Positions 1 through 64,000 of a stretch of DNA of 64,000 nt are shown here, in pieces (position 1 is the first letter of the stretch; each line of letters starts with the position of its first letter). A program made the position numbers and the translations under genes. The DNA is from Bacteroidota bacterium. Lineage in GTDB: Bacteria; Bacteroidota; Bacteroidia; UKL13-3. The notes beneath the pieces are model-generated. The model was not told where the DNA came from, did not search any database, and worked only from the letters and a program-made list of their open reading frames with translations. The stretch spans positions 1 to 64,000 of the forward strand of contig JAIXWI010000030.1 of assembly GCA_027491355.1 (NCBI GenBank), written 5' to 3'.

Positions 1-173
1 CCTGTTGCAGTGCCTTGCAATATACTAATGCGCATGCCTACTGCATGGTTGCTCACTACCACATTGTTGCTGTTGCGTATTACCGCTTGGTAGCTCATTT
101 TATTGGGAGCTTGGGCAAAGATACTGTTGCCTAAAAATAATGTGCCTATCAAGATGAGTAACAATTTTCTCAT
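1..173 (-). CDS. secreted protein, N-terminal part only (cut by window edge)
   Basis: This reading frame begins with ATG at 173 and runs off the left edge, so only about 57 residues are visible. They comprise a signal peptide (basic start, Leu/Ile-rich core, ending near FAQA) followed by the motif MSYQAVIRN and then VGMRISILQG. From family knowledge, this N-terminal module is common in secreted Bacteroidota proteins, many of which go on to tail-fibre or endosialidase-chaperone-like regions. It lies 56 bases downstream of the kelch gene on the same strand, so the two may be co-transcribed. The function of the missing part cannot be inferred. Confidence 0.75.
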   Translation of the reverse strand, partial: MRKLLLILIGTLFLGNSIFAQAPNKMSYQAVIRNSNNVVVSNHAVGMRISILQGTAT

Positions 174-229
174 GTTATTTATTTAAGTATGAAATGGGAA
201 TTTGAGTATTAGTTTTTTAGGGTTCAACT

Positions 230-1318
230 TTACCACATGCATTGGCAAAGGTTTTCTCTACAGAAATATTTCAATTGGGTATTGCTTTTGGCACCATTGA
301 ATAGGTTGCCACCTAATAAATAAACCACTTGATCTATCTGAGCAGATTCAGGGTTCAAAACGCCTGGAGCTGCTATACCTGATTGGTTCCATTGACTTGT
401 AGTAAAATCATACGCATAAATGTTTGTAGAATAAGTACTGTCGTTCACCATGCCACCAAATACATACAATTTGTTGTCATATATGCTAATTCCTGCTTTG
501 CTCAATGACATTGGCAAATAAGCCATCCCTATCCAAGTGGCTGTGGCAGGATCGTACACATCCACATTGTTGTACATTCCGTTTGCTGTCTGTCCTCCCA
601 CCATGTACAATTTGTTTTGGTAAGCAGTATAGGCTGCACTCCTTCTGCTCAAGCCAGGTAATGACAAGCTTACATAGGCATTGGTTTGCGGATTGTACTG
701 GTAAAAATATTGGTTGCCATTGCTGGCATTTCCTAATACATAAATATAATTACCAATGGTAAAACTCTTACAACTTTGCAAGGCAACAGGCATATTGCTC
801 AATACTTGCCAGGTATTGCTGGCTATGTCATATACTTCATTGCTATTGGTGCTACCTGCATTAGTAGTTCCACCCATGCAATAAATTTTACCTTTGTATT
901 CTGCTAAACCACATTGTTTACGGTAGGTAAAATTAGCAGACAAATTGCTGACAGTTTTGGTAGATGGTTTAAACAAATAAAAACCTGGGGTACCATTGTT
1001 TTCAGCTAATAAGTACAAGTTAGAGAAATACACCAATGAAGCATTTACTCCAGTTAGCGTCATTCCTTGTGCTTTATTTAAAGTATCGCTATTGCACAAA
1101 GTATTTTGAAGGGTATAAACATTGCTATTCAAAACGCCTTGTTCTATACGTCCGGCTGCTGATTCAAAATTACTATACAACACTTGACCTATGCTGTAGC
1201 TCATGTTGCCCGAGGCATTGGTAATGTTATTTCCAGCTGTATTGATGCTTTCTTGTGCTTGACTTTGCAAAACTTGGAATAACAAAATCCAAAAAAGGGT
1301 GTAGCTTTTTATTTTCAT
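230..1318 (-). CDS. secreted kelch-repeat protein
   Basis: The protein has 362 residues from the ATG at 1318. The frame also extends up to a TTG at 1411, but the signal peptide begins exactly at the ATG (residues 1-22, ending QSQAQ), so that start is preferred. After the signal comes a segment with the motif SYSIGQV, a module seen near the N-terminus of many secreted Bacteroidota proteins. It is followed by about four to five kelch blades with repeated KIYCMGG, KLYMVGG and KLYVFGG strands and the partner motifs VYD and YDP, predicting a beta-propeller for binding. No T9SS sorting domain is visible; the protein ends in a short Cys-rich tail. The ligand is unknown. Confidence 0.8.
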   Translation of the reverse strand: MKIKSYTLFWILLFQVLQSQAQESINTAGNNITNASGNMSYSIGQVLYSNFESAAGRIEQGVLNSNVYTLQNTLCNSDTLNKAQGMTLTGVNASLVYFSNLYLLAENNGTPGFYLFKPSTKTVSNLSANFTYRKQCGLAEYKGKIYCMGGTTNAGSTNSNEVYDIASNTWQVLSNMPVALQSCKSFTIGNYIYVLGNASNGNQYFYQYNPQTNAYVSLSLPGLSRRSAAYTAYQNKLYMVGGQTANGMYNNVDVYDPATATWIGMAYLPMSLSKAGISIYDNKLYVFGGMVNDSTYSTNIYAYDFTTSQWNQSGIAAPGVLNPESAQIDQVVYLLGGNLFNGAKSNTQLKYFCRENLCQCMW

Positions 1319-1516
1319 TTTATGCAATTGGTTTATTGTTTTTAACGTTAAGAATTTGAACTGAACTAATTGTTTTACTTTAGAGCATAAAACTACAATT
1401 AATAAAGACAAAATACCAATTCAGTTGTCAATTTCAAACAACTGAACATCCAACTTTATAAATGAAGGTACATTCCAAAATTTGCAATAGCAAACACATG
1501 GCAAACCAAGGCTGCA

Positions 1517-3013
1517 TCATATCAAATTTGAAATTTCTGTAATGATATCAGAAGCAATGGCTGATTGCATGCCTTTTGATTTTAATGATTGGGCACATTT
1601 GCCATGTAACCAAACCCCATATTGGGCAGCTAAAAACGGTTGAAAACCCTGTGCCAAAATGCCGCCAATGATGCCTGTCAAAACATCGCCTGAACCTGCA
1701 GTTGACAACAGTTCATTACCAGTTGCATTGTATGTTACTGCTCCATTTGGATGAATGATTCTTGTGTACGCTCCTTTCAACACAATGATAACCTTGTTTT
1801 CTTTAGCAAATTGTTTAGCTTTCTCTAATTGTTCATATGAATTGGTGGTATTACCAACCAGGCTTTTGAGTTCTTTGGGATGGGGAGTTAAAACTGCAAT
1901 TGCTGGAAATTGCCAGTTGGGATTGTTTTGTTTCAACAATGCACACAAATGAATGGCATCTGCATCTATGACAAAAGGTGTATTTTTATTATTTGTTATA
2001 AGTTTTTCAAGTAATTGTAGTGTTTGTTCGTTTTTCCCAATTCCTGGACCAATGGCGATGGTTTGGTATTTGTTTTTAATGGCCTCAATGCTCATTAAAT
2101 CTTCAATATTTTCTGTATTTGCCATTGCTTCAGGCAAGCCCAATTGAACAATAAACAACAAAGATTCGGGCACATGAAAAGTGAGTAAGCCCAAGCCTGT
2201 TCTCATGGCTGCTTTGCCTGCCAATAGCGCCGCTCCTGCCATCCCCTTTGAACCAGCAAATAAACCCAAATGACCATACAATCCTTTGTGACCAAATTTG
2301 AATTCATTCCAATTGATTTCAGGTTTTGAAGCTTCATCTTGGTAGCAAATTAGGCTATTTGTTTGCTGCTCAAATGCAAGACTCAACCCAATTGACAATA
2401 CCATCCAATTGCCAACAAACGGAGCTAATTCTTCAAAGAAAAACACTTGCTTGGGTTGTTGAAAACTAAGGGTTTGAGATGCTTTGATACAAATCAGGTC
2501 TATTTGGAACAATTGCGGACTCAAATCAACACTTAAACCTGAAGGAAGGTCAACAGAAATGACCTGCATTTTGGCTTGGTTGATTAGGTGCACCAATTTG
2601 GCATAGTAACCTGTTAATGGCCTATTCAAGCCAGCTCCAAACAAAGCATCTATGAGCAAACTATTCCTATCAATGCTTGGCAATTCAGCTTGTTCAATTG
2701 AATAGTAGGCTTGAACAAAATAGCTTGATTCTACCAATGCTTGCAATGCAGCATTCAATGAACTGTCACAAAAAACGCTAACCTTGGTTTGCCTATCTGC
2801 CAATAATTTTGCAATGGCCAGTCCATCTTTGCCATTGTTTCCCGGACCACAAAACACCAATACCTGATTAAAATTGTGTTCGTTTAAATGTGCAGCAATG
2901 GGTCCAATACAGGCCATTGCAGCCCTATTGATCAAATCTTGGAATTCAATTTTTTCTTCTTGAATGGTTTGTTCGTCCCAAGCCTTCAACTGAATTGCAT
3001 TGAATAACTTCAT
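1517..3013 (-). CDS. nnr: bifunctional NAD(P)H-hydrate epimerase / ADP-dependent NAD(P)H-hydrate dehydratase
   Basis: The enzyme repairs hydrated NADH and NADPH: the N-terminal half epimerises R- and S-hydrates and the C-terminal half dehydrates them using ADP. The 498 residues match the usual fused YjeF_N plus carbohydrate-kinase-like length. The epimerase half shows GPGNNGKDG near residue 60. The dehydratase half shows KFGHKG and GSKGMAGAA motifs, a TPHPKE motif, and GSGDVLTG near residue 440, where the nucleotide and catalytic Asp lie. The gene starts three bases after the selD stop, so the two form an operon. No frameshift or odd residue is visible. Confidence 0.95.
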   Translation of the reverse strand: MKLFNAIQLKAWDEQTIQEEKIEFQDLINRAAMACIGPIAAHLNEHNFNQVLVFCGPGNNGKDGLAIAKLLADRQTKVSVFCDSSLNAALQALVESSYFVQAYYSIEQAELPSIDRNSLLIDALFGAGLNRPLTGYYAKLVHLINQAKMQVISVDLPSGLSVDLSPQLFQIDLICIKASQTLSFQQPKQVFFFEELAPFVGNWMVLSIGLSLAFEQQTNSLICYQDEASKPEINWNEFKFGHKGLYGHLGLFAGSKGMAGAALLAGKAAMRTGLGLLTFHVPESLLFIVQLGLPEAMANTENIEDLMSIEAIKNKYQTIAIGPGIGKNEQTLQLLEKLITNNKNTPFVIDADAIHLCALLKQNNPNWQFPAIAVLTPHPKELKSLVGNTTNSYEQLEKAKQFAKENKVIIVLKGAYTRIIHPNGAVTYNATGNELLSTAGSGDVLTGIIGGILAQGFQPFLAAQYGVWLHGKCAQSLKSKGMQSAIASDIITEISNLI

Positions 3014-3016
3014 TGG

Positions 3017-4051
3017 TTAAAAAATTGAAATACTAAAATCTGCCTGAGCAATCATCACACCAATGGGTTCAGTGTATTCAGCCAAACCCTGTTCCTTTAG
3101 CAATTCTTGTATGGCTTCTTTGTGGCTTGGATCGACAGCAATTAATAATCCACCTGAGGTTTGTGGATCATTCAACAATTGAAAATCGCGCATTGAACTC
3201 ATGCCTTTTACTTTTTTCTCATACGCATTCCAATTGCGGTAGGTATTGTCTGGTATGCAATTTTGAGCCAGCAATTCGTCTATTCCTGCTATAAATGGAA
3301 TGGCCTTGCTATTGATTTGAGCCGATAATTGACTGCCCTCACATACTTCAATCAAATGTCCAATTAACCCAAAGCCTGTAATGTCTGTCATTGCACTCAC
3401 AGCATCCATTGCACCTAAAAGCTCACCAACCCTATTTAATTGGCACATTGCCTCTACAGCGGCGTTTAAAACAGTTGTATTGACCATATTCCTTTTCAGT
3501 GCAGTTGCTGCAATACCTGTTCCTAATGGTTTGGTTAAAAACAACAAATCGCCGGCTTTGGCCGTATTGTTTCTTTTGATGCATTGCGTAGTTACAGTTC
3601 CTGTTACTGACAAGCCAAACAAAGGCTCCTTTGAATCAACACTGTGACCACCGGCAATTGGAATACCAGCTTCTTTACAAATTTGTCTTGCGCCTGCAAG
3701 TACACTTCTAGCCGCCTCAATGGGTAAGGTATCAATTGGCCAACCCAGGATAGCATTGGCAAACAATGGCTTGCCTCCCATAGCATACACATCTGAAATG
3801 GCATTGGCGGCGGCTATTCTACCAAAATCAAATGGATCGTCAACAATGGGCATGAAAAAATCTACGGTATTGATTAACGAAGTGCCATTGCCTAAATCCC
3901 AAACAGCCGCATCGTCATTGCTACCATTGCCCACCAATAATTGCGCAAATGCTGAATGATTGGTGGCATCTCCTATTATTTGGTGTAAAACGGCTGGTGC
4001 AATTTTGCAACCACAACCGGCTGCATGGGCATGTGCTGTTAATCGAATCAT
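3017..4051 (-). CDS. selD: selenide, water dikinase (selenophosphate synthetase)
   Basis: SelD makes selenophosphate from selenide and ATP, the donor for selenocysteine and for 2-selenouridine in tRNA. The 344-residue protein aligns along its whole length with the bacterial family. GCGCK at residues 12-16 supplies the catalytic Cys13 and Lys16, NDDAAVWDLG forms the ATP/Mg site, and AMGGKP, GGHSVD and DPQTSGG are present. The active-site residue is Cys, not selenocysteine; there is no in-frame TGA. It starts only about 30 bases beyond the rpoC terminator and is followed directly by nnr. No selA, selB or mnmH lies in the window, so the selenium product pathway is unresolved. Confidence 0.95.
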   Translation of the reverse strand: MIRLTAHAHAAGCGCKIAPAVLHQIIGDATNHSAFAQLLVGNGSNDDAAVWDLGNGTSLINTVDFFMPIVDDPFDFGRIAAANAISDVYAMGGKPLFANAILGWPIDTLPIEAARSVLAGARQICKEAGIPIAGGHSVDSKEPLFGLSVTGTVTTQCIKRNNTAKAGDLLFLTKPLGTGIAATALKRNMVNTTVLNAAVEAMCQLNRVGELLGAMDAVSAMTDITGFGLIGHLIEVCEGSQLSAQINSKAIPFIAGIDELLAQNCIPDNTYRNWNAYEKKVKGMSSMRDFQLLNDPQTSGGLLIAVDPSHKEAIQELLKEQGLAEYTEPIGVMIAQADFSISIF

Positions 4052-4079
4052 TGTGTAAAGGTATTGCTTTGAACGGGGT

Positions 4080-4119
4080 AAAAAAAGACCGCGCGGACAG
4101 CTATGCTGTCCGCGCGGTC
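4080..4119 (-). terminator. rho-independent terminator of the rpoBC operon
   Basis: A perfect 14-bp GC-rich stem (4087-4100 with 4106-4119) closes a five-base loop. On the minus strand it is followed by seven T residues (4080-4086). It sits 21 bases after the rpoC stop, and in this AT-rich genome it stands out strongly. Confidence 0.92.
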
Positions 4120-4140
4120 ACCAATTAACAAAAACTATGA

Positions 4141-7100
4141 TTAGTCTTCTTTAGAAGCTTGCAATGCAGCAAACTCTTCTTTAGAACCAACAATTAATTT
4201 TTCGAAATCACGGCTACCAGTACCTGCAGGAATTAAATGTCCTACAATTACGTTTTCTTTCAAGCCCAACATGTTGTCAACTTTACCAGAAATAGCAGCT
4301 TCGTTCAATACTTTAGTTGTTTCTTGGAAAGAAGCAGCACTCATAAAGCTATGTGTACCCAAAGATGCTTTGGTAATACCCATAATGATCTGAGTAGCTG
4401 TAGCAGGATTTGCATCTCTTACCTCGATTAGCTTCTGGTCTTTACGTTTCAATTGAGAATTTTCATCTCTTAATTTTCTTACGCTGATAATCTGACCAGG
4501 TTTCACGTTTGGAGAATCTCCGGCTTCAATGACTACTTTCTTGTCAAAAATCCAGTCGTTCATTTCTTTGAAATCCCAACGGTCTACATTTTCGCCTTCT
4601 AAGAAAGTAGTATCCCCTGGATCTACAACTTCTAAATGTTTCATCATTTGACGAATAATGGTTTCTACGTGTTTGTCATTGATTTTTACACCTTGCAAAC
4701 GGTATACTTCCATGATTCCATTCAAGATATAACGTTGAACAGCCAAAGGACCTTCAATTCTCAAAATATCTTGAGGGCTGATTGAACCATCAGATAATGG
4801 AGAACCTGCTTTTACGAAGTCGTTTTCTTGAACCAAGATATGTTTAGACAATGGAACTAAGTATTTCTTTTGTTCACCATCTTTTGAAGTAATCATGATT
4901 TCACGGTTACCTCTCTTAATGCCACCAAAGCTAACAACACCATCAATTTCGGTTACGATAGCAGGGTTTGAAGGATTTCTTGCTTCAAACAATTCTGTTA
5001 CCCTTGGAAGACCTCCCGTAATGTCTCGAGTTTTACCAACCACACGAGGAATCTTCACTAAAATTTCTCCAGACTTGATGGTATGTCCTTCTTCAACTAC
5101 AATATGCGCTCCAACTGGTAAGTTGTATTCTTTTTCAGTTTTAGCTTTTGAATCCGCAACAATGATGGAAGGAATTTTGGTTTTATCTCTGCTTTCAACA
5201 ATCACTTTTTCTTTGTGACCTGTCTGCTCATCGCTCTCTTCTTTGTAAGTAACGTTTTCAATGATGTTGGCAAATTTAATTTTACCAGTGAACTCTGAAA
5301 TAATTACTGCGTTGTATGGATCCCAAGTACAGATTGGCTCTCCTTTTTCTACTTTCTGACCATTTTTAACCATCAAATGTGCACCATAAGGAATGTTCAT
5401 GGTTAAAATTGGAGCTTTAGATTTGGCATCCAAAATTCTAATTTCTCCTTGACGACCCAATACTACTGTTACTTTGCCATCATCAGTGTCTAACTCAGTT
5501 GTTCTAATTTCTTCAAATTCAAGAACACCACCAAACTTAGCCACCATTTGAGATTCTGATGCAATGTTAGAAGCTGTACCACCCACGTGGAAGGTACGAA
5601 GTGTCAACTGAGTTCCTGGCTCACCAATTGATTGTGCAGCTATTACTCCTACTGCATCACCTTTTTGAGAACCTCTACCTGTTGCCATGCTTCTGCCGTA
5701 ACATTTGGTACATACTCCGTAACGCGTTTCACAGGTTAAAGCTGACCTAATTTCTACAGTTTCAATTGGAGACGCATCAATTTTGTTGGCAATGTGCTCA
5801 TCAATAGATTCACCAGACTGACAAATCATTTCACCAGTCAATGGATCGTAGATATCATGTAAACTTGTTCTACCTAAAATTCTCTCGTATAAAGTTTCTA
5901 CTACTTCTTCGTTGTCTTTCAATGCACTGATTGGAATACCACGAAGCGTACCACAATCGTCTTCACTGACAACAACATCTTGCGCAACATCATGTAACCT
6001 TCTGGTCAAATAACCCGCATCCGCAGTTTTCAATGCCGTATCTGCCAAACCTTTACGCGCACCGTGTGTAGAAATAAAGTATTCGATTACTGACAAACCT
6101 TCTTTGAAGTTCGAAAGAATTGGATTTTCAATGATTTCTCCGGTTCCTCCACTCAAATTCTTTTGTGGTTTTGCCATCAACCCCCTCATACCACCCAACT
6201 GTCTGATTTGCTCTTTTGAACCCCTTGCTCCTGAATCCAACATCATGTAAATAGGGTTGAATCCTTGTTGGTCTTCTTTCAATTGTTTCAAAAGGGTATC
6301 AGCCAATCTTGAGTTGATACGGGTCCAAATATCAATTACTTGGTTGTATCTTTCGTTGTTGGTGATGAATCCATTGTTGTAGTTATCCCAAATTTCATCT
6401 ACTTCAGCTTGAGCTTGTTTGATGAACTTTTCTTTTTCATCTGGAATATTTACATAAGATAAGTTAAATGACAATCCTCCACGGAATGCGTATTGGAAAC
6501 CTAAATACTTGATGTCATCTAGGAATTGTGCACAACGGTCTTGACCCACTTCTTTGTACATGTTACCAATGATATCTCTCAAAGATTTCTTGGTTAACAA
6601 TTCATTGATGTAACCAAACTCTTCAGGAACAACTTGGTTGAATAAAATCCTACCTAAAGTGGTTTCTATCAATTTGTATTTGAGTTCACCATTTTCTCTT
6701 ACCTTCACTTTACATTTTACCAATGCATGCAAATGAATTCTATTTTCATTGTAGGCGATGATGGCCTCTTCAGCTGAATAGAACACTTGACCTTCACCTT
6801 TAATTGGGTGTTCAGGTAATGATTTTCTTCCTTTGGTAATGTAGTATAATCCCAATACCATGTCCTGAGAAGGAACCGTTACCGGTGCTCCATTTGCAGG
6901 GTTCAAGATATTGTGTGGTGCTAACATTAACATTTGGGCTTCCAAAACAGCAGCGTTTCCAAGTGGAACGTGAACCGCCATTTGGTCACCGTCAAAATCC
7001 GCGTTAAATCCAGTACATACCAATGGGTGTAATTGAATGGCTTTACCTTCAACCAATTTTGGTTGGAAAGCTTGGATACCAAGTCTGTGGAGTGTTGGGG

Positions 7101-8418
7101 CCCTGTTTAAAAGCACTGGATGTCCTTTTAAAATGTTCTCCAAAATATCCCAAACTACCGCTTCTTTTCTATCCACTAATTTCTTAGCAGATTTAACTGT
7201 TTTTACGATTCCTCTTTCAAGTAATTTCCTGATGATAAATGGTTTGAAAAGCTCTGCAGCCATGTTTTTAGGAATACCACACTCATGTAATTTTAAGTTT
7301 GGACCTACCACAATTACCGAACGACCAGAGTAATCAACCCTTTTACCCAATAAATTTTGACGGAAACGACCTTGTTTACCTTTTAGCATATCGCTCAAAG
7401 ATTTCAATGGTCTGTTACCTTCAGTTTTTACAGCACTTACACGACGGGTATTGTCAAACAATGAATCAACCGCTTCTTGCAACATCCTTTTTTCATTTCT
7501 TAAAATGACTTCAGGTGCTTTGATTTCAATCAAACGCTTCAAACGATTGTTTCTAATGATAACCCTTCTGTAAAGGTCATTCAAATCAGAGGTTGCAAAA
7601 CGTCCACCTTCTAATGGAACCAATGGACGTAACTCTGGTGGAATAACAGGTAATATTTTTACTACCATCCATTCAGGACGGTTTTCTCCATGAACTTGTG
7701 CATTTCTGAATCCTTCAACAACTTTTAAGCGTTTCAAAGCTTCGTTTTTACGTTGTTGAGATGTTTCAGTGTTGGCTTTGTTACGCAAATCATAACTTAA
7801 GTTGTCTAAGTTGATTTTTGATAACAAGAACCACAATGCATCACCTCCCATTTTGGCAATAAACTTATTTGGATCATTGTCGTCCAAGTGCTGGTTTTCT
7901 TTTGGCAATGAATCCAAAATATCCAAGTACTCTTCTTCAGTGATAAGATCTAAGTTTTGAATGCCATCCTGAGCTTTGATACCATTTTGACATACTACGT
8001 ATCTTTCGTAGTACACCACCATGTCTAACTTCTTGGATGGAATACCCAAAAGGTAACCTATTTTGTTTGGCAATGATCTGAAATACCAAATATGCGCTAC
8101 AGGAACCACCAAATTGATATGCCCCATGCGCTCTCTACGTACTTTCTTTTCAGTTACCTCAACACCACAACGGTCGCAAACGATTCCTTTGTAACGAATA
8201 CGTTTGTACTTTCCGCAATGACATTCATAATCCTTAATAGGACCGAAAATGCGCTCACAAAACAAACCACCCATTTCCGGTTTGAAGGAACGGTAGTTAA
8301 TTGTTTCGGGTTTTGTTACTTCACCAAAAGACCTGGTTAAGATGCTCTCTGGAGAGGCAAGGCCAATTCTAATTTTGGTAAAATTTGCTTTTATTTTTTG
8401 TTCTTTTTTCAAAGACAT
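4141..8418 (-). CDS. rpoC: DNA-directed RNA polymerase subunit beta'
   Basis: This is the largest catalytic subunit of RNA polymerase. I chose the ATG at 8418 (1425 residues, start MSLKKEQK) rather than the upstream extension to 8454, because homologues start here and the extension runs through the intergenic hairpin region. The N-terminal zinc site has C66, C68, C81 and C84. The catalytic Mg-binding NADFDGD lies at residues 472-478 (Asp 474, 476, 478). A second zinc site appears in the middle of the C-terminal half (DDCGTL, then [11 protein letters not shown]). Bridge-helix and trigger-loop regions are intact. It lies downstream of rpoB across a 64-base gap containing a strong hairpin. Confidence 0.98.
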
Positions 8419-8441
8419 AATTGAGATTTTTAATGGTTTGA

Positions 8442-8475
8442 AAATAAGCGGCAAGGCTTGCCTTGCCGCTTATTT
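8442..8475 (-). terminator. hairpin between rpoB and rpoC (possible partial terminator or processing site)
   Basis: A perfect 16-bp stem (8442-8457 with 8460-8475) with a two-base loop, or 15 bp with a four-base loop, fills most of the rpoB-rpoC gap. On the minus strand it ends in ATTTTC, a short U tract, so full termination is unlikely. Attenuation or RNase III-type processing is an inference. Confidence 0.7.
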
Positions 8476-8482
8476 GTTTTTA

Positions 8483-11400
8483 TTACTCTAAAGTGATATC
8501 TAATCCAAGTCCTCTTAATTCATGAACCAATACATTGAAAGATTCTGGCAAACCTGGCTGTGGAAGGTTATCACCTTTCACAATCGCTTCATAAGTTTTT
8601 GCCCTTCCAATGATATCATCCGATTTAATGGTCAAGATCTCTTGTAAGATATTGGCAGCACCAAATGCTTCCAATGCCCATACCTCCATCTCTCCAAAAC
8701 GCTGACCACCAAATTGAGCTTTACCGCCCAATGGTTGTTGAGTGATCAATGAGTATGGACCGATAGAACGTGCGTGCATCTTGTCGTCAACCATGTGGCC
8801 TAATTTAATCATATAAATGACACCTACTGTAACTGGTTGATCGAAGCGCATTCCTGACAAACCATCATTCAAGTATGTTTTACCCCAATCCGGTATTCCT
8901 GCTTTTCTGGTATACTCAAGAACTTGGTCATCACTTGCTCCATCAAAAATTGGCGTTGCAAATTTTACATCTAATTCTTTTGCAGCCCAACCTAAAACAG
9001 TTTCATAAATCTGACCCAAGTTCATACGACTTGGTACACCTAATGGGTTCAATACAATATCAACTGGCTTTCCATTGTCCATGAAAGGTAAATCCTCTTC
9101 ACGAACAATACGGGCAACAATACCTTTGTTACCGTGACGACCAGCCATCTTATCACCCACTTTGAGTTTACGCTTATTAGCCAAATAAACTTTAGCCAAT
9201 TTTAAAATTCCTGTTGGTAATTCATCACCAACTGAAATTGCGTATTCTTTTCTTCTGTAATCGGCTACTTCTTGGTTGTAACGATTTTTATAGTTGGTAA
9301 GGATATTTCTTACAACTTCATTTTTCTCTGCATCGCTGGTCCAATTGGTAGCGTTAACGTTTGAAAAATCAATTTCGTGTAAGTTTTTGTTAGTGAATTT
9401 AGTACCCTTAGCAATGATTTCTTCGTTGTAAACATTGATAATACCCGCAGATGTTTTACCAGATAATACTGTAAACAATTTGTCAATCAAAATTTCTTTG
9501 ATTTCTTTCAAATTCTTTTCGTGTTCATCTTTCAATTTAGCCAATTTAGCTTTGTCTTCTTGTTTTGCAGACTTTTCTTTCTTGGCCCTTGCGAATAATT
9601 TTTTATCAATGACAACACCGCTGGTAGAAGGAATTGCTTTCAATGAAGCATCTTTTACATCACCAGCTTTGTCACCAAAAATTGCTCTTAATAATTTCTC
9701 TTCAGGTGAAGGTTCTGTTTCTCCTTTTGGTGTGATTTTACCAATTAAAATATCTCCTTCTCCAACTTCGCAACCAATACGAATCAATCCATTTTCATCC
9801 AAGTTTTTAGTAGCTTCTTCGCTCACATTTGGAATGTCATTGGTTAATTCTTCTTCGCCACGTTTGGTGTCTCTTACCTCTAATTCATACTCAGTAATGT
9901 GTATAGAAGTGAAGATATCTTCTTTTACAACCTTCTCAGAAATAACAATCGCATCCTCAAAGTTGAAACCTTGCCAAGGCATGAATGCTACTTGTAAGTT
10001 TCTACCCAAAGCCAATTCTCCAGCCTCTGTTGCATAACCTTCACACAAAACAGTTCCTTTTTCAACTTTCTGACCTTTTTTAACAATTGGCTTCAGGTTG
10101 ATACAGGTATTTTGGTTGGTTCTGCGGAACTTGATTAATTTATAAGTTTTGGTTTCGGTGCCAAAGCTTACCAAACGATCGTTTTCAGTTTGCTCGTAAC
10201 GAATTTTAATTTCATTGGCATCAACATACTCAATTACACCATTGCCCTCTGCAACCAAAAGTGTTCTTGAATCGATGGCAATTTTAGCTTCTAATCCAGT
10301 TCCTACAACAGGAGCCTGTGGTCTCAATAAAGGAACGGCTTGTCTTTGCATGTTTGATCCCATCAAAGCACGGTTCGCATCATTGTGTTCTAAGAAAGGA
10401 ATCAATGAAGCAGCAATTGATACAATTTGGTTCGGCGCAATGTCCATGAATTCCAACTTTTCGGCATCCACCATCGGGAAATCACCTTCGTACCTAGCTT
10501 TGATTTTGGTTTCATTGAAGTTACCTTTTGCATCGTAACGTGCATCTGATTGGGCAATTACCTTACCATCTTCGTCTTCTGCACTTAAGTAAGTTACTGG
10601 CTCATTTACCGCAACTTTACCATTGGTTACTTTTAAGTATGGTGTTTCAATGAATCCCATGCCATTGATTTTAGCATGTACACACAATGAAGAAATCAAA
10701 CCAATATTTGGACCTTCAGGAGTTTCAATCGTACACAAACGACCATAGTGGGTATAGTGTACATCTCGCACTTCGAAACCTGCACGGTCACGACTCAAAC
10801 CACCAGGACCAAGTGCCGACATACGGCGCTTGTGTGTAATCTCAGCCAATGGATTTGTTTGGTCCATGAATTGAGACAACTGGTTGGTACCGAAAAACGA
10901 GTTGATTACTGAAGACAATGTTTTGGCATTGATCAAATCTGTTGGGGTAAATACTTCGTTGTCGCGGATGTTCATTCTTTCACGAATGGTACGTGCCATA
11001 CGTGCTAACCCTACACCAAATTGTGCATACAATTGCTCCCCTACTGTTCTAACCCTTCTGTTACTCAAGTGGTCAATATCATCCACATCCGCTCTTGAAT
11101 TTGATAATTCAATGAGGTATTTCATAATTGAAACGATATCGTCTTTAGACAATACCCTATTGCTCAATGGTTCATTTTTACCTAGTTTTCTGTTGATTCT
11201 GTAACGACCAACATCTCCAAGGTCATATCTCTTGTCTGAGAAGAACAATTTATCAATAACGCCTCTTGCAGTTTCTTCATCAGGTGGATCTGCATTTCTC
11301 AATTGACGATAAATGTGCTCGTGAGCTTCTTTACCACTGTTTGCAGTATCTTTTTGAAGGGTATTCAAAATGATGGCAAAATCGTTGTGAGATGATTCAT

Positions 11401-12298
11401 TTTTGTGAAGTAAAATGGTTTTCACTTCAGCTTCTACAATTAAATCTATGTGATCATCCTCAAGCACTGTATCTCTTTCAATGATTACTTCGTTTCTTTC
11501 AATTGAAACCACTTCACCGGTATCTTCATCAACAAAATCCTCTACCCAAGTTCTCAAAACCCTAGCAGCCAATTTGCGACCCAATACCCTTTTCAAACCT
11601 GCTTTGCTTACCTTGATTTCTTCAGCAAGATCAAATAAGTTTAAAATTTCTTTATCAGTTTCATACCCAATTGCACGCAACAAAGTAGTTACAGGAAACT
11701 TCTTTTTTCTATCGATGTATGCGTACATGACGTTATTTACGTCTGTTGCAAATTCAATCCAGCTTCCTTTGAACGGAATAACTCTGGCAGAATAGAGTTT
11801 GGTACCGTTTGTATGGTAACTTTGACCAAAGAATACACCTGGTGATCTGTGTAATTGTGAAACTATAATGCGCTCTGCTCCATTGATTACAAAAGTACCT
11901 CTAGGTGTCATATAAGGGATTGTACCCAAATAAACATCCTGTACAATTGTCTTGAAATCTTCGTGTTCAGGATCATTACATGACAACCTTAACTTTGCTT
12001 TCAAAGGAACTGAATAAGTCAATCCCCTTTCAATGCACTCATCTATCGAGTAACGAGGAGGATCAACGAAATAATCTAGGAATTCTAACACGAAAATATT
12101 TCGTGTGTCTGTGATTGGAAAATTTTCCAAAAAAACTTTGTACAAACCTTCGTTTGTACGACTCTCAGATGTTGTGTCTAATTGAAAAAACTCTCTGAAA
12201 GACTGCAATTGAACATCCAAAAAATCTGGATAATCAATTACTGGTTTGACAGAAGCGAAATTGATTCTACCTCCTGCCGGATTATTTATATTGGCCAA
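8483..12298 (-). CDS. rpoB: DNA-directed RNA polymerase subunit beta
   Basis: The catalytic beta subunit has 1271 residues, the usual Bacteroidota length. The rifampicin-pocket region (from about residue 466: [13 protein letters not shown], then [13 protein letters not shown]) is wild type in appearance. The conserved [12 protein letters not shown] and the C-terminal [15 protein letters not shown] region are present. The start codon is TTG at 12298: a stop lies five codons upstream and no in-frame ATG occurs nearby, while the N-terminus ([22 protein letters not shown]) matches homologues. It follows rplL across a 104-base gap holding another hairpin. Confidence 0.98.
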
Positions 12299-12350
12299 TT
12301 TGATATAAAATTAAAAGGTTACCGACTCTTCGATTTCCATAAACAGAAAA

Positions 12351-12378
12351 GTGACCCTCGGCAAAGTGCCGGGGTCAC
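12351..12378 (-). terminator. hairpin between rplL and rpoB (possible attenuator)
   Basis: Twelve base pairs with one bulged T and a three-base loop; on the minus strand the stem is followed by TTTTC. In other bacteria the rplL-rpoB junction holds an attenuator that lets more L7/L12 than beta be made. The same role here is inferred from position and the weak U tract. Confidence 0.65.
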
Positions 12379-12402
12379 AAATGTTAGTGTGCTGAGTTTA
12401 AA

Positions 12403-12777
12403 TTACTTAAGCTCAACTTCAGCTCCTGCTTCAGTTAGCTTAGCTTTTAAATCTTCTGCGGTAGCTTTGTCAACACCTTCTTTAACTGGTTTTGGAGCAC
12501 CGTCAACTAGTTCTTTTGCTTCTTTCAAACCTAAACCTGTTAAATCTTTAACAACTTTAACAACATTTAATTTGTTAGCACCTGCGCTTTTCAAGATTAC
12601 ATCAAAAGATGTTTTCTCAGCAGCTGCTTCACCACCACCTGCAGCCGGAGCAGCAACCGCAACTGCAGCAGCAGCTGGTTCAATTCCGTACTCATCTTTT
12701 AAAATTTTAGCTAACTCGTTAACTTCTTTTACTGTTAAGTTAACTAACTGTTCTGCGAACGCTTTTAAATCTGCCAT
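12403..12777 (-). CDS. rplL: 50S ribosomal protein L7/L12 (bL12)
   Basis: This is the stalk protein that recruits translational GTPases. The 124 residues show the N-terminal dimerisation helix, an Ala/Gly-rich hinge near residues 35-52, and the C-terminal domain with [24 protein letters not shown] and the final AGAEVELK. It starts at the ATG at 12777 with no Shine-Dalgarno sequence and lies 42 bases after rplJ, the usual rplJL order. Length and composition are normal. Confidence 0.97.
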
Positions 12778-12819
12778 TTTTCTAAGTTTTAATTGTTATT
12801 TATTCTAAATTATTATTTT

Positions 12820-13341
12820 TTATTCAGGACGCTCTGAGAGCGTTTTTACTACACCTGCAATTTTGTTTCCACCTGATTGTAAAGCACCCAACACATTTTG
12901 AGCAGGAGCTTGTAACATTCCGATGATATCTCCAATGAGTTCATTTTTAGTTTTTAAACTCATCAATACATCCAACTGGTTGTCACCAATAAAAATATCA
13001 GCATCTATGCAAGCACCTTTTAAGTATGGTCTGTCGCCTTTTTTTCTGAAATTTTTAATGACTTTGGCTGGTGCTTTCATGTCTTCACAAAACATTAAAG
13101 CTGTATTTCCTTTTAAAGTCTCGGCTAAATTACCCAATTCTCTGCCAGACTCGATCATTGCTTTCTCAATCATGGTGTTTTTAGCCACTTGCATGGTAAT
13201 ACCACTCTTGAACAAATCTCTTCTCAATTGGCTAGTTTGTTGTGCATTCAAGTTAGAAATATCTGTAATATAGATATTTTTATATTGACCGAACTTTTCT
13301 ACCAAGCCTTGAATGACTTCTATTTTCTGTTCCCTATTCAT
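12820..13341 (-). CDS. rplJ: 50S ribosomal protein L10 (uL10)
   Basis: L10 forms the base of the ribosomal stalk and holds the L12 dimers. The 173 residues include the N-terminal region that binds 23S rRNA (AQQTSQLRRDLF, VAKNTMIEKAM) and a C-terminal helix that binds L12. It begins 11 bases after the rplA stop, so there is no room for the long L10-binding mRNA leader known from Escherichia coli. It is transcribed with rplK, rplA and rplL. Confidence 0.96.
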   Translation of the reverse strand: MNREQKIEVIQGLVEKFGQYKNIYITDISNLNAQQTSQLRRDLFKSGITMQVAKNTMIEKAMIESGRELGNLAETLKGNTALMFCEDMKAPAKVIKNFRKKGDRPYLKGACIDADIFIGDNQLDVLMSLKTKNELIGDIIGMLQAPAQNVLGALQSGGNKIAGVVKTLSERPE

Positions 13342-13352
13342 ATGCTGATTGA

Positions 13353-14051
13353 TTAAATGCCAGGTACTGATTTAGTATCAACAGTAATTCCCGGACTCAT
13401 GGTACTGCTAATGTGAATGCTTCTGAAATATGTTCCTTTTGCTGAAGAAGGCTTCAATTTTGAAATGCTTTGAATCAATTCAACTGCATTTTCGTACAAT
13501 TTTTCAGGAGCAAAAGATGATTTTCCAATAGATGTATGGATGATTCCTTCTTTGTCTACTTTGAAATCAATTTTACCTGCTTTTACTTCTTTGATTGTTT
13601 TGCCAACTTCTTGGGTTACTGTACCACTCTTAGGATTTGGCATTAAGTTTCTAGGACCTAATACTTTACCTAATTTACCTAGTTTAGCCATAACAGCTGG
13701 AACTGTGATGATGATATCAATATCAGTCCAACCTTGTTCTATTTTTTGAATGTATTCATCCAATCCAACATAATCAGCACCAGCATCTTTTGCTTCAGCT
13801 TCTTTATCTGCTGGAACCAAAGCTAAAACTTTTAAAGTTTTACCAGTACCATGTGGCAAGGCTACTACACCACGTACCATTTGATTGGCTTTCTTAGGAT
13901 CTACTCCCAAACGAATATCAATATCTACAGAAGAATCAAACTTTGTGTAGCTGATGTCTTTTACTAATTTAGAAGCATCAGTAAGTGTGTATGCTTTTGC
14001 AGCATCTACCTTTTTAAGTACTTCTTTTCTTTTCTTACTTATCCTTGTCAT
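13353..14051 (-). CDS. rplA: 50S ribosomal protein L1 (uL1)
   Basis: L1 forms the mobile L1 stalk that moves with E-site tRNA, and represses its own operon in many bacteria. The 232 residues have normal length, with the conserved [26 protein letters not shown] and the C-terminal [10 protein letters not shown] signature. It starts at the ATG at 14051, 11 bases after rplK. Confidence 0.97.
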
Positions 14052-14062
14052 TGCAGTTAATT

Positions 14063-14506
14063 TTAGTTGTTAAAAGGATTTTCACCAGAAACATTCAATC
14101 CCATACTTCTAGCAGAACCTGCTACCATTTTCATAGCTGATTCAACTTTGAAGCAATTCATGTCAACGATTTTGTCCTCAGCAATTGCTCTGATTTGGTC
14201 CCATGTTACAGTACCATTCTTTTTACGGTTTGGTTCAGCTGATCCTTTTTGAATTTTTGCTGCCTCCAATAATTGAGCCGCAACTGGTGGAGTTTTGATG
14301 ATAAAATCAAAAGATTTATCACTGTAAACTGAAATCACAACAGGTAAAATTTTCCCTGCTTTATCTTGGGTTCTTGCATTGAATTGTTTGCAAAATTCCA
14401 TGATATTCACACCTTTTGATCCTAAGGCAGGACCAATTGGAGGAGCTGGATTGGCAGCGCCACCTTTAACCTGTAATTTAATAAAACCTGTTAGTTCTTT
14501 AGCCAT
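14063..14506 (-). CDS. rplK: 50S ribosomal protein L11 (uL11)
   Basis: L11 is part of the GTPase-associated centre and binds 23S rRNA. The 147 residues show the N-terminal [20 protein letters not shown] region and the C-terminal rRNA-binding half ending in [10 protein letters not shown]. It lies 38 bases after nusG. A tiny four-pair hairpin in that gap is too weak to call an L1 operator. Confidence 0.97.
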
Positions 14507-14544
14507 AAATCATTTTTTTGTACCCTATTGGGTTTATAATACAA

Positions 14545-15099
14545 TTAACTTTCTTTTTCAACTTGAACGAAATTCAACTCCAATGGTGTTCTTCTTCCAA
14601 AAATTTTCACCATGACCTTCAATTTCTTTTTGTCTTCCATTACTTCCTCAATCACACCACTGAAACCACTGAATGGACCATCAATTACTTTCACACTTTC
14701 ACCAACAATGTATGGTTCAACCAAAGTTTCTCCTTGTTCAGCCATCTCATCAACATTGCCTAGAATTCTGTTTACTTCAGAAATTCTTAATGGCGTTGGA
14801 GTTGATTTTCCGCCTAAAAATCCTACTACACCATTTACAGATTCAATGATATGTCCAACTTCACCTGAAACATCTGCATGGATTAGTATGTAACCCGGCA
14901 AGAATGCTTTTTCTTTAGAAGTTTTCTTACCATTTTTAACCTGGTAAATTTTCTCGGTAGGAATCAATATTTGCGGAACTTGAGGAAGCAAACCCGCACG
15001 CTCGAGTTCTACCTCAATTTGTGCTTTTACTTTTTTCTCTTGCCCGGTAATGGCTCTCACCACATACCATTTAAATTGCTCAGTTTGTTGTTCAGACAT
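14545..15099 (-). CDS. nusG: transcription termination/antitermination protein NusG
   Basis: NusG binds RNA polymerase and couples it to the ribosome or Rho. The 184 residues have the N-terminal NGN domain beginning KWYVVRAITGQEKKV, with FLPGYILIHAD in the middle, and a C-terminal KOW domain (residues about 130-184) with IDGPFSGFSGVIEEV. It follows secE by 26 bases in the conserved secE-nusG-rplK order. Confidence 0.97.
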   Translation of the reverse strand: MSEQQTEQFKWYVVRAITGQEKKVKAQIEVELERAGLLPQVPQILIPTEKIYQVKNGKKTSKEKAFLPGYILIHADVSGEVGHIIESVNGVVGFLGGKSTPTPLRISEVNRILGNVDEMAEQGETLVEPYIVGESVKVIDGPFSGFSGVIEEVMEDKKKLKVMVKIFGRRTPLELNFVQVEKES

Positions 15100-15125
15100 A
15101 TGATGCTACCTTTTCTACTTTAGGT

Positions 15126-15317
15126 TTAAAACAATTTGTAAAAAAATCCCAAAGCAAAACCGCTGGCGATATCAATTACTCCAATTAACAAGGCAATGAT
15201 CAAGGCTGCAATCATTACAATGATTGTACTTTCTTGCAGGTCATCCCAGCTAGGCCAAGAAACCTTGTTCATTAATTCATCGTAAGATGATTTTACATAT
15301 TCAGATAACTTGCTCAT
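15126..15317 (-). CDS. secE: protein translocase subunit SecE
   Basis: SecE is the single-span clamp of the SecYEG channel. The 63 residues start at the ATG at 15317. A longer reading frame runs into the tRNA-Trp gene and is rejected. The protein shows the conserved amphipathic stretch NKVSWPSWDDLQESTIIV followed by one membrane helix. It begins 15 bases after the mature tRNA-Trp end, so that tRNA must be cut from the mRNA. No rpmG gene precedes it. Confidence 0.95.
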   Translation of the reverse strand: MSKLSEYVKSSYDELMNKVSWPSWDDLQESTIIVMIAALIIALLIGVIDIASGFALGFFYKLF

Positions 15318-15332
15318 TTGCTCAATTAATTG

Positions 15333-15403
15333 CACGGGAACTAGGACTCGAACCCAGATCAAAGGTTTTGGAGACCTCTATTCTACCATTGAACTATTCC
15401 CGT
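15333..15403 (-). tRNA. tRNA-Trp (anticodon CCA)
   Basis: The cloverleaf has a seven-pair acceptor stem, a GTTC/GAA D arm, anticodon loop CTCCAAA and T loop GGTTCGAG. The discriminator is G. CCA is not fully encoded. It lies between tuf and secE, the position known from many bacteria. Confidence 0.95.
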
Positions 15404-15499
15404 TCGTAATTCCTTTAAGTTTTGGCGGAGAAATCAGGATTTTTTCTCTCTTTTCTGTTACCAGAACACTTAAGCCATTTTTGTATTGCTACAAAGAGT

Positions 15500-15533
15500 A
15501 AAGCAAACCGAAACAAGTGTTTCGGTTTGCTTT
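15500..15533 (-). terminator. hairpin after tuf (probable partial terminator)
   Basis: A 15-bp perfect stem (15500-15514 with 15519-15533) with a four-base loop lies nine bases beyond the tuf stop. On the minus strand its last stem bases give only TTT before A. It could reduce read-through into tRNA-Trp/secE or protect the tuf mRNA 3' end; which is not shown by the sequence. Confidence 0.7.
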
Positions 15534-15542
15534 GTATCCTTA

Positions 15543-16730
15543 TTAAAGAATGATTTCAGTAACCTGACCAGCACCTACGGTACGACCACCTTCACGGATA
15601 GCGAAACGTAAGTTCTTTTCCATTGCAATTGGAGCGATCAACTCAACTGTAATAGTGATGTTATCACCAGGCATAACCATTTCTACACCTTCAGGTAAAA
15701 TAGTTTCACCAGTTACGTCAGTTGTACGGAAATAGAACTGAGGACGGTATTTGTTGAAGAAAGGAGTGTGACGTCCACCTTCGTCTTTTGACAATACGTA
15801 AATCTCAGCTTTGAATTTGGTGTGTGGTTGAACTGAACCTGGTTTGCAAATAACCATTCCACGACGGATTTGGTTTTTGTCAATACCACGTAACAATAAA
15901 CCTACGTTGTCACCAGCTTCTCCACGATCCAAAATTTTACGGAACATTTCAACACCAGTTACAACTGATTTTAATTTCTCAGCACCTAAACCGATGATAT
16001 CAACTTCCTCTGAAGAGTTGATTACACCACGCTCGATACGACCAGTTGCTACAGTACCACGACCTGTGATCGAGAATACGTCTTCAATTGGCATCAAGAA
16101 AGGAAGATCAACTGCACGAGGAGGAACTGGGATGTAAGCATCAACTGCATCCATCAATTCCATGATTTTAGCAACCCATTTAGCATCGCCATTCAATCCA
16201 CCCAAAGCAGAACCTTGGATAATTGGAATTTCATCACCAGGGAATTCGTACTTGCTTAACAATTCACGGATTTCCATTTCAACGATTTCCAACAACTCTG
16301 CGTCGTCAACCATGTCAACTTTGTTCATGAATACAACAATACGAGGTACACCTACCTGACGAGCCAACAAGATATGCTCACGAGTTTGTGGCATAGGTCC
16401 GTCTGTAGAAGCTACTACCAAGATAGCACCATCCATTTGAGCAGCACCAGTTACCATGTTTTTAACATAGTCGGCGTGACCTGGACAATCTACGTGAGCG
16501 TAGTGACGATTTGCTGTTTGGTATTCAACGTGTGCAGTGTTGATGGTGATACCACGCTCTTTTTCTTCTGGAGCTGAGTCGATAGAATCGAAAGAACGAG
16601 CTTCTGACAAACCTGCATCTGACAATACCTTAGTAATTGCAGCAGTTAAAGTAGTTTTACCGTGGTCAACGTGACCGATAGTACCGATATTTACGTGCGG
16701 TTTACTGCGGTCAAATTTTTCTTTAGCCAT
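15543..16730 (-). CDS. tuf: elongation factor Tu
   Basis: EF-Tu delivers aminoacyl-tRNA to the ribosome as a GTP complex. The 395 residues are full length. The G domain shows GHVDHGKTT (P-loop), [20 protein letters not shown] and GSALGG. Domain 2 has [13 protein letters not shown], and domain 3 ends [18 protein letters not shown]. No leader with a Shine-Dalgarno sequence is present. It lies directly after four tRNA genes and is the most highly expressed gene expected here. Confidence 0.98.
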
Positions 16731-16802
16731 AGTTTTAGTTTTTATTTAGTTTTTAATTTTTAGTTTCTATTTCAACACCTCAAAATCAATTTCTCAGTTC
16801 CG

Positions 16803-16874
<72 letters not shown>

Positions 16875-16986
16875 TTAAGTTTCCGGTAAAATCTCTTTTA
16901 CTGGAAACTTAGCAATGGTTACAGTTACCTACTCAATGAGTAATTGATTTTAAATCGCTGCAATCAAATTTTAGTTTGATTGGATG

Positions 16987-17059
16987 AGCGGGAGACGAGG
17001 CTCGAACCCGCGACCTACAGCTTGGAAGGCTGTCGCTCTACCAACTGAGCTACTCCCGC
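16987..17059 (-). tRNA. tRNA-Gly (anticodon TCC)
   Basis: Acceptor GCGGGAG pairs with CTCCCGC, the anticodon stem ACAGC/GCTGT holds the loop CTTCCAA, and the T arm reads GGGTTCGAGCC. The fold is complete. Confidence 0.95.
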
Positions 17060-17077
17060 ATTTTCTTGGTACCTGTG

Positions 17078-17160
17078 TGGGGAGAAAAGGATTCGAACCT
17101 TTGAAGTCGTAAGACAACGGATTTACAGTCCGTCCCAGTTGGCCGCTTTGGTATCTCCCC
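17078..17160 (-). tRNA. tRNA-Tyr (anticodon GTA)
   Basis: This is a class II tRNA with a long variable arm, about 83 bases. The acceptor is GGGGAGA/TCTCCCC, the anticodon loop is CTGTAAA, the T loop is GGTTCGAATCC, and the discriminator is A. Confidence 0.95.
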
Positions 17161-17219
17161 GAAAATAAAGAACAACGTCTTAGGAAGATATTGATTTACT
17201 TAAAGCAGAACTTTATTTG

Positions 17220-17292
17220 AGCCACTTGCCGGAATCGAACCAGCGACCTACTGATTACAAATCAGTTGCTCTACCAGCTGAGCTAAAGTGGC
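17220..17292 (-). tRNA. tRNA-Thr (anticodon TGT)
   Basis: Acceptor GCCACTT/AAGTGGC, anticodon stem ACTGA/TCAGT with loop TTTGTAA, T loop GGTTCGATTCC. It is the first gene of the tuf operon transcript, about 105 bases after the predicted proximal start site. Confidence 0.95.
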
Positions 17293-17404
17293 TAATGCTG
17301 TGTTCATCAAAAGCCTGACTATTTCACCTGTTATTAGGTGATAAAGCGAAATCAATATCTGCAAAGAACAACTACTTAGTAGCCTTTTAAACTAAAAAGG
17401 ACTG

Positions 17405-17434
17405 CAAATGTAGCGTTTTACAGGATATTTGCAA
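17405..17434 (-). promoter_or_regulatory. proximal promoter P1 of the tRNA-tuf-rpoBC operon
   Basis: On the minus strand the -7 box is TACATTTG (17405-17412) and a -33 TTG lies at 17432-17434 with 19 bases between. Both match the Bacteroidota consensus TTG-N19-TAnnTTTG exactly. The start site should be near 17397. Confidence 0.85.
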
Positions 17435-17485
17435 TAGGATAGCAAAAATAATTCTGTTAAAGACGTTGGAAGCGTAACAGCGTGG

Positions 17486-17515
17486 CAAAAATACGTGAAT
17501 TCTTAGATTATCAAA
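17486..17515 (-). promoter_or_regulatory. distal promoter P2 of the tRNA-tuf-rpoBC operon
   Basis: On the minus strand the -7 box TATTTTTG (17486-17493) and -33 TTG (17513-17515) are again separated by exactly 19 bases. It is 81 bases upstream of P1, giving tandem promoters. Confidence 0.75.
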
Positions 17516-17557
17516 AAAAAGTGAACAACAAACAGATAAATTCCTTATTAACAGGCA

Positions 17558-17595
17558 AAAAAACAGCTTTAAAAACCAATTTAAAGCTGTTTTTT
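17558..17595 (-). terminator. terminator after hpf
   Basis: A 16-bp stem (17558-17573 with 17580-17595) with loop AACCAA (plus-strand reading) lies 13 bases beyond the hpf stop and is followed by T residues on the minus strand. It separates hpf from the tuf operon promoters. Confidence 0.85.
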
Positions 17596-17608
17596 GAATC
17601 ATTTAGAG

Positions 17609-17908
17609 CTATTTTTCTTGACTTTTTTCTTTTATTTTTTTGACTTGAGCAACCAATTTATCCAAAACTTTATCTGTTGCTGTTTCAAAACTAACAGCAT
17701 GTTCTTTTGCAAAAATGGGGTTACCATTTAAATTAAGTTTAATTTCTACCAGTTTGTTTTCACCTTCTTGGTCAGCTTCTAATTTCAAATAAACATCTGC
17801 ACTTCTCACTCCACTGATGAAAGTTTCTGTTTTTTGAACTTTTTGTGTAATGAAATCGATGAGTTTTTTGTCAGCTTTGAAATGAATGGATTGAATGTCT
17901 ACTTGCAT
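17609..17908 (-). CDS. hpf: ribosome hibernation-promoting factor, short form (HPF/RaiA/YfiA family)
   Basis: This small protein binds the 30S decoding site and inactivates ribosomes in stationary phase or stress. The 99 residues show the family fold: QVDIQSIHFKAD at the start, a Lys-rich helix, VYLKLEAD, then FETATDKVLDKLVAQVKK. There is no long-form C-terminal dimerisation domain, so it is like short HPF or YfiA rather than the long HPF of Firmicutes. It lies 27 bases after xerC and just upstream of the tuf operon, linking ribosome shut-down with ribosome synthesis by position. Confidence 0.92.
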   Translation of the reverse strand: MQVDIQSIHFKADKKLIDFITQKVQKTETFISGVRSADVYLKLEADQEGENKLVEIKLNLNGNPIFAKEHAVSFETATDKVLDKLVAQVKKIKEKSQEK

Positions 17909-17935
17909 GGCTATATGATTTAAGGGTGAATTGAA

Positions 17936-18811
17936 TTATGCTCTTGGATGTTTGTTTTTATATACAGACTTTAAACGTTCTATGCTGTTGTGCGTATACA
18001 CTTGCGTGGCTGCCAAATTTGCATGGCCTAATAATTCTTTGATTGCATTGAGATCTGCACCTGCATTTAACAAATGGGTTGCAAAGGTATGCCTAAGCAC
18101 ATGCGGGCTTTTTTTCTGAAGTGTACTGACTAAGTTGAGGTTCCTTTTCACGATGTCGTATACATACCTAGGGTATAATGGCTTGCCCCTTTCTGTCAGA
18201 AATAAAGGCTGTTCTGCGCCCAAGCTTATTTGTTTCACCTCGAGATAGCTTTTTAACTGAGTGGCTAAGTCTGTTGTAATTGGGATGATCCTTTCTTTGT
18301 TTCGTTTACCAAGTACTTTAATTTGGTTTCGGTAAAAATCTATGGCGTTCACTTTTAACGAAATGAGTTCTGCCAATCGTATACCTGTGTAGTAAAATAG
18401 CTGAATGATGAGCGACTCATTGGGCAGTAGTTCTATGTCGTCTAACAAATGTTGCATGTTTTTTTCTTCTAGAAACACAGGCAACTTCTTACCTACTTTA
18501 GGACCTTGAATTTTAGCCATTGGATCCACAGCTATCCAGTGTTCTCTCATGGCATATTTGAAAAAAGATTTCAAAGTAGACAATTTTCTATTGACCGACC
18601 TAGGACTCAAATCTTTTTCTAAGAATTGAGCTATCCATGAGCGCACAAATAAATGTTTAATTTGAGTCAGGTGCTCTATCTGGTATTCATTGGTTAGGTA
18701 TGTGTGGAACTGACTTAAATCGTTTTGGTAGGCAATTAGGGTATGATTTGAAAATTTCTTTTCAAACTTTAGCTGGTCTAAAAATTGGCTAATTGCAGGT
18801 TGAAGTTCCAT
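17936..18811 (-). CDS. xerC: tyrosine recombinase XerC-like
   Basis: A site-specific recombinase of the type that resolves chromosome dimers at dif. I start it at the ATG at 18811 (291 residues, MELQPAISQFL), because this gives the usual SAM-like N-terminal core-binding domain. The catalytic set is complete: Arg145 (TGIRLAEL), Lys169 (LGKRNKER), His237 and Arg240 (HVLRHTF), His263 (LGHANL) and Tyr272. No integrase-type att site or mobile cargo lies nearby, and rpsU-xerC-hpf is a housekeeping arrangement, so it is not a mobile element. XerC against XerD cannot be settled from this window. Confidence 0.9.
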   Translation of the reverse strand: MELQPAISQFLDQLKFEKKFSNHTLIAYQNDLSQFHTYLTNEYQIEHLTQIKHLFVRSWIAQFLEKDLSPRSVNRKLSTLKSFFKYAMREHWIAVDPMAKIQGPKVGKKLPVFLEEKNMQHLLDDIELLPNESLIIQLFYYTGIRLAELISLKVNAIDFYRNQIKVLGKRNKERIIPITTDLATQLKSYLEVKQISLGAEQPLFLTERGKPLYPRYVYDIVKRNLNLVSTLQKKSPHVLRHTFATHLLNAGADLNAIKELLGHANLAATQVYTHNSIERLKSVYKNKHPRA

Positions 18812-18879
18812 AAGGCAGGTAATCTGATTCAATTTAGAAAAAAAGTATGATTCCTGCAAACTCTGAGAATTGAATGCAA

Positions 18880-18908
18880 AAAAAAATCGCGGAGACCGCG
18901 ATTTTTTT
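18880..18908. terminator. bidirectional terminator between rpsU and xerC
   Basis: Stem of 13 bp (18880-18892 with 18896-18908), three-base loop AGA, with A and T runs on both sides. It lies 8 bases past the rpsU stop on the minus strand and ends the rpsU transcript. Confidence 0.9.
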
Positions 18909-18916
18909 ATATCTGA

Positions 18917-19111
18917 TTAGCTATTTGCTTGTTGTTGCAAGAAAAGTTTGTAAGCTGCACGGATTTTTTGTTGTCTTTTGGTGATACATGGCTTTACAAA
19001 TTGTTGTCTAGCACGTAATTCTTTCACAACACCTGTTTTCTCATACTTCTTTTTGAATTTCTTTAGCGCTTTGTCTAAAGATTCGTTTTCTTTTACGTTA
19101 ATCTGGATCAT
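18917..19111 (-). CDS. rpsU: 30S ribosomal protein S21 (bS21)
   Basis: The 64-residue protein starts at the ATG at 19111, chosen because a full Shine-Dalgarno sequence lies just upstream. It is very basic, with the conserved NESLDKALKKFKKK and VVKELRARQQF segments and a C-terminal RQQKIRAAYK. In Bacteroidota ribosomes bS21 helps cover the 3' end of 16S rRNA and so hides the anti-Shine-Dalgarno sequence; rpsU with its strong Shine-Dalgarno sequence is then translated when bS21 is short. It has its own promoter and terminator, hence is monocistronic. Confidence 0.96.
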   Translation of the reverse strand: MIQINVKENESLDKALKKFKKKYEKTGVVKELRARQQFVKPCITKRQQKIRAAYKLFLQQQANS

Positions 19112-19118
19112 ATTTGTG

Positions 19119-19128
19119 CACCTCCTTT
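19119..19128 (-). promoter_or_regulatory. full Shine-Dalgarno sequence of rpsU
   Basis: On the minus strand AAAGGAGGTG pairs with ten bases of the usual 16S 3' end, nine bases between GGAGG and the ATG. None of the other start sites I inspected has a comparable sequence, which fits a special autoregulatory role. Confidence 0.9.
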
Positions 19129-19165
19129 CTCTGAGTCTCCTTAAATATTTATTTTCAAGGGAGTG

Positions 19166-19195
19166 CAAATATAGTGCTTACTGGTACAAATGCAA
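19166..19195 (-). promoter_or_regulatory. rpsU promoter
   Basis: -7 box TATATTTG (19166-19173) and -33 TTG (19193-19195) are spaced by exactly 19 bases on the minus strand. The start site is predicted near 19158, giving a leader of about 47 bases. Confidence 0.85.
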
Positions 19196-19199
19196 GTAA

Positions 19200-20336
19200 T
19201 TATTTGAGCTTACCAATTTGTAGAAGGGCATTGCATAAGTATTCCCAAGTAAACTTTTGCTTTTCAGTTTGAATGGCCTGCTTCATTTGAGGTTCAAGAT
19301 TTTGCTGAAAGAAATGTGCCAATTTGCTTGCAATTTGTTCAGAATCTTTTTCACAAACCAAGCCTACTAAATTGTTTGGAACCAGTTCAGCTAACCCTCC
19401 TACATTCGTTACCAACATTGGGGTATCATAAAAATAGGCTATTTGAGTAACCCCGCTTTGGGTAGCTGAAATGTAAGTTTGTACAACAATGTCACTGGCG
19501 CAAAAAAACAATCCAACTTGATTATTAGGTATAAAATCTGATTTTAAAATGACATCATCCGCTAAGTTTAAATCTTTGATTTGTTGATGATAAGGATTGG
19601 CATCTTCATAAAATTCACCAGCAATTACCAATTTTAATTTCAAGGATTTCGTATCCATCTTGGCAAAACTTTCCAATAATAAGTGTAAGCCTTTGTATTT
19701 TCTGATAAAACCAAAAAACAAACAATACTTGTAGTTAGGGTCTAAACCAAGCATTTCTATTGCTTGTGCCTTGCTTATTTTAGGCCCAAACATATCATAC
19801 ATTGGATGTGGCACATATACACATGTCTTAGCTGCTTGTAGCTGATTTACCTGCGCTTGTATATCTTTTGACATGGCTAAAAAAGCATCACAACTGTTCA
19901 AAAAATACTGAGCCAATAATTTCTCAAAGGGTTTTCTTTCATGAGAAATCACATTATCAGTAATAGCTACCAATGTATTGTCTTTTCTTTTGATGAGACG
20001 AGCTAAAGTACCAAAAACAGGAGCCATGAAACTCAACCAATACCTAAAAATTACAAGATCATAACCCGCCTTTTTTATACGACTTGCAGTTTTAAACCAA
20101 TTGAATGGATTGATGGAGTTGAGTGTAGCATGAATTGTAATATCTGTTGGTTTTGGGTCGTCTGATAATTGGGTTTTACCAGGGAATAATATACTTGGAT
20201 ATTGTAAAGAGAAACTTTGAATTTCACATTCGAAACCTTGTGAATTGAACTCTCTACACAGTCTTTCATTGTATGTGGCCAAGCCGCCTCTTAGAGGCCA
20301 AGCAGGACCCACTATTAAAACTTTTTTAGCCTTCAA
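19200..20336 (-). CDS. glycosyltransferase family 4
   Basis: The 378-residue protein has the GT-B fold: an N-terminal GGLATYNERL glycine loop, then a C-terminal donor-binding half with FFGFIRKYKGLHLLLES and SGVTQIAYFYDTPMLVTNVGG followed by an acidic ELVPNNLVGLVCEKDSE. The start is a TTG at 20336; a stop two codons upstream and the good N-terminal match (KKVLIVGPAWPLRGG) support it. It overlaps the end of the GT2 gene by 11 bases, so it is translationally coupled. The acceptor is unknown, probably a cell-envelope glycan or lipid. Confidence 0.88.
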   Translation of the reverse strand: MKAKKVLIVGPAWPLRGGLATYNERLCREFNSQGFECEIQSFSLQYPSILFPGKTQLSDDPKPTDITIHATLNSINPFNWFKTASRIKKAGYDLVIFRYWLSFMAPVFGTLARLIKRKDNTLVAITDNVISHERKPFEKLLAQYFLNSCDAFLAMSKDIQAQVNQLQAAKTCVYVPHPMYDMFGPKISKAQAIEMLGLDPNYKYCLFFGFIRKYKGLHLLLESFAKMDTKSLKLKLVIAGEFYEDANPYHQQIKDLNLADDVILKSDFIPNNQVGLFFCASDIVVQTYISATQSGVTQIAYFYDTPMLVTNVGGLAELVPNNLVGLVCEKDSEQIASKLAHFFQQNLEPQMKQAIQTEKQKFTWEYLCNALLQIGKLK

Positions 20337-21306
20337 TTCCTAATTTTTTCGTAATGCCATATACATTTCTTTCAGCTGCATTGCGAGAAATCATTTCTCC
20401 TATAAAGCCAGCTAAAAAGAGTTGAACACCTATCACTGTAGCAACCAAAGAGATGAAGAACAAGGGTTGATCAGTGATATTCCTGACTACATTGTCTCCA
20501 GAATAAACCAACCACAATTTTTCTCCTACAATGTAAAGGGTACTAAAGAAACCTATCATGAACATGAGGGTTCCCATAACCCCAAAAAAATGCATGGGTT
20601 TTTTCCCAAATTTAGATACAAAAAAGATGGTTAATAAGTCTAAAAAACCATTGATAAACCTTGAAATGCCACCAAACTTTGTTGAACCATATTTTCGAGC
20701 ACGGTGTTGTACTACATGCTCCGTAATTTTTCTAAAACCCGCCCATTTGGCTATAACCGGAATGTACCTGTGCATTTCGTTATAAACCTCAATACTTTTT
20801 ACAACTTCAGAGCGGTATGCCTTCAAGCCACAATTGAAATCATGTAGTTGAATGCCTGAGATGTATCTTGTTGCTGCATTGAAAAACTTGGTAGGAATGG
20901 TTTTACTAATAGGATCGTACCTTTTCTTTTTCCAACCACTAACCAAATCAAAACCCTCTTCTGTAATTTTTTTATACAATGCTGGGATTTCATCAGGACT
21001 GTCTTGCATGTCAGCATCCATTGTGATGACAACATTACCTGAGGTTTCGTGAAATCCTACATTTAATGCTGCAGATTTTCCATAATTACGTCTAAACTTG
21101 ATGCCCCTGATGCAACTGTTTCTTTGGTGATGGCTTTCAATTAATTTCCAAGAATGGTCGGTGCTGCCATCATCAATGAATAGCATTTCGTAGCTGAAGG
21201 CATTTGCATTCATTACGCGTTCAATCCATTCGATCAATTCGGGAAGGGATTCTTCCTCGTTGAACAATGGGATGACAACTGAAATATCAATTTTTGAATT
21301 ATGCAT
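20326..21306 (-). CDS. membrane-anchored GT2 glycosyltransferase (DPM1/GtrB-like)
   Basis: The 326 residues show a GT-A domain with VVIPLFNEEESLPEL, DDGS at 45-48 and the metal-binding DAD at 97-99, then QDSPDEIP. Two C-terminal membrane helices (about 235-260 and 280-303) give the architecture of polyprenyl-phosphate glycosyltransferases. It would load a sugar onto undecaprenyl phosphate at the inner membrane. It overlaps the upstream DUF4199 gene by 8 bases and the downstream GT4 gene by 11, so the three are co-translated. The sugar cannot be told from the sequence. Confidence 0.88.
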   Translation of the reverse strand: MHNSKIDISVVIPLFNEEESLPELIEWIERVMNANAFSYEMLFIDDGSTDHSWKLIESHHQRNSCIRGIKFRRNYGKSAALNVGFHETSGNVVITMDADMQDSPDEIPALYKKITEEGFDLVSGWKKKRYDPISKTIPTKFFNAATRYISGIQLHDFNCGLKAYRSEVVKSIEVYNEMHRYIPVIAKWAGFRKITEHVVQHRARKYGSTKFGGISRFINGFLDLLTIFFVSKFGKKPMHFFGVMGTLMFMIGFFSTLYIVGEKLWLVYSGDNVVRNITDQPLFFISLVATVIGVQLFLAGFIGEMISRNAAERNVYGITKKLGIEG

Positions 21307-21829
21307 GAACCTCGCTATTAAGCTTGTTATTCCTTGTAAAAATTGCTACCAAAAGGGTTAATAATGATCCAAAAAAGAGCGAACTAAAATATGTAACAAA
21401 CGCATTAAAAACTGGATTCATAAACATTTCAGTCATTTTCATTGCACCCTCTATTTGCTCATCGGTCATTCCCTTTTCTAACATATTTGCTTTAGTAGAC
21501 TGCATGATGTTTTTCATATAGTCTGGGTCAATGTAGTTATTAAAAATAACAGTATAAGCTGTGAGAATCAATGCGCCAACTGCTACAATTGCAATACCTG
21601 TTCCAACCCCTTGTCCGTATGTCAAATGACCAGATTCAATTTCATTTTTACGGGTTTTTAGCCCAAAAAACAAGATTGCAATGTTTGTTGCAATTGTGAG
21701 GACGGTTAATAAAGCACTGTTCTGATAAATCTCTAAAATGTAAGTAACCAAGGTAAAGCCAATGTTTGCCAAAGCATAAATAATAGCAAATTTAGTGATG
21801 ACCTGTTTGGTTGTTGTGTGCTGCTCCAT
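21299..21829 (-). CDS. DUF4199 membrane protein
   Basis: The 176 residues form about four membrane helices: two near the N-terminus, one around residue 75-95 after the conserved HLTYGQG motif, and one at the C-terminus. A soluble Met-rich loop with EQIEGAMKMTEMF lies between the last two. This pattern is that of the Bacteroidota DUF4199 family, whose function is not known. It overlaps the GT2 start by 8 bases, which suggests a link to glycan transfer at the membrane, though this is inference only. Confidence 0.8.
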   Translation of the reverse strand: MEQHTTTKQVITKFAIIYALANIGFTLVTYILEIYQNSALLTVLTIATNIAILFFGLKTRKNEIESGHLTYGQGVGTGIAIVAVGALILTAYTVIFNNYIDPDYMKNIMQSTKANMLEKGMTDEQIEGAMKMTEMFMNPVFNAFVTYFSSLFFGSLLTLLVAIFTRNNKLNSEVHA

Positions 21830-21861
21830 GTTATAAAAATTTTGTCAAACAATAATACAAA

Positions 21862-22518
21862 TTAATGCCTATAAAAACCGCGCAATGTTTCATATACAGC
21901 TGTATCAAATTTACTCAAAACAGCTGCTTCTTCATCAACAATTCCTTCAGGTTCTTGGAAAAACAATACCAAGGCCAAAAATAATGGCTTTATTGGGTTT
22001 TCATCTTTGATTGCAGTTTGAATTTCTTTGATACTAGACAGTTCTGCTTCTAAAATGTCTTCATTGACAATGAATGGCTCATAAATAGACAATTCGTCTT
22101 GGAATTCATCTTCATCTACCAACAAGAATTCATTCAAGAAATCATCCAATGAAATTTCTACATCTGCTTCTTTGGCTTCACTCAAATACAAGAACAAGTT
22201 CAACAATTCAGTTCCTCTATCAATGGTTTTGTCTTCGATTTGGTCCCATTCTGGTGAATCAAAAAATGATTCTGGTTTATTTTCTGCAGACAGTAATTTT
22301 ACCAATAATAAATCGAATGCAAATTCGTGAATTGGTTCTAACTCTGGTTTGCTAGCAAACAATTGATCAAGGGATTTTACCCTTTTTAAAAAATCTTGCT
22401 CATGGTCATTAAATATTGCCAAACAGGCTTTACAAATTTCTAAAGTAGAAGGAGAATTATCGAATTCAGTAAACAATACTTGTAAAGCATGTTGAATGGT
22501 AGATTGGTTAGTTGACAT
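21862..22518 (-). CDS. acidic protein of unknown function
   Basis: I do not recognise this 218-residue protein. It is strongly acidic, soluble and mostly helical in appearance, with an Asp/Glu-rich middle (ISLDDFLNEFLLVDEDEFQDEL) and no signal peptide or membrane span. Its ATG overlaps the stop of the dihydroorotase-like gene in a TAATG junction, so the two are translationally coupled and may act together. DUF4199 follows 32 bases downstream. Confidence 0.75.
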   Translation of the reverse strand: MSTNQSTIQHALQVLFTEFDNSPSTLEICKACLAIFNDHEQDFLKRVKSLDQLFASKPELEPIHEFAFDLLLVKLLSAENKPESFFDSPEWDQIEDKTIDRGTELLNLFLYLSEAKEADVEISLDDFLNEFLLVDEDEFQDELSIYEPFIVNEDILEAELSSIKEIQTAIKDENPIKPLFLALVLFFQEPEGIVDEEAAVLSKFDTAVYETLRGFYRH

Positions 22519-23795
22519 TAGAATATATTTAGTTTTTGTTTATGATAAACCGCTAACACATTGCCTTTAATCGTTTGATTATGCAATGGATTATTTTTGG
22601 TTTTAGAATGTTGTATGATAAATGTTTTTGAATGATTTGGATCAAAAATTGTGAACGAAATGGGTTGCCCAATTTGAAAATTAGAATTTTCAAAACCCAG
22701 TATTTGAGCCGGATTTGTTGTTAGGGCCCTGATTACGGATTCCCATTTAATTTCACTTGGTTTTGAATGAACCAACATGGGTAAGAAGGCTTCTAAAGTA
22801 TTCATACCATGTTGCGCATATTCATATTCTAAATTTTTAAACTCTAGTGCAATTGGCGTGTGGTTACTGACAATGGCATCAATGGTTCCGTCTGCTATTC
22901 CATCCCAAAGGGCTTGTTGATCTGCTGGAGTTCTAAGAGGAGGAATGACTTTAAAATTTGTATCATATGCCATTAAATCTTTGTCACTAAAACACAAATT
23001 GGCAACGGCAACATCGCATGTTACTTTCAAGCCTTGTTTTTTAGCTTTTTTAATGATTTCTATACTTTGTTTGCTAGAAATTTGACTGAAGTGAATGGTT
23101 CCCTGCGCATATTTGAGTAATTCTATGTCTCTTTGAATTCTTATTTCTTCAGCAAGTGCTGGACTTCCTTTTATTCCAAGGTAAGTGCTTTGATTTCCTT
23201 CATGTATTCTCTGACCATTTGCCAAGCCTGCATCATTGGCATAGGTAAACAATTTACCATTCATCCCCTTTAAATAAAGCAATGCTTTCAAAAGCAATCC
23301 TGCGTTTTCTATAGCATGATTGCCATCTGTGAATCCAATGGCACCTGATTGTTGCATGTCATACATTTCAGCAAGTTCTTTACCTGCGGCATTTACACTA
23401 ACAGTTCCAAAAGGATAAATAGATACAGGTAATTTGTCAGAGAGGTTCACCACATTTTGAATGCCTGATTTAGAATCTCTACAAGGTTGTGTGAGTGGAC
23501 TCAGCATGACTTTTGCAAAACCACCTCTTAAAGCAGCTTGTGAACCTGATTCAAAGTTTTCTGCATCTTCAAATCCAGGTTCGCCAAAATTTGCGTACAA
23601 GTCTATCCAAGCTTGACTCAAGAATGCTTTTTGAGCATCGAATCTTTTGTAATCTTTTGAAATGGCATCAAATGCTTTCTTTTTTGAAGGTTCTATGGCA
23701 TGCAATAGACCATCTTTTATCATTAAATCACAATACTTGCCATTCAATTCTGCATTCGGATCGCAAATCAAGGCATTGAGAATGATTAACTTCAT
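22518..23795 (-). CDS. dihydroorotase-like protein, probably inactive (pseudo-dihydroorotase)
   Basis: The 425 residues align with class I dihydroorotase throughout, for example YLGIKGSPALAEEIRIQRD at 205-223 and YDTNFKVIPPLRTP at 277-290. The zinc and catalytic residues are gone: the HxH motif is Y67 and N69, the following Arg is Gly71, the HAED motif is YAND (185-188), the second ligand His is Gln238, the PHH motif is VAN (264-266), and the catalytic Asp is Asn311. Known inactive dihydroorotase homologues serve as structural partners of aspartate transcarbamoylase in some bacteria; whether this one does is unknown. It is coupled to the acidic gene by TAATG and lies 90 bases after the BatA-like gene. 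Confidence 0.85.
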   Translation of the reverse strand: MKLIILNALICDPNAELNGKYCDLMIKDGLLHAIEPSKKKAFDAISKDYKRFDAQKAFLSQAWIDLYANFGEPGFEDAENFESGSQAALRGGFAKVMLSPLTQPCRDSKSGIQNVVNLSDKLPVSIYPFGTVSVNAAGKELAEMYDMQQSGAIGFTDGNHAIENAGLLLKALLYLKGMNGKLFTYANDAGLANGQRIHEGNQSTYLGIKGSPALAEEIRIQRDIELLKYAQGTIHFSQISSKQSIEIIKKAKKQGLKVTCDVAVANLCFSDKDLMAYDTNFKVIPPLRTPADQQALWDGIADGTIDAIVSNHTPIALEFKNLEYEYAQHGMNTLEAFLPMLVHSKPSEIKWESVIRALTTNPAQILGFENSNFQIGQPISFTIFDPNHSKTFIIQHSKTKNNPLHNQTIKGNVLAVYHKQKLNIF

Positions 23796-23885
23796 ATTTT
23801 ATCAGTGATTCTTGCAAATTTATTGATTTTGAATCAGATTGGCACCAATTTATGGACAGAAGTGCTAAAAATACTTAAACGTTTT

Positions 23886-25898
23886 TTAAAAATATTTGAG
23901 TAAAAGCATTTCTATTATCAAAAACAGCAAGGCTACAATTAAAAAATAACGCCACAATGCATGTCCGTTTAAATTCATTTGTATTTGGGTTTTAAAAGCC
24001 TCATTGTTTTCTTGGTGCAAAATAAACCCAGCATTTTCTAATGTTTCTATTGAATTAAAAGTTAAACTTGATTCAGTTCTGTTTGCATTAATTGCGAATT
24101 TTGTAATACAATCAGGTCCATTTAATACATTGTAAATACCTGGCTCTTGAATACTTGTGGGTATTTCAATTGCATAGACTCCTGCCCTATTGCTTGCTTG
24201 ACATTGCCAAGAGCGTTTGTCTTTTTTGATGGTGAATGAGTTGTTTTCAGAAATGACTGATACTGGTAGAAACTTTAGTTGATTGGCTTGATAAGCTAAA
24301 TGTTGCCTACTCTTGATTGAAAAAGGCAGGTTCAATAAAAACGGCACAAAAAAAGCATGGTTTGTGAATTGATCTTCTGGTGCAAGCATAGGTGTGGCAA
24401 CTAAAACCAATTGACCTTTCCCAAATTTTTTTCTAATGGCATAGGGTTGGCCATTGCTCATGCCAATAATTTTTTGAACTGTAACATTCCCATTGCTTTC
24501 AATTGGGAAATAGGCCGATACTTTGGGATACAGGGTTTGAGCTGACAAATTGGTAAACACCTGTTTGAACAGTTCATCTCTTGTTTGGATTTCATTGATT
24601 TCAATATTATCTCGTTGAAGTTCTCCAAAACCAAGACCAAGCTTGCTTAAAAAAGCATCATTTTTTGAGGACTGTTCTTTTGCAGGAAGCATCAATACTA
24701 AACCACCATCTTTCATAAAATTGAGTAAAGCTTCTTCCAAGCCAGAGCTTAATTGTTGAACACAATCAAGTATAATCAATTGTTGGTTGTTAAAAACTTG
24801 AGGGTTTGTTTTATGAATAGGTTGTTGCAACAAATGATAAGATGCATCTAATTGGTATAATTTTTTAAAAGCAATATTGGGTTCATTTCCATACAACTGA
24901 AGTACATTGATTTGAGCATTGGCTTTGACAATGAAATGATAACTGTCATCAAATACCAAAGGATAATCGTTGAGGGTAAAAGTTGCAGTATGCCAATTGG
25001 TATCTTTGATAGTGTAGTTAAACTTTAACAACTCAGTTTGATTGGCATTGCAACTGAAATTTTGCAAATTCACTTTTTTATGATCAATCAACAAAGACAA
25101 AGTTTGATTTTGAATAGCTGTTTCGGAGTTGTTTTTCACATTGACATGAACAGTAAAGGGTCTGTTTACTTTTATAAAAGGTTCGTCTATCCATACAGTA
25201 TCAATCCAAATATTGTTTTTTAAAACGGGTTCTAATGGTATAAAATGAATTGGTAAAGTAGCATCTTGCTTGAAATTCGCAAGGTTGAATTGACTCTTTT
25301 GGCCATCTGAAATCCAGTACAAACTGGCATGTTGATAGAATTTGCTTTGGAATGCAGCCAATTGTTTACTGTAAATGTGTTTTGCTGACCTTGAATAACC
25401 GGTCAAATGAGTTTGTTCAATTTTCTCTAAAAAAGCCTTTTTATTTAAAACCAATACCTGATCAGGATCAAAATTATTATTGAACAGTTGGTATTGAACG
25501 CCATCTCCATAGGATTCAGCCAAGAGTCTTGCTTTGTTTTTAGCTTCCTCCAATAAAGTTGATTGCTCACCATTAAGATACATAGAATAACTGTTGTCTA
25601 AATATACCGAAACCAATTGTTCTGAATTGGGTTTAGTTTCACCTATTGGAATGAATGGTTGCGCAAAAGCAAGCACCAAGAAAAGCAACATCAATAGCCT
25701 CATGGCCAATATCAACCAATGTTTTACTTGTTTTTGCTTTTTTGTTTCAAAAGCTATTTGTTTCAAAAATCGAATATCAGAAAACACTATTTTTTTAGGT
25801 CTTCTAAAATTGAACAAATGAATGACAACAGGCAATGCAAGTAAACTCAATGCCCATAAAAAACTTGGATATAAAAACTGCACCTCGCAAAATACCAT
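23886..25898 (-). CDS. BatA-type membrane protein with von Willebrand/GATase-like region
   Basis: The protein has 670 residues from the ATG at 25898; a TTG one codon upstream is not needed. The N-terminus has the BatA signature, two membrane helices around FLYPSFLWALSLLALPVVIHLFNFRRP and a second near residue 65-85, then VYLDNSYSMYL, a VWA-like MIDAS DxSxS motif. The periplasmic part ends with a last helix at the C-terminus. A stretch around residues 370-410 (LIILDCVQQL, GGLVLMLPA) resembles a class I glutamine-amidotransferase-like fold often found in this family. It heads the six-gene cluster down to the GT4 gene. Confidence 0.82.
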   Translation of the reverse strand: MVFCEVQFLYPSFLWALSLLALPVVIHLFNFRRPKKIVFSDIRFLKQIAFETKKQKQVKHWLILAMRLLMLLFLVLAFAQPFIPIGETKPNSEQLVSVYLDNSYSMYLNGEQSTLLEEAKNKARLLAESYGDGVQYQLFNNNFDPDQVLVLNKKAFLEKIEQTHLTGYSRSAKHIYSKQLAAFQSKFYQHASLYWISDGQKSQFNLANFKQDATLPIHFIPLEPVLKNNIWIDTVWIDEPFIKVNRPFTVHVNVKNNSETAIQNQTLSLLIDHKKVNLQNFSCNANQTELLKFNYTIKDTNWHTATFTLNDYPLVFDDSYHFIVKANAQINVLQLYGNEPNIAFKKLYQLDASYHLLQQPIHKTNPQVFNNQQLIILDCVQQLSSGLEEALLNFMKDGGLVLMLPAKEQSSKNDAFLSKLGLGFGELQRDNIEINEIQTRDELFKQVFTNLSAQTLYPKVSAYFPIESNGNVTVQKIIGMSNGQPYAIRKKFGKGQLVLVATPMLAPEDQFTNHAFFVPFLLNLPFSIKSRQHLAYQANQLKFLPVSVISENNSFTIKKDKRSWQCQASNRAGVYAIEIPTSIQEPGIYNVLNGPDCITKFAINANRTESSLTFNSIETLENAGFILHQENNEAFKTQIQMNLNGHALWRYFLIVALLFLIIEMLLLKYF

Positions 25899-26008
25899 CA
25901 ATTCTTAATTTTTGAAACCACTTTTTAAACTGAGAAAAAATAAGTAACAAACTGCAGGATGCTAAATTAAAATTTGTACTATCATTGCAGTGACTCATAC
26001 TCAAAATA

Positions 26009-26797
26009 ATGGAAATAGATTTAACTGGCAAAAATGCTTTGGTTTGTGGCAGTACTAAAGGAATTGGATTTGCAATAGCCAAGCAGTTTGCATTATTGGG
26101 TGCAAACGTAACATTGCTTTCAAGAAATGGTGGCATATTGGAAAGGGTTGTAAAAGACCTCGACACCTCCAAAGGACAGGTTCACCATTTTTTAGTAGCT
26201 GATTTCATGAAACCACAAGAAGTGAAGGCTGCAGTTACTTCAAAAATTAATGAACATTACCTCTATCAAATTTTAGTAAATAATTCTGGTGGACCCAGCC
26301 CCGGAGCCTTGGTCAATGCAAGAGAAGAAGAATTTTTACAGGCATTCAATGCACATTTGTTGAGCAGTCATTATTTGGTTCAAAATGTAGTAGATGGAAT
26401 GAAACAAAGTGGTTATGGACGTATCATTAATATCATATCTACTTCTGTTAAAATTCCATTGAAAGGTTTAGGGGTCTCTAATACAATTAGAGGGGCTGTT
26501 GGCAATTGGAGTAAAACACTTGCGAATGAGTTAGGTCCTATGGGTATTACTGTTAACAATATTTTACCGGGAGCAACAGCTACAGATAGGCTAAATCAAA
26601 TTATTGAAGGTAAAGCCATGAAGCAAAATGAGAGTATCAACGAGGTTCAAGATGAAATGCTTGCTGAAATTCCTTTGAATCGTTTTGCAAAACCAGAAGA
26701 AATTGCCTACGCCGCTGCATTTTTAGCCTCTCCATTTGCTGCATACATTACTGGAATTAATGTTCCTGTAGATGGAGGTAGAACAGGGAATTTATAG
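26009..26797 (+). CDS. short-chain dehydrogenase/reductase, atypical active site
   Basis: The 262 residues have the Rossmann motif GSTKGIG (14-20), NNSG (91-94) and the C-terminal VDGG of FabG-like SDRs. At the expected Tyr-xxx-Lys site it reads S157 NTI R161, so the catalytic Tyr and Lys are replaced. From family knowledge, a subgroup annotated as beta-ketoacyl-ACP-reductase-like lacks these residues too. Substrate and even activity are uncertain. Its stop overlaps that of the convergent MBL gene by six bases. Confidence 0.85.
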   Translation: MEIDLTGKNALVCGSTKGIGFAIAKQFALLGANVTLLSRNGGILERVVKDLDTSKGQVHHFLVADFMKPQEVKAAVTSKINEHYLYQILVNNSGGPSPGALVNAREEEFLQAFNAHLLSSHYLVQNVVDGMKQSGYGRIINIISTSVKIPLKGLGVSNTIRGAVGNWSKTLANELGPMGITVNNILPGATATDRLNQIIEGKAMKQNESINEVQDEMLAEIPLNRFAKPEEIAYAAAFLASPFAAYITGINVPVDGGRTGNL

Positions 26798-27880
26798 TTT
26801 GGACCACCAATTTGACCGAGGGTAATTTTGGTTAAGTATGATGGGTTCTCCGATCATTGGAGTTGTTAAATTCATATGTAAACGGTCTGATTCTTTGGAG
26901 ACTCTCTCAATTGGCTCATTCCATTTGTGCATAGCAAGCCTAAATTTAGACCAGTGAACAGGCATTAAAACCCTAGCATTTAAATCAATGGCCGCTTGCA
27001 CAACTTGTTCAGGTGTCATGTGAATATAAGGCCATAACTTGTTGTACTGACCACATTCAAGAATTACCATATCAAATGCACCAAATTGTGCACCTATTTT
27101 TTTGAAAGTTTTATCATAACCACTGTCTCCTCCTATAAATATTTTTCCGCCATTGAACTCCAATACAAAAGACGACCACAAACTTTGGTTTCTTTTAAAA
27201 AGCCTTCCAGAAAAATGTCGAGCAGGTGTGGCTGTAACTTTTAGTTGATTTATGATTTGTTCGGTTTGCCACCAATCAAACTCAGTTATTTTTTCATCTG
27301 AAATACCCCATGCATTCAGATGTGCTCCTACACCCAATGAGGTATAGAATTTGGTAGTTTTATCCTTGAGTTTAAGTATGGTTTTGTAATCTAAATGATC
27401 GTAATGATCATGGGTTAATAGTACTAAATCTAGCCTAGGAAAATCTTCAACTTGATAAACATCACTACCTTTGAATGCATTGGCAAAAAAATTAACAGGC
27501 GCCGCAACACCAGAAAACACAGGATCAACTAAAATTTTATATCCTTTTAAATTTATAAAATAGGAGGAATGACCAAACCAAATTATAGTAATGCCTGTAT
27601 CTGAAATAGAACTGATTTCAGTTTTTACTGAAGGTAATTGCACTGAAGGTGTAGCATTATCTGGAATTGAAAACATGGTTTTGAAGAATTCAAAAACACC
27701 TGCATCCTCACTAAAATTTGGGGTATTTTCAATATTCTGAAAAGCACCATCTTTGTAATTAGGAGAAGCTTCAATCCTGGATAGTCTATTGCCACTTGGC
27801 AAGGACCCATATTCCGGCTTATTGAAAAAAAAATAACCAAAGCCAAAAACAACTGCCAAGGCAACTACAAAAAACTGCAT
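26792..27880 (-). CDS. membrane-anchored MBL-fold hydrolase (NAPE-PLD/UlaG-like)
   Basis: One N-terminal membrane helix (residues 1-19) is followed by a metallo-beta-lactamase domain. Visible metal ligands are HDHYDH at 157-162, a further His in PARHFSG, Asp in GGDSGYDKTF and His in MPVHWSKF. The arrangement WFGHSSYFI plus ARHFSGR is that of the NAPE-phospholipase D and UlaG-like branch. The domain is probably exposed outside the inner membrane. The substrate is unknown; phospholipids are possible by family. Confidence 0.85.
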   Translation of the reverse strand: MQFFVVALAVVFGFGYFFFNKPEYGSLPSGNRLSRIEASPNYKDGAFQNIENTPNFSEDAGVFEFFKTMFSIPDNATPSVQLPSVKTEISSISDTGITIIWFGHSSYFINLKGYKILVDPVFSGVAAPVNFFANAFKGSDVYQVEDFPRLDLVLLTHDHYDHLDYKTILKLKDKTTKFYTSLGVGAHLNAWGISDEKITEFDWWQTEQIINQLKVTATPARHFSGRLFKRNQSLWSSFVLEFNGGKIFIGGDSGYDKTFKKIGAQFGAFDMVILECGQYNKLWPYIHMTPEQVVQAAIDLNARVLMPVHWSKFRLAMHKWNEPIERVSKESDRLHMNLTTPMIGEPIILNQNYPRSNWWSKL

Positions 27881-27939
27881 ATAAAAATTTGATTGTTGTA
27901 TTGTTTGAACAACACAGCTGATAAAATGTTTAACGAAAC

Positions 27940-29568
27940 TTATGCTTCGTTCATGAATTCGTAACGGTAATCAGTGGGTGGTACAAATGTTTCTTTGATG
28001 GTTCTTAAGCTGGTCCATCTGAGTAAGTTGATCATGGCACCAGCTTTATCATTGGTTCCACTTCCCCTTGCACCTCCAAACGGCTGCTGACCTACAACGG
28101 CACCTGTTGGCTTGTCATTGATGTAGAAATTACCTGCAGCATTTTTCAATTTTTTAGTTGCCAACTCTATGGCATACCTATCTTGAGAAATGATGGACCC
28201 TGTTAGTGCATAATTTGAAGTACGGTCAACAATGTCAAGTGTTTGTTCAAACTCATTTTCAGGATAAACATAAATTGTTAAAACTGGACCAAACAATTCT
28301 TCGCACATGGTTTGGTAAAAAGGATTGGTAGTTACAATGACTGTAGGTTCTATGAACCAACCTTTGGTTTTGTCGTATCCTCCTCCTGCAATGATTTCAC
28401 AACTTGCATCAGCTTTGGCTTGTTCAATGTATGCAGCCAATTTATCAAATGATTTTTCATCTATAACTGCATTGATAAAATTGGTAAAATCTTCGGTAGG
28501 ACCCATTTTAAAAGTAGCCATAGTTGCTACTAATTTTTCTTTTACTGCAGGCCACAAATTAGCAGGTACATATACCCTTGAAGCGGCTGAACATTTTTGT
28601 CCTTGGTATTCAAATGCACCTCTTGCAATTGCTACCACACTCTCTTGAACCAATGCAGATGGATGCATTACAATAAAATCTTTCCCCCCAGTTTCTCCTA
28701 CAATTCTCGGATATGTTTTGAACAAATGAATATTGTTTCCAATGTTCTTCCATATATCTTGGAAGACTCCCGTAGAGCCTGTAAAGTGGATACCTGCAAA
28801 ATCAGGATGTTTGAAAATCACTTCTCCAGCAACAGGACCACTTGGATATATTAAGTTGATGACCCCATCAGGCACACCAGCCATTTTGAAAATTTCCATT
28901 AATACATTGGCTGAATAAACTTGTGTATTAGATGGTTTCCAAACCACTACATTTCCCATCATGGCTGCGCTACTTGGCAAATTTCCTGCAATTGCAGTAA
29001 AATTAAATGGCGTTAAAGCATAGATAAATCCTTCAAGTGGTCTGTATTCAATTCTATTCCAGATTCCATTTGCAGATTGTGGTTGTTCTGCATAAATCTG
29101 ACTCATGAAATACACATTGAATCTTAAAAAATCGATGATTTCACAGGCACTATCAATTTCAGCTTGAAAAGCATTTTTACTTTGTCCAAGCATGGTTGCA
29201 GCATTCAATTTAGCTCTGTATGGACCAGCTATTAAATCAGCTGCTTTTAAAAAAATTGCGGCTCTTTGTTCCCATGCCATGTTCTCCCATTTTGATTTCG
29301 CAGCTAAGGCGGCATCAATAGCCATTTCTACATGTGAGGCATCCCCTACATGAAAATCTGCCAGTTTGTGCTGGTGATCGTGCGGTGGACTTATGGAGAT
29401 GGTTTTTCCAGTTCTGATTTCCTTAGCACCAATGTACATTGGAATATCGAGTACTTGATTTCTTGCAGCAGCAATAGCTGCTTTTAACGCTGCTCTGTGA
29501 GTTGTACCTGGTGCATAACTCAGAATTGGTTCGTTAACCGGAACTGGAACTTTGAAAAATCCATTCAT
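27940..29568 (-). CDS. pruA: L-glutamate gamma-semialdehyde (1-pyrroline-5-carboxylate) dehydrogenase
   Basis: It oxidises glutamate semialdehyde to glutamate with NAD, the second step of proline breakdown. The 542 residues match the free-standing RocA/PruA type rather than the PutA fusion. The catalytic Cys is in GQKCSAAS, the general-base Glu in VGETGGKD, and the NAD pocket in FTGSTGVF. The family signature GQQPFGGARGSGTND is near the C-terminus. It appears monocistronic here; no proline dehydrogenase is nearby. Confidence 0.95.
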   Translation of the reverse strand: MNGFFKVPVPVNEPILSYAPGTTHRAALKAAIAAARNQVLDIPMYIGAKEIRTGKTISISPPHDHQHKLADFHVGDASHVEMAIDAALAAKSKWENMAWEQRAAIFLKAADLIAGPYRAKLNAATMLGQSKNAFQAEIDSACEIIDFLRFNVYFMSQIYAEQPQSANGIWNRIEYRPLEGFIYALTPFNFTAIAGNLPSSAAMMGNVVVWKPSNTQVYSANVLMEIFKMAGVPDGVINLIYPSGPVAGEVIFKHPDFAGIHFTGSTGVFQDIWKNIGNNIHLFKTYPRIVGETGGKDFIVMHPSALVQESVVAIARGAFEYQGQKCSAASRVYVPANLWPAVKEKLVATMATFKMGPTEDFTNFINAVIDEKSFDKLAAYIEQAKADASCEIIAGGGYDKTKGWFIEPTVIVTTNPFYQTMCEELFGPVLTIYVYPENEFEQTLDIVDRTSNYALTGSIISQDRYAIELATKKLKNAAGNFYINDKPTGAVVGQQPFGGARGSGTNDKAGAMINLLRWTSLRTIKETFVPPTDYRYEFMNEA

Positions 29569-29591
29569 ATACCTATTGTTATTAAAGTCTG

Positions 29592-29599
29592 CAAAAGTA
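29592..29599 (-). promoter_or_regulatory. possible -7 promoter box of pruA
   Basis: TACTTTTG on the minus strand fits TAnnTTTG and ends 23 bases before the pruA ATG. No TTG lies at the ideal distance upstream, so this is a weak call. Confidence 0.35.
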
Positions 29600-29644
29600 A
29601 CTCATTTTTATCAAATGAATGGCTGCTATTTAGGTTTAATGAAT

Positions 29645-30301
29645 TTACAATTTGATTTGGTCTGTGGATTCAGACAAATCAATTGAAACCAATTCATTTT
29701 TAACTGGATGCATGAAAGACAATGAAAATGACTGTAAAGAAATTGATTGGTCAGGATTTGGTTTAGAGGCACCATACTTAATATCGCCCAATATTGGACA
29801 ACCCATAGCTGATAATTGCGCCCGTATTTGGTGCTTGCGACCAGTTTCTAAATTGATTGTCAGCAGGCATTTGCCTTTGCCTTGTTTTAAAACTTCGTAA
29901 CTCAATTTGGCTTCAGAGGCATTGGATACTTTTGATTCAAATGCCTTGGTAAAATTTTTAACTGGGTCTTGTCTTAACCAGTGAACCAGGCTACCTTTAG
30001 TTTGTTTAGGGACACCTTCAACGATACATCTGTAAGTTTTTTTTACTGCTCTGTCATGAAAAATTTCATTCATTCGGGTCAAGGCTTTGCTTGTTTTAGC
30101 AAAAATTACGATGCCTGAAACGGGCATATCAATTCTATGAATTACACCCAAATATACAGCTCCTGGCTTGTTGTATTTGGTTTTAAGGTATTGCTTGGTT
30201 TCATCATCCAATGACAAGGGTTTGCCAGGCTCAGGTTGAACGGTTTGTCCAGCTTTTTTAAAAACGGCAATTAAGTGGTTGTCTTCAAACAGGACTTTCA
30301 A
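29645..30301 (-). CDS. RluA-family pseudouridine synthase
   Basis: The enzyme isomerises uridine to pseudouridine in rRNA or tRNA. The 218 residues hold the catalytic-Asp motif HRIDMPVSG and the later GRKHQIRAQL motif. There is no N-terminal S4 domain, so it is a short RluA/TruC-like member. The start is a TTG at 30301, eleven bases after the panB stop; no in-frame ATG is found, and the N-terminus (VLFEDNHLIAVFKKAG) fits the family. It probably shares a transcript with panB. The target position is unknown. Confidence 0.88.
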   Translation of the reverse strand: MKVLFEDNHLIAVFKKAGQTVQPEPGKPLSLDDETKQYLKTKYNKPGAVYLGVIHRIDMPVSGIVIFAKTSKALTRMNEIFHDRAVKKTYRCIVEGVPKQTKGSLVHWLRQDPVKNFTKAFESKVSNASEAKLSYEVLKQGKGKCLLTINLETGRKHQIRAQLSAMGCPILGDIKYGASKPNPDQSISLQSFSLSFMHPVKNELVSIDLSESTDQIKL

Positions 30302-30312
30302 AATAATTGCGC

Positions 30313-31128
30313 TTAATATTGTTCTTTTTCGTTCGGGAAATCTTGCTTTTTAACATCAGCAACATAATGCTCTACTGCTGATTTGATTTCGTCATACAAA
30401 TTCAAATACCTGCGTAAAAATTTGGGAGAAAAATCTTTGTTGATGCCCAACATATCATGACTCACCAATACTTGCCCATCTACTCCACTTCCAGCACCAA
30501 TGCCTATAACTGGAATATGGATGCTTTTAGCTACTTTAGTTGCCAATTTTGATGGAATCTTTTCCAATACCAATGCAAAGCAACCCGCTTCCTCTAATAA
30601 TTTGGCATCTCGAATTAATTTTTCTGCTTCAGCTTCTTCTTTGGCTCTAACTTCATAAGTGCCGAATTTGTAAATGCTCTGTGGCGTTAAACCCAAATGA
30701 CCCATTACTGGAATTCCAGCAATAAGTATGCGCTTGATTGATTCTACTACTTCTTCTCCCCCCTCTAATTTTACAGCATGTGCTTCGGCTTCTTTCATGA
30801 TGCGAATGGCGGAATTGAGTGCTTCTTTAGAGTTACCTTGATAAGATCCAAATGGCAAATCAACAATGACTAAAGCCCTGTCTACTGCTCTAATTACTCC
30901 TGCAGCATGTGAAATCATTTCGTCTAATGTTATGGGCAATGTTGTTTCATGACCATGCATAACATTGGATGCTGAGTCACCTACCAATAGCACATCAATC
31001 TTTGCTGCATCAAAAATTTTAGCCATACTGAAATCATAGGCTGTTAACATGCTTATTTTTTCGCCCCTTTGCTTCATTTCATGCAAAGTATGGGTGGTTA
31101 CTTTTTTAACTTCTTTGTAAGTACTCAT
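30313..31128 (-). CDS. panB: 3-methyl-2-oxobutanoate hydroxymethyltransferase
   Basis: PanB makes ketopantoate from ketoisovalerate and methylenetetrahydrofolate, the first step of pantothenate and coenzyme A synthesis. I start it at the ATG at 31128 (271 residues), since a TTG upstream would overlap a -7 promoter box. Conserved motifs are [21 protein letters not shown] with metal-binding Asp, [25 protein letters not shown] and [15 protein letters not shown]. The only other pan gene expected nearby, panC or panD, is absent. Confidence 0.95.
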
Positions 31129-31143
31129 AACTATTTTGAATTT

Positions 31144-31151
31144 CAAAGGTA
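31144..31151 (-). promoter_or_regulatory. possible -7 promoter box of panB
   Basis: TACCTTTG on the minus strand matches TAnnTTTG and lies 15 bases before the chosen ATG. The -33 region reads TTA rather than TTG, so support is moderate. Confidence 0.4.
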
Positions 31152-31224
31152 TAAATAAAACCTTTTACTTTAAATGCTTGACTTGGTTTTGAATAGGCTT
31201 AAAAATTGCCTTATTTTGTAAAAG

Positions 31225-32214
31225 ATGAAATTGTTAACATATTTATCAGGATTCATCCTGCTTTCCACTGCTTGGGGTTGTTCAAACGACATCGAAATCA
31301 ATGCACCCTACCAAGACATTGCTGTAGTTTACAGTTTTTTAGACCAAAATGAGCCTATTCAATACATAAGAATACAAAAAGTTTATCAAAATAACGCTGG
31401 ATTATCTACATCAGAAGGTGCTCAAATATCCGACTCCTTATATTTTGACTCATTAGAGGTTTCAATTACCAATGTGAATACAAAAGTGGTTTACCCCTGC
31501 ACCAAAATAGATACCATACCAAAAGAAGCAGCAAGTGATACAACAGGTATTTTTGGGAATAGCAAGCATTTTTTATACGCCTGTAAAATTCCTAAGAATC
31601 CAAACAATGAGGTAGACGATATTTACCAACTGTTCATAAGAGTTCCAAAATCAGGAAAAATATTCAGGGCTACCACTAAAATTGTAAAGGATGCAAGCAT
31701 TGAAGCTAGAACTATTCCTTTAAGGACTGCTCCCGCAAATACTGCTTTCCCATTCAGATTTATAACAGGCAAAAACTCTTTTTTATACGATTTGGTTGTC
31801 CGTTTTAAGTACAAGGAAATGAATGTCAATGATACCTCTATTTTCAATAACAAATACATAGATTATTACGTTCAACGCTCTAAAAAGTACACCTATTCAT
31901 TGAGTATAAATACAGAAAGTGTGGTATCAATTAATTTCATCAACCATATCAAAAGCAACTTGGTTTATGATGTTTCTAAAACGAGAAGAACATTAGGAAT
32001 AGAGTTTATTGCCTATGGTGGATCTGAAGAACTAAGAGACTACATTGATTTGAATAAACCAAACACTTCAATAGTTCCTAAAAACACTGAATACTCCAAC
32101 ATAGAAAATGGTAAGGGAATTTTTACAAGTAGAAACTATACCGTTCAAAATGGTGTGGTTTTAGACGAAATCTCTTATGAAGTGCTCAGAAAAGAGCTAC
32201 CTAATTTCAAATAA
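31225..32214 (+). CDS. lipoprotein, DUF4249-like
   Basis: The 329 residues begin with a lipoprotein signal and lipobox (LSTAWGC, Cys19), so the protein should be anchored in the outer membrane. The rest is beta-rich with no transmembrane segment. The conserved-looking segments AVVYSFLDQNEPIQYIRIQKVY and GIFTSRNYTVQNGVVLDE resemble the DUF4249 family of Bacteroidota lipoproteins, but I am not certain. It stands alone between divergent panB and the dnaK promoter region. Confidence 0.72.
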   Translation: MKLLTYLSGFILLSTAWGCSNDIEINAPYQDIAVVYSFLDQNEPIQYIRIQKVYQNNAGLSTSEGAQISDSLYFDSLEVSITNVNTKVVYPCTKIDTIPKEAASDTTGIFGNSKHFLYACKIPKNPNNEVDDIYQLFIRVPKSGKIFRATTKIVKDASIEARTIPLRTAPANTAFPFRFITGKNSFLYDLVVRFKYKEMNVNDTSIFNNKYIDYYVQRSKKYTYSLSINTESVVSINFINHIKSNLVYDVSKTRRTLGIEFIAYGGSEELRDYIDLNKPNTSIVPKNTEYSNIENGKGIFTSRNYTVQNGVVLDEISYEVLRKELPNFK

Positions 32215-32302
32215 ACTGACAAAACTGCCATTTTGCCGTTATAACTGGCATTAAAACATTCAATTGAAGCCTATTTGTGACATAAATTGTTAAAAGCTGA
32301 CA
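32215..32302 (+). promoter_or_regulatory. repeated CTGnCA motif upstream of dnaK
   Basis: Four copies of CTGnCA occur: ACTGACA at 32215, ACTGCCA at 32224, ACTGGCA at 32244 and GCTGACA at 32296. The second and third give an inverted TGCCA-N15-TGGCA. The array starts one base after the stop of the lipoprotein gene and ends 54 bases before the dnaK ATG. It is a candidate heat-shock or stress operator; no known binding site is recognised. Confidence 0.45.
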
Positions 32303-32356
32303 CTTATATGTATTGGTATAAAGATTGATACAAGTAGTCAAGAAAATTACAATTTT

Positions 32357-34249
32357 ATGAGCAAAATTATAGGAATCGACTTAGGAACTACCAACTCATG
32401 TGTTGCCGTAATGGAAGGCAATGAGCCGGTGGTTATTGCAAACAGTGAAGGTAAAAGAACAACCCCTTCTATTGTTGCATTTTTAAAAGATGGTGAGAGA
32501 AAAATTGGTGATCCTGCAAAAAGACAGGCAGTAACCAACCCAATCAACACCATTTTCTCTATTAAAAGATTCATGGGACACACCCATGGTGAAGTAAGTA
32601 CCGAAATTAGCCGTGTACCTTACAAAGTTGCCAAGGGAGATAACAATACCCCAAGAGTTGACATTGATGGAAGACTTTACACTCCACAAGAAATTTCAGC
32701 AATCATTCTTCAAAAAATGAAAAAAACTGCTGAAGACTATTTAGGCACTGAAGTAAAAGAAGCTGTAATTACAGTTCCTGCATACTTCAACGATGCTCAA
32801 AGACAAGCAACCAAAGAAGCAGGTGAAATTGCTGGCTTGAATGTACGCAGAATCATTAATGAGCCCACTGCTGCTGCATTAGCGTATGGCTTAGACAAAA
32901 TCAACAAAGACATGAAAATTGTTGTTTTTGACTGCGGAGGAGGAACTCATGACGTATCTGTTTTGGAATTAGGTGATGGTGTATTTGAGGTGAAATCAAC
33001 TGATGGTGATACCCATTTAGGAGGTGATGACTTTGATCAAAAAATCATTGATTGGTTGGCAGATGAATTCAAAGCTGAAGAAGGCATGGATTTACGAACA
33101 GATGCAATGGCTCTACAACGTTTAAAAGAAGCAGCTGAAAAAGCTAAAATTGAATTATCAAGCTCTGCTCAAACAGAAATCAATTTGCCATACATTACAG
33201 CAACCCAAAGCGGACCTAAGCATTTAGTTAAAACACTTACCAAAGCAAAGTTTGAGCAATTGGTAGATGATTTGATCAAGAGAACCATTGCGCCTTGTCA
33301 ATCTGCCTTGAAAAATGCGGGTTTAACAACCAAAGACATTGATGAAGTAATTTTAGTAGGTGGTTCAACACGTATACCAGCCATTCAAAAAGCAGTTGAA
33401 GATTTCTTTGGCAAAGCACCTTCTAAGGGCGTAAATCCCGATGAAGTAGTTGCTTTAGGTGCTGCCATTCAAGGTGGGGTTTTAACTGGTGAAGTAAAAG
33501 ATGTATTGCTTTTGGATGTTACACCTTTGAGCTTGGGTATAGAAACTATGGGTGGTGTCATGACCCGTTTAATTGAATCAAATACAACCATTCCAACCAA
33601 ACGTAGTGAAGTATTTAGCACGGCTTCAGACAATCAGCCTTCTGTAGAAATTCATGTATTACAAGGTGAAAGACCAATGGCCAACCAAAACAGATCAATT
33701 GGCAGGTTCCATTTAAGTGATATTCCGCCAGCACCGAGAGGGGTTCCACAAATTGAAGTAACATTTGACATTGATGCCAACGGTATTTTACATGTAAGTG
33801 CTAAAGACAAAGGAACTGGCAAAGAACAAAAGATTAGAATTGAAGCAAGTAGCGGTTTGAGTGACGCTGAGATTGAAAAAATGAAACGTGAAGCAGAGGC
33901 CAATGCTGAAGCAGATAAAAAAGCCAAAGAAGAAGTTGAAAAAATGAACATGGCTGATAGTTTGATTTTCCAAACAGAAAAGCAAATCAAAGATTATGGA
34001 GACAAAATTCCTGCAGATAAAAAAGCAGCCATTGAAAGCGGTTTGGAAGGTTTGAAAAAAGCTCATGCTGAGAAAAATATTCCAGCTATGGATGCTGCAA
34101 TGGAAACATTGAACGCTGCATGGCAAGCTGCAAGTCAGGATATTTACAATGCTGAGCAAGCTGCTCAAAACAATACCAATGCAAATACTGGTTCAGAAAA
34201 CAATGAAGCTGGTAATGTTCAGGATGTTGAGTTTGAAGAAGTAAAGTAA
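32357..34249 (+). CDS. dnaK: chaperone protein DnaK (Hsp70)
   Basis: DnaK folds and protects proteins with DnaJ and GrpE. The 630 residues have the ATPase domain with [10 protein letters not shown] at 4-13, [31 protein letters not shown] and the linker [19 protein letters not shown]. The substrate-binding domain and a Gln/Asn-rich tail ending VEFEEVK follow. The EEVK-like end binds co-chaperones. It is monocistronic: dnaJ and grpE are not adjacent, and a strong terminator follows. Confidence 0.98.
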
Positions 34250-34258
34250 CTGAGGCAA

Positions 34259-34309
34259 TTTTAAAAAGAGGAGGCGCGGAGCAATGCTCCGCGCCTCCTC
34301 TTTTTAAAA
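34259..34309. terminator. bidirectional terminator between dnaK and the T9SS protein gene
   Basis: A perfect 24-bp stem (34259-34282 with 34286-34309) and a three-base loop, GC-rich in the middle with A and T runs at the outer ends, serves both convergent genes. Confidence 0.93.
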
Positions 34310-34321
34310 CAAACCTGAAGT

Positions 34322-36910
34322 TTATTCTTTTGTAATGACTTGTTTGATGCTTGCATTATCCGCTTCTATAGATAACACATACATTCCTTTGGCCAGTCCA
34401 TTTAAGTTGAGGTTAAACACATTCATACCTGTTACAAATTGTAACGCAAATGGGTTCATAACTTTTTTGCCAGTAAAATCATAAATGATTATTTGGTACA
34501 ATTTATTTGAATTGCTGTTGGCTTCAATATTTAAATTACTTTGAATGGGATTCGGATAAAATTGAATGCCACTGAGCCCTGTGATTGAATTGAATCCAGT
34601 AGTGCCTATTTGAACATTCATAGATGTAGTATCGGTACAATTGAACAAATCAATAGCCAGGGCCTTTACAAGATAATTACCATCATTTATGTAAGTATGA
34701 ATTGGATTGAAATCATTACTGTCTGTTTGGTTATCGCCAAAATCCCAATAAATATTTCGAAGGCTAGAGTTACTATTGCTTGTAAAAGCAATAGTTTTTG
34801 AGTTTTGATTCATACTTGAAGAGATTTCCAATCCTATATCAGGTAAAAAACGGATGAGACCCGTATCAGAAACAGCCACACATCCTGAACTGTTATTTTT
34901 TTGAAGGACATAAACAGTTGAGATAGCACCCATGTTATTGAAAGAACTGATTGCAAACACTGAATCAAAACCACTAGGATTCAAAACAAGGTTACGTATG
35001 TTTGCCGCATCTTTTAAAATAAAATAAATAGAATCGGCAAGTAACAATGGTTTAGTTTTTAACTCAAATTCACCTGCACTTGCACATACATTTTTAACTG
35101 AGGTATTGTTTAAGTTGAACGCTGGTTTTTGGATAGAAAAATCGGAAGCATTAATAGAAAAAAAGGTATCAATTGAACAATTGATAAAAGTTGAATCTAC
35201 CCCTAATAGATGAATTTGATTGATACCATTGTTAACCGGAATAAAAAACAAACCACCCTGTTTTTTGGTGCTTGAGAAATTGGCATTAGAAATTGTAAAA
35301 TAGTATTGAGCTAAAGCAGCATTGTTAAGCAATTCAAAAGAGGTTGTATCATTCAGTGAGTTCAAACAAACTTTGGAGAGATAGTTAAAACTTATATCAG
35401 GCTTGATACACTTTGCATTTTGTCCAATGATGCTGGATATGAGTCCAAAAGGGCATAAATTATTTGAAGTGGCTCGAACCCATATTTTCTTTGACTGTGG
35501 TTGAGGAGTAACTTTGATTGTGTAAAATGTATCGTTTTGAGTGATCCAAGTATTACCAGAATCTAAACTGATTTGATATGCCAATGCATTCGCTATTTTA
35601 TTCCAATTGAAATTGATTTGATTGACGGCACTTGAATTGGTATACAAACTAGGTGCACTTAAAATGGATTGAACAAAAACTGATTTAACAGATTCCGCAC
35701 TGTAACAAAAACCATCATAAACCTGCATCTGATAAGAACCAGAACTTGCTACTTTGAAAACCGAATCTCTGCTTGACTGAATGACTAAATTGTCTTTTTT
35801 GAAAATATAAGTATTGTATGTTCCATTTGCTTTCAAAACTATTGAATCATTGACACAACTAGAATCTTTATCGGAAGTCAAAGTTGATACCGGTAAATTT
35901 CTCTTTGATACACTATAAACATTACTGGTTGCTGAACAATTATTACTGCTCGTTACTTTAACTGTATAAGCGCCTGTATTGGTAATTTTAGCGGTTGAAC
36001 TTGTAATAGAACCTGGCATCCACAAATAACTATAACCGCTTACGTTGGTTGCAGCTAGCAAAACAGTATCTGTGTTCCCACATAAATGACTTGCACTTTG
36101 TGTAACTGAAAAAACTGGTTTGGCATTGATGACAACTTGTAATGTTGCTGGATTAGAACTTCCGTTTGCATTACTTGTAACCAATCTGATTTGCTTAGGA
36201 CCTGGTGTTGTATACACAACTTTTGTATTTTGTGAAGAAGCTGAAGTTGGAGAACCACCTGTCATTGTCCAAGCATAAGTTGTAGGATTGTTTAAGCCGC
36301 TTCCTTGAAGTATAATAGTATCACCAACGCAAACACTGTTAGATGATGCATTAATTACTGCAGTTGGAGGTGGTACTTGAATGAGATTAAAAGACTTTAC
36401 ATATGTAATATCACCACCTGTTCCTCCATTTGAATTGGTTGCTAACCATGATAAATAAAAAGTAACTGTACCAACCCCTGTTGACGGTGCAGTCCAAGAA
36501 AAAGAAAAACTTGAATTTGCAGTTCCTGAACTGGTATGACCAATATAATTTCTAGCTGCAACTAATACTGAATTACCCGTACCTGCACTTAAGCTTCCTG
36601 CATTTGTATTACTTGAATTCAAGACAGTTAACAACAAACCATTTTTGCTTGTTGCTGCACTAGATCCATTTACTGTTAACGTATATGTGGTTCCAGGAAC
36701 ATATCCATTGGCTGGAAGTCCGTTCAAGGAAATGGCATTCCAATTGGTACCTGAACTTACTGCTGAACCAGCGTGGCAGCCTGTACAATTACCCTCAGAA
36801 GGGGCGCCGGTATTTTCTGTTGGTGGCGAAATAGATCTATTGAAACTATTGAAAGAAATGGCAAGTAATGTGAATGTGACAAGCCATTTTACTACATGAA
36901 TGTTTTTCAA
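34322..36910 (-). CDS. large secreted T9SS cargo with CxxCH motif and Ig/PKD-like domains
   Basis: The 862 residues have a signal peptide, then a Reeler-like or choice-of-anchor-V-like domain containing NCTGCH (Cys42, Cys45, His46), the pattern for covalent heme c. Around 180-270 lies a PKD-like domain (VCVGDTIILQGSG, TTPGPKQIRLVT), and further Ig-like modules follow, with a PKD motif near 750 (WDFGDNQTDSN). The C-terminus has the T9SS type A sorting domain (FYPNPIQSNLNIEA to the end). The start is TTG at 36910, two codons after a stop, with no in-frame ATG before the signal. The substrate is unknown. Confidence 0.85.
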   Translation of the reverse strand: MKNIHVVKWLVTFTLLAISFNSFNRSISPPTENTGAPSEGNCTGCHAGSAVSSGTNWNAISLNGLPANGYVPGTTYTLTVNGSSAATSKNGLLLTVLNSSNTNAGSLSAGTGNSVLVAARNYIGHTSSGTANSSFSFSWTAPSTGVGTVTFYLSWLATNSNGGTGGDITYVKSFNLIQVPPPTAVINASSNSVCVGDTIILQGSGLNNPTTYAWTMTGGSPTSASSQNTKVVYTTPGPKQIRLVTSNANGSSNPATLQVVINAKPVFSVTQSASHLCGNTDTVLLAATNVSGYSYLWMPGSITSSTAKITNTGAYTVKVTSSNNCSATSNVYSVSKRNLPVSTLTSDKDSSCVNDSIVLKANGTYNTYIFKKDNLVIQSSRDSVFKVASSGSYQMQVYDGFCYSAESVKSVFVQSILSAPSLYTNSSAVNQINFNWNKIANALAYQISLDSGNTWITQNDTFYTIKVTPQPQSKKIWVRATSNNLCPFGLISSIIGQNAKCIKPDISFNYLSKVCLNSLNDTTSFELLNNAALAQYYFTISNANFSSTKKQGGLFFIPVNNGINQIHLLGVDSTFINCSIDTFFSINASDFSIQKPAFNLNNTSVKNVCASAGEFELKTKPLLLADSIYFILKDAANIRNLVLNPSGFDSVFAISSFNNMGAISTVYVLQKNNSSGCVAVSDTGLIRFLPDIGLEISSSMNQNSKTIAFTSNSNSSLRNIYWDFGDNQTDSNDFNPIHTYINDGNYLVKALAIDLFNCTDTTSMNVQIGTTGFNSITGLSGIQFYPNPIQSNLNIEANSNSNKLYQIIIYDFTGKKVMNPFALQFVTGMNVFNLNLNGLAKGMYVLSIEADNASIKQVITKE

Positions 36911-36994
36911 TTTTTAATGATTTAATTGAAAGCAAAGTAAAAATTATCTCCTTAAATTTCAATTAAATAACAATGATTTTTGTGAATTAAAAGC

Positions 36995-38023
36995 TTAACT
37001 CACCATCCAAGTTTCTTTGCCTGCAATTAAATTATCTAAACTAGGTAAAGGATTTTTAGATTGTGCATGTGCAATTTGGTCGTTGAACAATTCTTCAAAT
37101 GGGGTTTTGTTTTTGTTCTCATAAAACACTCCAAATGGTCTAGGAAAATGTCCTTCTACTGAAGGATCATCATAGAACCTTGATAAAATAGTTGCTTTCA
37201 CCAAATCTGTTTCATCATGAATCCATAAATCATTTACAGAGGCATCATTTAAATCCACAATTACGGGTTTAAAACCATCTAACTTGATTCCTTTGTCGTT
37301 GTTTTCTCCGAAAACCAAAGGCTGACCATTTTCCATCATAAGGGTATTCATTTTTTTGGTGCCTTTTTCTGTAAAAATTTCAAATGCACCATCGTTGAAT
37401 ACGTTACAATTCTGGTATATTTCTATAATAGATGTGCCTTTGTGATGGTATGATTTTTTAATGATGTTTTGTTGGTGTTTGGGATCTCTGTCCATGGTTC
37501 TTGCAACAAAAGTAGCATCAGCACCTAAACACAATGCAATCGGATTAAAAGGATAATCGACACTGCCATAAGGAGTAGATTTGGTAACTTTACCTTGCTC
37601 TGAAGTTGGTGAATACTGACCTTTTGTTAAACCATAAATTTGGTTGTTAAACAACAACACATTCACATCTGGGTTGCGTCTGAGCAAGTGAATGAAATGA
37701 TTGCCCCCAATAGACATTGAGTCTCCATCACCTGTGACAATCCAAACGCTCAATTCTGGTCTGGTTAATTTGAGGCCAGTTGCAATTGCAGTTGCCCTTC
37801 CATGAATAGAGTGCATTCCGTAAGTTTCCATATAATATGGGAAACGAGAAGAACAGCCAATACCTGAAATGAAAACAAATTCTTCTTTAGGCCTACCCAA
37901 TTCAGGTAGTACCGTTTGAACTTGCTTCAGAATTGAATAGTCGCCACATCCAGGACACCACCTTACTTCTTGATCTGATGCGAAATGCTTAGCTGTTAAC
38001 TGAGTTTGTTCTTTAATTTCCAT
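36995..38023 (-). CDS. korB: 2-oxoacid:ferredoxin oxidoreductase, beta subunit (KorB type)
   Basis: This subunit binds thiamine diphosphate and, with KorA, oxidises 2-oxoglutarate (or a related 2-oxoacid) to its CoA ester with reduction of ferredoxin. The 342 residues start at the ATG at 38023, ten bases after the korA stop. Conserved motifs are RWCPGCGDYSIL with two cysteines, GIGCSSRFPYY, GDGDSMSIGGNH and NNQIYGLTKGQ. No own ferredoxin domain is present, so an external ferredoxin is needed. Confidence 0.93.
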   Translation of the reverse strand: MEIKEQTQLTAKHFASDQEVRWCPGCGDYSILKQVQTVLPELGRPKEEFVFISGIGCSSRFPYYMETYGMHSIHGRATAIATGLKLTRPELSVWIVTGDGDSMSIGGNHFIHLLRRNPDVNVLLFNNQIYGLTKGQYSPTSEQGKVTKSTPYGSVDYPFNPIALCLGADATFVARTMDRDPKHQQNIIKKSYHHKGTSIIEIYQNCNVFNDGAFEIFTEKGTKKMNTLMMENGQPLVFGENNDKGIKLDGFKPVIVDLNDASVNDLWIHDETDLVKATILSRFYDDPSVEGHFPRPFGVFYENKNKTPFEELFNDQIAHAQSKNPLPSLDNLIAGKETWMVS

Positions 38024-38033
38024 ATTCACTGTA

Positions 38034-39875
38034 TTAAGAAGCAAGGATGTTTTTTATTTGTTGAATGACTTCATGCGCCATGAATGGTTGGCCTTGAATT
38101 TTATTGAAAGGAATGGCATCAATAAAATATTTATCTCTGATAATTTTTACCAATTGACCATTGTTCAATTCAGGAACAACCACTTTCTTGTATTGGCTCA
38201 AAAGTGTACCTAAATTTTTGGGGAATGGATTCAAATACCTAAGATGTGTGTGTGCTACTGAATGCCCTTCTTCAATTAATTTGGCTGTTGCAGTTTTCAA
38301 AGCACCATAAGTTCCTCCCCAGCCAAGTATCAAAACATCACCTGAAGACGGACCATTGTCTATTTGTTGTTCAGGTATATAATTTGCTACTTGATCAATT
38401 TTTTCTTGGCGCAATTTTACCATGAACTCATGGTTTGCAGGATCGTAACTGATATTGCCTGTAATGTGTTGTTTTTCTAAGCCACCTATTCTGTGTTCTA
38501 GTCCTGGAGTACCAGGTATTGCCCATGGCCTGGCTAATTTTTCATCCCTTTCGTAAGGTAAAAACTTAGCTCGTTCTGGATTGTGAACTGCGAATTTTAC
38601 ATCAATTGGTGGAAGTGCATCTTGAGTTGGGAATTTCCATGGCTCAGAGCCATTTGCAATGTACCCATCACTTAAAAAGAAAACTGGGATCATGTGGTTC
38701 AAAGCCAATTTACAAGCTTCGAAAGACATATGGAAACAATCTGCTGGTGATTGCGCAGCCACTATCAATACAGGACATTCGCCATTTCTACCATAAAACG
38801 ATTGCAATAAGTCTGCTTGTTCAGTTTTAGTTGGCAAACCAGTACTAGGCCCAGCTCTTTGTACATTGATAATAACCAATGGCAATTCTAACATGGTTGC
38901 CAACCCTATGGCTTCTGTTTTGAGTGCAATTCCAGGACCAGAAGATCCAGTAACTGCTAAGTTGCCACCAAAAGATGCACCTATTGCCGCACAAATTCCC
39001 GCAATTTCATCTTCAGCTTGAAAGGTTTTAACTCCAAAAGCTTTGTGTTTAGACAATTCATGCAATACATCAGAAGCAGGTGTAATTGGGTATGTTCCAT
39101 AAAAAACTGGAAGTTTAGATTGAACTGATGCAGCTATGATTCCCATTGCAACAGCTTCATTACCCATGATACTTCTGTACACACCTGGTTGCATTTTTGC
39201 TGGAGCTACATTGTACCGATTGGCAAACATTTCAGTTGTTTCGCCATAATTCCATCCTGCTTGCAACACCTTTAAATTAGCTTGCATGACCGCTTCATTT
39301 TTGGCAAATTTTGTTTGAATGAATTTGATTGAACTTTCCATAGAACGATGGTACATCCAATAAATCAAGCCCAAGACAAACATATTTTTACAACGGTCTA
39401 TTTCTTTGACGCCCAAACCACTATCTGCTAGAGCAGATCGGGTAATTTTAGTAACATCAATGGTTTTTAAATCATAAGCGTCTAGAGAACCATCTAGCAA
39501 TGGATTTTCAGCTTCAGGCACATTTGCAAGTCTGAGGTTTTTGGCATCAAATCCGTCAGAGTTGGCAATGATTACTCCGCCCATTTTAAGATTCTTGAGA
39601 TTGGCTTTCAGCGCCGCTACGTTCATGGCAACCAATACATCCGATTGGTCTCCTGGTGTATGGATGGCTGTAGCACCAAAATGAATTTGAAAACCTGAAA
39701 CCCCAGCTAAAGTTCCTTGTGGGGCCCTTATTTCTGCCGGAAAATCAGGAAATGTTGCCAAATCATTTCCAAATAATGCTGCTGTATTTGTAAACTGTGT
39801 TCCGGTAAGTTGCATGCCATCCCCACTGTCTCCTGCAAATCTGATAACTACCGATTCTAATTCCTGTTCTTGCAT
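38034..39875 (-). CDS. korA: 2-oxoacid:ferredoxin oxidoreductase, fused gamma-alpha subunit (KorA type)
   Basis: The 613 residues join a gamma domain (about 1-190, with RFAGDSGDGMQLTGTQF at the start) and an alpha domain that binds the substrate pyruvate-family fold (YPITPASDVLHELSKH, AIGASFGGNLAVTGSSGPG, then TGLPTKTEQADL). The fusion and the neighbouring korB are typical of aerobic Bacteroidota, where this pair can stand in for or add to 2-oxoglutarate dehydrogenase. It starts with ATG; the 224-base gap upstream is shared with the divergent asparaginase gene and shows no consensus promoter. Confidence 0.93.
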   Translation of the reverse strand: MQEQELESVVIRFAGDSGDGMQLTGTQFTNTAALFGNDLATFPDFPAEIRAPQGTLAGVSGFQIHFGATAIHTPGDQSDVLVAMNVAALKANLKNLKMGGVIIANSDGFDAKNLRLANVPEAENPLLDGSLDAYDLKTIDVTKITRSALADSGLGVKEIDRCKNMFVLGLIYWMYHRSMESSIKFIQTKFAKNEAVMQANLKVLQAGWNYGETTEMFANRYNVAPAKMQPGVYRSIMGNEAVAMGIIAASVQSKLPVFYGTYPITPASDVLHELSKHKAFGVKTFQAEDEIAGICAAIGASFGGNLAVTGSSGPGIALKTEAIGLATMLELPLVIINVQRAGPSTGLPTKTEQADLLQSFYGRNGECPVLIVAAQSPADCFHMSFEACKLALNHMIPVFFLSDGYIANGSEPWKFPTQDALPPIDVKFAVHNPERAKFLPYERDEKLARPWAIPGTPGLEHRIGGLEKQHITGNISYDPANHEFMVKLRQEKIDQVANYIPEQQIDNGPSSGDVLILGWGGTYGALKTATAKLIEEGHSVAHTHLRYLNPFPKNLGTLLSQYKKVVVPELNNGQLVKIIRDKYFIDAIPFNKIQGQPFMAHEVIQQIKNILAS

Positions 39876-40099
39876 GTTTGTTTTTTATTGCTGGTATTCT
39901 ACCATTTAAAAAATGTTCACGAATTTAGTATTTAAGCAGCAAAAAGCCATTTTAATTAAAAACAGATTTGTCAAATTCTCTGTAGCGTTGAAGACTGTTT
40001 AAAGGACAAACATAAAATGGCAAAAAATGTGCAAAGGTTTGTTGCTCAAAGAAAGGAAATGCCTTTAGTATTCAATTAATTCGTGAAAAATTTTGAGGT

Positions 40100-40588
40100 A
40101 TGGCTATTTCTATTTTGGTAACTGGAGGAACATTTGATAAAGAGTACAACGAACTCAATGGTAGTTTATTTTTTAAAGACACCCATGTGCATGACATGTT
40201 GCTTTTAGGCAGATCAAAAGTAGAACTTGAAATTCAGACGCTGATGTTGATTGACAGTTTAGAAATGACCGATGAACACAGAAGTATTTTAGTAAAGGCT
40301 TGTATGAATTGTCACAACGACCAAATTGTGTTGACCCATGGAACAGATACCCTCACTAAAACAGCTGAAACCTTGGCTAAACATGTTACAAACAAAACTG
40401 TTGTTATAACTGGCGCCATGATCCCTTATAAATTTGGATCAAGCGATGGTCTTTTCAATTTAGGCAGTGCATTGGCATTTGCACAAACTTTAAAACCCGG
40501 CATTTACATTGCCATGAATGGCAGGTATTACGATTGGAACAATTGTAGAAAAAACAGAGAAACCGGTTATTTTGAAGAATTGGCTTAA
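40100..40588 (+). CDS. single-domain asparaginase-like protein
   Basis: The 162 residues cover only the N-terminal domain of L-asparaginase. Key residues are visible: Thr11 in [15 protein letters not shown], and the YKFGSSDG segment with the catalytic Lys region. The C-terminal domain that normally completes the active-site dimer is absent, and the obg gene begins immediately, so no lost piece lies downstream. Short members like this are known, so it is likely a real domain family, not a truncated gene. The reaction is unproven. Its stop codon overlaps that of obg by four bases. Confidence 0.8.
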
Positions 40589-41577
40589 GTGTCTTGGATC
40601 ATGTCCCACAACTTGTGCTTAAGTGAAGCAACACCCAATCCTGTTGCAGAACTGATGAATACTACTGGCACTTTAGGCAATTTCTTTTTGATGTCCTTGA
40701 TTGTTGCTTCATCAACCAAATCGCATTTAGTAATTGCCAACAACCTATTTTTATTTGACAATTCCTTGTTGTAAAGTTTCAACTCTTTGAGTAAAATTTG
40801 GTATTCAGCCTTGATATCTTCTGAAGTTGCAGGAACCATAAAAAGCAAGGTTGCATTCCTTTCAATATGCCTCAAGAACCTTGTACCCAAACCTTTTCCT
40901 TCGTGAGCACCCTCGATGATTCCAGGAATGTCAGCCATTACGAATGACCTGTAATCTTCATAAGGAACAATACCTAAATTGGGCACCAATGTAGTAAATG
41001 GATAATCGGCAATTTCAGGTTTAGCCGCAGAAACAACCGATAACAAAGTTGATTTACCAGCGTTAGGAAAGCCTACCAAACCTACATCCGCTAAAATTTT
41101 AAGTTCAAGGATTTTCCATTCTTCTTTGCCTTCTTGCCCTGTTTGAGCATGCCTAGGCGCCTGATTGGTAGCCGATTTAAAATGATGATTACCCAATCCT
41201 CCCCTACCTCCTGCTAACAAAACTTCTTGTTGACCATCTTTGGTTATTTCAAATAAAATTTGGCCTGTTTCAGCATCTTTGGCTACTGTTCCAAGAGGAA
41301 CCTCTAGAATTTCGTTTTTACCATCTTTGCCTTTGCGCAAGGCACTTTCGCCATTGGCACCAGGCTCAGCGATGACATGTTTGCGGTATTTTAAATGCAG
41401 TAAAGTCCATGCTTGGGCATTGCCCTTGACAATGATACTTCCTCCAATGCCTCCATCTCCGCCATCAGGACCGCCTTTTGCAGTATGTTTATCTCTGTGA
41501 AAATGCATACAACCAGCACCACCCTTACCACTTCTGCAGCAGATTTTTACATAATCTACAAAATTTGATTCAGCCAT
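40585..41577 (-). CDS. obg: GTPase Obg/CgtA
   Basis: Obg binds the 50S subunit in ribosome assembly and stress control. The 330 residues have the Gly-rich Obg fold (about 1-158, with [14 protein letters not shown]) and a G domain with [26 protein letters not shown] and TKCDLVD. The C-terminal OCT extension is missing, as in many Bacteroidota. It follows adk by three bases, so adk-obg is an operon. Confidence 0.96.
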
Positions 41578-41580
41578 TTT

Positions 41581-42159
41581 TTATTTATTTACAGACTCAA
41601 TTTCTTCACAAAGGCTTTCGAAAATTTCATTGACTTCGCCAATGCCATTCACTCCTTTGTATTTTCCTTGAGCCAAATAGTAATCTTTAACAGGAAAAGT
41701 TTCGTTTTGATAAACCTCTATGCGTTTTTGGATGATTTGAGGATCTTGGTCATCTGCACGGCCACTGTCTTTTCCTCTCAACAACAACCTTTTCTTTAAT
41801 TCTTCTTCTTCTACTTCAAGTGCCAACATCAGCGAAATTGAAGTACCCATTGTTGTCAGCAAATTGTCTAAGGCAGCTGCTTGTGCCTGCGTTCTTGGGA
41901 AACCATCAAAAATAAATCCTTTGGCTTCAGGACTTTTTTTAACCTCTTCAGACAACATATTGATGGTAACCTCATCTGGAACCAATTGCCCTTTGTCTAT
42001 GTAGCTTTTAGCCAAATTACCTAAGGCTGTTTCGCCTTTGATATTTGCACGAAAAATATCTCCTGTAGACAAGTGAACCAAAGAAAAACGATTGATGAGT
42101 TTTGCTGATTGGGTGCCTTTGCCTGCCCCAGGAGGACCAAATAAAACGAGGTTTAACAT
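41581..42159 (-). CDS. adk: adenylate kinase
   Basis: It balances ATP, ADP and AMP. The 192 residues have the P-loop GPPGAGKGTQ at 7-16, the AMP-binding STGDIFRA, GFPRTQAQA, and a lid region RGKDSGRADD in which the short form lacks the Cys-4 zinc finger. Length is that of the short bacterial form. It forms an operon with obg; hpt lies 76 bases upstream and may share the transcript. Confidence 0.96.
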   Translation of the reverse strand: MLNLVLFGPPGAGKGTQSAKLINRFSLVHLSTGDIFRANIKGETALGNLAKSYIDKGQLVPDEVTINMLSEEVKKSPEAKGFIFDGFPRTQAQAAALDNLLTTMGTSISLMLALEVEEEELKKRLLLRGKDSGRADDQDPQIIQKRIEVYQNETFPVKDYYLAQGKYKGVNGIGEVNEIFESLCEEIESVNK

Positions 42160-42235
42160 GTTGACCGATTTATGCTACGAAGAAAAATGAAAGTTTTGTA
42201 TTCAACAAGTCTAAAATATCATACCGAACTTGGGG

Positions 42236-42769
42236 TTAACGGAATTGGTATATTTCTGGCAAGTTCCTTCCTAAGCCATTGTAATCTAAACCGTATCCTA
42301 CCAAAAACTCATTTCCAACTTCAAAACCCACATATTGAGGTGTAAAATTGGTTTTATTGGCAGCTGGTTTGTATAAAAGCGTACATACATTGATGGATGC
42401 AGGTGCTAACTGATTCAATTGTTCCAAAATAGCAGCCAGAGTTAAACCCGAATCCATGATGTCTTCAATGACAATGATGTCTTGGTTTGTGATATCCTCA
42501 TTGAGTCCAATCAACTGATTTACTTTCCCACTTGAGTTGAAACCATCATACGATGACAGTTTCAAAAACGAAACCTTGCATTCTAGGTTTATTTGTTTGA
42601 TTAAATCAGAACAAAACATAAATGAACCATTTAGAATGGCTATAAAAATTGGATTTTTATGAGCATAATCTGCATTTATTTGAGAAGAAAGTTGCTGAAT
42701 TTGTTTTTGAATTGCACCTGCAGACAAAAAAGAATAAAAGGTTTTATCTGCTAACTGAATAGATTCCAT
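42236..42769 (-). CDS. hpt: hypoxanthine phosphoribosyltransferase
   Basis: It salvages hypoxanthine (and guanine) to IMP (and GMP) with PRPP. The 177 residues carry the PRPP-binding motif VIEDIMDSGLT and the conserved LKLSSYDG and VGYGLDYN segments. Its ATG lies 48 bases from the divergent GT4 gene start. Confidence 0.93.
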   Translation of the reverse strand: MESIQLADKTFYSFLSAGAIQKQIQQLSSQINADYAHKNPIFIAILNGSFMFCSDLIKQINLECKVSFLKLSSYDGFNSSGKVNQLIGLNEDITNQDIIVIEDIMDSGLTLAAILEQLNQLAPASINVCTLLYKPAANKTNFTPQYVGFEVGNEFLVGYGLDYNGLGRNLPEIYQFR

Positions 42770-42817
42770 CTTTCAAAAATAGCTGATTTGGATACAATCC
42801 TGCATATTTGTTGTGCA

Positions 42818-43951
42818 ATGAAAAGTGAGAGACCCATATTTGCTATTGTATCTTATCCATTTTTACCAGCCACAACTGGGGGTGAAATTTCAACGCTTCA
42901 AATTCTGAATTACCTTGGAGCCAGCAATCCATTGACCGTTTACACAGTTGACCCATATAAAACAACCGATACCAGTCATTTTAATTTTGAATTGATATTT
43001 GGAATGCGGTTCAAAAAAAGAAGGTACCTACAAATCAATCAACTCTTTCGCATTTTGAAAGAGATCCGATTGAGAAAAACAAAATATGTTTTTTTTGACC
43101 AACCTTGGATGGCATGGATGATTCCATTTCTGAAATTAATTGGAAAGCAAAAGGTTTTTATCAGAAGCAATAACATTGAGTATTTGAGGTTCAAAAGCAT
43201 GGGTAAAAAATGGTGGTCTATGTTATACCTCTATGAAAAATGGGCATACCAACAAGCCAATTTGGTGATTTTTGTGAGTGATATTGACCAGCAAAAAGCC
43301 ATCAATGAATTTGGATTGAATGCAAACAAAACTTTGCTCAGTCCTTATGGGGTTCCATTTAACAGCCTTCCAGAAAAAAGAGAAAATGCGAAAGCGTTGA
43401 TTTGTCAAAACTATCAATTAGCAATACAAACGCCCATCTTTCTATTTTTTGCAACCATGAGTTATGCGCCCAATTACGAAGCCGTAAATTTTATTGCTGA
43501 AGAAATTTATCCGCGTTTACTCAAACAAAACAAAGACTTTCAAATTTTAATTTGTGGCAAAAACCTCCCACAAAATATCGCAACAAAACTCAATGCTTTG
43601 AATCAGCTTACATATTGTGGATTTGTTGATGACATTGAAACGTACATAGACGCTTGTACTTTAATGATCAATCCAATTATGAGTGGTGGTGGTGTTAAAA
43701 CAAAAGCCATAGATACTTTGGCCAGAGGCAAAGCTGTTCTTTCTACCCAAACGGGTGCAGAAGGCATAGACCCTATGGTTTGCGGAAACTTATTACAGGT
43801 GATTGAAGATGGAAATTGGGAGGCATTTGCCCTTGCAATGATCAATCATTTAGATTCGGGAATAGGGCATTTACCCAACTCATTTTATGAAAAATACAGT
43901 TGGCCAGGCATCATCAAAAAGATTGAAAACAAACTAGACCAATTGGTTTAA
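42818..43951 (+). CDS. glycosyltransferase family 4
   Basis: The 377 residues start at the ATG at 42818; a TTG 30 bases upstream is not needed. The GT-B fold shows an N-terminal FLPATTGGEISTL loop and a C-terminal half with ATMSYAPNYEAV and CTLMINPIMSGGGVKTKAID, where the Glu/Lys pair of the donor site lies, followed by GKAVLSTQTGAEGI. No membrane span is visible. The substrate is unknown and no polysaccharide cluster surrounds it. Its stop is shared with the convergent exonuclease by TTAA. Confidence 0.86.
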   Translation: MKSERPIFAIVSYPFLPATTGGEISTLQILNYLGASNPLTVYTVDPYKTTDTSHFNFELIFGMRFKKRRYLQINQLFRILKEIRLRKTKYVFFDQPWMAWMIPFLKLIGKQKVFIRSNNIEYLRFKSMGKKWWSMLYLYEKWAYQQANLVIFVSDIDQQKAINEFGLNANKTLLSPYGVPFNSLPEKRENAKALICQNYQLAIQTPIFLFFATMSYAPNYEAVNFIAEEIYPRLLKQNKDFQILICGKNLPQNIATKLNALNQLTYCGFVDDIETYIDACTLMINPIMSGGGVKTKAIDTLARGKAVLSTQTGAEGIDPMVCGNLLQVIEDGNWEAFALAMINHLDSGIGHLPNSFYEKYSWPGIIKKIENKLDQLV

Positions 43952-44667
43952 ACATATTGTATTTGATGCATTTCTAACAAGGGCTGCAGTTTGTATTTCA
44001 ACAAAATTTGAGCCACTGTAATGACATCTTTTTGACAATAAGTTTTGATACGCTCTAGATCTTTTTCTTTCCAGTATACCATACCTACCATGCTGCCATC
44101 TATGTCATCTTTAGGGGTTGGAATGCCAAAAGCAGTTGCCAATAAAACCAATGAAGTAAAACTTTTGTAATCGCCAAATTTCCAAAGCTCCATAGAGTCC
44201 AACAAATTGACTTCCCAAGGCTTTTTACCTGCAATGTTTAATGGTTGTGGAATGGGTAAGCCATTGAGTAAACATCTTCTGGCAATAAACGGAAAATCGA
44301 ATTCCTTGCCATTGTGTGCACACAAAGAAAATCCAGGTCCTGAAAAATGATGGTTTACCAAATGCGTAAAGCTTTCTAATATTTCTATTTCATTATCACT
44401 TGCAAAAGATTTAATTCTGAAAGTGTATTGGTTACCCTCTCTTACAAAAAAACCACATGAAATGCACACAATTTTACCAAATTCAGCATAAATGCCTGCC
44501 CTTGGATAAATGTCTAAATCAGTTTGTCCTTCTTCCTTTTTGAGCTGTTGCGCTTTTTTGAGCCAAAGGTCTTTCCAAGTATCGTTGAGTTCATCAAAGG
44601 TTTCAGTTTGAGGAACAGTTTCAATATCCAAGACTAAAATTTTGGTTAAATCTATTTGTTCTAACAT
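43948..44667 (-). CDS. DEDDy 3'-5' exonuclease, PolB-type
   Basis: The 239 residues form a stand-alone RNase H-like exonuclease. Exo I is DIETVP with Asp14 and Glu16, Exo II is AHNGKEFDFPF, and Exo III is the YCQKD motif near the C-terminus, giving the DEDDy set. The region resembles the proofreading domain of DNA polymerase B without a polymerase. Substrate (RNA or DNA 3' ends) is not known. Confidence 0.85.
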   Translation of the reverse strand: MLEQIDLTKILVLDIETVPQTETFDELNDTWKDLWLKKAQQLKKEEGQTDLDIYPRAGIYAEFGKIVCISCGFFVREGNQYTFRIKSFASDNEIEILESFTHLVNHHFSGPGFSLCAHNGKEFDFPFIARRCLLNGLPIPQPLNIAGKKPWEVNLLDSMELWKFGDYKSFTSLVLLATAFGIPTPKDDIDGSMVGMVYWKEKDLERIKTYCQKDVITVAQILLKYKLQPLLEMHQIQYV

Positions 44668-44722
44668 GATGCAATTTAATTTTTATTACAATTAGCATTT
44701 CCTTAAATATTGACTAATAAGC

Positions 44723-44755
44723 AAAAAAGCGGCTGCCCTTGGGCAGCCGCTTTTT
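44723..44755 (-). terminator. terminator after the peptide transporter gene
   Basis: A 15-bp GC-rich stem (44724-44738 with 44741-44755) with a two-base loop and a run of six T residues on the minus strand, 21 bases after the transporter stop. Confidence 0.9.
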
Positions 44756-44776
44756 ATATAACAAAACAAAGTTCAA

Positions 44777-46159
44777 TTAATGTACGCCATGCATGAGCTT
44801 TTTGAGTTGGTTTGAAATAACCAACACCAATAAACCTAGAACAATCACTACTGCTGAAATAATGGTAAAGATGGTTTGAGCACCCATGGTTGCAAAGTAT
44901 TGTACCAAATAACCTGAAAGGAAATTGGCAATGAAAGAACTTAGGAACCAAACACCCATCATCAATGAACCCAAACGAAGCGGAGCCAATTTGGTTACCA
45001 TTGAGAGCCCAACTGGACTCAAACACAATTCACCCATGGTATGAATCAAATATGTACCAACTAACCACATTAAATCTGCCTTAATAGCAGTATCGGCAAT
45101 ATCTCCACCTCTTTGCATAGCGGCACCGATCATCAAAAAGAATCCAACTCCTAATAAAATCATCCCCAAAGCCATTTTAATGATGGTATTAGGCTCTCTC
45201 CTTTTGTTGCCAAGGAATGTCCACAACCATGTAAATACAGGGCCTAACAATACAATGAACAATGGATTTACTGACTGGAACCATGAAGTAGGAACGGTCC
45301 AGTCGAGCATGCCTACGTGTCTGTCTATATAACGGTCAGTGTACAATGAAATAGATGAGCCGGCTTGCTCAAAACCTGCCCAGAAGAATATATTGAACAA
45401 CATCATGATGACGATAACAGAAAGACGGTCTTTTTCTTCTTTGGTTAATGGAGGCGCAACTTCTCCTGAAGCAGCAGCTGCTGCTTTTTGTAATTTAGCA
45501 CCAGGTTCTTTACCTAAATCTCCAAGGTATTTTTGTCCAAATAAATTAAACAACAATTGACCCAGCACCATCCCAACTCCTGCAGCTAAAAAACCATAAT
45601 TGAAGCCGTATGATAGTACATTGCCTGTTGTGGCATCTTTTACTGCAAATAAATCTTCAGCCAAATAACCACAAACCAATGGCGCTAAGAATGCTCCCAA
45701 ATTAATACCCATATAAAAAATGGTGAAAGCTGCGTCTTTTCTGGTATCACCAGCAGGGTATAATTGACCAACAATTGTAGAAATATTGGGCTTAAAAAAA
45801 CCATTACCTATAATGAGTAAAATCAAACCTAAATAGAAAAACAGTAATGCATTGGCATTTGACATGAACAAGCTGAATTGACCCAATGCCATTAAAATAC
45901 CTCCAATGGTAATGGAACGTCGTTGACCAATTAAATTGTCGGCCAACCACCCACCAAAAATTGGAGTTAAATATACCAAACCAGTATAAATACCGTACAA
46001 CAATCCGGCATTAGCATCGTCAAAACCTAAACCTCCTTCTATGGTGGCTTTGGTTAGATAAAGGGTCAATAACCCACGCATTCCATAATAACTGAAGCGT
46101 TCCCACATTTCAGTTAAAAACAATAAATAGAGCCCTTTTGGATGTCCGGTTTTATTCAT
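44777..46159 (-). CDS. POT-family proton-dependent oligopeptide transporter
   Basis: A 460-residue integral membrane protein of the major facilitator superfamily that imports di- and tripeptides with protons. The N-terminal EMWERFSYYGMRGLLTLYL carries the ExxERF motif for proton coupling, and the FYMGINLGAFLAPLVCGYL signature of the family is present. About twelve to thirteen membrane helices can be seen. A charged loop near residues 220-250 is rich in Lys and Ala. With the secreted dipeptidyl peptidase nearby, it suggests peptide use. Confidence 0.92.
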   Translation of the reverse strand: MNKTGHPKGLYLLFLTEMWERFSYYGMRGLLTLYLTKATIEGGLGFDDANAGLLYGIYTGLVYLTPIFGGWLADNLIGQRRSITIGGILMALGQFSLFMSNANALLFFYLGLILLIIGNGFFKPNISTIVGQLYPAGDTRKDAAFTIFYMGINLGAFLAPLVCGYLAEDLFAVKDATTGNVLSYGFNYGFLAAGVGMVLGQLLFNLFGQKYLGDLGKEPGAKLQKAAAAASGEVAPPLTKEEKDRLSVIVIMMLFNIFFWAGFEQAGSSISLYTDRYIDRHVGMLDWTVPTSWFQSVNPLFIVLLGPVFTWLWTFLGNKRREPNTIIKMALGMILLGVGFFLMIGAAMQRGGDIADTAIKADLMWLVGTYLIHTMGELCLSPVGLSMVTKLAPLRLGSLMMGVWFLSSFIANFLSGYLVQYFATMGAQTIFTIISAVVIVLGLLVLVISNQLKKLMHGVH

Positions 46160-46246
46160 ATTCTTAATTTTTGATTTTTTGTTAAATGCAATATAAAGCG
46201 CTTTCTCACATTTGCAAAATCAAATACAAAGCCGCAGTTTTGTTGC

Positions 46247-46984
46247 ATGACTCTCAAACTTAAACATTCTGTTTTATTAGTTGGTATTTTATGCTTTACG
46301 TTAGTTGCTTGTGAAAAGGCAATAGACATGCTTCAAAAAACTGGTTTAACCAACGAAGAAATTACACAAGGCTTAAAAGAGGCTTTGAGTGTAGGAACCG
46401 ACACATCAGTAACTGTATTGTCAAAAACCAATGGTTACTACATGGACATGGCAGTTAAAATTTTACTGCCAGAGGAAGCGCAAGTCATATACAAATCAAT
46501 AGATAAAATTCCTGGAGGGAATTTATTGATAGAAAATACCATCTTATCTATTAATAGAGCTGCTGAAGACGCTGCTCCTGCATCTAAACAAATATTATTG
46601 AACGCAGTTACAGGTATTACCATCAATGATGGGCTCTCCATTTTAAATGGTTCAGATACGGCTGCTACCACATATTTAAAAGGGAAAACATTCGACTCTT
46701 TATTTGTCTTGTTTGAACCTAAAATCAAACAATCTTTGTCTAAACAATTATTAGGAAATGTATCTGCAGAATCGGCTTATACTGATTTGGTGAACGCTTA
46801 CAATACCGCTTCATTGAATGGTATTTTATGGGATCAAATCAAAACCAATTCATTGAGCAAACATGTAACTCAAAAAGGCTTAGATGGCTTGTTCTTGAAA
46901 ATTGCAGTGGAAGAAAAACTCATCAGAGAAAATCCTTTGCACCGCATCAGTGATATCCTCAAAAAGGTTTTCAGCAAACAATAA
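46247..46984 (+). CDS. DUF4197 lipoprotein
   Basis: The 245 residues begin with a lipoprotein signal ending LVAC (Cys22) and continue with the pattern of DUF4197: LTNEEITQGLKEALSVGTD near the start and AVEEKLIRENPLHRISDILKKVF at the end. The rest is mostly helical. Its role is unknown. The gene ends exactly where the convergent dipeptidyl peptidase gene ends, with no base between the stops. Confidence 0.85.
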   Translation: MTLKLKHSVLLVGILCFTLVACEKAIDMLQKTGLTNEEITQGLKEALSVGTDTSVTVLSKTNGYYMDMAVKILLPEEAQVIYKSIDKIPGGNLLIENTILSINRAAEDAAPASKQILLNAVTGITINDGLSILNGSDTAATTYLKGKTFDSLFVLFEPKIKQSLSKQLLGNVSAESAYTDLVNAYNTASLNGILWDQIKTNSLSKHVTQKGLDGLFLKIAVEEKLIRENPLHRISDILKKVFSKQ

Positions 46985-49156
46985 TTATTGCTCTTCTAGA
47001 AACGCTGTCATTCTTTTGTAAAGGTGCAAGCGGTATTTGCCTCCACCTATGCCATGGTTTTTATTAGGATACAATTCACTGTCGAACTTGATACCTTTTT
47101 TAATCATTTCATCAACCAACTCAACCGTGTTTTGAAAATGCACATTGTCATCTGCAGTGCCATGAATGAGTAAATATTTTCCTGTTATTTTTTCTACATG
47201 GTTGATAGGCGAATTGTCGTCATAGTTATTGCCATTCTCTTGAGGCGTTCTCATGAATCTTTCGGTATAAATATTGTCGTAATACCTCCAATTGGTAACA
47301 GGTGCAACAGCTATCGCCTTTTTGAAAACATGTGCCCCTTTGCTGATACCAAGTGATGACATATAGCCACCAAAACTCCAACCCCAAATTGCAATGCGAT
47401 TGGTATCTACATAAGGCATGCTTGCTAATTTTTCAGCAACTTCAATCTGGTCTTGAATTTCATACTTACCCAAGTTCAAATAGGTACATTTTTTGAATTC
47501 TTCACCCCTAAAACCTGTACCTCTTCCATCCACTGAAATAACAATGAATCCTTTTTGAGCCAAATGCTGAAACCAAAGGTAATTGGCACCAAACCATCTG
47601 TTCATAACCGTTTGAGACCCTGGTCCACCATAAACATACATGAGCAAAGGATATTTTTTAGTTTGGTCAAAATTGGTAGGCAAAATGGTAAAGCCATTCA
47701 ATTGTTGCCCTGAACTTGTGGTAAAAACTGCAAAGCTTGCTTTTGATAGTTGAGTTGCGTTCAAAGCTGCTTGTAATGTTTGGTTTGATTCAATGGTTCT
47801 TACCAGTGCTCCTTTATTGTCTCTGATGGCATACACAGGTGCGGAATTGATTGTACTATAACTATGTAAGAAATAGGTGAAATCTTTGTTAAAAACAGCT
47901 GTATTCCATCCTTTTTCAGGAGCCAATTTCAGTTTGGATTTTCCGTTTAAAGTTTGCGCATAAATAACTCTGTTTTCTGCACCTTCTTGAGCACTGGCAT
48001 AAAATATTTGTTTGCTTTGCTCGTTGTAGCCATAAAAGTCTGTTAAGTCCCAATTACCAGTGGTAATTTGCTTAATGAGTTTACCTTTTAAATTGTATTG
48101 GTACAAATGGTTGTAGCCGCTTTTTTCGGAAGTAATTAAAAATGATTTTCCATTGTCAATAAATGTCAATTGTTCAGGAATATCTATGTAGCGTGAGTTA
48201 GATTCTGAATAAATTACAGAAGACCTTCCATTTTCAGGCTCAGCAAGCAATACCTCTAATTTATTTTGCAAGCGGTTCAATCGTTGAATGGCCAATTTAT
48301 TCAAGGCATTGACCCATTGAATGCGTGGCAAGTACTGATCTGTTTCTTTGCCCACTTCCATTTCTGAAAGCAAACCAGTTAAAACATCTGCAACAAAAAC
48401 TTGAACCAATGAATTGGACTCTCCTGCTTTAGGGTATTTAAATACAGTATTTTCAGGATACAATTTACCATACATGGGCATTGAGTACTCTTTTACTTTA
48501 GACTCATCAAAACGGTAGAATGCAATTTTATTACCCAATGCATTCCATTGGAAACCTTTCCAAATGGCAAACTCTTCCTCGTAAACCCAATCAGTTCCTC
48601 CATTAATGATATGATTTTCTTTACCATCAGTTGTTAATTGGGTTTCTGTTTGTCTCAATAAATCGTATACAAATAAATTGTTGTTTTTAACATAGGCCAA
48701 TAGGTTCCCATTGGGTGAAAAATCTGGATACCGAATTTGATCTTTACAAGGCAACAAGAGTTTTTTTAACTTGATATCGTAGACATAATAAATCCCTTTG
48801 GTACTGTGCCTGTATATAGATTCTATTTGGGTTCCAATGATTACTTTTTGCTCATCAGCACTAAAGGTCACATCCCCTAAATCAATGCTATTCCCATCGT
48901 TTAATTGCTCAATAGTTGTTTGTGAAATGATGGTATCAACCAATTTCCCAGTTGTTAAATTGTACCTCAGTAGGTTTTGTTTGGCATCTGTAGCACAATA
49001 AAACCTACCATCGTTGAGGGATTGAAACCCAGGAACAAATTTAGATGCATAGGTACCTTTTACCCAAATATCCTCCAATGAAATTTGTTTCAAGGATTGG
49101 GCTTTGATTCCTGCTGTAACCAAAAGAAAGAGTATGAACAATCGGCTGTATTTCAT
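46985..49156 (-). CDS. secreted S9B dipeptidyl peptidase IV-family protein
   Basis: The 723 residues start at the ATG at 49156, where a signal peptide (MKYSRLFILFLLVTAGIKAQ) begins. The N-terminal part is a DPP IV-type beta-propeller with the conserved substrate-amine motif YEEEFAIW. The C-terminal hydrolase domain has Ser594 in GWSFGGY, then HGTADDNVHFQN with the catalytic Asp, and KNHGI with the catalytic His. It should release X-Pro dipeptides in the periplasm or outside. Confidence 0.92.
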   Translation of the reverse strand: MKYSRLFILFLLVTAGIKAQSLKQISLEDIWVKGTYASKFVPGFQSLNDGRFYCATDAKQNLLRYNLTTGKLVDTIISQTTIEQLNDGNSIDLGDVTFSADEQKVIIGTQIESIYRHSTKGIYYVYDIKLKKLLLPCKDQIRYPDFSPNGNLLAYVKNNNLFVYDLLRQTETQLTTDGKENHIINGGTDWVYEEEFAIWKGFQWNALGNKIAFYRFDESKVKEYSMPMYGKLYPENTVFKYPKAGESNSLVQVFVADVLTGLLSEMEVGKETDQYLPRIQWVNALNKLAIQRLNRLQNKLEVLLAEPENGRSSVIYSESNSRYIDIPEQLTFIDNGKSFLITSEKSGYNHLYQYNLKGKLIKQITTGNWDLTDFYGYNEQSKQIFYASAQEGAENRVIYAQTLNGKSKLKLAPEKGWNTAVFNKDFTYFLHSYSTINSAPVYAIRDNKGALVRTIESNQTLQAALNATQLSKASFAVFTTSSGQQLNGFTILPTNFDQTKKYPLLMYVYGGPGSQTVMNRWFGANYLWFQHLAQKGFIVISVDGRGTGFRGEEFKKCTYLNLGKYEIQDQIEVAEKLASMPYVDTNRIAIWGWSFGGYMSSLGISKGAHVFKKAIAVAPVTNWRYYDNIYTERFMRTPQENGNNYDDNSPINHVEKITGKYLLIHGTADDNVHFQNTVELVDEMIKKGIKFDSELYPNKNHGIGGGKYRLHLYKRMTAFLEEQ

Positions 49157-49251
49157 AACAACAATTATACTAAAAACTGTTAAATCTATTTTAAATGATT
49201 GTTCATTGATTCTATTTTCAATCAAATACAAATATTTACTTAATTTGTAGC

Positions 49252-50655
49252 ATGCAGCAATACCAGAAAATCACGCAAAAAGACCTCGATTATTTTATTG
49301 AAATTTGTGGAATTGATTTTGTTATAAGCGATAAAAACAATTTAACGGATTATGCAAAAGACCATACTGAAGATTTGATGTTTTATCCTGAAGTGGTTGT
49401 TAAACCAGCCAATACTTCTGAAATATCAAAGTTATTGGCATATTGCAATCAACAGCTGATTCCAGTTACACCAAGAGGTGCAGGAACAGGATTGAGCGGA
49501 GGCGCATTGCCCATTTTAGGTGGTTTGGTGATTGCAATGGAAAGGTTCAACAAAATACTTTCCATTGATGAACAAAATTTCCAAGCAGTAGTAGAACCTG
49601 GGGTCATCAATGAAGCCTTTCAACAAGCAGTCATTGAAAAGGGGTTGTTTTATCCACCAGACCCAGCCAGTAAAGGTTCTTGTTTTTTAGGTGGTAATTT
49701 GGCACATAGCAGTGGCGGACCAAGAGCCCTCAAATACGGTACTACCAGAGACTATGTATTGAATATGGAAATTGTATTGGCTGATGGTAGTATCATTCAA
49801 ACTGGTGCCAATACTTTGAAATACTCTACAGGCTACAACTTAACACATTTGATGATTGGCAGTGAAGGTACTTTAGCTATCATCACTAAAATATGGTTGA
49901 AATTGATCAGCTACCCTACTCAAAATTTGTTGCTATTGGCCTCATTTGAATCTGCTCAGGCTGCTTGTGAAGCGGTTGCAGGAATTTTTAAAGCGGGTAA
50001 CAACCCTTCTGTATGTGAGTTTGTAGAACCTGCTGGCTTTGAATTGTCTTCAAAACTCTTAAACATTCCATTTGAAAATAATCCTGAAATTGGCGCCTAT
50101 TTATTGATTGAAGTGGATGGCAATGACATGGATTTACTTTTCAAAGAGTGTGAGCAAATCAATACAACACTTGAACAATTTGGAGTAAAGGATGTATTGT
50201 TTGCACAAACAGCAGAAGAAAAAAACCATTTCTGGAAACTCCGAAGAAGTATTGGTGAAGCCACAAAATATAACAATGTATACAAGGAAGAAGATACGGT
50301 TGTTCCAAGAGCCAGCTTACCCATTTTATTCAATGAAGTAAAAGCCATTGGCAAAAAATATGGATTCAGAACTATCTGCTACGGACATGCAGGTGATGGC
50401 AATTTACATGTCAATATTTTAAAAGACCAATTGAGTGAAGATTTTTGGAACCATGAATTGGACAAAGCCATTACAGAAATTTTTGAGTGTTGTAAAAAAC
50501 TGGGTGGCACCATTAGCGGAGAGCATGGTATCGGTTATGTTCAAAAGAAATTCATGCCCGTAGTGATGCCACAATTGCAATTAGACCTCATGCAAAAAAT
50601 TAAAATGGCATTTGACCCAAATGGCATTTTAAATCCGCGTAAAATATGGCAATAG
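49252..50655 (+). CDS. FAD-linked oxidase, glycolate/D-lactate dehydrogenase type (GlcD family)
   Basis: The 467 residues have the FAD_binding_4 domain with VTPRGAGTGLSGGA and LGGNLAHSSGGPRALKYGTTRDYVLNMEIVLAD, and the C-terminal oxidase domain with GHAGDGNLHVN and ISGEHGIGYVQKK. It would oxidise a 2-hydroxyacid, for example glycolate or D-lactate. The partner subunits GlcE and GlcF are not next to it, which points to the stand-alone D-lactate type, but this is inference. Confidence 0.9.
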   Translation: MQQYQKITQKDLDYFIEICGIDFVISDKNNLTDYAKDHTEDLMFYPEVVVKPANTSEISKLLAYCNQQLIPVTPRGAGTGLSGGALPILGGLVIAMERFNKILSIDEQNFQAVVEPGVINEAFQQAVIEKGLFYPPDPASKGSCFLGGNLAHSSGGPRALKYGTTRDYVLNMEIVLADGSIIQTGANTLKYSTGYNLTHLMIGSEGTLAIITKIWLKLISYPTQNLLLLASFESAQAACEAVAGIFKAGNNPSVCEFVEPAGFELSSKLLNIPFENNPEIGAYLLIEVDGNDMDLLFKECEQINTTLEQFGVKDVLFAQTAEEKNHFWKLRRSIGEATKYNNVYKEEDTVVPRASLPILFNEVKAIGKKYGFRTICYGHAGDGNLHVNILKDQLSEDFWNHELDKAITEIFECCKKLGGTISGEHGIGYVQKKFMPVVMPQLQLDLMQKIKMAFDPNGILNPRKIWQ

Positions 50656-50759
50656 AAAATACTTCTAAAAGCAAAGCCATACGACTTGGAATGGACCAAA
50701 GCAATGCTGCTCAAAAACCAAAAGCACGAGCTTTAGTTAGGCCTGCGCCAATACCATAA
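50646..50759 (+). CDS. possible 37-residue basic peptide
   Basis: An ATG overlaps the end of the oxidase gene (ATGGCAATAG junction) in a different frame and stays open for 37 codons, Lys/Ala/Pro-rich with the end RPAPIP. It runs 23 bases into the convergent holA gene. It could be a translationally coupled small protein or chance. There is no recognised family. Confidence 0.3.
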   Translation: MAIENTSKSKAIRLGMDQSNAAQKPKARALVRPAPIP

Positions 50760-51753
50760 AGAGAAATTCCTTCATCAATTCTATATCAGCTAGGCTGTTT
50801 TGGTCTACGCCCTTTGACCTTAAATCAAAGTTTGCTATGAGTGCTAAGATGGCATACAATCCTTGTAAAGAATAGTGCTGAATGAAATGCTCATAATCTT
50901 TTGCCTGCATAAAATTAACCCCTGCAGACATGATGCTTTTTTGGTCTTTGAGCCCTCTCTGTTTCAAGTCACATGCTTTTGAAACATAACCATTAAGCAT
51001 GGCTAAAAAAGGTATGATTGAAAATTCTTTTTTATTGCTCAAATGGTGATTAATATGAAATACTTTTCTCGCATTCTTTTGAGCAATGGCTTTAATGAGT
51101 TCGAAGGTGTTAAATTCTTTACTGATACCGATAAAATTTTCAATATCTTGTTGAGTAATTTGTTTGTCTTGAGTTTTGTTGATAATGAGTTTGTCTAATT
51201 CATTGTTGATTCGGTTCAAATCATTTCCAATAAAATCTGCAATGAGCATGGCATTTTGATCATCTATGCTGAAACCTTTGATTTTTACCAAATTCGCAAT
51301 CCATTTAGGTAACTCAGATTCTTCGTATAATTTTTTAGATTCAAAAGAGACAAATTTTTTTGCAATTTTTATCAGTTTACTTCTGCCATCAACTTTTTTT
51401 CCCTTGTAACAGATGACCAAAATGGTGCTGGGAACTGGATGTTCAAAGTAGGGTACCAAATCGTCTATTTGTCTCCAATTTTGAGCTTCCTTTACAATCA
51501 CAACCTGGTGATTGGCCATCATAGGAAACCTTCTAGATGCCTCTATTACCTGACCTACTTCAACATCTTTTGCATAAAAAACATGTTGATTGAAAGCCTT
51601 TTCCATCTCATTGAGCACATGGTGTTCTATGTAAGAAGCAATTTCATCTACAAAATAGGTTTCTTCTCCATGTAACAAATAAATGGGGGCAATTTTGCCT
51701 GACTTTAAATCTTGTAATATTTTATGAAATTCCTGTAGGTTATCGGCTGGCAT
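50737..51753 (-). CDS. holA: DNA polymerase III subunit delta
   Basis: The delta subunit opens the sliding clamp within the clamp loader. The 338 residues start at the ATG at 51753; an upstream TTG gives seven more residues of doubtful value. The N-terminal AAA-like fold starts IAPIYLLHGEETYFVDEI, with SRRFPMMANHQVVIVKEAQNW next, and the middle contains IADFIGNDLNRINNELDKL. The family is poorly conserved, but these segments and length are diagnostic. Confidence 0.92.
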   Translation of the reverse strand: MPADNLQEFHKILQDLKSGKIAPIYLLHGEETYFVDEIASYIEHHVLNEMEKAFNQHVFYAKDVEVGQVIEASRRFPMMANHQVVIVKEAQNWRQIDDLVPYFEHPVPSTILVICYKGKKVDGRSKLIKIAKKFVSFESKKLYEESELPKWIANLVKIKGFSIDDQNAMLIADFIGNDLNRINNELDKLIINKTQDKQITQQDIENFIGISKEFNTFELIKAIAQKNARKVFHINHHLSNKKEFSIIPFLAMLNGYVSKACDLKQRGLKDQKSIMSAGVNFMQAKDYEHFIQHYSLQGLYAILALIANFDLRSKGVDQNSLADIELMKEFLFMVLAQA

Positions 51754-51944
51754 GTTGGCAAGATATTTAATCAAGACAGCTTTGCCAATACAGGTGGGAA
51801 ATTTGTGAATGAATTGTTTCTTTAAAGAATAAAATCATTCAAAACAAATTGAAGAGGCATACAAAATGTGTTGGCCCATATCGATGATGTATGTAAATGG
51901 GCAATTTTTCGTGGTTATAGTGAATGCTTTACATAAAAATTAAT

Positions 51945-52382
51945 TTATTCTAGTGGTATTTGACTGGCATGGATGACCATGGTATCAGCATTCAATCCCC
52001 TACTGAGGTCGAGCTGCATTTCATCCATGGTGACATTTGAGACCAATATAAACTTGTTTGAACGGGCTTTTGCACCTTTGAGTCTGAATTTGACTCGGCC
52101 CTGAATAATTTGTGATCTTTCGAGCAATCCGTATGATTGATCGTACAATGTGATGACCATGCCATCACCGCTGAAAGTTGAATCGGCCTCTAAAATTTGT
52201 ATTGGAACCTCAAATTCTAAAAGTACCTCATCTCCATCTGCTAAACTTATTTTGTCCTCTATCACATCTACCGATTTGAGGTCATATACATCGAACATTG
52301 ATTTCACAGAAAGGTCACCCTTTAAAAAAATTAAAGGTGGAACAATTAACAAGGCCCAAAGTGACTTGAGAAAAACTTTCAT
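51945..52382 (-). CDS. small exported protein of unknown function
   Basis: I do not recognise this 145-residue protein. It begins with a hydrophobic signal-like segment (about residues 4-20) and continues with alternating beta-type sequence, including ISLADGDEVLLEFEVPI and GRVKFRLKGAKARSNKFILVS. There is no lipobox. It is probably periplasmic or a membrane-tethered beta-sandwich. It is not clearly in an operon. Confidence 0.62.
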   Translation of the reverse strand: MKVFLKSLWALLIVPPLIFLKGDLSVKSMFDVYDLKSVDVIEDKISLADGDEVLLEFEVPIQILEADSTFSGDGMVITLYDQSYGLLERSQIIQGRVKFRLKGAKARSNKFILVSNVTMDEMQLDLSRGLNADTMVIHASQIPLE

Positions 52383-52516
52383 CGATGCATTGGTAATACC
52401 AATTCTTATACCATCTATACATCAACCAATGAATCAATACTTTAAGCATTTTTTAATATTACAAATCTGTTCCAAATTGAAACAGAAAAATCCCATAATT
52501 GGAATTGAAAAAAGCT

Positions 52517-53695
52517 TTAATCGACCACCATCAGTAGGCCTTTTAAGTACTCGCCTTCTGGGTGATAAATATTGATTGGGTGGTCTTCAGGTTGTGAGAG
52601 TTGCTCAAGGATTCTTACATTTCTTCCTGTTTCTGCTGCAGCTGAAAAAACAATTTTTCTAAACAAATCTTTGTCTATGTGTTGGCTGCAACTGTATGTA
52701 AAAATTAATCCACCTTTTTTAACTTTTTGAAAACCCAATTTATTCAAATTTTTGTACCCCTTAGCTGCATTGTCAACAGCTCTTGAATGTTTTGCAAATG
52801 CTGGAGGGTCAAGTATGATGATGTCATACAAATTTGCAGGTGCTTGCTTCAAATAATCAAACACGTCGGAAACAAAACTTTGATGTTTGTTGGCATGCCC
52901 ACACAAATTGACATTTTCATCACAAAGCGCAATGGCATCTTTAGAGCTATCAACTGAATGAACCAATTTGGCGCCTGCTGCAAGTGCATATATACTAAAA
53001 CCACCCGAGTAAGAAAATGTATTCAAGACCGTTTTTTGTGAAGAATAGGATGCTAAAATTTGTCGGTTTTTTCTTTGGTCAATAAAGAAACCGGTTTTTT
53101 GTCCTGTTTCCACATTGATGCTGAATTTGTTCCCATTTTCTAATACCATTACAGGCATTTCTTTAGGCTCATATACCCATGTTGAAACTGATTCTACTTG
53201 TTCTAACAATTGAGTACTTTGTTTGGTCTTTAAATAGATGTAGTTAAATCCCATTTCTTTGAAAAGAGGAAATAAAATTTCCGAAATCTGTTCTGTACCT
53301 TTTATGAGTAACTGCAATACCAATACATCGGCATAAACATCTGCAATGATACCAGGAAAAAAATCACCTTCTGCGTGTAACAACCTGTAACAAGAAGTGA
53401 CAGCTGAATCAATGAATTTTTTTCTAAGTTCAAAAGCATTTTGAAGCTTGTTTCTCCAATAATTGACATCAATTGTAATTGGCTCGTTGGTAAATTCAAA
53501 TATGCGACATACAATTTGAGATTGTGTGGAGAAAAAACCATATCCAAGCAATTCGTTATGATTGGTAACAATCATAACAATTTCACCATTTTCTGCATTG
53601 GGTAACTGCTTCACAGCTCCTGAAAACAACCATGGATGTCTGTTGATAAGCGAACGTTCACGGCCGCTTTTTAAAATTATTTTTTTGAATTCCAT
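52517..53695 (-). CDS. class I rRNA large-subunit methyltransferase (RlmI-like)
   Basis: The 392 residues have an N-terminal PUA domain (about 1-75, with RHPWLFSGAVKQLP) and a C-terminal SAM-dependent methyltransferase: INVETGQKTGFFIDQRKNRQ, LNTFSYSGGFSIYALAAGA, and the catalytic segment LDPPAFAK. RlmI methylates C5 of 23S rRNA cytosine; assignment to that exact position here is from family only. Confidence 0.9.
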   Translation of the reverse strand: MEFKKIILKSGRERSLINRHPWLFSGAVKQLPNAENGEIVMIVTNHNELLGYGFFSTQSQIVCRIFEFTNEPITIDVNYWRNKLQNAFELRKKFIDSAVTSCYRLLHAEGDFFPGIIADVYADVLVLQLLIKGTEQISEILFPLFKEMGFNYIYLKTKQSTQLLEQVESVSTWVYEPKEMPVMVLENGNKFSINVETGQKTGFFIDQRKNRQILASYSSQKTVLNTFSYSGGFSIYALAAGAKLVHSVDSSKDAIALCDENVNLCGHANKHQSFVSDVFDYLKQAPANLYDIIILDPPAFAKHSRAVDNAAKGYKNLNKLGFQKVKKGGLIFTYSCSQHIDKDLFRKIVFSAAAETGRNVRILEQLSQPEDHPINIYHPEGEYLKGLLMVVD

Positions 53696-53703
53696 TTACC
53701 GAA

Positions 53704-53711
53704 CAAATATA
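53704..53711 (-). promoter_or_regulatory. possible -7 promoter box of the rRNA methyltransferase gene
   Basis: TATATTTG on the minus strand fits TAnnTTTG eight bases from the ATG. No -33 TTG is seen at the right spacing, and the box would give an almost leaderless message, so the call is weak. Confidence 0.3.
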
Positions 53712-53800
53712 AGCAGAGTTCCCAGAATTGACTATTCGATGACAGTAAGAATTTACAAGCATATTTCATGGGCAATTTTTTTTTACTTAATTGCAATTGA

Positions 53801-54547
53801 ATGAAACTTCTTTATACATGCTGTATGCTATTGCCTGCTTTGTTTTGGGGGGTAAACTTGAAAGGGCAAACAAGTTCAGGTGTATATTTACTCAAAGGTT
53901 TTGTTGTTGGAGCAGACACTTCTCAAACCATACCACTGACCAATATCTTAAACAAACAAGGGCAAAACCGGTATATGAGCAACAGGTTTGGTGCTTTTGG
54001 GATTCCAGTAAACGAAAATGACACCTTAGTTTTTAGTGTAATTGGTTACCAAAATTTAGAACTTCCAGTAAAAAAATATGTTGTTAACAATTACCAATTT
54101 CCTATTAAAGTTCGTTTAAAACCATTGTCTTATCAACTCAAGCAATTAGATGTTAGTTACAGCAAAAAAAGACAAGACAGTTTAGCTAAAAGGGCAGCAA
54201 CAATTCTTAAAAAAAGCCCTTTATTGAACAATTACAATCATGTGCAATCTTGGATCAACGGAAATTCTGGAACCCCTCTGAACGACTTTTTAAGTTCAGG
54301 TAATGCAAAAATGAGAGAATATACCAAATTGATGCATTTGATTGAACTCTACCAAGAGCAACAAAAAGTAGATGAACGCTTAACAGATGATCTGATTTGT
54401 AGAGCTACAGGATTAAAACCCCATCAAGTAATGGCTTACAGAAAATTCTGCAAACTGCCTAACTATTTTATTTTAAATGCCAGTGACTATGAATTGGTTT
54501 TGGCAATAAAAGATTGTTACAAAGATTTTAAATTGATAAAAAACTAA
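53801..54547 (+). CDS. exported protein with carboxypeptidase-regulatory-like domain
   Basis: The 248 residues begin with a signal peptide (about 1-22, ending LKGQ). Residues about 30-110 form a beta-rich domain (LLKGFVVGADTSQTIPLTNILNKQG, NRFGAFGIPVNENDTLVFSVIGYQNLEL), the pattern of the carboxypeptidase-D regulatory-like fold found at the N-terminus of outer-membrane receptors. Here no barrel follows; instead there is a basic helical C-terminal half. Function is unknown. The next gene starts two bases after its stop. Confidence 0.72.
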   Translation: MKLLYTCCMLLPALFWGVNLKGQTSSGVYLLKGFVVGADTSQTIPLTNILNKQGQNRYMSNRFGAFGIPVNENDTLVFSVIGYQNLELPVKKYVVNNYQFPIKVRLKPLSYQLKQLDVSYSKKRQDSLAKRAATILKKSPLLNNYNHVQSWINGNSGTPLNDFLSSGNAKMREYTKLMHLIELYQEQQKVDERLTDDLICRATGLKPHQVMAYRKFCKLPNYFILNASDYELVLAIKDCYKDFKLIKN

Positions 54548-54549
54548 AC

Positions 54550-54963
54550 ATGTTAAAAGACATTCAAACATCTGAGATTCCAAGCATTGCTATTGCAGCT
54601 ATTCAAGAGTTCAATGAAAACCAAATTCCAGAATGGTATATTTATTTTATCAATTACTCCTCCATACATTTAAAAGGAGTCTTAATTAGTTCTAAAGGTT
54701 GGGGAGAAATCAATGGGGAGGAAAAAGAAACTTCTGTATTGAGGCACTTTTTAGACCAAGTAGATGCCATGAGTTATACAAAAGTGGAAGCCATTCAACC
54801 TGAAGTTTTTGGTTTGTACAACCAATATTGGATGAGTGCTTATGCCAATGAGAATATGATTGACTTCAAATTTATTTTTGAGCCCAACACAATTGATGAA
54901 ATAAATTTTGAAATGGTAGGCTTGATCAATCAAAAGGGGATCATTTTGTATGCTGAAAATTAG
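54550..54963 (+). CDS. small cytosolic protein of unknown function
   Basis: The 137 residues have no signal or membrane segment. The sequence is acidic with alternating beta and helix, with a GVLISSKGWGEINGEEKETS segment and the end DEINFEMVGLINQKGIILYAEN. I do not recognise a family, but the gene follows the previous one by two bases, so the two are an operon and may be functionally linked. Its stop overlaps that of the convergent membrane protein gene by four bases. Confidence 0.7.
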   Translation: MLKDIQTSEIPSIAIAAIQEFNENQIPEWYIYFINYSSIHLKGVLISSKGWGEINGEEKETSVLRHFLDQVDAMSYTKVEAIQPEVFGLYNQYWMSAYANENMIDFKFIFEPNTIDEINFEMVGLINQKGIILYAEN

Positions 54964-55202
54964 CCTTTGGCTGCATCTTTTATCAATTTAAAAAAAGCTA
55001 AAGCTCCCATGAGGACAATGATCAAAAAACCATATTGTTCTTTACTGTAGAATTCAATGGATAAAAATAAAACACCCGCTGTAAGGAAAAAATACTTGAG
55101 CCATTGGAGCCATTTCCATTTGATTTGTTTGTTCCTAATGAATACATAAACCAATGCCGCAATGATAGCTGCAGCAGCTACAAATAAATAATTGGATTCC
55201 AT
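54960..55202 (-). CDS. small membrane protein
   Basis: The 80 residues start at an ATG (55202) that overlaps the phosphatase stop in a TAATG junction; another ATG at 55220 would give six more residues. Three hydrophobic helices are visible (about 5-22, 35-50 and 55-72), with a basic loop RNKQIKWKW between the first two. The function is unknown. Translational coupling to the phosphatase gene suggests a shared transcript, and possibly a role near the membrane. Confidence 0.7.
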   Translation of the reverse strand: MESNYLFVAAAAIIAALVYVFIRNKQIKWKWLQWLKYFFLTAGVLFLSIEFYSKEQYGFLIIVLMGALAFFKLIKDAAKG

Positions 55203-56269
55203 TACTTGAGTCTCAAACATGTTTTAATTTTATGAAAAATATTGGTATTCTCATAAATACCTGAAAAATGCTCAGCTCCTGGGCCATATGCAAATACAGG
55301 AACCATCACTCCAGAATGTCCTTTTGAGGCATAATTCACTTCAAATTTTTGAGGATGATTAGATGATTTCAAAAGACTCAGTCCGCCTGTTTCATGGTCT
55401 GCAGTAACAATTACCAGTGTTTCTTTGTCCTTCATTGCTTCATCTAAAACAAAATTGATAGCTGCATTGAAATCGAGCAATTCAGCTTGCATGTAATCAA
55501 AATCATTGGCGTGTCCACCCCAATCTATTTGGGAGCCTTCAATCATGATCAAACTAGTTGCAGAATTGCCAATTTGTTTCATAGCCAAAGCAGCAGCTTG
55601 GGTTAAAAAATTACCCCTTCCTGCTTTCATGGTTTTTAAGCCATCTGGAGCAAGTGTATAGATGAATTGATTTGAACGAACTTCATGCATAAATGTATCT
55701 GCAATCAATTGAAAACCTTTTGATATTAAAACAGAATCCAATGCAAAACCATCAGGTCTGTTGTAAATAAACTTACTTCCACCACCAATAGCAATGTCAC
55801 AATTTCCATGAATCAAGTATTTAGCAATATCGTATTCAGAATTTCTAGAAGCTACATGTGCGTAAAATGAGGCAGGCGTTGCGTGCGTTATAGACGAAGT
55901 TGCTACCACTGCTGTTTTGCCTTTAGCTTTTTTAATCAATTCAAATAAGCCAATTTGAGCTTGGTCAAACTCATCTACACCTATTGCGCCATTTTTAGCT
56001 TTCTTGCCAATTGCAAAGGCTGTTGCCCCAGCACCACTGTCAGTTACATAATTATCAGCTGAAGCTGTTTGAGAAAATCCAATTACTGGAAAGCGTGCAA
56101 ATGCATTTTGACCATTAAAATTGCTCAAGGCACCAGAAATTTGTGTCAAACCCATGCCATCGCCGATCATTAAAACTACTCTTTTGGGGTGTTTGGGTTT
56201 AGCCTGAATGGTTGCAGTTACTAAAAAGCAAAAACAGACAATACTGACTACTAAATTGTTATTTCTCAT
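55202..56269 (-). CDS. secreted alkaline phosphatase
   Basis: The 355 residues start at the ATG at 56269 with a signal peptide (about 1-23). The enzyme hydrolyses phosphomonoesters in the periplasm. Metal-binding GDGMG at 36-40, the nucleophile Ser78 in VTDSGAGATA, EGSQIDWGGHAND and TADHETGG are all in place. Length is a little shorter than the E. coli enzyme but usual for the phylum. Confidence 0.92.
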   Translation of the reverse strand: MRNNNLVVSIVCFCFLVTATIQAKPKHPKRVVLMIGDGMGLTQISGALSNFNGQNAFARFPVIGFSQTASADNYVTDSGAGATAFAIGKKAKNGAIGVDEFDQAQIGLFELIKKAKGKTAVVATSSITHATPASFYAHVASRNSEYDIAKYLIHGNCDIAIGGGSKFIYNRPDGFALDSVLISKGFQLIADTFMHEVRSNQFIYTLAPDGLKTMKAGRGNFLTQAAALAMKQIGNSATSLIMIEGSQIDWGGHANDFDYMQAELLDFNAAINFVLDEAMKDKETLVIVTADHETGGLSLLKSSNHPQKFEVNYASKGHSGVMVPVFAYGPGAEHFSGIYENTNIFHKIKTCLRLK

Positions 56270-56311
56270 CAAACAAAATAAGAAAATCTTCTTTGAATTG
56301 CCTAATTGTTT

Positions 56312-57409
56312 TTAACGCATTTCATATAAGTTTCCTGGCAATAATCTGATAACACCTGAAAACTCTAATTCAAGTAATTTCATGGAAAGTGAACCTGCAT
56401 CTTCCGATAACAATTCATTTAGAATGGCATCAAAACCCACACGTTTTTTTTGCATCAACACTTCAATGACATGGGCATGTTTTTCTATGAGGTTAAAATC
56501 AAATTCGTGTTGTTTGAGTGCGTGTTGATGCGGGGCTGACCAACCTAAATCTGTGATTAAATCTTCGGGATGATTGATTAAAATTGCTTTGTTTTGACGG
56601 ATCAAATAATTGCAACCCAATGAATGGTATTCTGTTGGCCTTCCGGGTAACGCAAACACGTCTTTGTTATAGGAATTAGCAATTTCCGCAGTAATTTTTG
56701 CACCTCCTTTTACAGAGGTTTCAACAACTACCAATGCATCGCACAGGGCAGCAACGATTCTGTTTCGTTTGGGGAAATTTTCTGGATAAGGTTGCACTTC
56801 ACAAAAATAATCTGAGATGACACCTCCGTTTTGAGTCATTTCAGCTGCCAAACCTTTATTTCTTGTTGGATAAAAGTGGTTAAATCCAGAACCCAATACG
56901 CCAATTGTGGGCAACTGATTGGCCAATGCTGCTTTGTGGGCAATTGAATCAATACCAATAGCCAATCCGCTTAAAACAGTACAAGAAGTTGTTTTTAAAG
57001 CTTCAACCAAAGCAAGGGTAAAATCTTTACCGTACTCGGAGTTTTTTCTAGTACCAACTATACCAACGATTCGATTGGGGTTCAAATTCATGTTACCTTT
57101 TCCAAAAAAAAGAAAAGGTGCATCTGGAAAAGATTTCAATCTTACTGGATAATTTGAATTGCCAAAACAGTAAACTTCTAATTCGTTGGATTGGATATGG
57201 TTCAATTCTTGCTGAACTGCTCTAAAATTATTGAAGGACACTATTGCCTCAGCTTGTTTGGCTTGAACTCCAGGAATTGCAAGCAATTCATGGAAGCTAC
57301 TATTAAAAACTGCTTTTGGGTTGCCGCAAGCAAGTAATAAAGTTTTGGCAGTAATGTCACCAATTGTTGGCACCAATTTCAGGGCCAATGCACATTCAAT
57401 TTCAGTCAT
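56312..57409 (-). CDS. dprA: DNA-processing protein DprA
   Basis: DprA loads RecA on incoming single-stranded DNA in natural transformation. The 365 residues have an N-terminal helix-hairpin-helix/SAM-like part, a Rossmann core (GIVGTRKNSEYG, LSGLAIGIDSIAHKAAL, LGSGFNHFYPTRNK, KGGAKITAEIAN, ALPGRP) and a C-terminal winged-helix domain. It is complete. Other competence genes are not in the window. Confidence 0.94.
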   Translation of the reverse strand: MTEIECALALKLVPTIGDITAKTLLLACGNPKAVFNSSFHELLAIPGVQAKQAEAIVSFNNFRAVQQELNHIQSNELEVYCFGNSNYPVRLKSFPDAPFLFFGKGNMNLNPNRIVGIVGTRKNSEYGKDFTLALVEALKTTSCTVLSGLAIGIDSIAHKAALANQLPTIGVLGSGFNHFYPTRNKGLAAEMTQNGGVISDYFCEVQPYPENFPKRNRIVAALCDALVVVETSVKGGAKITAEIANSYNKDVFALPGRPTEYHSLGCNYLIRQNKAILINHPEDLITDLGWSAPHQHALKQHEFDFNLIEKHAHVIEVLMQKKRVGFDAILNELLSEDAGSLSMKLLELEFSGVIRLLPGNLYEMR

Positions 57410-57439
57410 ATAGGGGTAGTAAATGAGTCTTTAGGTATT

Positions 57440-58291
57440 TTATAGATGTCTCAACACCTTGGCAATTGCCTCTTGCATTTTAAGAGCAGGTTGCTTGCTA
57501 AATTCATGCGTAATTCTATTTGCTAAAATAACATTGATAGATATGGCTTCAAATGCAAACAGTTTTGACAAGCCAAGTATCGCAGCTGTTTCCATTTCAA
57601 AATTGGTCAACTCAATATTGCCTTCATTGAAGGTAGAAAGGTCTTTGATAAAACCAGGATTTTGAATGGCTTGTCTAAGTTGCCTTCCTTGAGGTGCATA
57701 AAATCCAGAACAAGTAACTGTTGTTCCTCTGAGCCATTCAGCAGGCATTGATGCATTCAAAGCTGAAGAGGCCTTTACATAATAGGGTTTTACAAATGGC
57801 AATTGGATGGCATTGGCTAAACTTTTGAATTCCCAATCATCAGCAATTTGGTAGTACCAAAGTAGGTTATCCAATCCAACTGCAGCTTCTGAAACCAATA
57901 TTGTATCCACAGGAATAGATGCTTGTATGGCTCCTGACGTACCAATTCTTATGATTTTCAAACTGCTTGGATTAGGAAGCAATTCCCTGGTTTTAAGGTT
58001 TACATGAACCAGTGCATCTAACTCGTTGAGCACAATGTCTATGTTGTCTGTTCCAATACCTGTTGAAATGACCGAAATGCGTTTATTTCCAATACTTCCG
58101 GTATGCGTAATGAATTCTCTTTTGTGTTTTTTCAATTCTATGTGATCAAAATGCTTTGATACCTCCGGTACTCGGTCTTGATCTCCTACTAATATTACAG
58201 TATCTGCCAGATCCTCAGGCAATAAATTCAGGTGATATACACTACCATCCGCATTTAAAACGAGCTCAGTTTCAGAAATTATTGTTTTCAT
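57440..58291 (-). CDS. nucleoside phosphorylase, uridine-phosphorylase-like
   Basis: The 283 residues have the NP-I fold: ILVGDQDRVPEVSKHFD (phosphate site), STGIGTDNIDIVLNELDAL, IRIGTSGAIQ, and NFEMETAAILGL with the ribose-binding Glu. It probably splits uridine or a related nucleoside with phosphate; the exact base preference is not clear. It lies 30 bases from dprA on the same strand and divergent from the universal stress protein gene. Confidence 0.88.
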   Translation of the reverse strand: MKTIISETELVLNADGSVYHLNLLPEDLADTVILVGDQDRVPEVSKHFDHIELKKHKREFITHTGSIGNKRISVISTGIGTDNIDIVLNELDALVHVNLKTRELLPNPSSLKIIRIGTSGAIQASIPVDTILVSEAAVGLDNLLWYYQIADDWEFKSLANAIQLPFVKPYYVKASSALNASMPAEWLRGTTVTCSGFYAPQGRQLRQAIQNPGFIKDLSTFNEGNIELTNFEMETAAILGLSKLFAFEAISINVILANRITHEFSKQPALKMQEAIAKVLRHL

Positions 58292-58325
58292 TTGACAAAG
58301 AATTAAGCAGGTAAATTAAATCAAT

Positions 58326-58333
58326 TACATTTG
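58326..58333 (+). promoter_or_regulatory. possible -7 promoter box of the universal stress protein gene
   Basis: TACATTTG matches TAnnTTTG 20 bases before the ATG; the -33 region does not hold TTG at the right place, so this is tentative. Confidence 0.35.
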
Positions 58334-58353
58334 CAAACAAATAAATTTGAATT

Positions 58354-59232
58354 ATGAGTAAACCTAAAAACAAAATGTTGATACCGATAGACTTTTCGGA
58401 AATCTCATTCAATGCCCTAACACATGCCGCACAAATTGCTAAACATTTCGACAATGACTTGGTTTTATTGAGCATTTTAGAAGATGATTTCTTGAGCAAT
58501 ATTTTTTCATTTAGTAAAAACGACATGAAAGAAAACTTAGCAAAAGAAGCACTCAAATCACGTTTAAAAGAAAAGGCTGAAGAAATATTGAAACCATTTC
58601 AAATCAATTACGAATTATCTGTAAAAAGTGGTAAAATTTATAAAACCATCATTGAAACTGCAGAAGAGTTTGGTTGTGATTCAATCATCATGGGAACACA
58701 TGGAGCCAGTGGTGCAGAAAGAATTATAGGTAGCAATGCTAGCCGCGTAATCAGTTACAGTTCAACACCTGTAATTGTTGTAAAAACAAGTAAAAATCCA
58801 AATGCATACAGAAACATTGTATTCCCTCTAGATTTATCTGCAGAATCTAAGCAAAAAGTTAAATGGGCCATTCATTTGGGTAAATCATACCAATCAACCA
58901 TTCATATTTTAACTCATAAAGTAGGTGATGAGTTTTTGAACAATAAACTCATGGCAAATTTGAAACAAATTCAACTCTTATTGGATGAAAATGGCATTCA
59001 GCACTCTATCACTATTTTGGAAGACAGTGGTGATTTTGCAAGAAAAACGCTTGAATTTGCTGAAGTTAAATTGGCAGATTTGATCATGATCATGACGCAA
59101 CAAGAAGACAAATCATTCAGAGAATACATCATTGAAACCTATGCGCAACAAATTGTAAATGATGCAGGAAATGTGCCAGTAATGTGTATCAATCCAAATT
59201 ATGATGGATTCAAATCGGAGTTCATCATTTAA
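58354..59232 (+). CDS. tandem universal stress protein
   Basis: The 292 residues contain two Usp domains, about 1-145 and 155-290. The first shows the start MLIPIDFSEISFNAL and a C-terminal GTHGASGAERIIGSNASRVI with the ATP-binding G-2xG-9xG(S/T) pattern. The second is degenerate (MIMTQQEDKSFREYII), so probably only the first binds nucleotide. It ends with a bidirectional terminator. The stress condition it serves is unknown. Confidence 0.9.
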   Translation: MSKPKNKMLIPIDFSEISFNALTHAAQIAKHFDNDLVLLSILEDDFLSNIFSFSKNDMKENLAKEALKSRLKEKAEEILKPFQINYELSVKSGKIYKTIIETAEEFGCDSIIMGTHGASGAERIIGSNASRVISYSSTPVIVVKTSKNPNAYRNIVFPLDLSAESKQKVKWAIHLGKSYQSTIHILTHKVGDEFLNNKLMANLKQIQLLLDENGIQHSITILEDSGDFARKTLEFAEVKLADLIMIMTQQEDKSFREYIIETYAQQIVNDAGNVPVMCINPNYDGFKSEFII

Positions 59233-59258
59233 GCATTCTACTCACAAATAGTTATTGC

Positions 59259-59292
59259 AACAAAAAAGCGAACCTAAGTTCGCTTTTTTGTT
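59259..59292. terminator. bidirectional terminator between the stress protein and deoxynucleoside kinase genes
   Basis: Stem of 15 bp (59259-59273 with 59278-59292) with a CTAA loop, flanked by A and T runs, serving both convergent genes. Confidence 0.9.
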
Positions 59293-59303
59293 TTATTCAA
59301 GGT

Positions 59304-59915
59304 TTAGAACAAACCATTGGTTTCTGCTTCAATTCTGGATATGATGATTCCTAAATGCTCTGAGTTTTCTGCAAAATTTAAATCATCTACTTCAATGATG
59401 ATATGTTTACCACGGTATCCACTTATCCATGCTTCATAGCGTTCATTGAGTCTTCTGAGGTAATCAAGGCGAATGCTGTCTTCATACTCTCTTCCTCGCT
59501 TTTGAATATTGTTCACCAAATGAGGAATTCCGGCTCTGAGGTATACCATTAAATCTGGCGGCTTAACAGTCTGAACCATAGATTCAAACAAACGTTGATA
59601 AGTATCAAAATCTCTGGTGCTCATTAAGCCCATACTGTGTAAATTCGGGGCAAATATGTTTGCATCCTCGTATATAGTTCTGTCTTGAATGACGTTTTTC
59701 TTGCTTTTTTGAATTTGTAGAATTGAATTGTACCTCGTGTTCAGAAAATAAATCTGCATGTTAAAACTCCACCTTTGCATGTCTTCATAAAAGTCACTGA
59801 TATAAGGATTGTCTTCTACATTTTCATAATGCGGCTCAAACTTGTAGTGCTTAGACAACAAAGTTGTCAAAGTTGTCTTTCCCGATCCAATATTTCCTGC
59901 TATCCCTAAATGCAT
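59304..59915 (-). CDS. deoxynucleoside kinase
   Basis: The 203 residues belong to the deoxyguanosine/deoxyadenosine kinase group: P-loop GNIGSGKTTL at 6-15, the DRTIYEDANIFA motif with the catalytic Glu/Arg region, and a lid-like RGREYEDSI. It phosphorylates salvaged deoxynucleosides. It starts 101 bases from the divergent beta-CASP gene. Confidence 0.88.
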   Translation of the reverse strand: MHLGIAGNIGSGKTTLTTLLSKHYKFEPHYENVEDNPYISDFYEDMQRWSFNMQIYFLNTRYNSILQIQKSKKNVIQDRTIYEDANIFAPNLHSMGLMSTRDFDTYQRLFESMVQTVKPPDLMVYLRAGIPHLVNNIQKRGREYEDSIRLDYLRRLNERYEAWISGYRGKHIIIEVDDLNFAENSEHLGIIISRIEAETNGLF

Positions 59916-60016
59916 ATTTATTAGCTGTATTTATTCTAGACAACAATTATACATTAAAAATACAAATAGAAATACAAAAATCAGTATCAACAATTAAAAA
60001 TCAGCTAACTTGCAGT

Positions 60017-61420
60017 ATGAAAATACAATTTATGGGTGCTGCCAAAATGGTAACAGGTAGCAAGCATCTTATAACTACCCCAAATCAGACTCAGATATTG
60101 TTGGATTGTGGCCTAGTTCAAGGCATACACAATGATAAAATTGATTACAACAGAACTTTTGGCTTCGACCCTTCAAGTATTGATTATGTTGTGCTCTCTC
60201 ATGCACACATTGACCATTCTGGTTTATTGCCAAGAATGGTTAAAGAGGGGTTTAAAGGGATTGTTTTTTGTACTGCTGGCACCGCCGATTTGTGTAAGAT
60301 TATGTTATTAGATTCGGCGCATATTCAAACTGCAGACTTGGGCTATTTAAACAAGAAAAGGAAAAGAAAAAACCTCAAAACTATAGAACCCCTGTATGAT
60401 ATTGAAGATGTAGAAGCTGTTCTTAAAATGCTACAAATAGTCGATTATGACCAAACCATCAAAGTCAATAATGAATTCAGTCTGTTGTTTACAGATGCAG
60501 GGCATTTGTTGGGTTCTGCTTGTGTGCATTTGAAAATTAAAACAGGACCTAGAAAATTTAAAAAAATCACCTACACCGGCGATATTGGCAAATACGGGGA
60601 TTCCATTTTAAGAGATCCTCAAGAATTCCCTCAACCCGATATATTAATCTGCGAAAGCACCTATGGCAATAGGTTACATCCCATTGCCAAAGACGCGGAG
60701 TTGGAACTGATTCAAATTGTCAATGAAACTTGTGTTGAGAAAAAAGGAAAATTGATTATACCAGCATTCAGCGTTGATAGAACGCAAGAAATTATCTTCT
60801 TATTAGACCAGGCTCATAACTCAGGGAAACTCCCTCATGTAAAAGTATATGTTGACAGTCCTTTGTCAGTAAAAGCTACTGATATCATGCGCAATCATGA
60901 AGAATGCTACCGAGATGAGTTTTTAGATTACATCACAAAAGATGCAGACCCATTTGGGTTTAAAAATTTGGAATTTGTGACTGATGTAGCAGCCTCAAAA
61001 GCAATCAATGCCTCAACAGAACCTTGCATCATTATCTCAGCAAGCGGAATGGCTGAAGCAGGAAGGGTGAAACACCATATTGCCAATAACATAGAAAACC
61101 CGAACACAACTATTTTGTTGGTTGGCTATTGTACACCTGAAAGCTTGGGAGGAAAACTAAAGGCAGGCCTTAAAATGGTTCGTATTTTTGGAGAAGAACA
61201 CCAAGTAAAAGCAAAAATTCAATCTTTAGATTATTATTCCGCACACGCTGATTACAAAGAAATGTTAAGATTTCTGAGTTGTATAAAACCTGGAAAAGTT
61301 GAAAAACTGTTTTTAGTGCATGGAGAATATGAGAACCAATTAGCGTTCAAAGAACGTTTATTGGATGCTGGGTTCAGGCATATTTACATTCCAAATATGA
61401 AAGAGGAATTTGATATTTAA
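60017..61420 (+). CDS. MBL-fold beta-CASP RNA nuclease
   Basis: The 467 residues start at the ATG at 60017, where MKIQFMGAAKMVTGSKH gives the family's usual N-terminus; the upstream extension overlaps the divergent kinase gene. The MBL ligands are HAHIDH at 62-67, with His in DAGHLLGSA and Asp in YTGDIG. The beta-CASP insert ends in SGMAEAGRVKHH and a C-terminal His in YYSAHADYKE. It likely cuts RNA; target unknown. It shares a TTAA stop overlap with the permease gene. Confidence 0.9.
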   Translation: MKIQFMGAAKMVTGSKHLITTPNQTQILLDCGLVQGIHNDKIDYNRTFGFDPSSIDYVVLSHAHIDHSGLLPRMVKEGFKGIVFCTAGTADLCKIMLLDSAHIQTADLGYLNKKRKRKNLKTIEPLYDIEDVEAVLKMLQIVDYDQTIKVNNEFSLLFTDAGHLLGSACVHLKIKTGPRKFKKITYTGDIGKYGDSILRDPQEFPQPDILICESTYGNRLHPIAKDAELELIQIVNETCVEKKGKLIIPAFSVDRTQEIIFLLDQAHNSGKLPHVKVYVDSPLSVKATDIMRNHEECYRDEFLDYITKDADPFGFKNLEFVTDVAASKAINASTEPCIIISASGMAEAGRVKHHIANNIENPNTTILLVGYCTPESLGGKLKAGLKMVRIFGEEHQVKAKIQSLDYYSAHADYKEMLRFLSCIKPGKVEKLFLVHGEYENQLAFKERLLDAGFRHIYIPNMKEEFDI

Positions 61421-62763
61421 ACTGCTGGTAAAAAAGGCCAATGGTGTTGCTTTTTTGCTTGAAGTAAAAAAACAACACTGCCTATTAAAATAATAGTCAA
61501 GGCGCCAAACACATAAACCTTATCAACTGTAAAAAATACAAATAGCCAAACTACAATGGCCATAATTGGTGGAATTGGGAACAACCACATTTTAAAAGGG
61601 AATTTTTGCATTTTAAACAAGTACCTGAACCTAATCAATCCAATACTTTGGGCAATAAACTGCACGAGTATTCTCATGACAACAATTGCCGTAATGATTG
61701 CTTTCATTTTAAACAACAAGCTAAATACAAATGCCAAAGCGCCTAAAATTAAAAGCGCATTGTGTGGGATGTTTTTGTGTGGATGAACTTTTGCAAAAAC
61801 CTTAAAAAAATTCCCATCCTTAGCTGCTGCATATGGCACACGTGAATAACCTAACATCACAGCAAACAATGAACTCAATGCTATTACCAAAATTAAACCG
61901 GTTGCAATTTGTGCAGCTATTTGCCCATAAATTTGTTCTACAAACAAACTCACAATAAATGTTGAATCTTTGGCAGTTTGCCATGGTATTACCGCCAAAA
62001 TTGAACTGTTTAACCCAATGTATAGGCATGAAATAATTCCAATAGAAAGGAACATACTTCTTGGAATATTTTTTTCTGGATTTTCAATTTCTGCCCCTAT
62101 GTGACAAACATTGTAATAACCCAGGTATGAATAAATGGTTTTGGTACTTGCCATTCCAAGGGCTACAAAGAAAGCTGCTGAAAAATCAGCAGTTTCAAAT
62201 TTGGGAATGATTTCTAACGATGGATTGTAAGCATACATACCACTTAGTATCAACAGCACAATGGTTGCAATGACTATGAACCCAAAAAAGAGCGCCATTT
62301 TTCCAACGGTAACCATATTTCTATACAATAGAAATGTTACCAATAGTACCAATGCGCCAGCTAACATTTTTTGTTGTAATGGGTCTAATTGAATGAGGTA
62401 ACAAAAGTATTGTGCAAAGCCAATAGCGCCAGATGCAATGACAAGTGGTGCTTGGATACTTGTTTGCCAAATGTATAAAAATGAAAAAAAACGGCCCCAC
62501 TTTTGTTTTCCATAAAGCGATTTTAAAAATACATAGCTGCCTCCAGCAGCTGGCCATTTGGCGCCTAGTTCTGCCCATACAGCTGCGTCCATAAAAGACA
62601 AAAAACAACCCAAAATCCAAGCGTAAATACTTTGAGAACCATTTAATGTGCTAATTACAAAAGGAATGGTAATAAACGGTCCAATACCAACCATGTCAAT
62701 TAAATTAATTGCTAAGGATTCTTTTAATTTTAAAACAGGTTTTAATTGGTTTGAATCATTCAT
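61417..62763 (-). CDS. APC-superfamily amino acid permease
   Basis: The 448 residues start at the ATG at 62763, which overlaps the end of the THUMP methyltransferase gene by eight bases. There are about twelve membrane helices with the APC motif MVGIGPFITIPFVIS near helix 1 and SYLGYYNVCHIGAEIENPEKNIP in the middle. It imports or exchanges an amino acid; the substrate is unknown. Confidence 0.88.
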   Translation of the reverse strand: MNDSNQLKPVLKLKESLAINLIDMVGIGPFITIPFVISTLNGSQSIYAWILGCFLSFMDAAVWAELGAKWPAAGGSYVFLKSLYGKQKWGRFFSFLYIWQTSIQAPLVIASGAIGFAQYFCYLIQLDPLQQKMLAGALVLLVTFLLYRNMVTVGKMALFFGFIVIATIVLLILSGMYAYNPSLEIIPKFETADFSAAFFVALGMASTKTIYSYLGYYNVCHIGAEIENPEKNIPRSMFLSIGIISCLYIGLNSSILAVIPWQTAKDSTFIVSLFVEQIYGQIAAQIATGLILVIALSSLFAVMLGYSRVPYAAAKDGNFFKVFAKVHPHKNIPHNALLILGALAFVFSLLFKMKAIITAIVVMRILVQFIAQSIGLIRFRYLFKMQKFPFKMWLFPIPPIMAIVVWLFVFFTVDKVYVFGALTIILIGSVVFLLQAKKQHHWPFLPAV

Positions 62764-63949
62764 TTGAAACGGCTGTTTCTTTAGGTTGACGTTTGGTACC
62801 TCTGTACATTTCAAATTTGTGGAATTTACATTCTAAAGGTCCGTTCCATACAACCATTCTTTTTGAAGCAGCCAATTTCATGTGCTTCAGAGCTTCTTTG
62901 TTACTTGAAATGATCCATGCATCAAAACCTTCAAATTTGTTTTTTAACGTATCACCAATCATCCTGTAAAACTGATTGATTTCTTCAATTTCGAGTCTTT
63001 CACCGTATGGAGGATTCATAATGAGGATGCCACCACCTTCTGGTGGACGTTGTTCTTCAAACCGTTTATTGGTTATGAAAATGTCTTGTTGCAAATTCAT
63101 TTTAGCCACATTGCTTTTGGCAATTTCTGTCACCTTAAATACCGCATCGTTGCCAATAATTTGACCCTCCAATGGTACAATAGCTGCAATGGCCTCCGCT
63201 TTAATTTGCTCCCATAAATCTGCATTGAAATGATTCCAACCCATGAAACCAAAATAAGACCGATTGATTTGTGGAGGAATGTTTTTGGCAAAGAGTGCAG
63301 CTTCAATCAAGAGTGTGCCACTACCACACATGCCATCCATGAAAGTACCTTTGCCATTCCAACCTGAATGTAATATTAACCCAGCAGCTGTTACTTCATT
63401 GAGTGGCGCTAAATTGGCTTCAGCCCTATAACCTCTTTTATGAAGTGATTCGTTGGAACTGTCTAATGAAACAGTTACCTCATTGTGGTAAATATGGACA
63501 TGTATGCGCAAATCTGGTTCATGAACAGCTACATTAGGGCGTACCCCAAATTCAGCCCTGAATTGATCTACAATGGCGTCTTTGGTTTTAAGGGCAACGT
63601 ATTTACTGTGGTTAAAAAAGTCTGAGTGAATGGTTGCATCTACAGCCAATGTGCCGTTTACATCTAACAATTTTGTCCAATTAAAGGTTTGTATACCCTG
63701 GTACAAACTTTGTTCATTGAAGGCATTGAATTCAAATATTGGAACCAATATGCGCATAGCAGTTCTAAGACATAAATTGGCTTTGTACAATAATTTCAAA
63801 TCTCCATTGCAATACACAGCACTTTTACGTTCTTCTATTTCAGTTGCACCTAGCTTCATTAACTCATTTGCCAAAAGCGGTTCAAAGCCTTTTTGGGTTA
63901 AGACGGTTAGGTAAAGACTATTGCTGTTCAATGGAATAAGGTTCATCAT
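62756..63949 (-). CDS. THUMP-domain class I RNA methyltransferase (RlmL/TrmN-like)
   Basis: The 397 residues start with a THUMP domain (about 1-165, with TQKGFEPLLANELMKLGA), then a SAM-dependent methyltransferase with FMDGMCGSGTLLIEAAL and the N6/N2-type catalytic motif MNPPYGERL near 310. RlmL modifies G2445 of 23S rRNA, whereas TrmN acts on tRNA; the choice is not clear. The gene order with the permease is translationally coupled. Confidence 0.9.
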   Translation of the reverse strand: MMNLIPLNSNSLYLTVLTQKGFEPLLANELMKLGATEIEERKSAVYCNGDLKLLYKANLCLRTAMRILVPIFEFNAFNEQSLYQGIQTFNWTKLLDVNGTLAVDATIHSDFFNHSKYVALKTKDAIVDQFRAEFGVRPNVAVHEPDLRIHVHIYHNEVTVSLDSSNESLHKRGYRAEANLAPLNEVTAAGLILHSGWNGKGTFMDGMCGSGTLLIEAALFAKNIPPQINRSYFGFMGWNHFNADLWEQIKAEAIAAIVPLEGQIIGNDAVFKVTEIAKSNVAKMNLQQDIFITNKRFEEQRPPEGGGILIMNPPYGERLEIEEINQFYRMIGDTLKNKFEGFDAWIISSNKEALKHMKLAASKRMVVWNGPLECKFHKFEMYRGTKRQPKETAVSNE

Positions 63950-64000
63950 TTGTCAAAGGTAAAGCATTCAAAACATTTTAGCTGAAAGCCCCAAATAAAA

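Follow-up and report, generated by a model that had tools for sequence, protein, structure and literature searches.

A gene in the 64,000-nucleotide stretch of DNA analysed here (the window) encodes a pseudo-dihydroorotase (pDHO) that, we propose, is most likely a non-catalytic subunit of aspartate transcarbamoylase (ATCase). The protein is likely to be an unrecognized ATCase subunit because its metal site has been lost and because its presence in genomes tracks a single type of PyrB, the cell's ATCase. The gene and two features of its active site are located as follows.

22518..23795, minus strand: pseudo-dihydroorotase, 425 aa, class I dihydroorotase fold with none of the six metal/catalytic residues
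23589..23597, minus strand: degenerate HxH motif (Y67, N69) within the sequence IDLYANFGEPG, position computed from codons 67-69
22863..22865, minus strand: codon of N311, the counterpart of catalytic Asp305 in Aquifex; the next residue, H312, is nearly invariant; position computed from codon 311

The reading frame runs uninterrupted from an ATG start to a TAA stop at 22518, and the Aquifex aeolicus dihydroorotase (DHO) aligns with its product end to end (E 2e-61); the family profile of pDHO again returned the Aquifex protein as first match. An AlphaFold model of pDHO (mean pLDDT 91.6) most closely resembles 3d6n_A, the Aquifex DHO in its ATCase-bound crystal (TM 0.91), and latent forms of the isolated Aquifex enzyme, with fewer observed residues, give TM values of 0.77-0.79. 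Thus, a preliminary description of this DNA was right that the ORF is intact and that the overall alignment with class I DHO is preserved. In the Aquifex enzyme, the metal ligands are H61, H63, D153, H180 and H232, and the catalytic Asp is D305 (PMC3880350). The corresponding pDHO residues are Y67, N69, G158, Y185, Q238 and N311, with none of the six kept. The preliminary description had correctly listed Y67/N69, Q238 and N311 as degraded sites; its 'A265/N266' is not among the metal or catalytic positions, and the loss of metal-binding Asp153 was absent from its list. The PG/E motif that follows the degenerate HxH is conserved, and H312, the His beside the catalytic Asp position, is kept in pDHO and almost invariant across the family. 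At 264.8 versus 279.05 bits, pDHO misses the cut-off of the catalytic dihydroorotase family TIGR00857. It has the full-length class I fold of a catalytic type I DHO and none of the six residues; judged by these residues, it is not a catalytic dihydroorotase. Nor is it a pseudogene, because comparison with its nearest relative yields a dN/dS of 0.10, indicative of purifying selection.

With a cut-off of E<=1e-26, pDHO orthologues were found in 286 of 345 sampled genomes of the host class within the Bacteroidota, a distribution we describe as near-universal, and 56 of 58 near relatives of the host gave a match. Species of Pedobacter are among those with an orthologue. Two false positives were taken out of the 345-genome count. 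Matches rejected as orthologues were, in genome G126, an intact type I DHO whose gene is preceded by a pyrB of its own, in the PyrI-containing genome G577, an intact PRK09236-type DHO, and the locus L101. Both HxH histidines are kept in none of 47 aligned family members, and 16 of the 47 have none of the six metal/catalytic positions left. By comparison, all six are kept in each of 26 intact type I DHOs, a set that includes the 20 sister-class loci sampled within the phylum, every one of which has intact ligands. In six of these 20 sister-class loci, pyrB lies directly upstream of the DHO gene and encodes a PyrB 58-63% identical to that of the host. Among the columns that are invariant in DHOs, those for metal binding, catalysis and substrate are the most variable in the pDHO family, whereas the other invariant columns are conserved (Mann-Whitney p 2e-5); conserved family positions are P73, G92, E199, G207, E216, H312, K320 and G330. 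The active-site loss is beyond chance.

In a maximum-likelihood DHO tree, the pseudo-DHOs form a single clade (SH-aLRT 100) that excludes proteobacterial PyrX, and the pseudo-DHO of the host class has a single origin. The backbone that would place this clade beside the sister-class enzymes is weak, as is that between the pDHO and PyrX clades; pDHO is best read as having evolved independently of PyrX.

As previously pointed out, no pyr gene adjoins pDHO in the window, and pyrB was not linked to the pDHO gene in any in-class locus examined. The host genome encodes one PyrB of 308 aa, directly behind pyrR, and no PyrI was found in this genome. Among solved structures, the host PyrB is nearest to Bacillus/Staphylococcus-type and Aquifex-type ATCases. 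A search for a second DHO with intact ligands turned up two intact-type DHOs in the host, on C39 and C1, both of the PRK09236 family and above its curated cut-off. In place of GVKIFMGSSTG, present in the C39 copy, the C1 copy (L010:1450-2802; G000:C1:79619-80863) has GITDDG, and thus the usual carboxylated lysine is missing from it. The C1 gene is flanked by an uncharacterized ORF and by a transporter-like gene with resemblance to sodium-bicarbonate symporters.

Co-occurrence of pDHO with its cognate PyrB (cut-off E<=1e-75) was counted over the same 345 genomes. Both proteins are present in 280 genomes, pDHO alone in 6, cognate PyrB alone in 28 and neither in 31 (Fisher 5e-22, a value that ignores shared ancestry). 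That pDHO follows one PyrB lineage in this manner supports the idea, raised in the preliminary description, of a protein selected for a non-catalytic role, possibly that of an ATCase scaffold; the separate intact-type DHOs and the single PyrB without PyrI in the host also favour it. Some of the 28 genomes scored as having cognate PyrB alone in fact encode a highly divergent pDHO that escaped the stricter search: two of family f75 (G353, G576) and, out of ten from f87, at least five. Eight of the 28 are below 90% completeness, and three belong to f94 (G381, G411, G438), in which neither pDHO nor PyrI was found and PyrB is 52-53% identical to that of the host. In G542, G550, G553, G604 and G610, of estimated completeness 97-100%, pDHO was not found despite the cognate PyrB; these genomes are either real or assembly-related exceptions to the pairing. 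Four of the six pDHO-bearing genomes without cognate PyrB are less than 80% complete. Pairwise distances of pDHO and PyrB are correlated given those of alanyl-tRNA synthetase (partial r 0.64, permutation p 1e-4), with the correlation carried by fast-evolving lineages and vanishing among slow-evolving ones. Some fast-evolving rows excepted, the cognate PyrBs cluster beside the sister-class PyrBs encoded in intact pyrB-pyrC pairs.

Several cases of a replaced or missing PyrB go together with the absence of pDHO. None of the 15 PyrI-containing genomes of the host class has pDHO; their PyrBs are 32-38% identical to the host protein, and those sampled form a separate deep lineage. In family f21, likewise without pDHO, PyrB falls with that of Bacillus (support 100); the ATCase of B. 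subtilis is a working stand-alone trimer. In family f30, the PyrB of G126 (L146) is a different one and adjoins an intact type I DHO, as in Hymenobacter canadensis; G126 has no pDHO, and G220, its congener, has neither PyrB nor pDHO. Both proteins are likewise absent from f84. The pyrB and intact type I DHO pair of H. canadensis sits on a plasmid (L283), with very similar proteins in G126; this pair is unlike the rest of the class.

We hold it to be quite probable that pDHO is a subunit of the cell's ATCase with a structural and probably regulatory role and no catalytic one, by the mechanism of the class A enzymes of Aquifex and Pseudomonas. In Pseudomonas aeruginosa, ATCase is monomeric and inactive without its inactive DHO chain, with which it forms a 6+6 dodecamer (PMC7053772), and Sinorhizobium meliloti becomes a pyrimidine auxotroph when its proposed pyrX gene is disrupted (PMC5929573). 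By analogy, we infer physical contact between pDHO and PyrB, a dodecamer and any regulatory role. Dimers of pDHO would bridge two PyrB trimers into the dodecamer, which PyrB of the cognate lineage would need for assembly, activity or nucleotide control, and cyclization to dihydroorotate would fall to a separate intact DHO of PRK09236 type, encoded elsewhere. Such a subunit may have originated from the active DHO of a pyrB-pyrC pair that lost catalysis and kept its partnership with PyrB; this history would account for all observations on pDHO in the host class.

Against the subunit reading stand the lack of linkage to pyrB, the near-complete genomes and f94 members in which PyrB occurs and pDHO was not found, and a pDHO in one genome (G050) where PyrB was not found. 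The genes surrounding pDHO could point to a different partner. Its neighbours in the window are:

23886..25901, minus strand: BatA-domain membrane protein (listed at 671 aa), encoded immediately upstream of pDHO
21862..22518, minus strand: acidic all-helical protein, 218 aa; its start codon and the stop codon of pDHO overlap as TAATG
21299..21829, minus strand: DUF4199 membrane protein, a frequent downstream neighbour
20326..21306, minus strand: family 2 glycosyltransferase (GT2; undecaprenyl-phosphate type), a frequent downstream neighbour
19200..20336, minus strand: glycosyltransferase group 1 (GT4-like), a downstream neighbour

Of 76 in-class loci, 52 have a BatA-like gene near pDHO, in almost every case immediately upstream of it, and about a third have GT2, DUF4199 or the acidic protein. 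In G050 (L152 / L102), where no PyrB was detected, a very divergent pDHO is retained next to BatA. Rufibacter tibetensis plasmid 2 (L275, NZ_CP012645.1), a 12.5 kb circle that could be a misassembled chromosomal fragment, carries six annotated genes, encoding a hypothetical protein, a pseudo-DHO annotated as dihydroorotase, two DUF4199 proteins, a GT2 and a GT4. That pDHO was co-opted to work with its neighbours (BatA-like membrane protein, DUF4199 and glycosyltransferases) and has no tie to ATCase is nonetheless unlikely: pDHO persists without a BatA neighbour in 24 of the 76 loci (in some of which the contig ends nearby), and such a role leaves unexplained both the tracking of one PyrB lineage and the absence of pDHO at each PyrB replacement. 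The acidic protein, whose model is of high quality (pLDDT 92.4), matches no Pfam family and has no significant fold match in the PDB; as it occurs in just 27 of the 76 in-class loci, PyrB is the more general candidate for a partner. A compound arrangement, in which pDHO ties the enzyme that opens pyrimidine synthesis, ATCase, to the neighbouring BatA-like and glycosyltransferase genes for envelope tethering or control, strikes us as distinctly improbable.

Two further readings concern the protein itself. Residual enzymatic function, by altered or metal-free chemistry on a related substrate, might be read from the near-invariance of H312, from the retention of D305 in 26 of the 47 aligned members and from a few members that keep three or four of the six positions; with all six gone from the window protein, and with catalytic and substrate columns that vary most and show no replacement consensus, we give this very little credence. 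The lost active site and the marked divergence of some lineages are also what a functionless, decaying duplicate would display, yet the protein is full-length in hundreds of genomes. Its retention and its purifying selection contradict decay, the probability of which we regard as negligible.

As an ATCase subunit, pDHO would most resemble PyrC'/PyrX of the class A2 enzymes (Pseudomonas, Sinorhizobium). These proteins share with it a class I DHO fold devoid of metal ligands, a separate catalytic-type DHO in the genome (by sequence) and a PyrB lineage without PyrI; the rhizobial and Azospirillum PyrBs that partner PyrX are 50-53% identical to the host PyrB. Although pDHO would work like PyrX, we do not classify it as such, because it falls outside the PyrX clade and its gene, beside that of the BatA-like membrane protein, is away from pyrB. 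The host PyrB also lacks a long N-terminal extension, with a family match that starts at residue 7. The Aquifex DHO-ATCase (class A1, 3D6N) provides the closest solved sequence and fold to pDHO and a similar PyrB, but its DHO is catalytically active whereas pDHO has lost all ligands. In fungal CAD-like proteins (5NNL; URA2), a degenerate DHO-like domain is also tied to ATCase; this domain, however, belongs to a fused multidomain protein and matches pDHO weakly in sequence (E 3e-8). PyrI of class B ATCase is likewise a non-catalytic subunit and never co-occurs with pDHO in the class sample, but it is an unrelated protein that goes with a different PyrB lineage. We found no description of a class-wide pDHO in the open literature, a search that did not extend to Labedan 2004 (cited in PMC5929573).

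If pDHO is indeed an ATCase subunit, a core metabolic enzyme in most of a major bacterial class would have an unrecognized second subunit, one that databases label 'dihydroorotase' (as in Rufibacter), and pathway reconstructions that count its gene as catalytic would be corrected. The ATCase of the host class would take its place among class A2-like enzymes, and pseudo-DHO subunits would have arisen independently a second time. The class would then also contain several natural replacements of the ATCase partner, by PyrI, by a stand-alone PyrB and by a pair with an active DHO.
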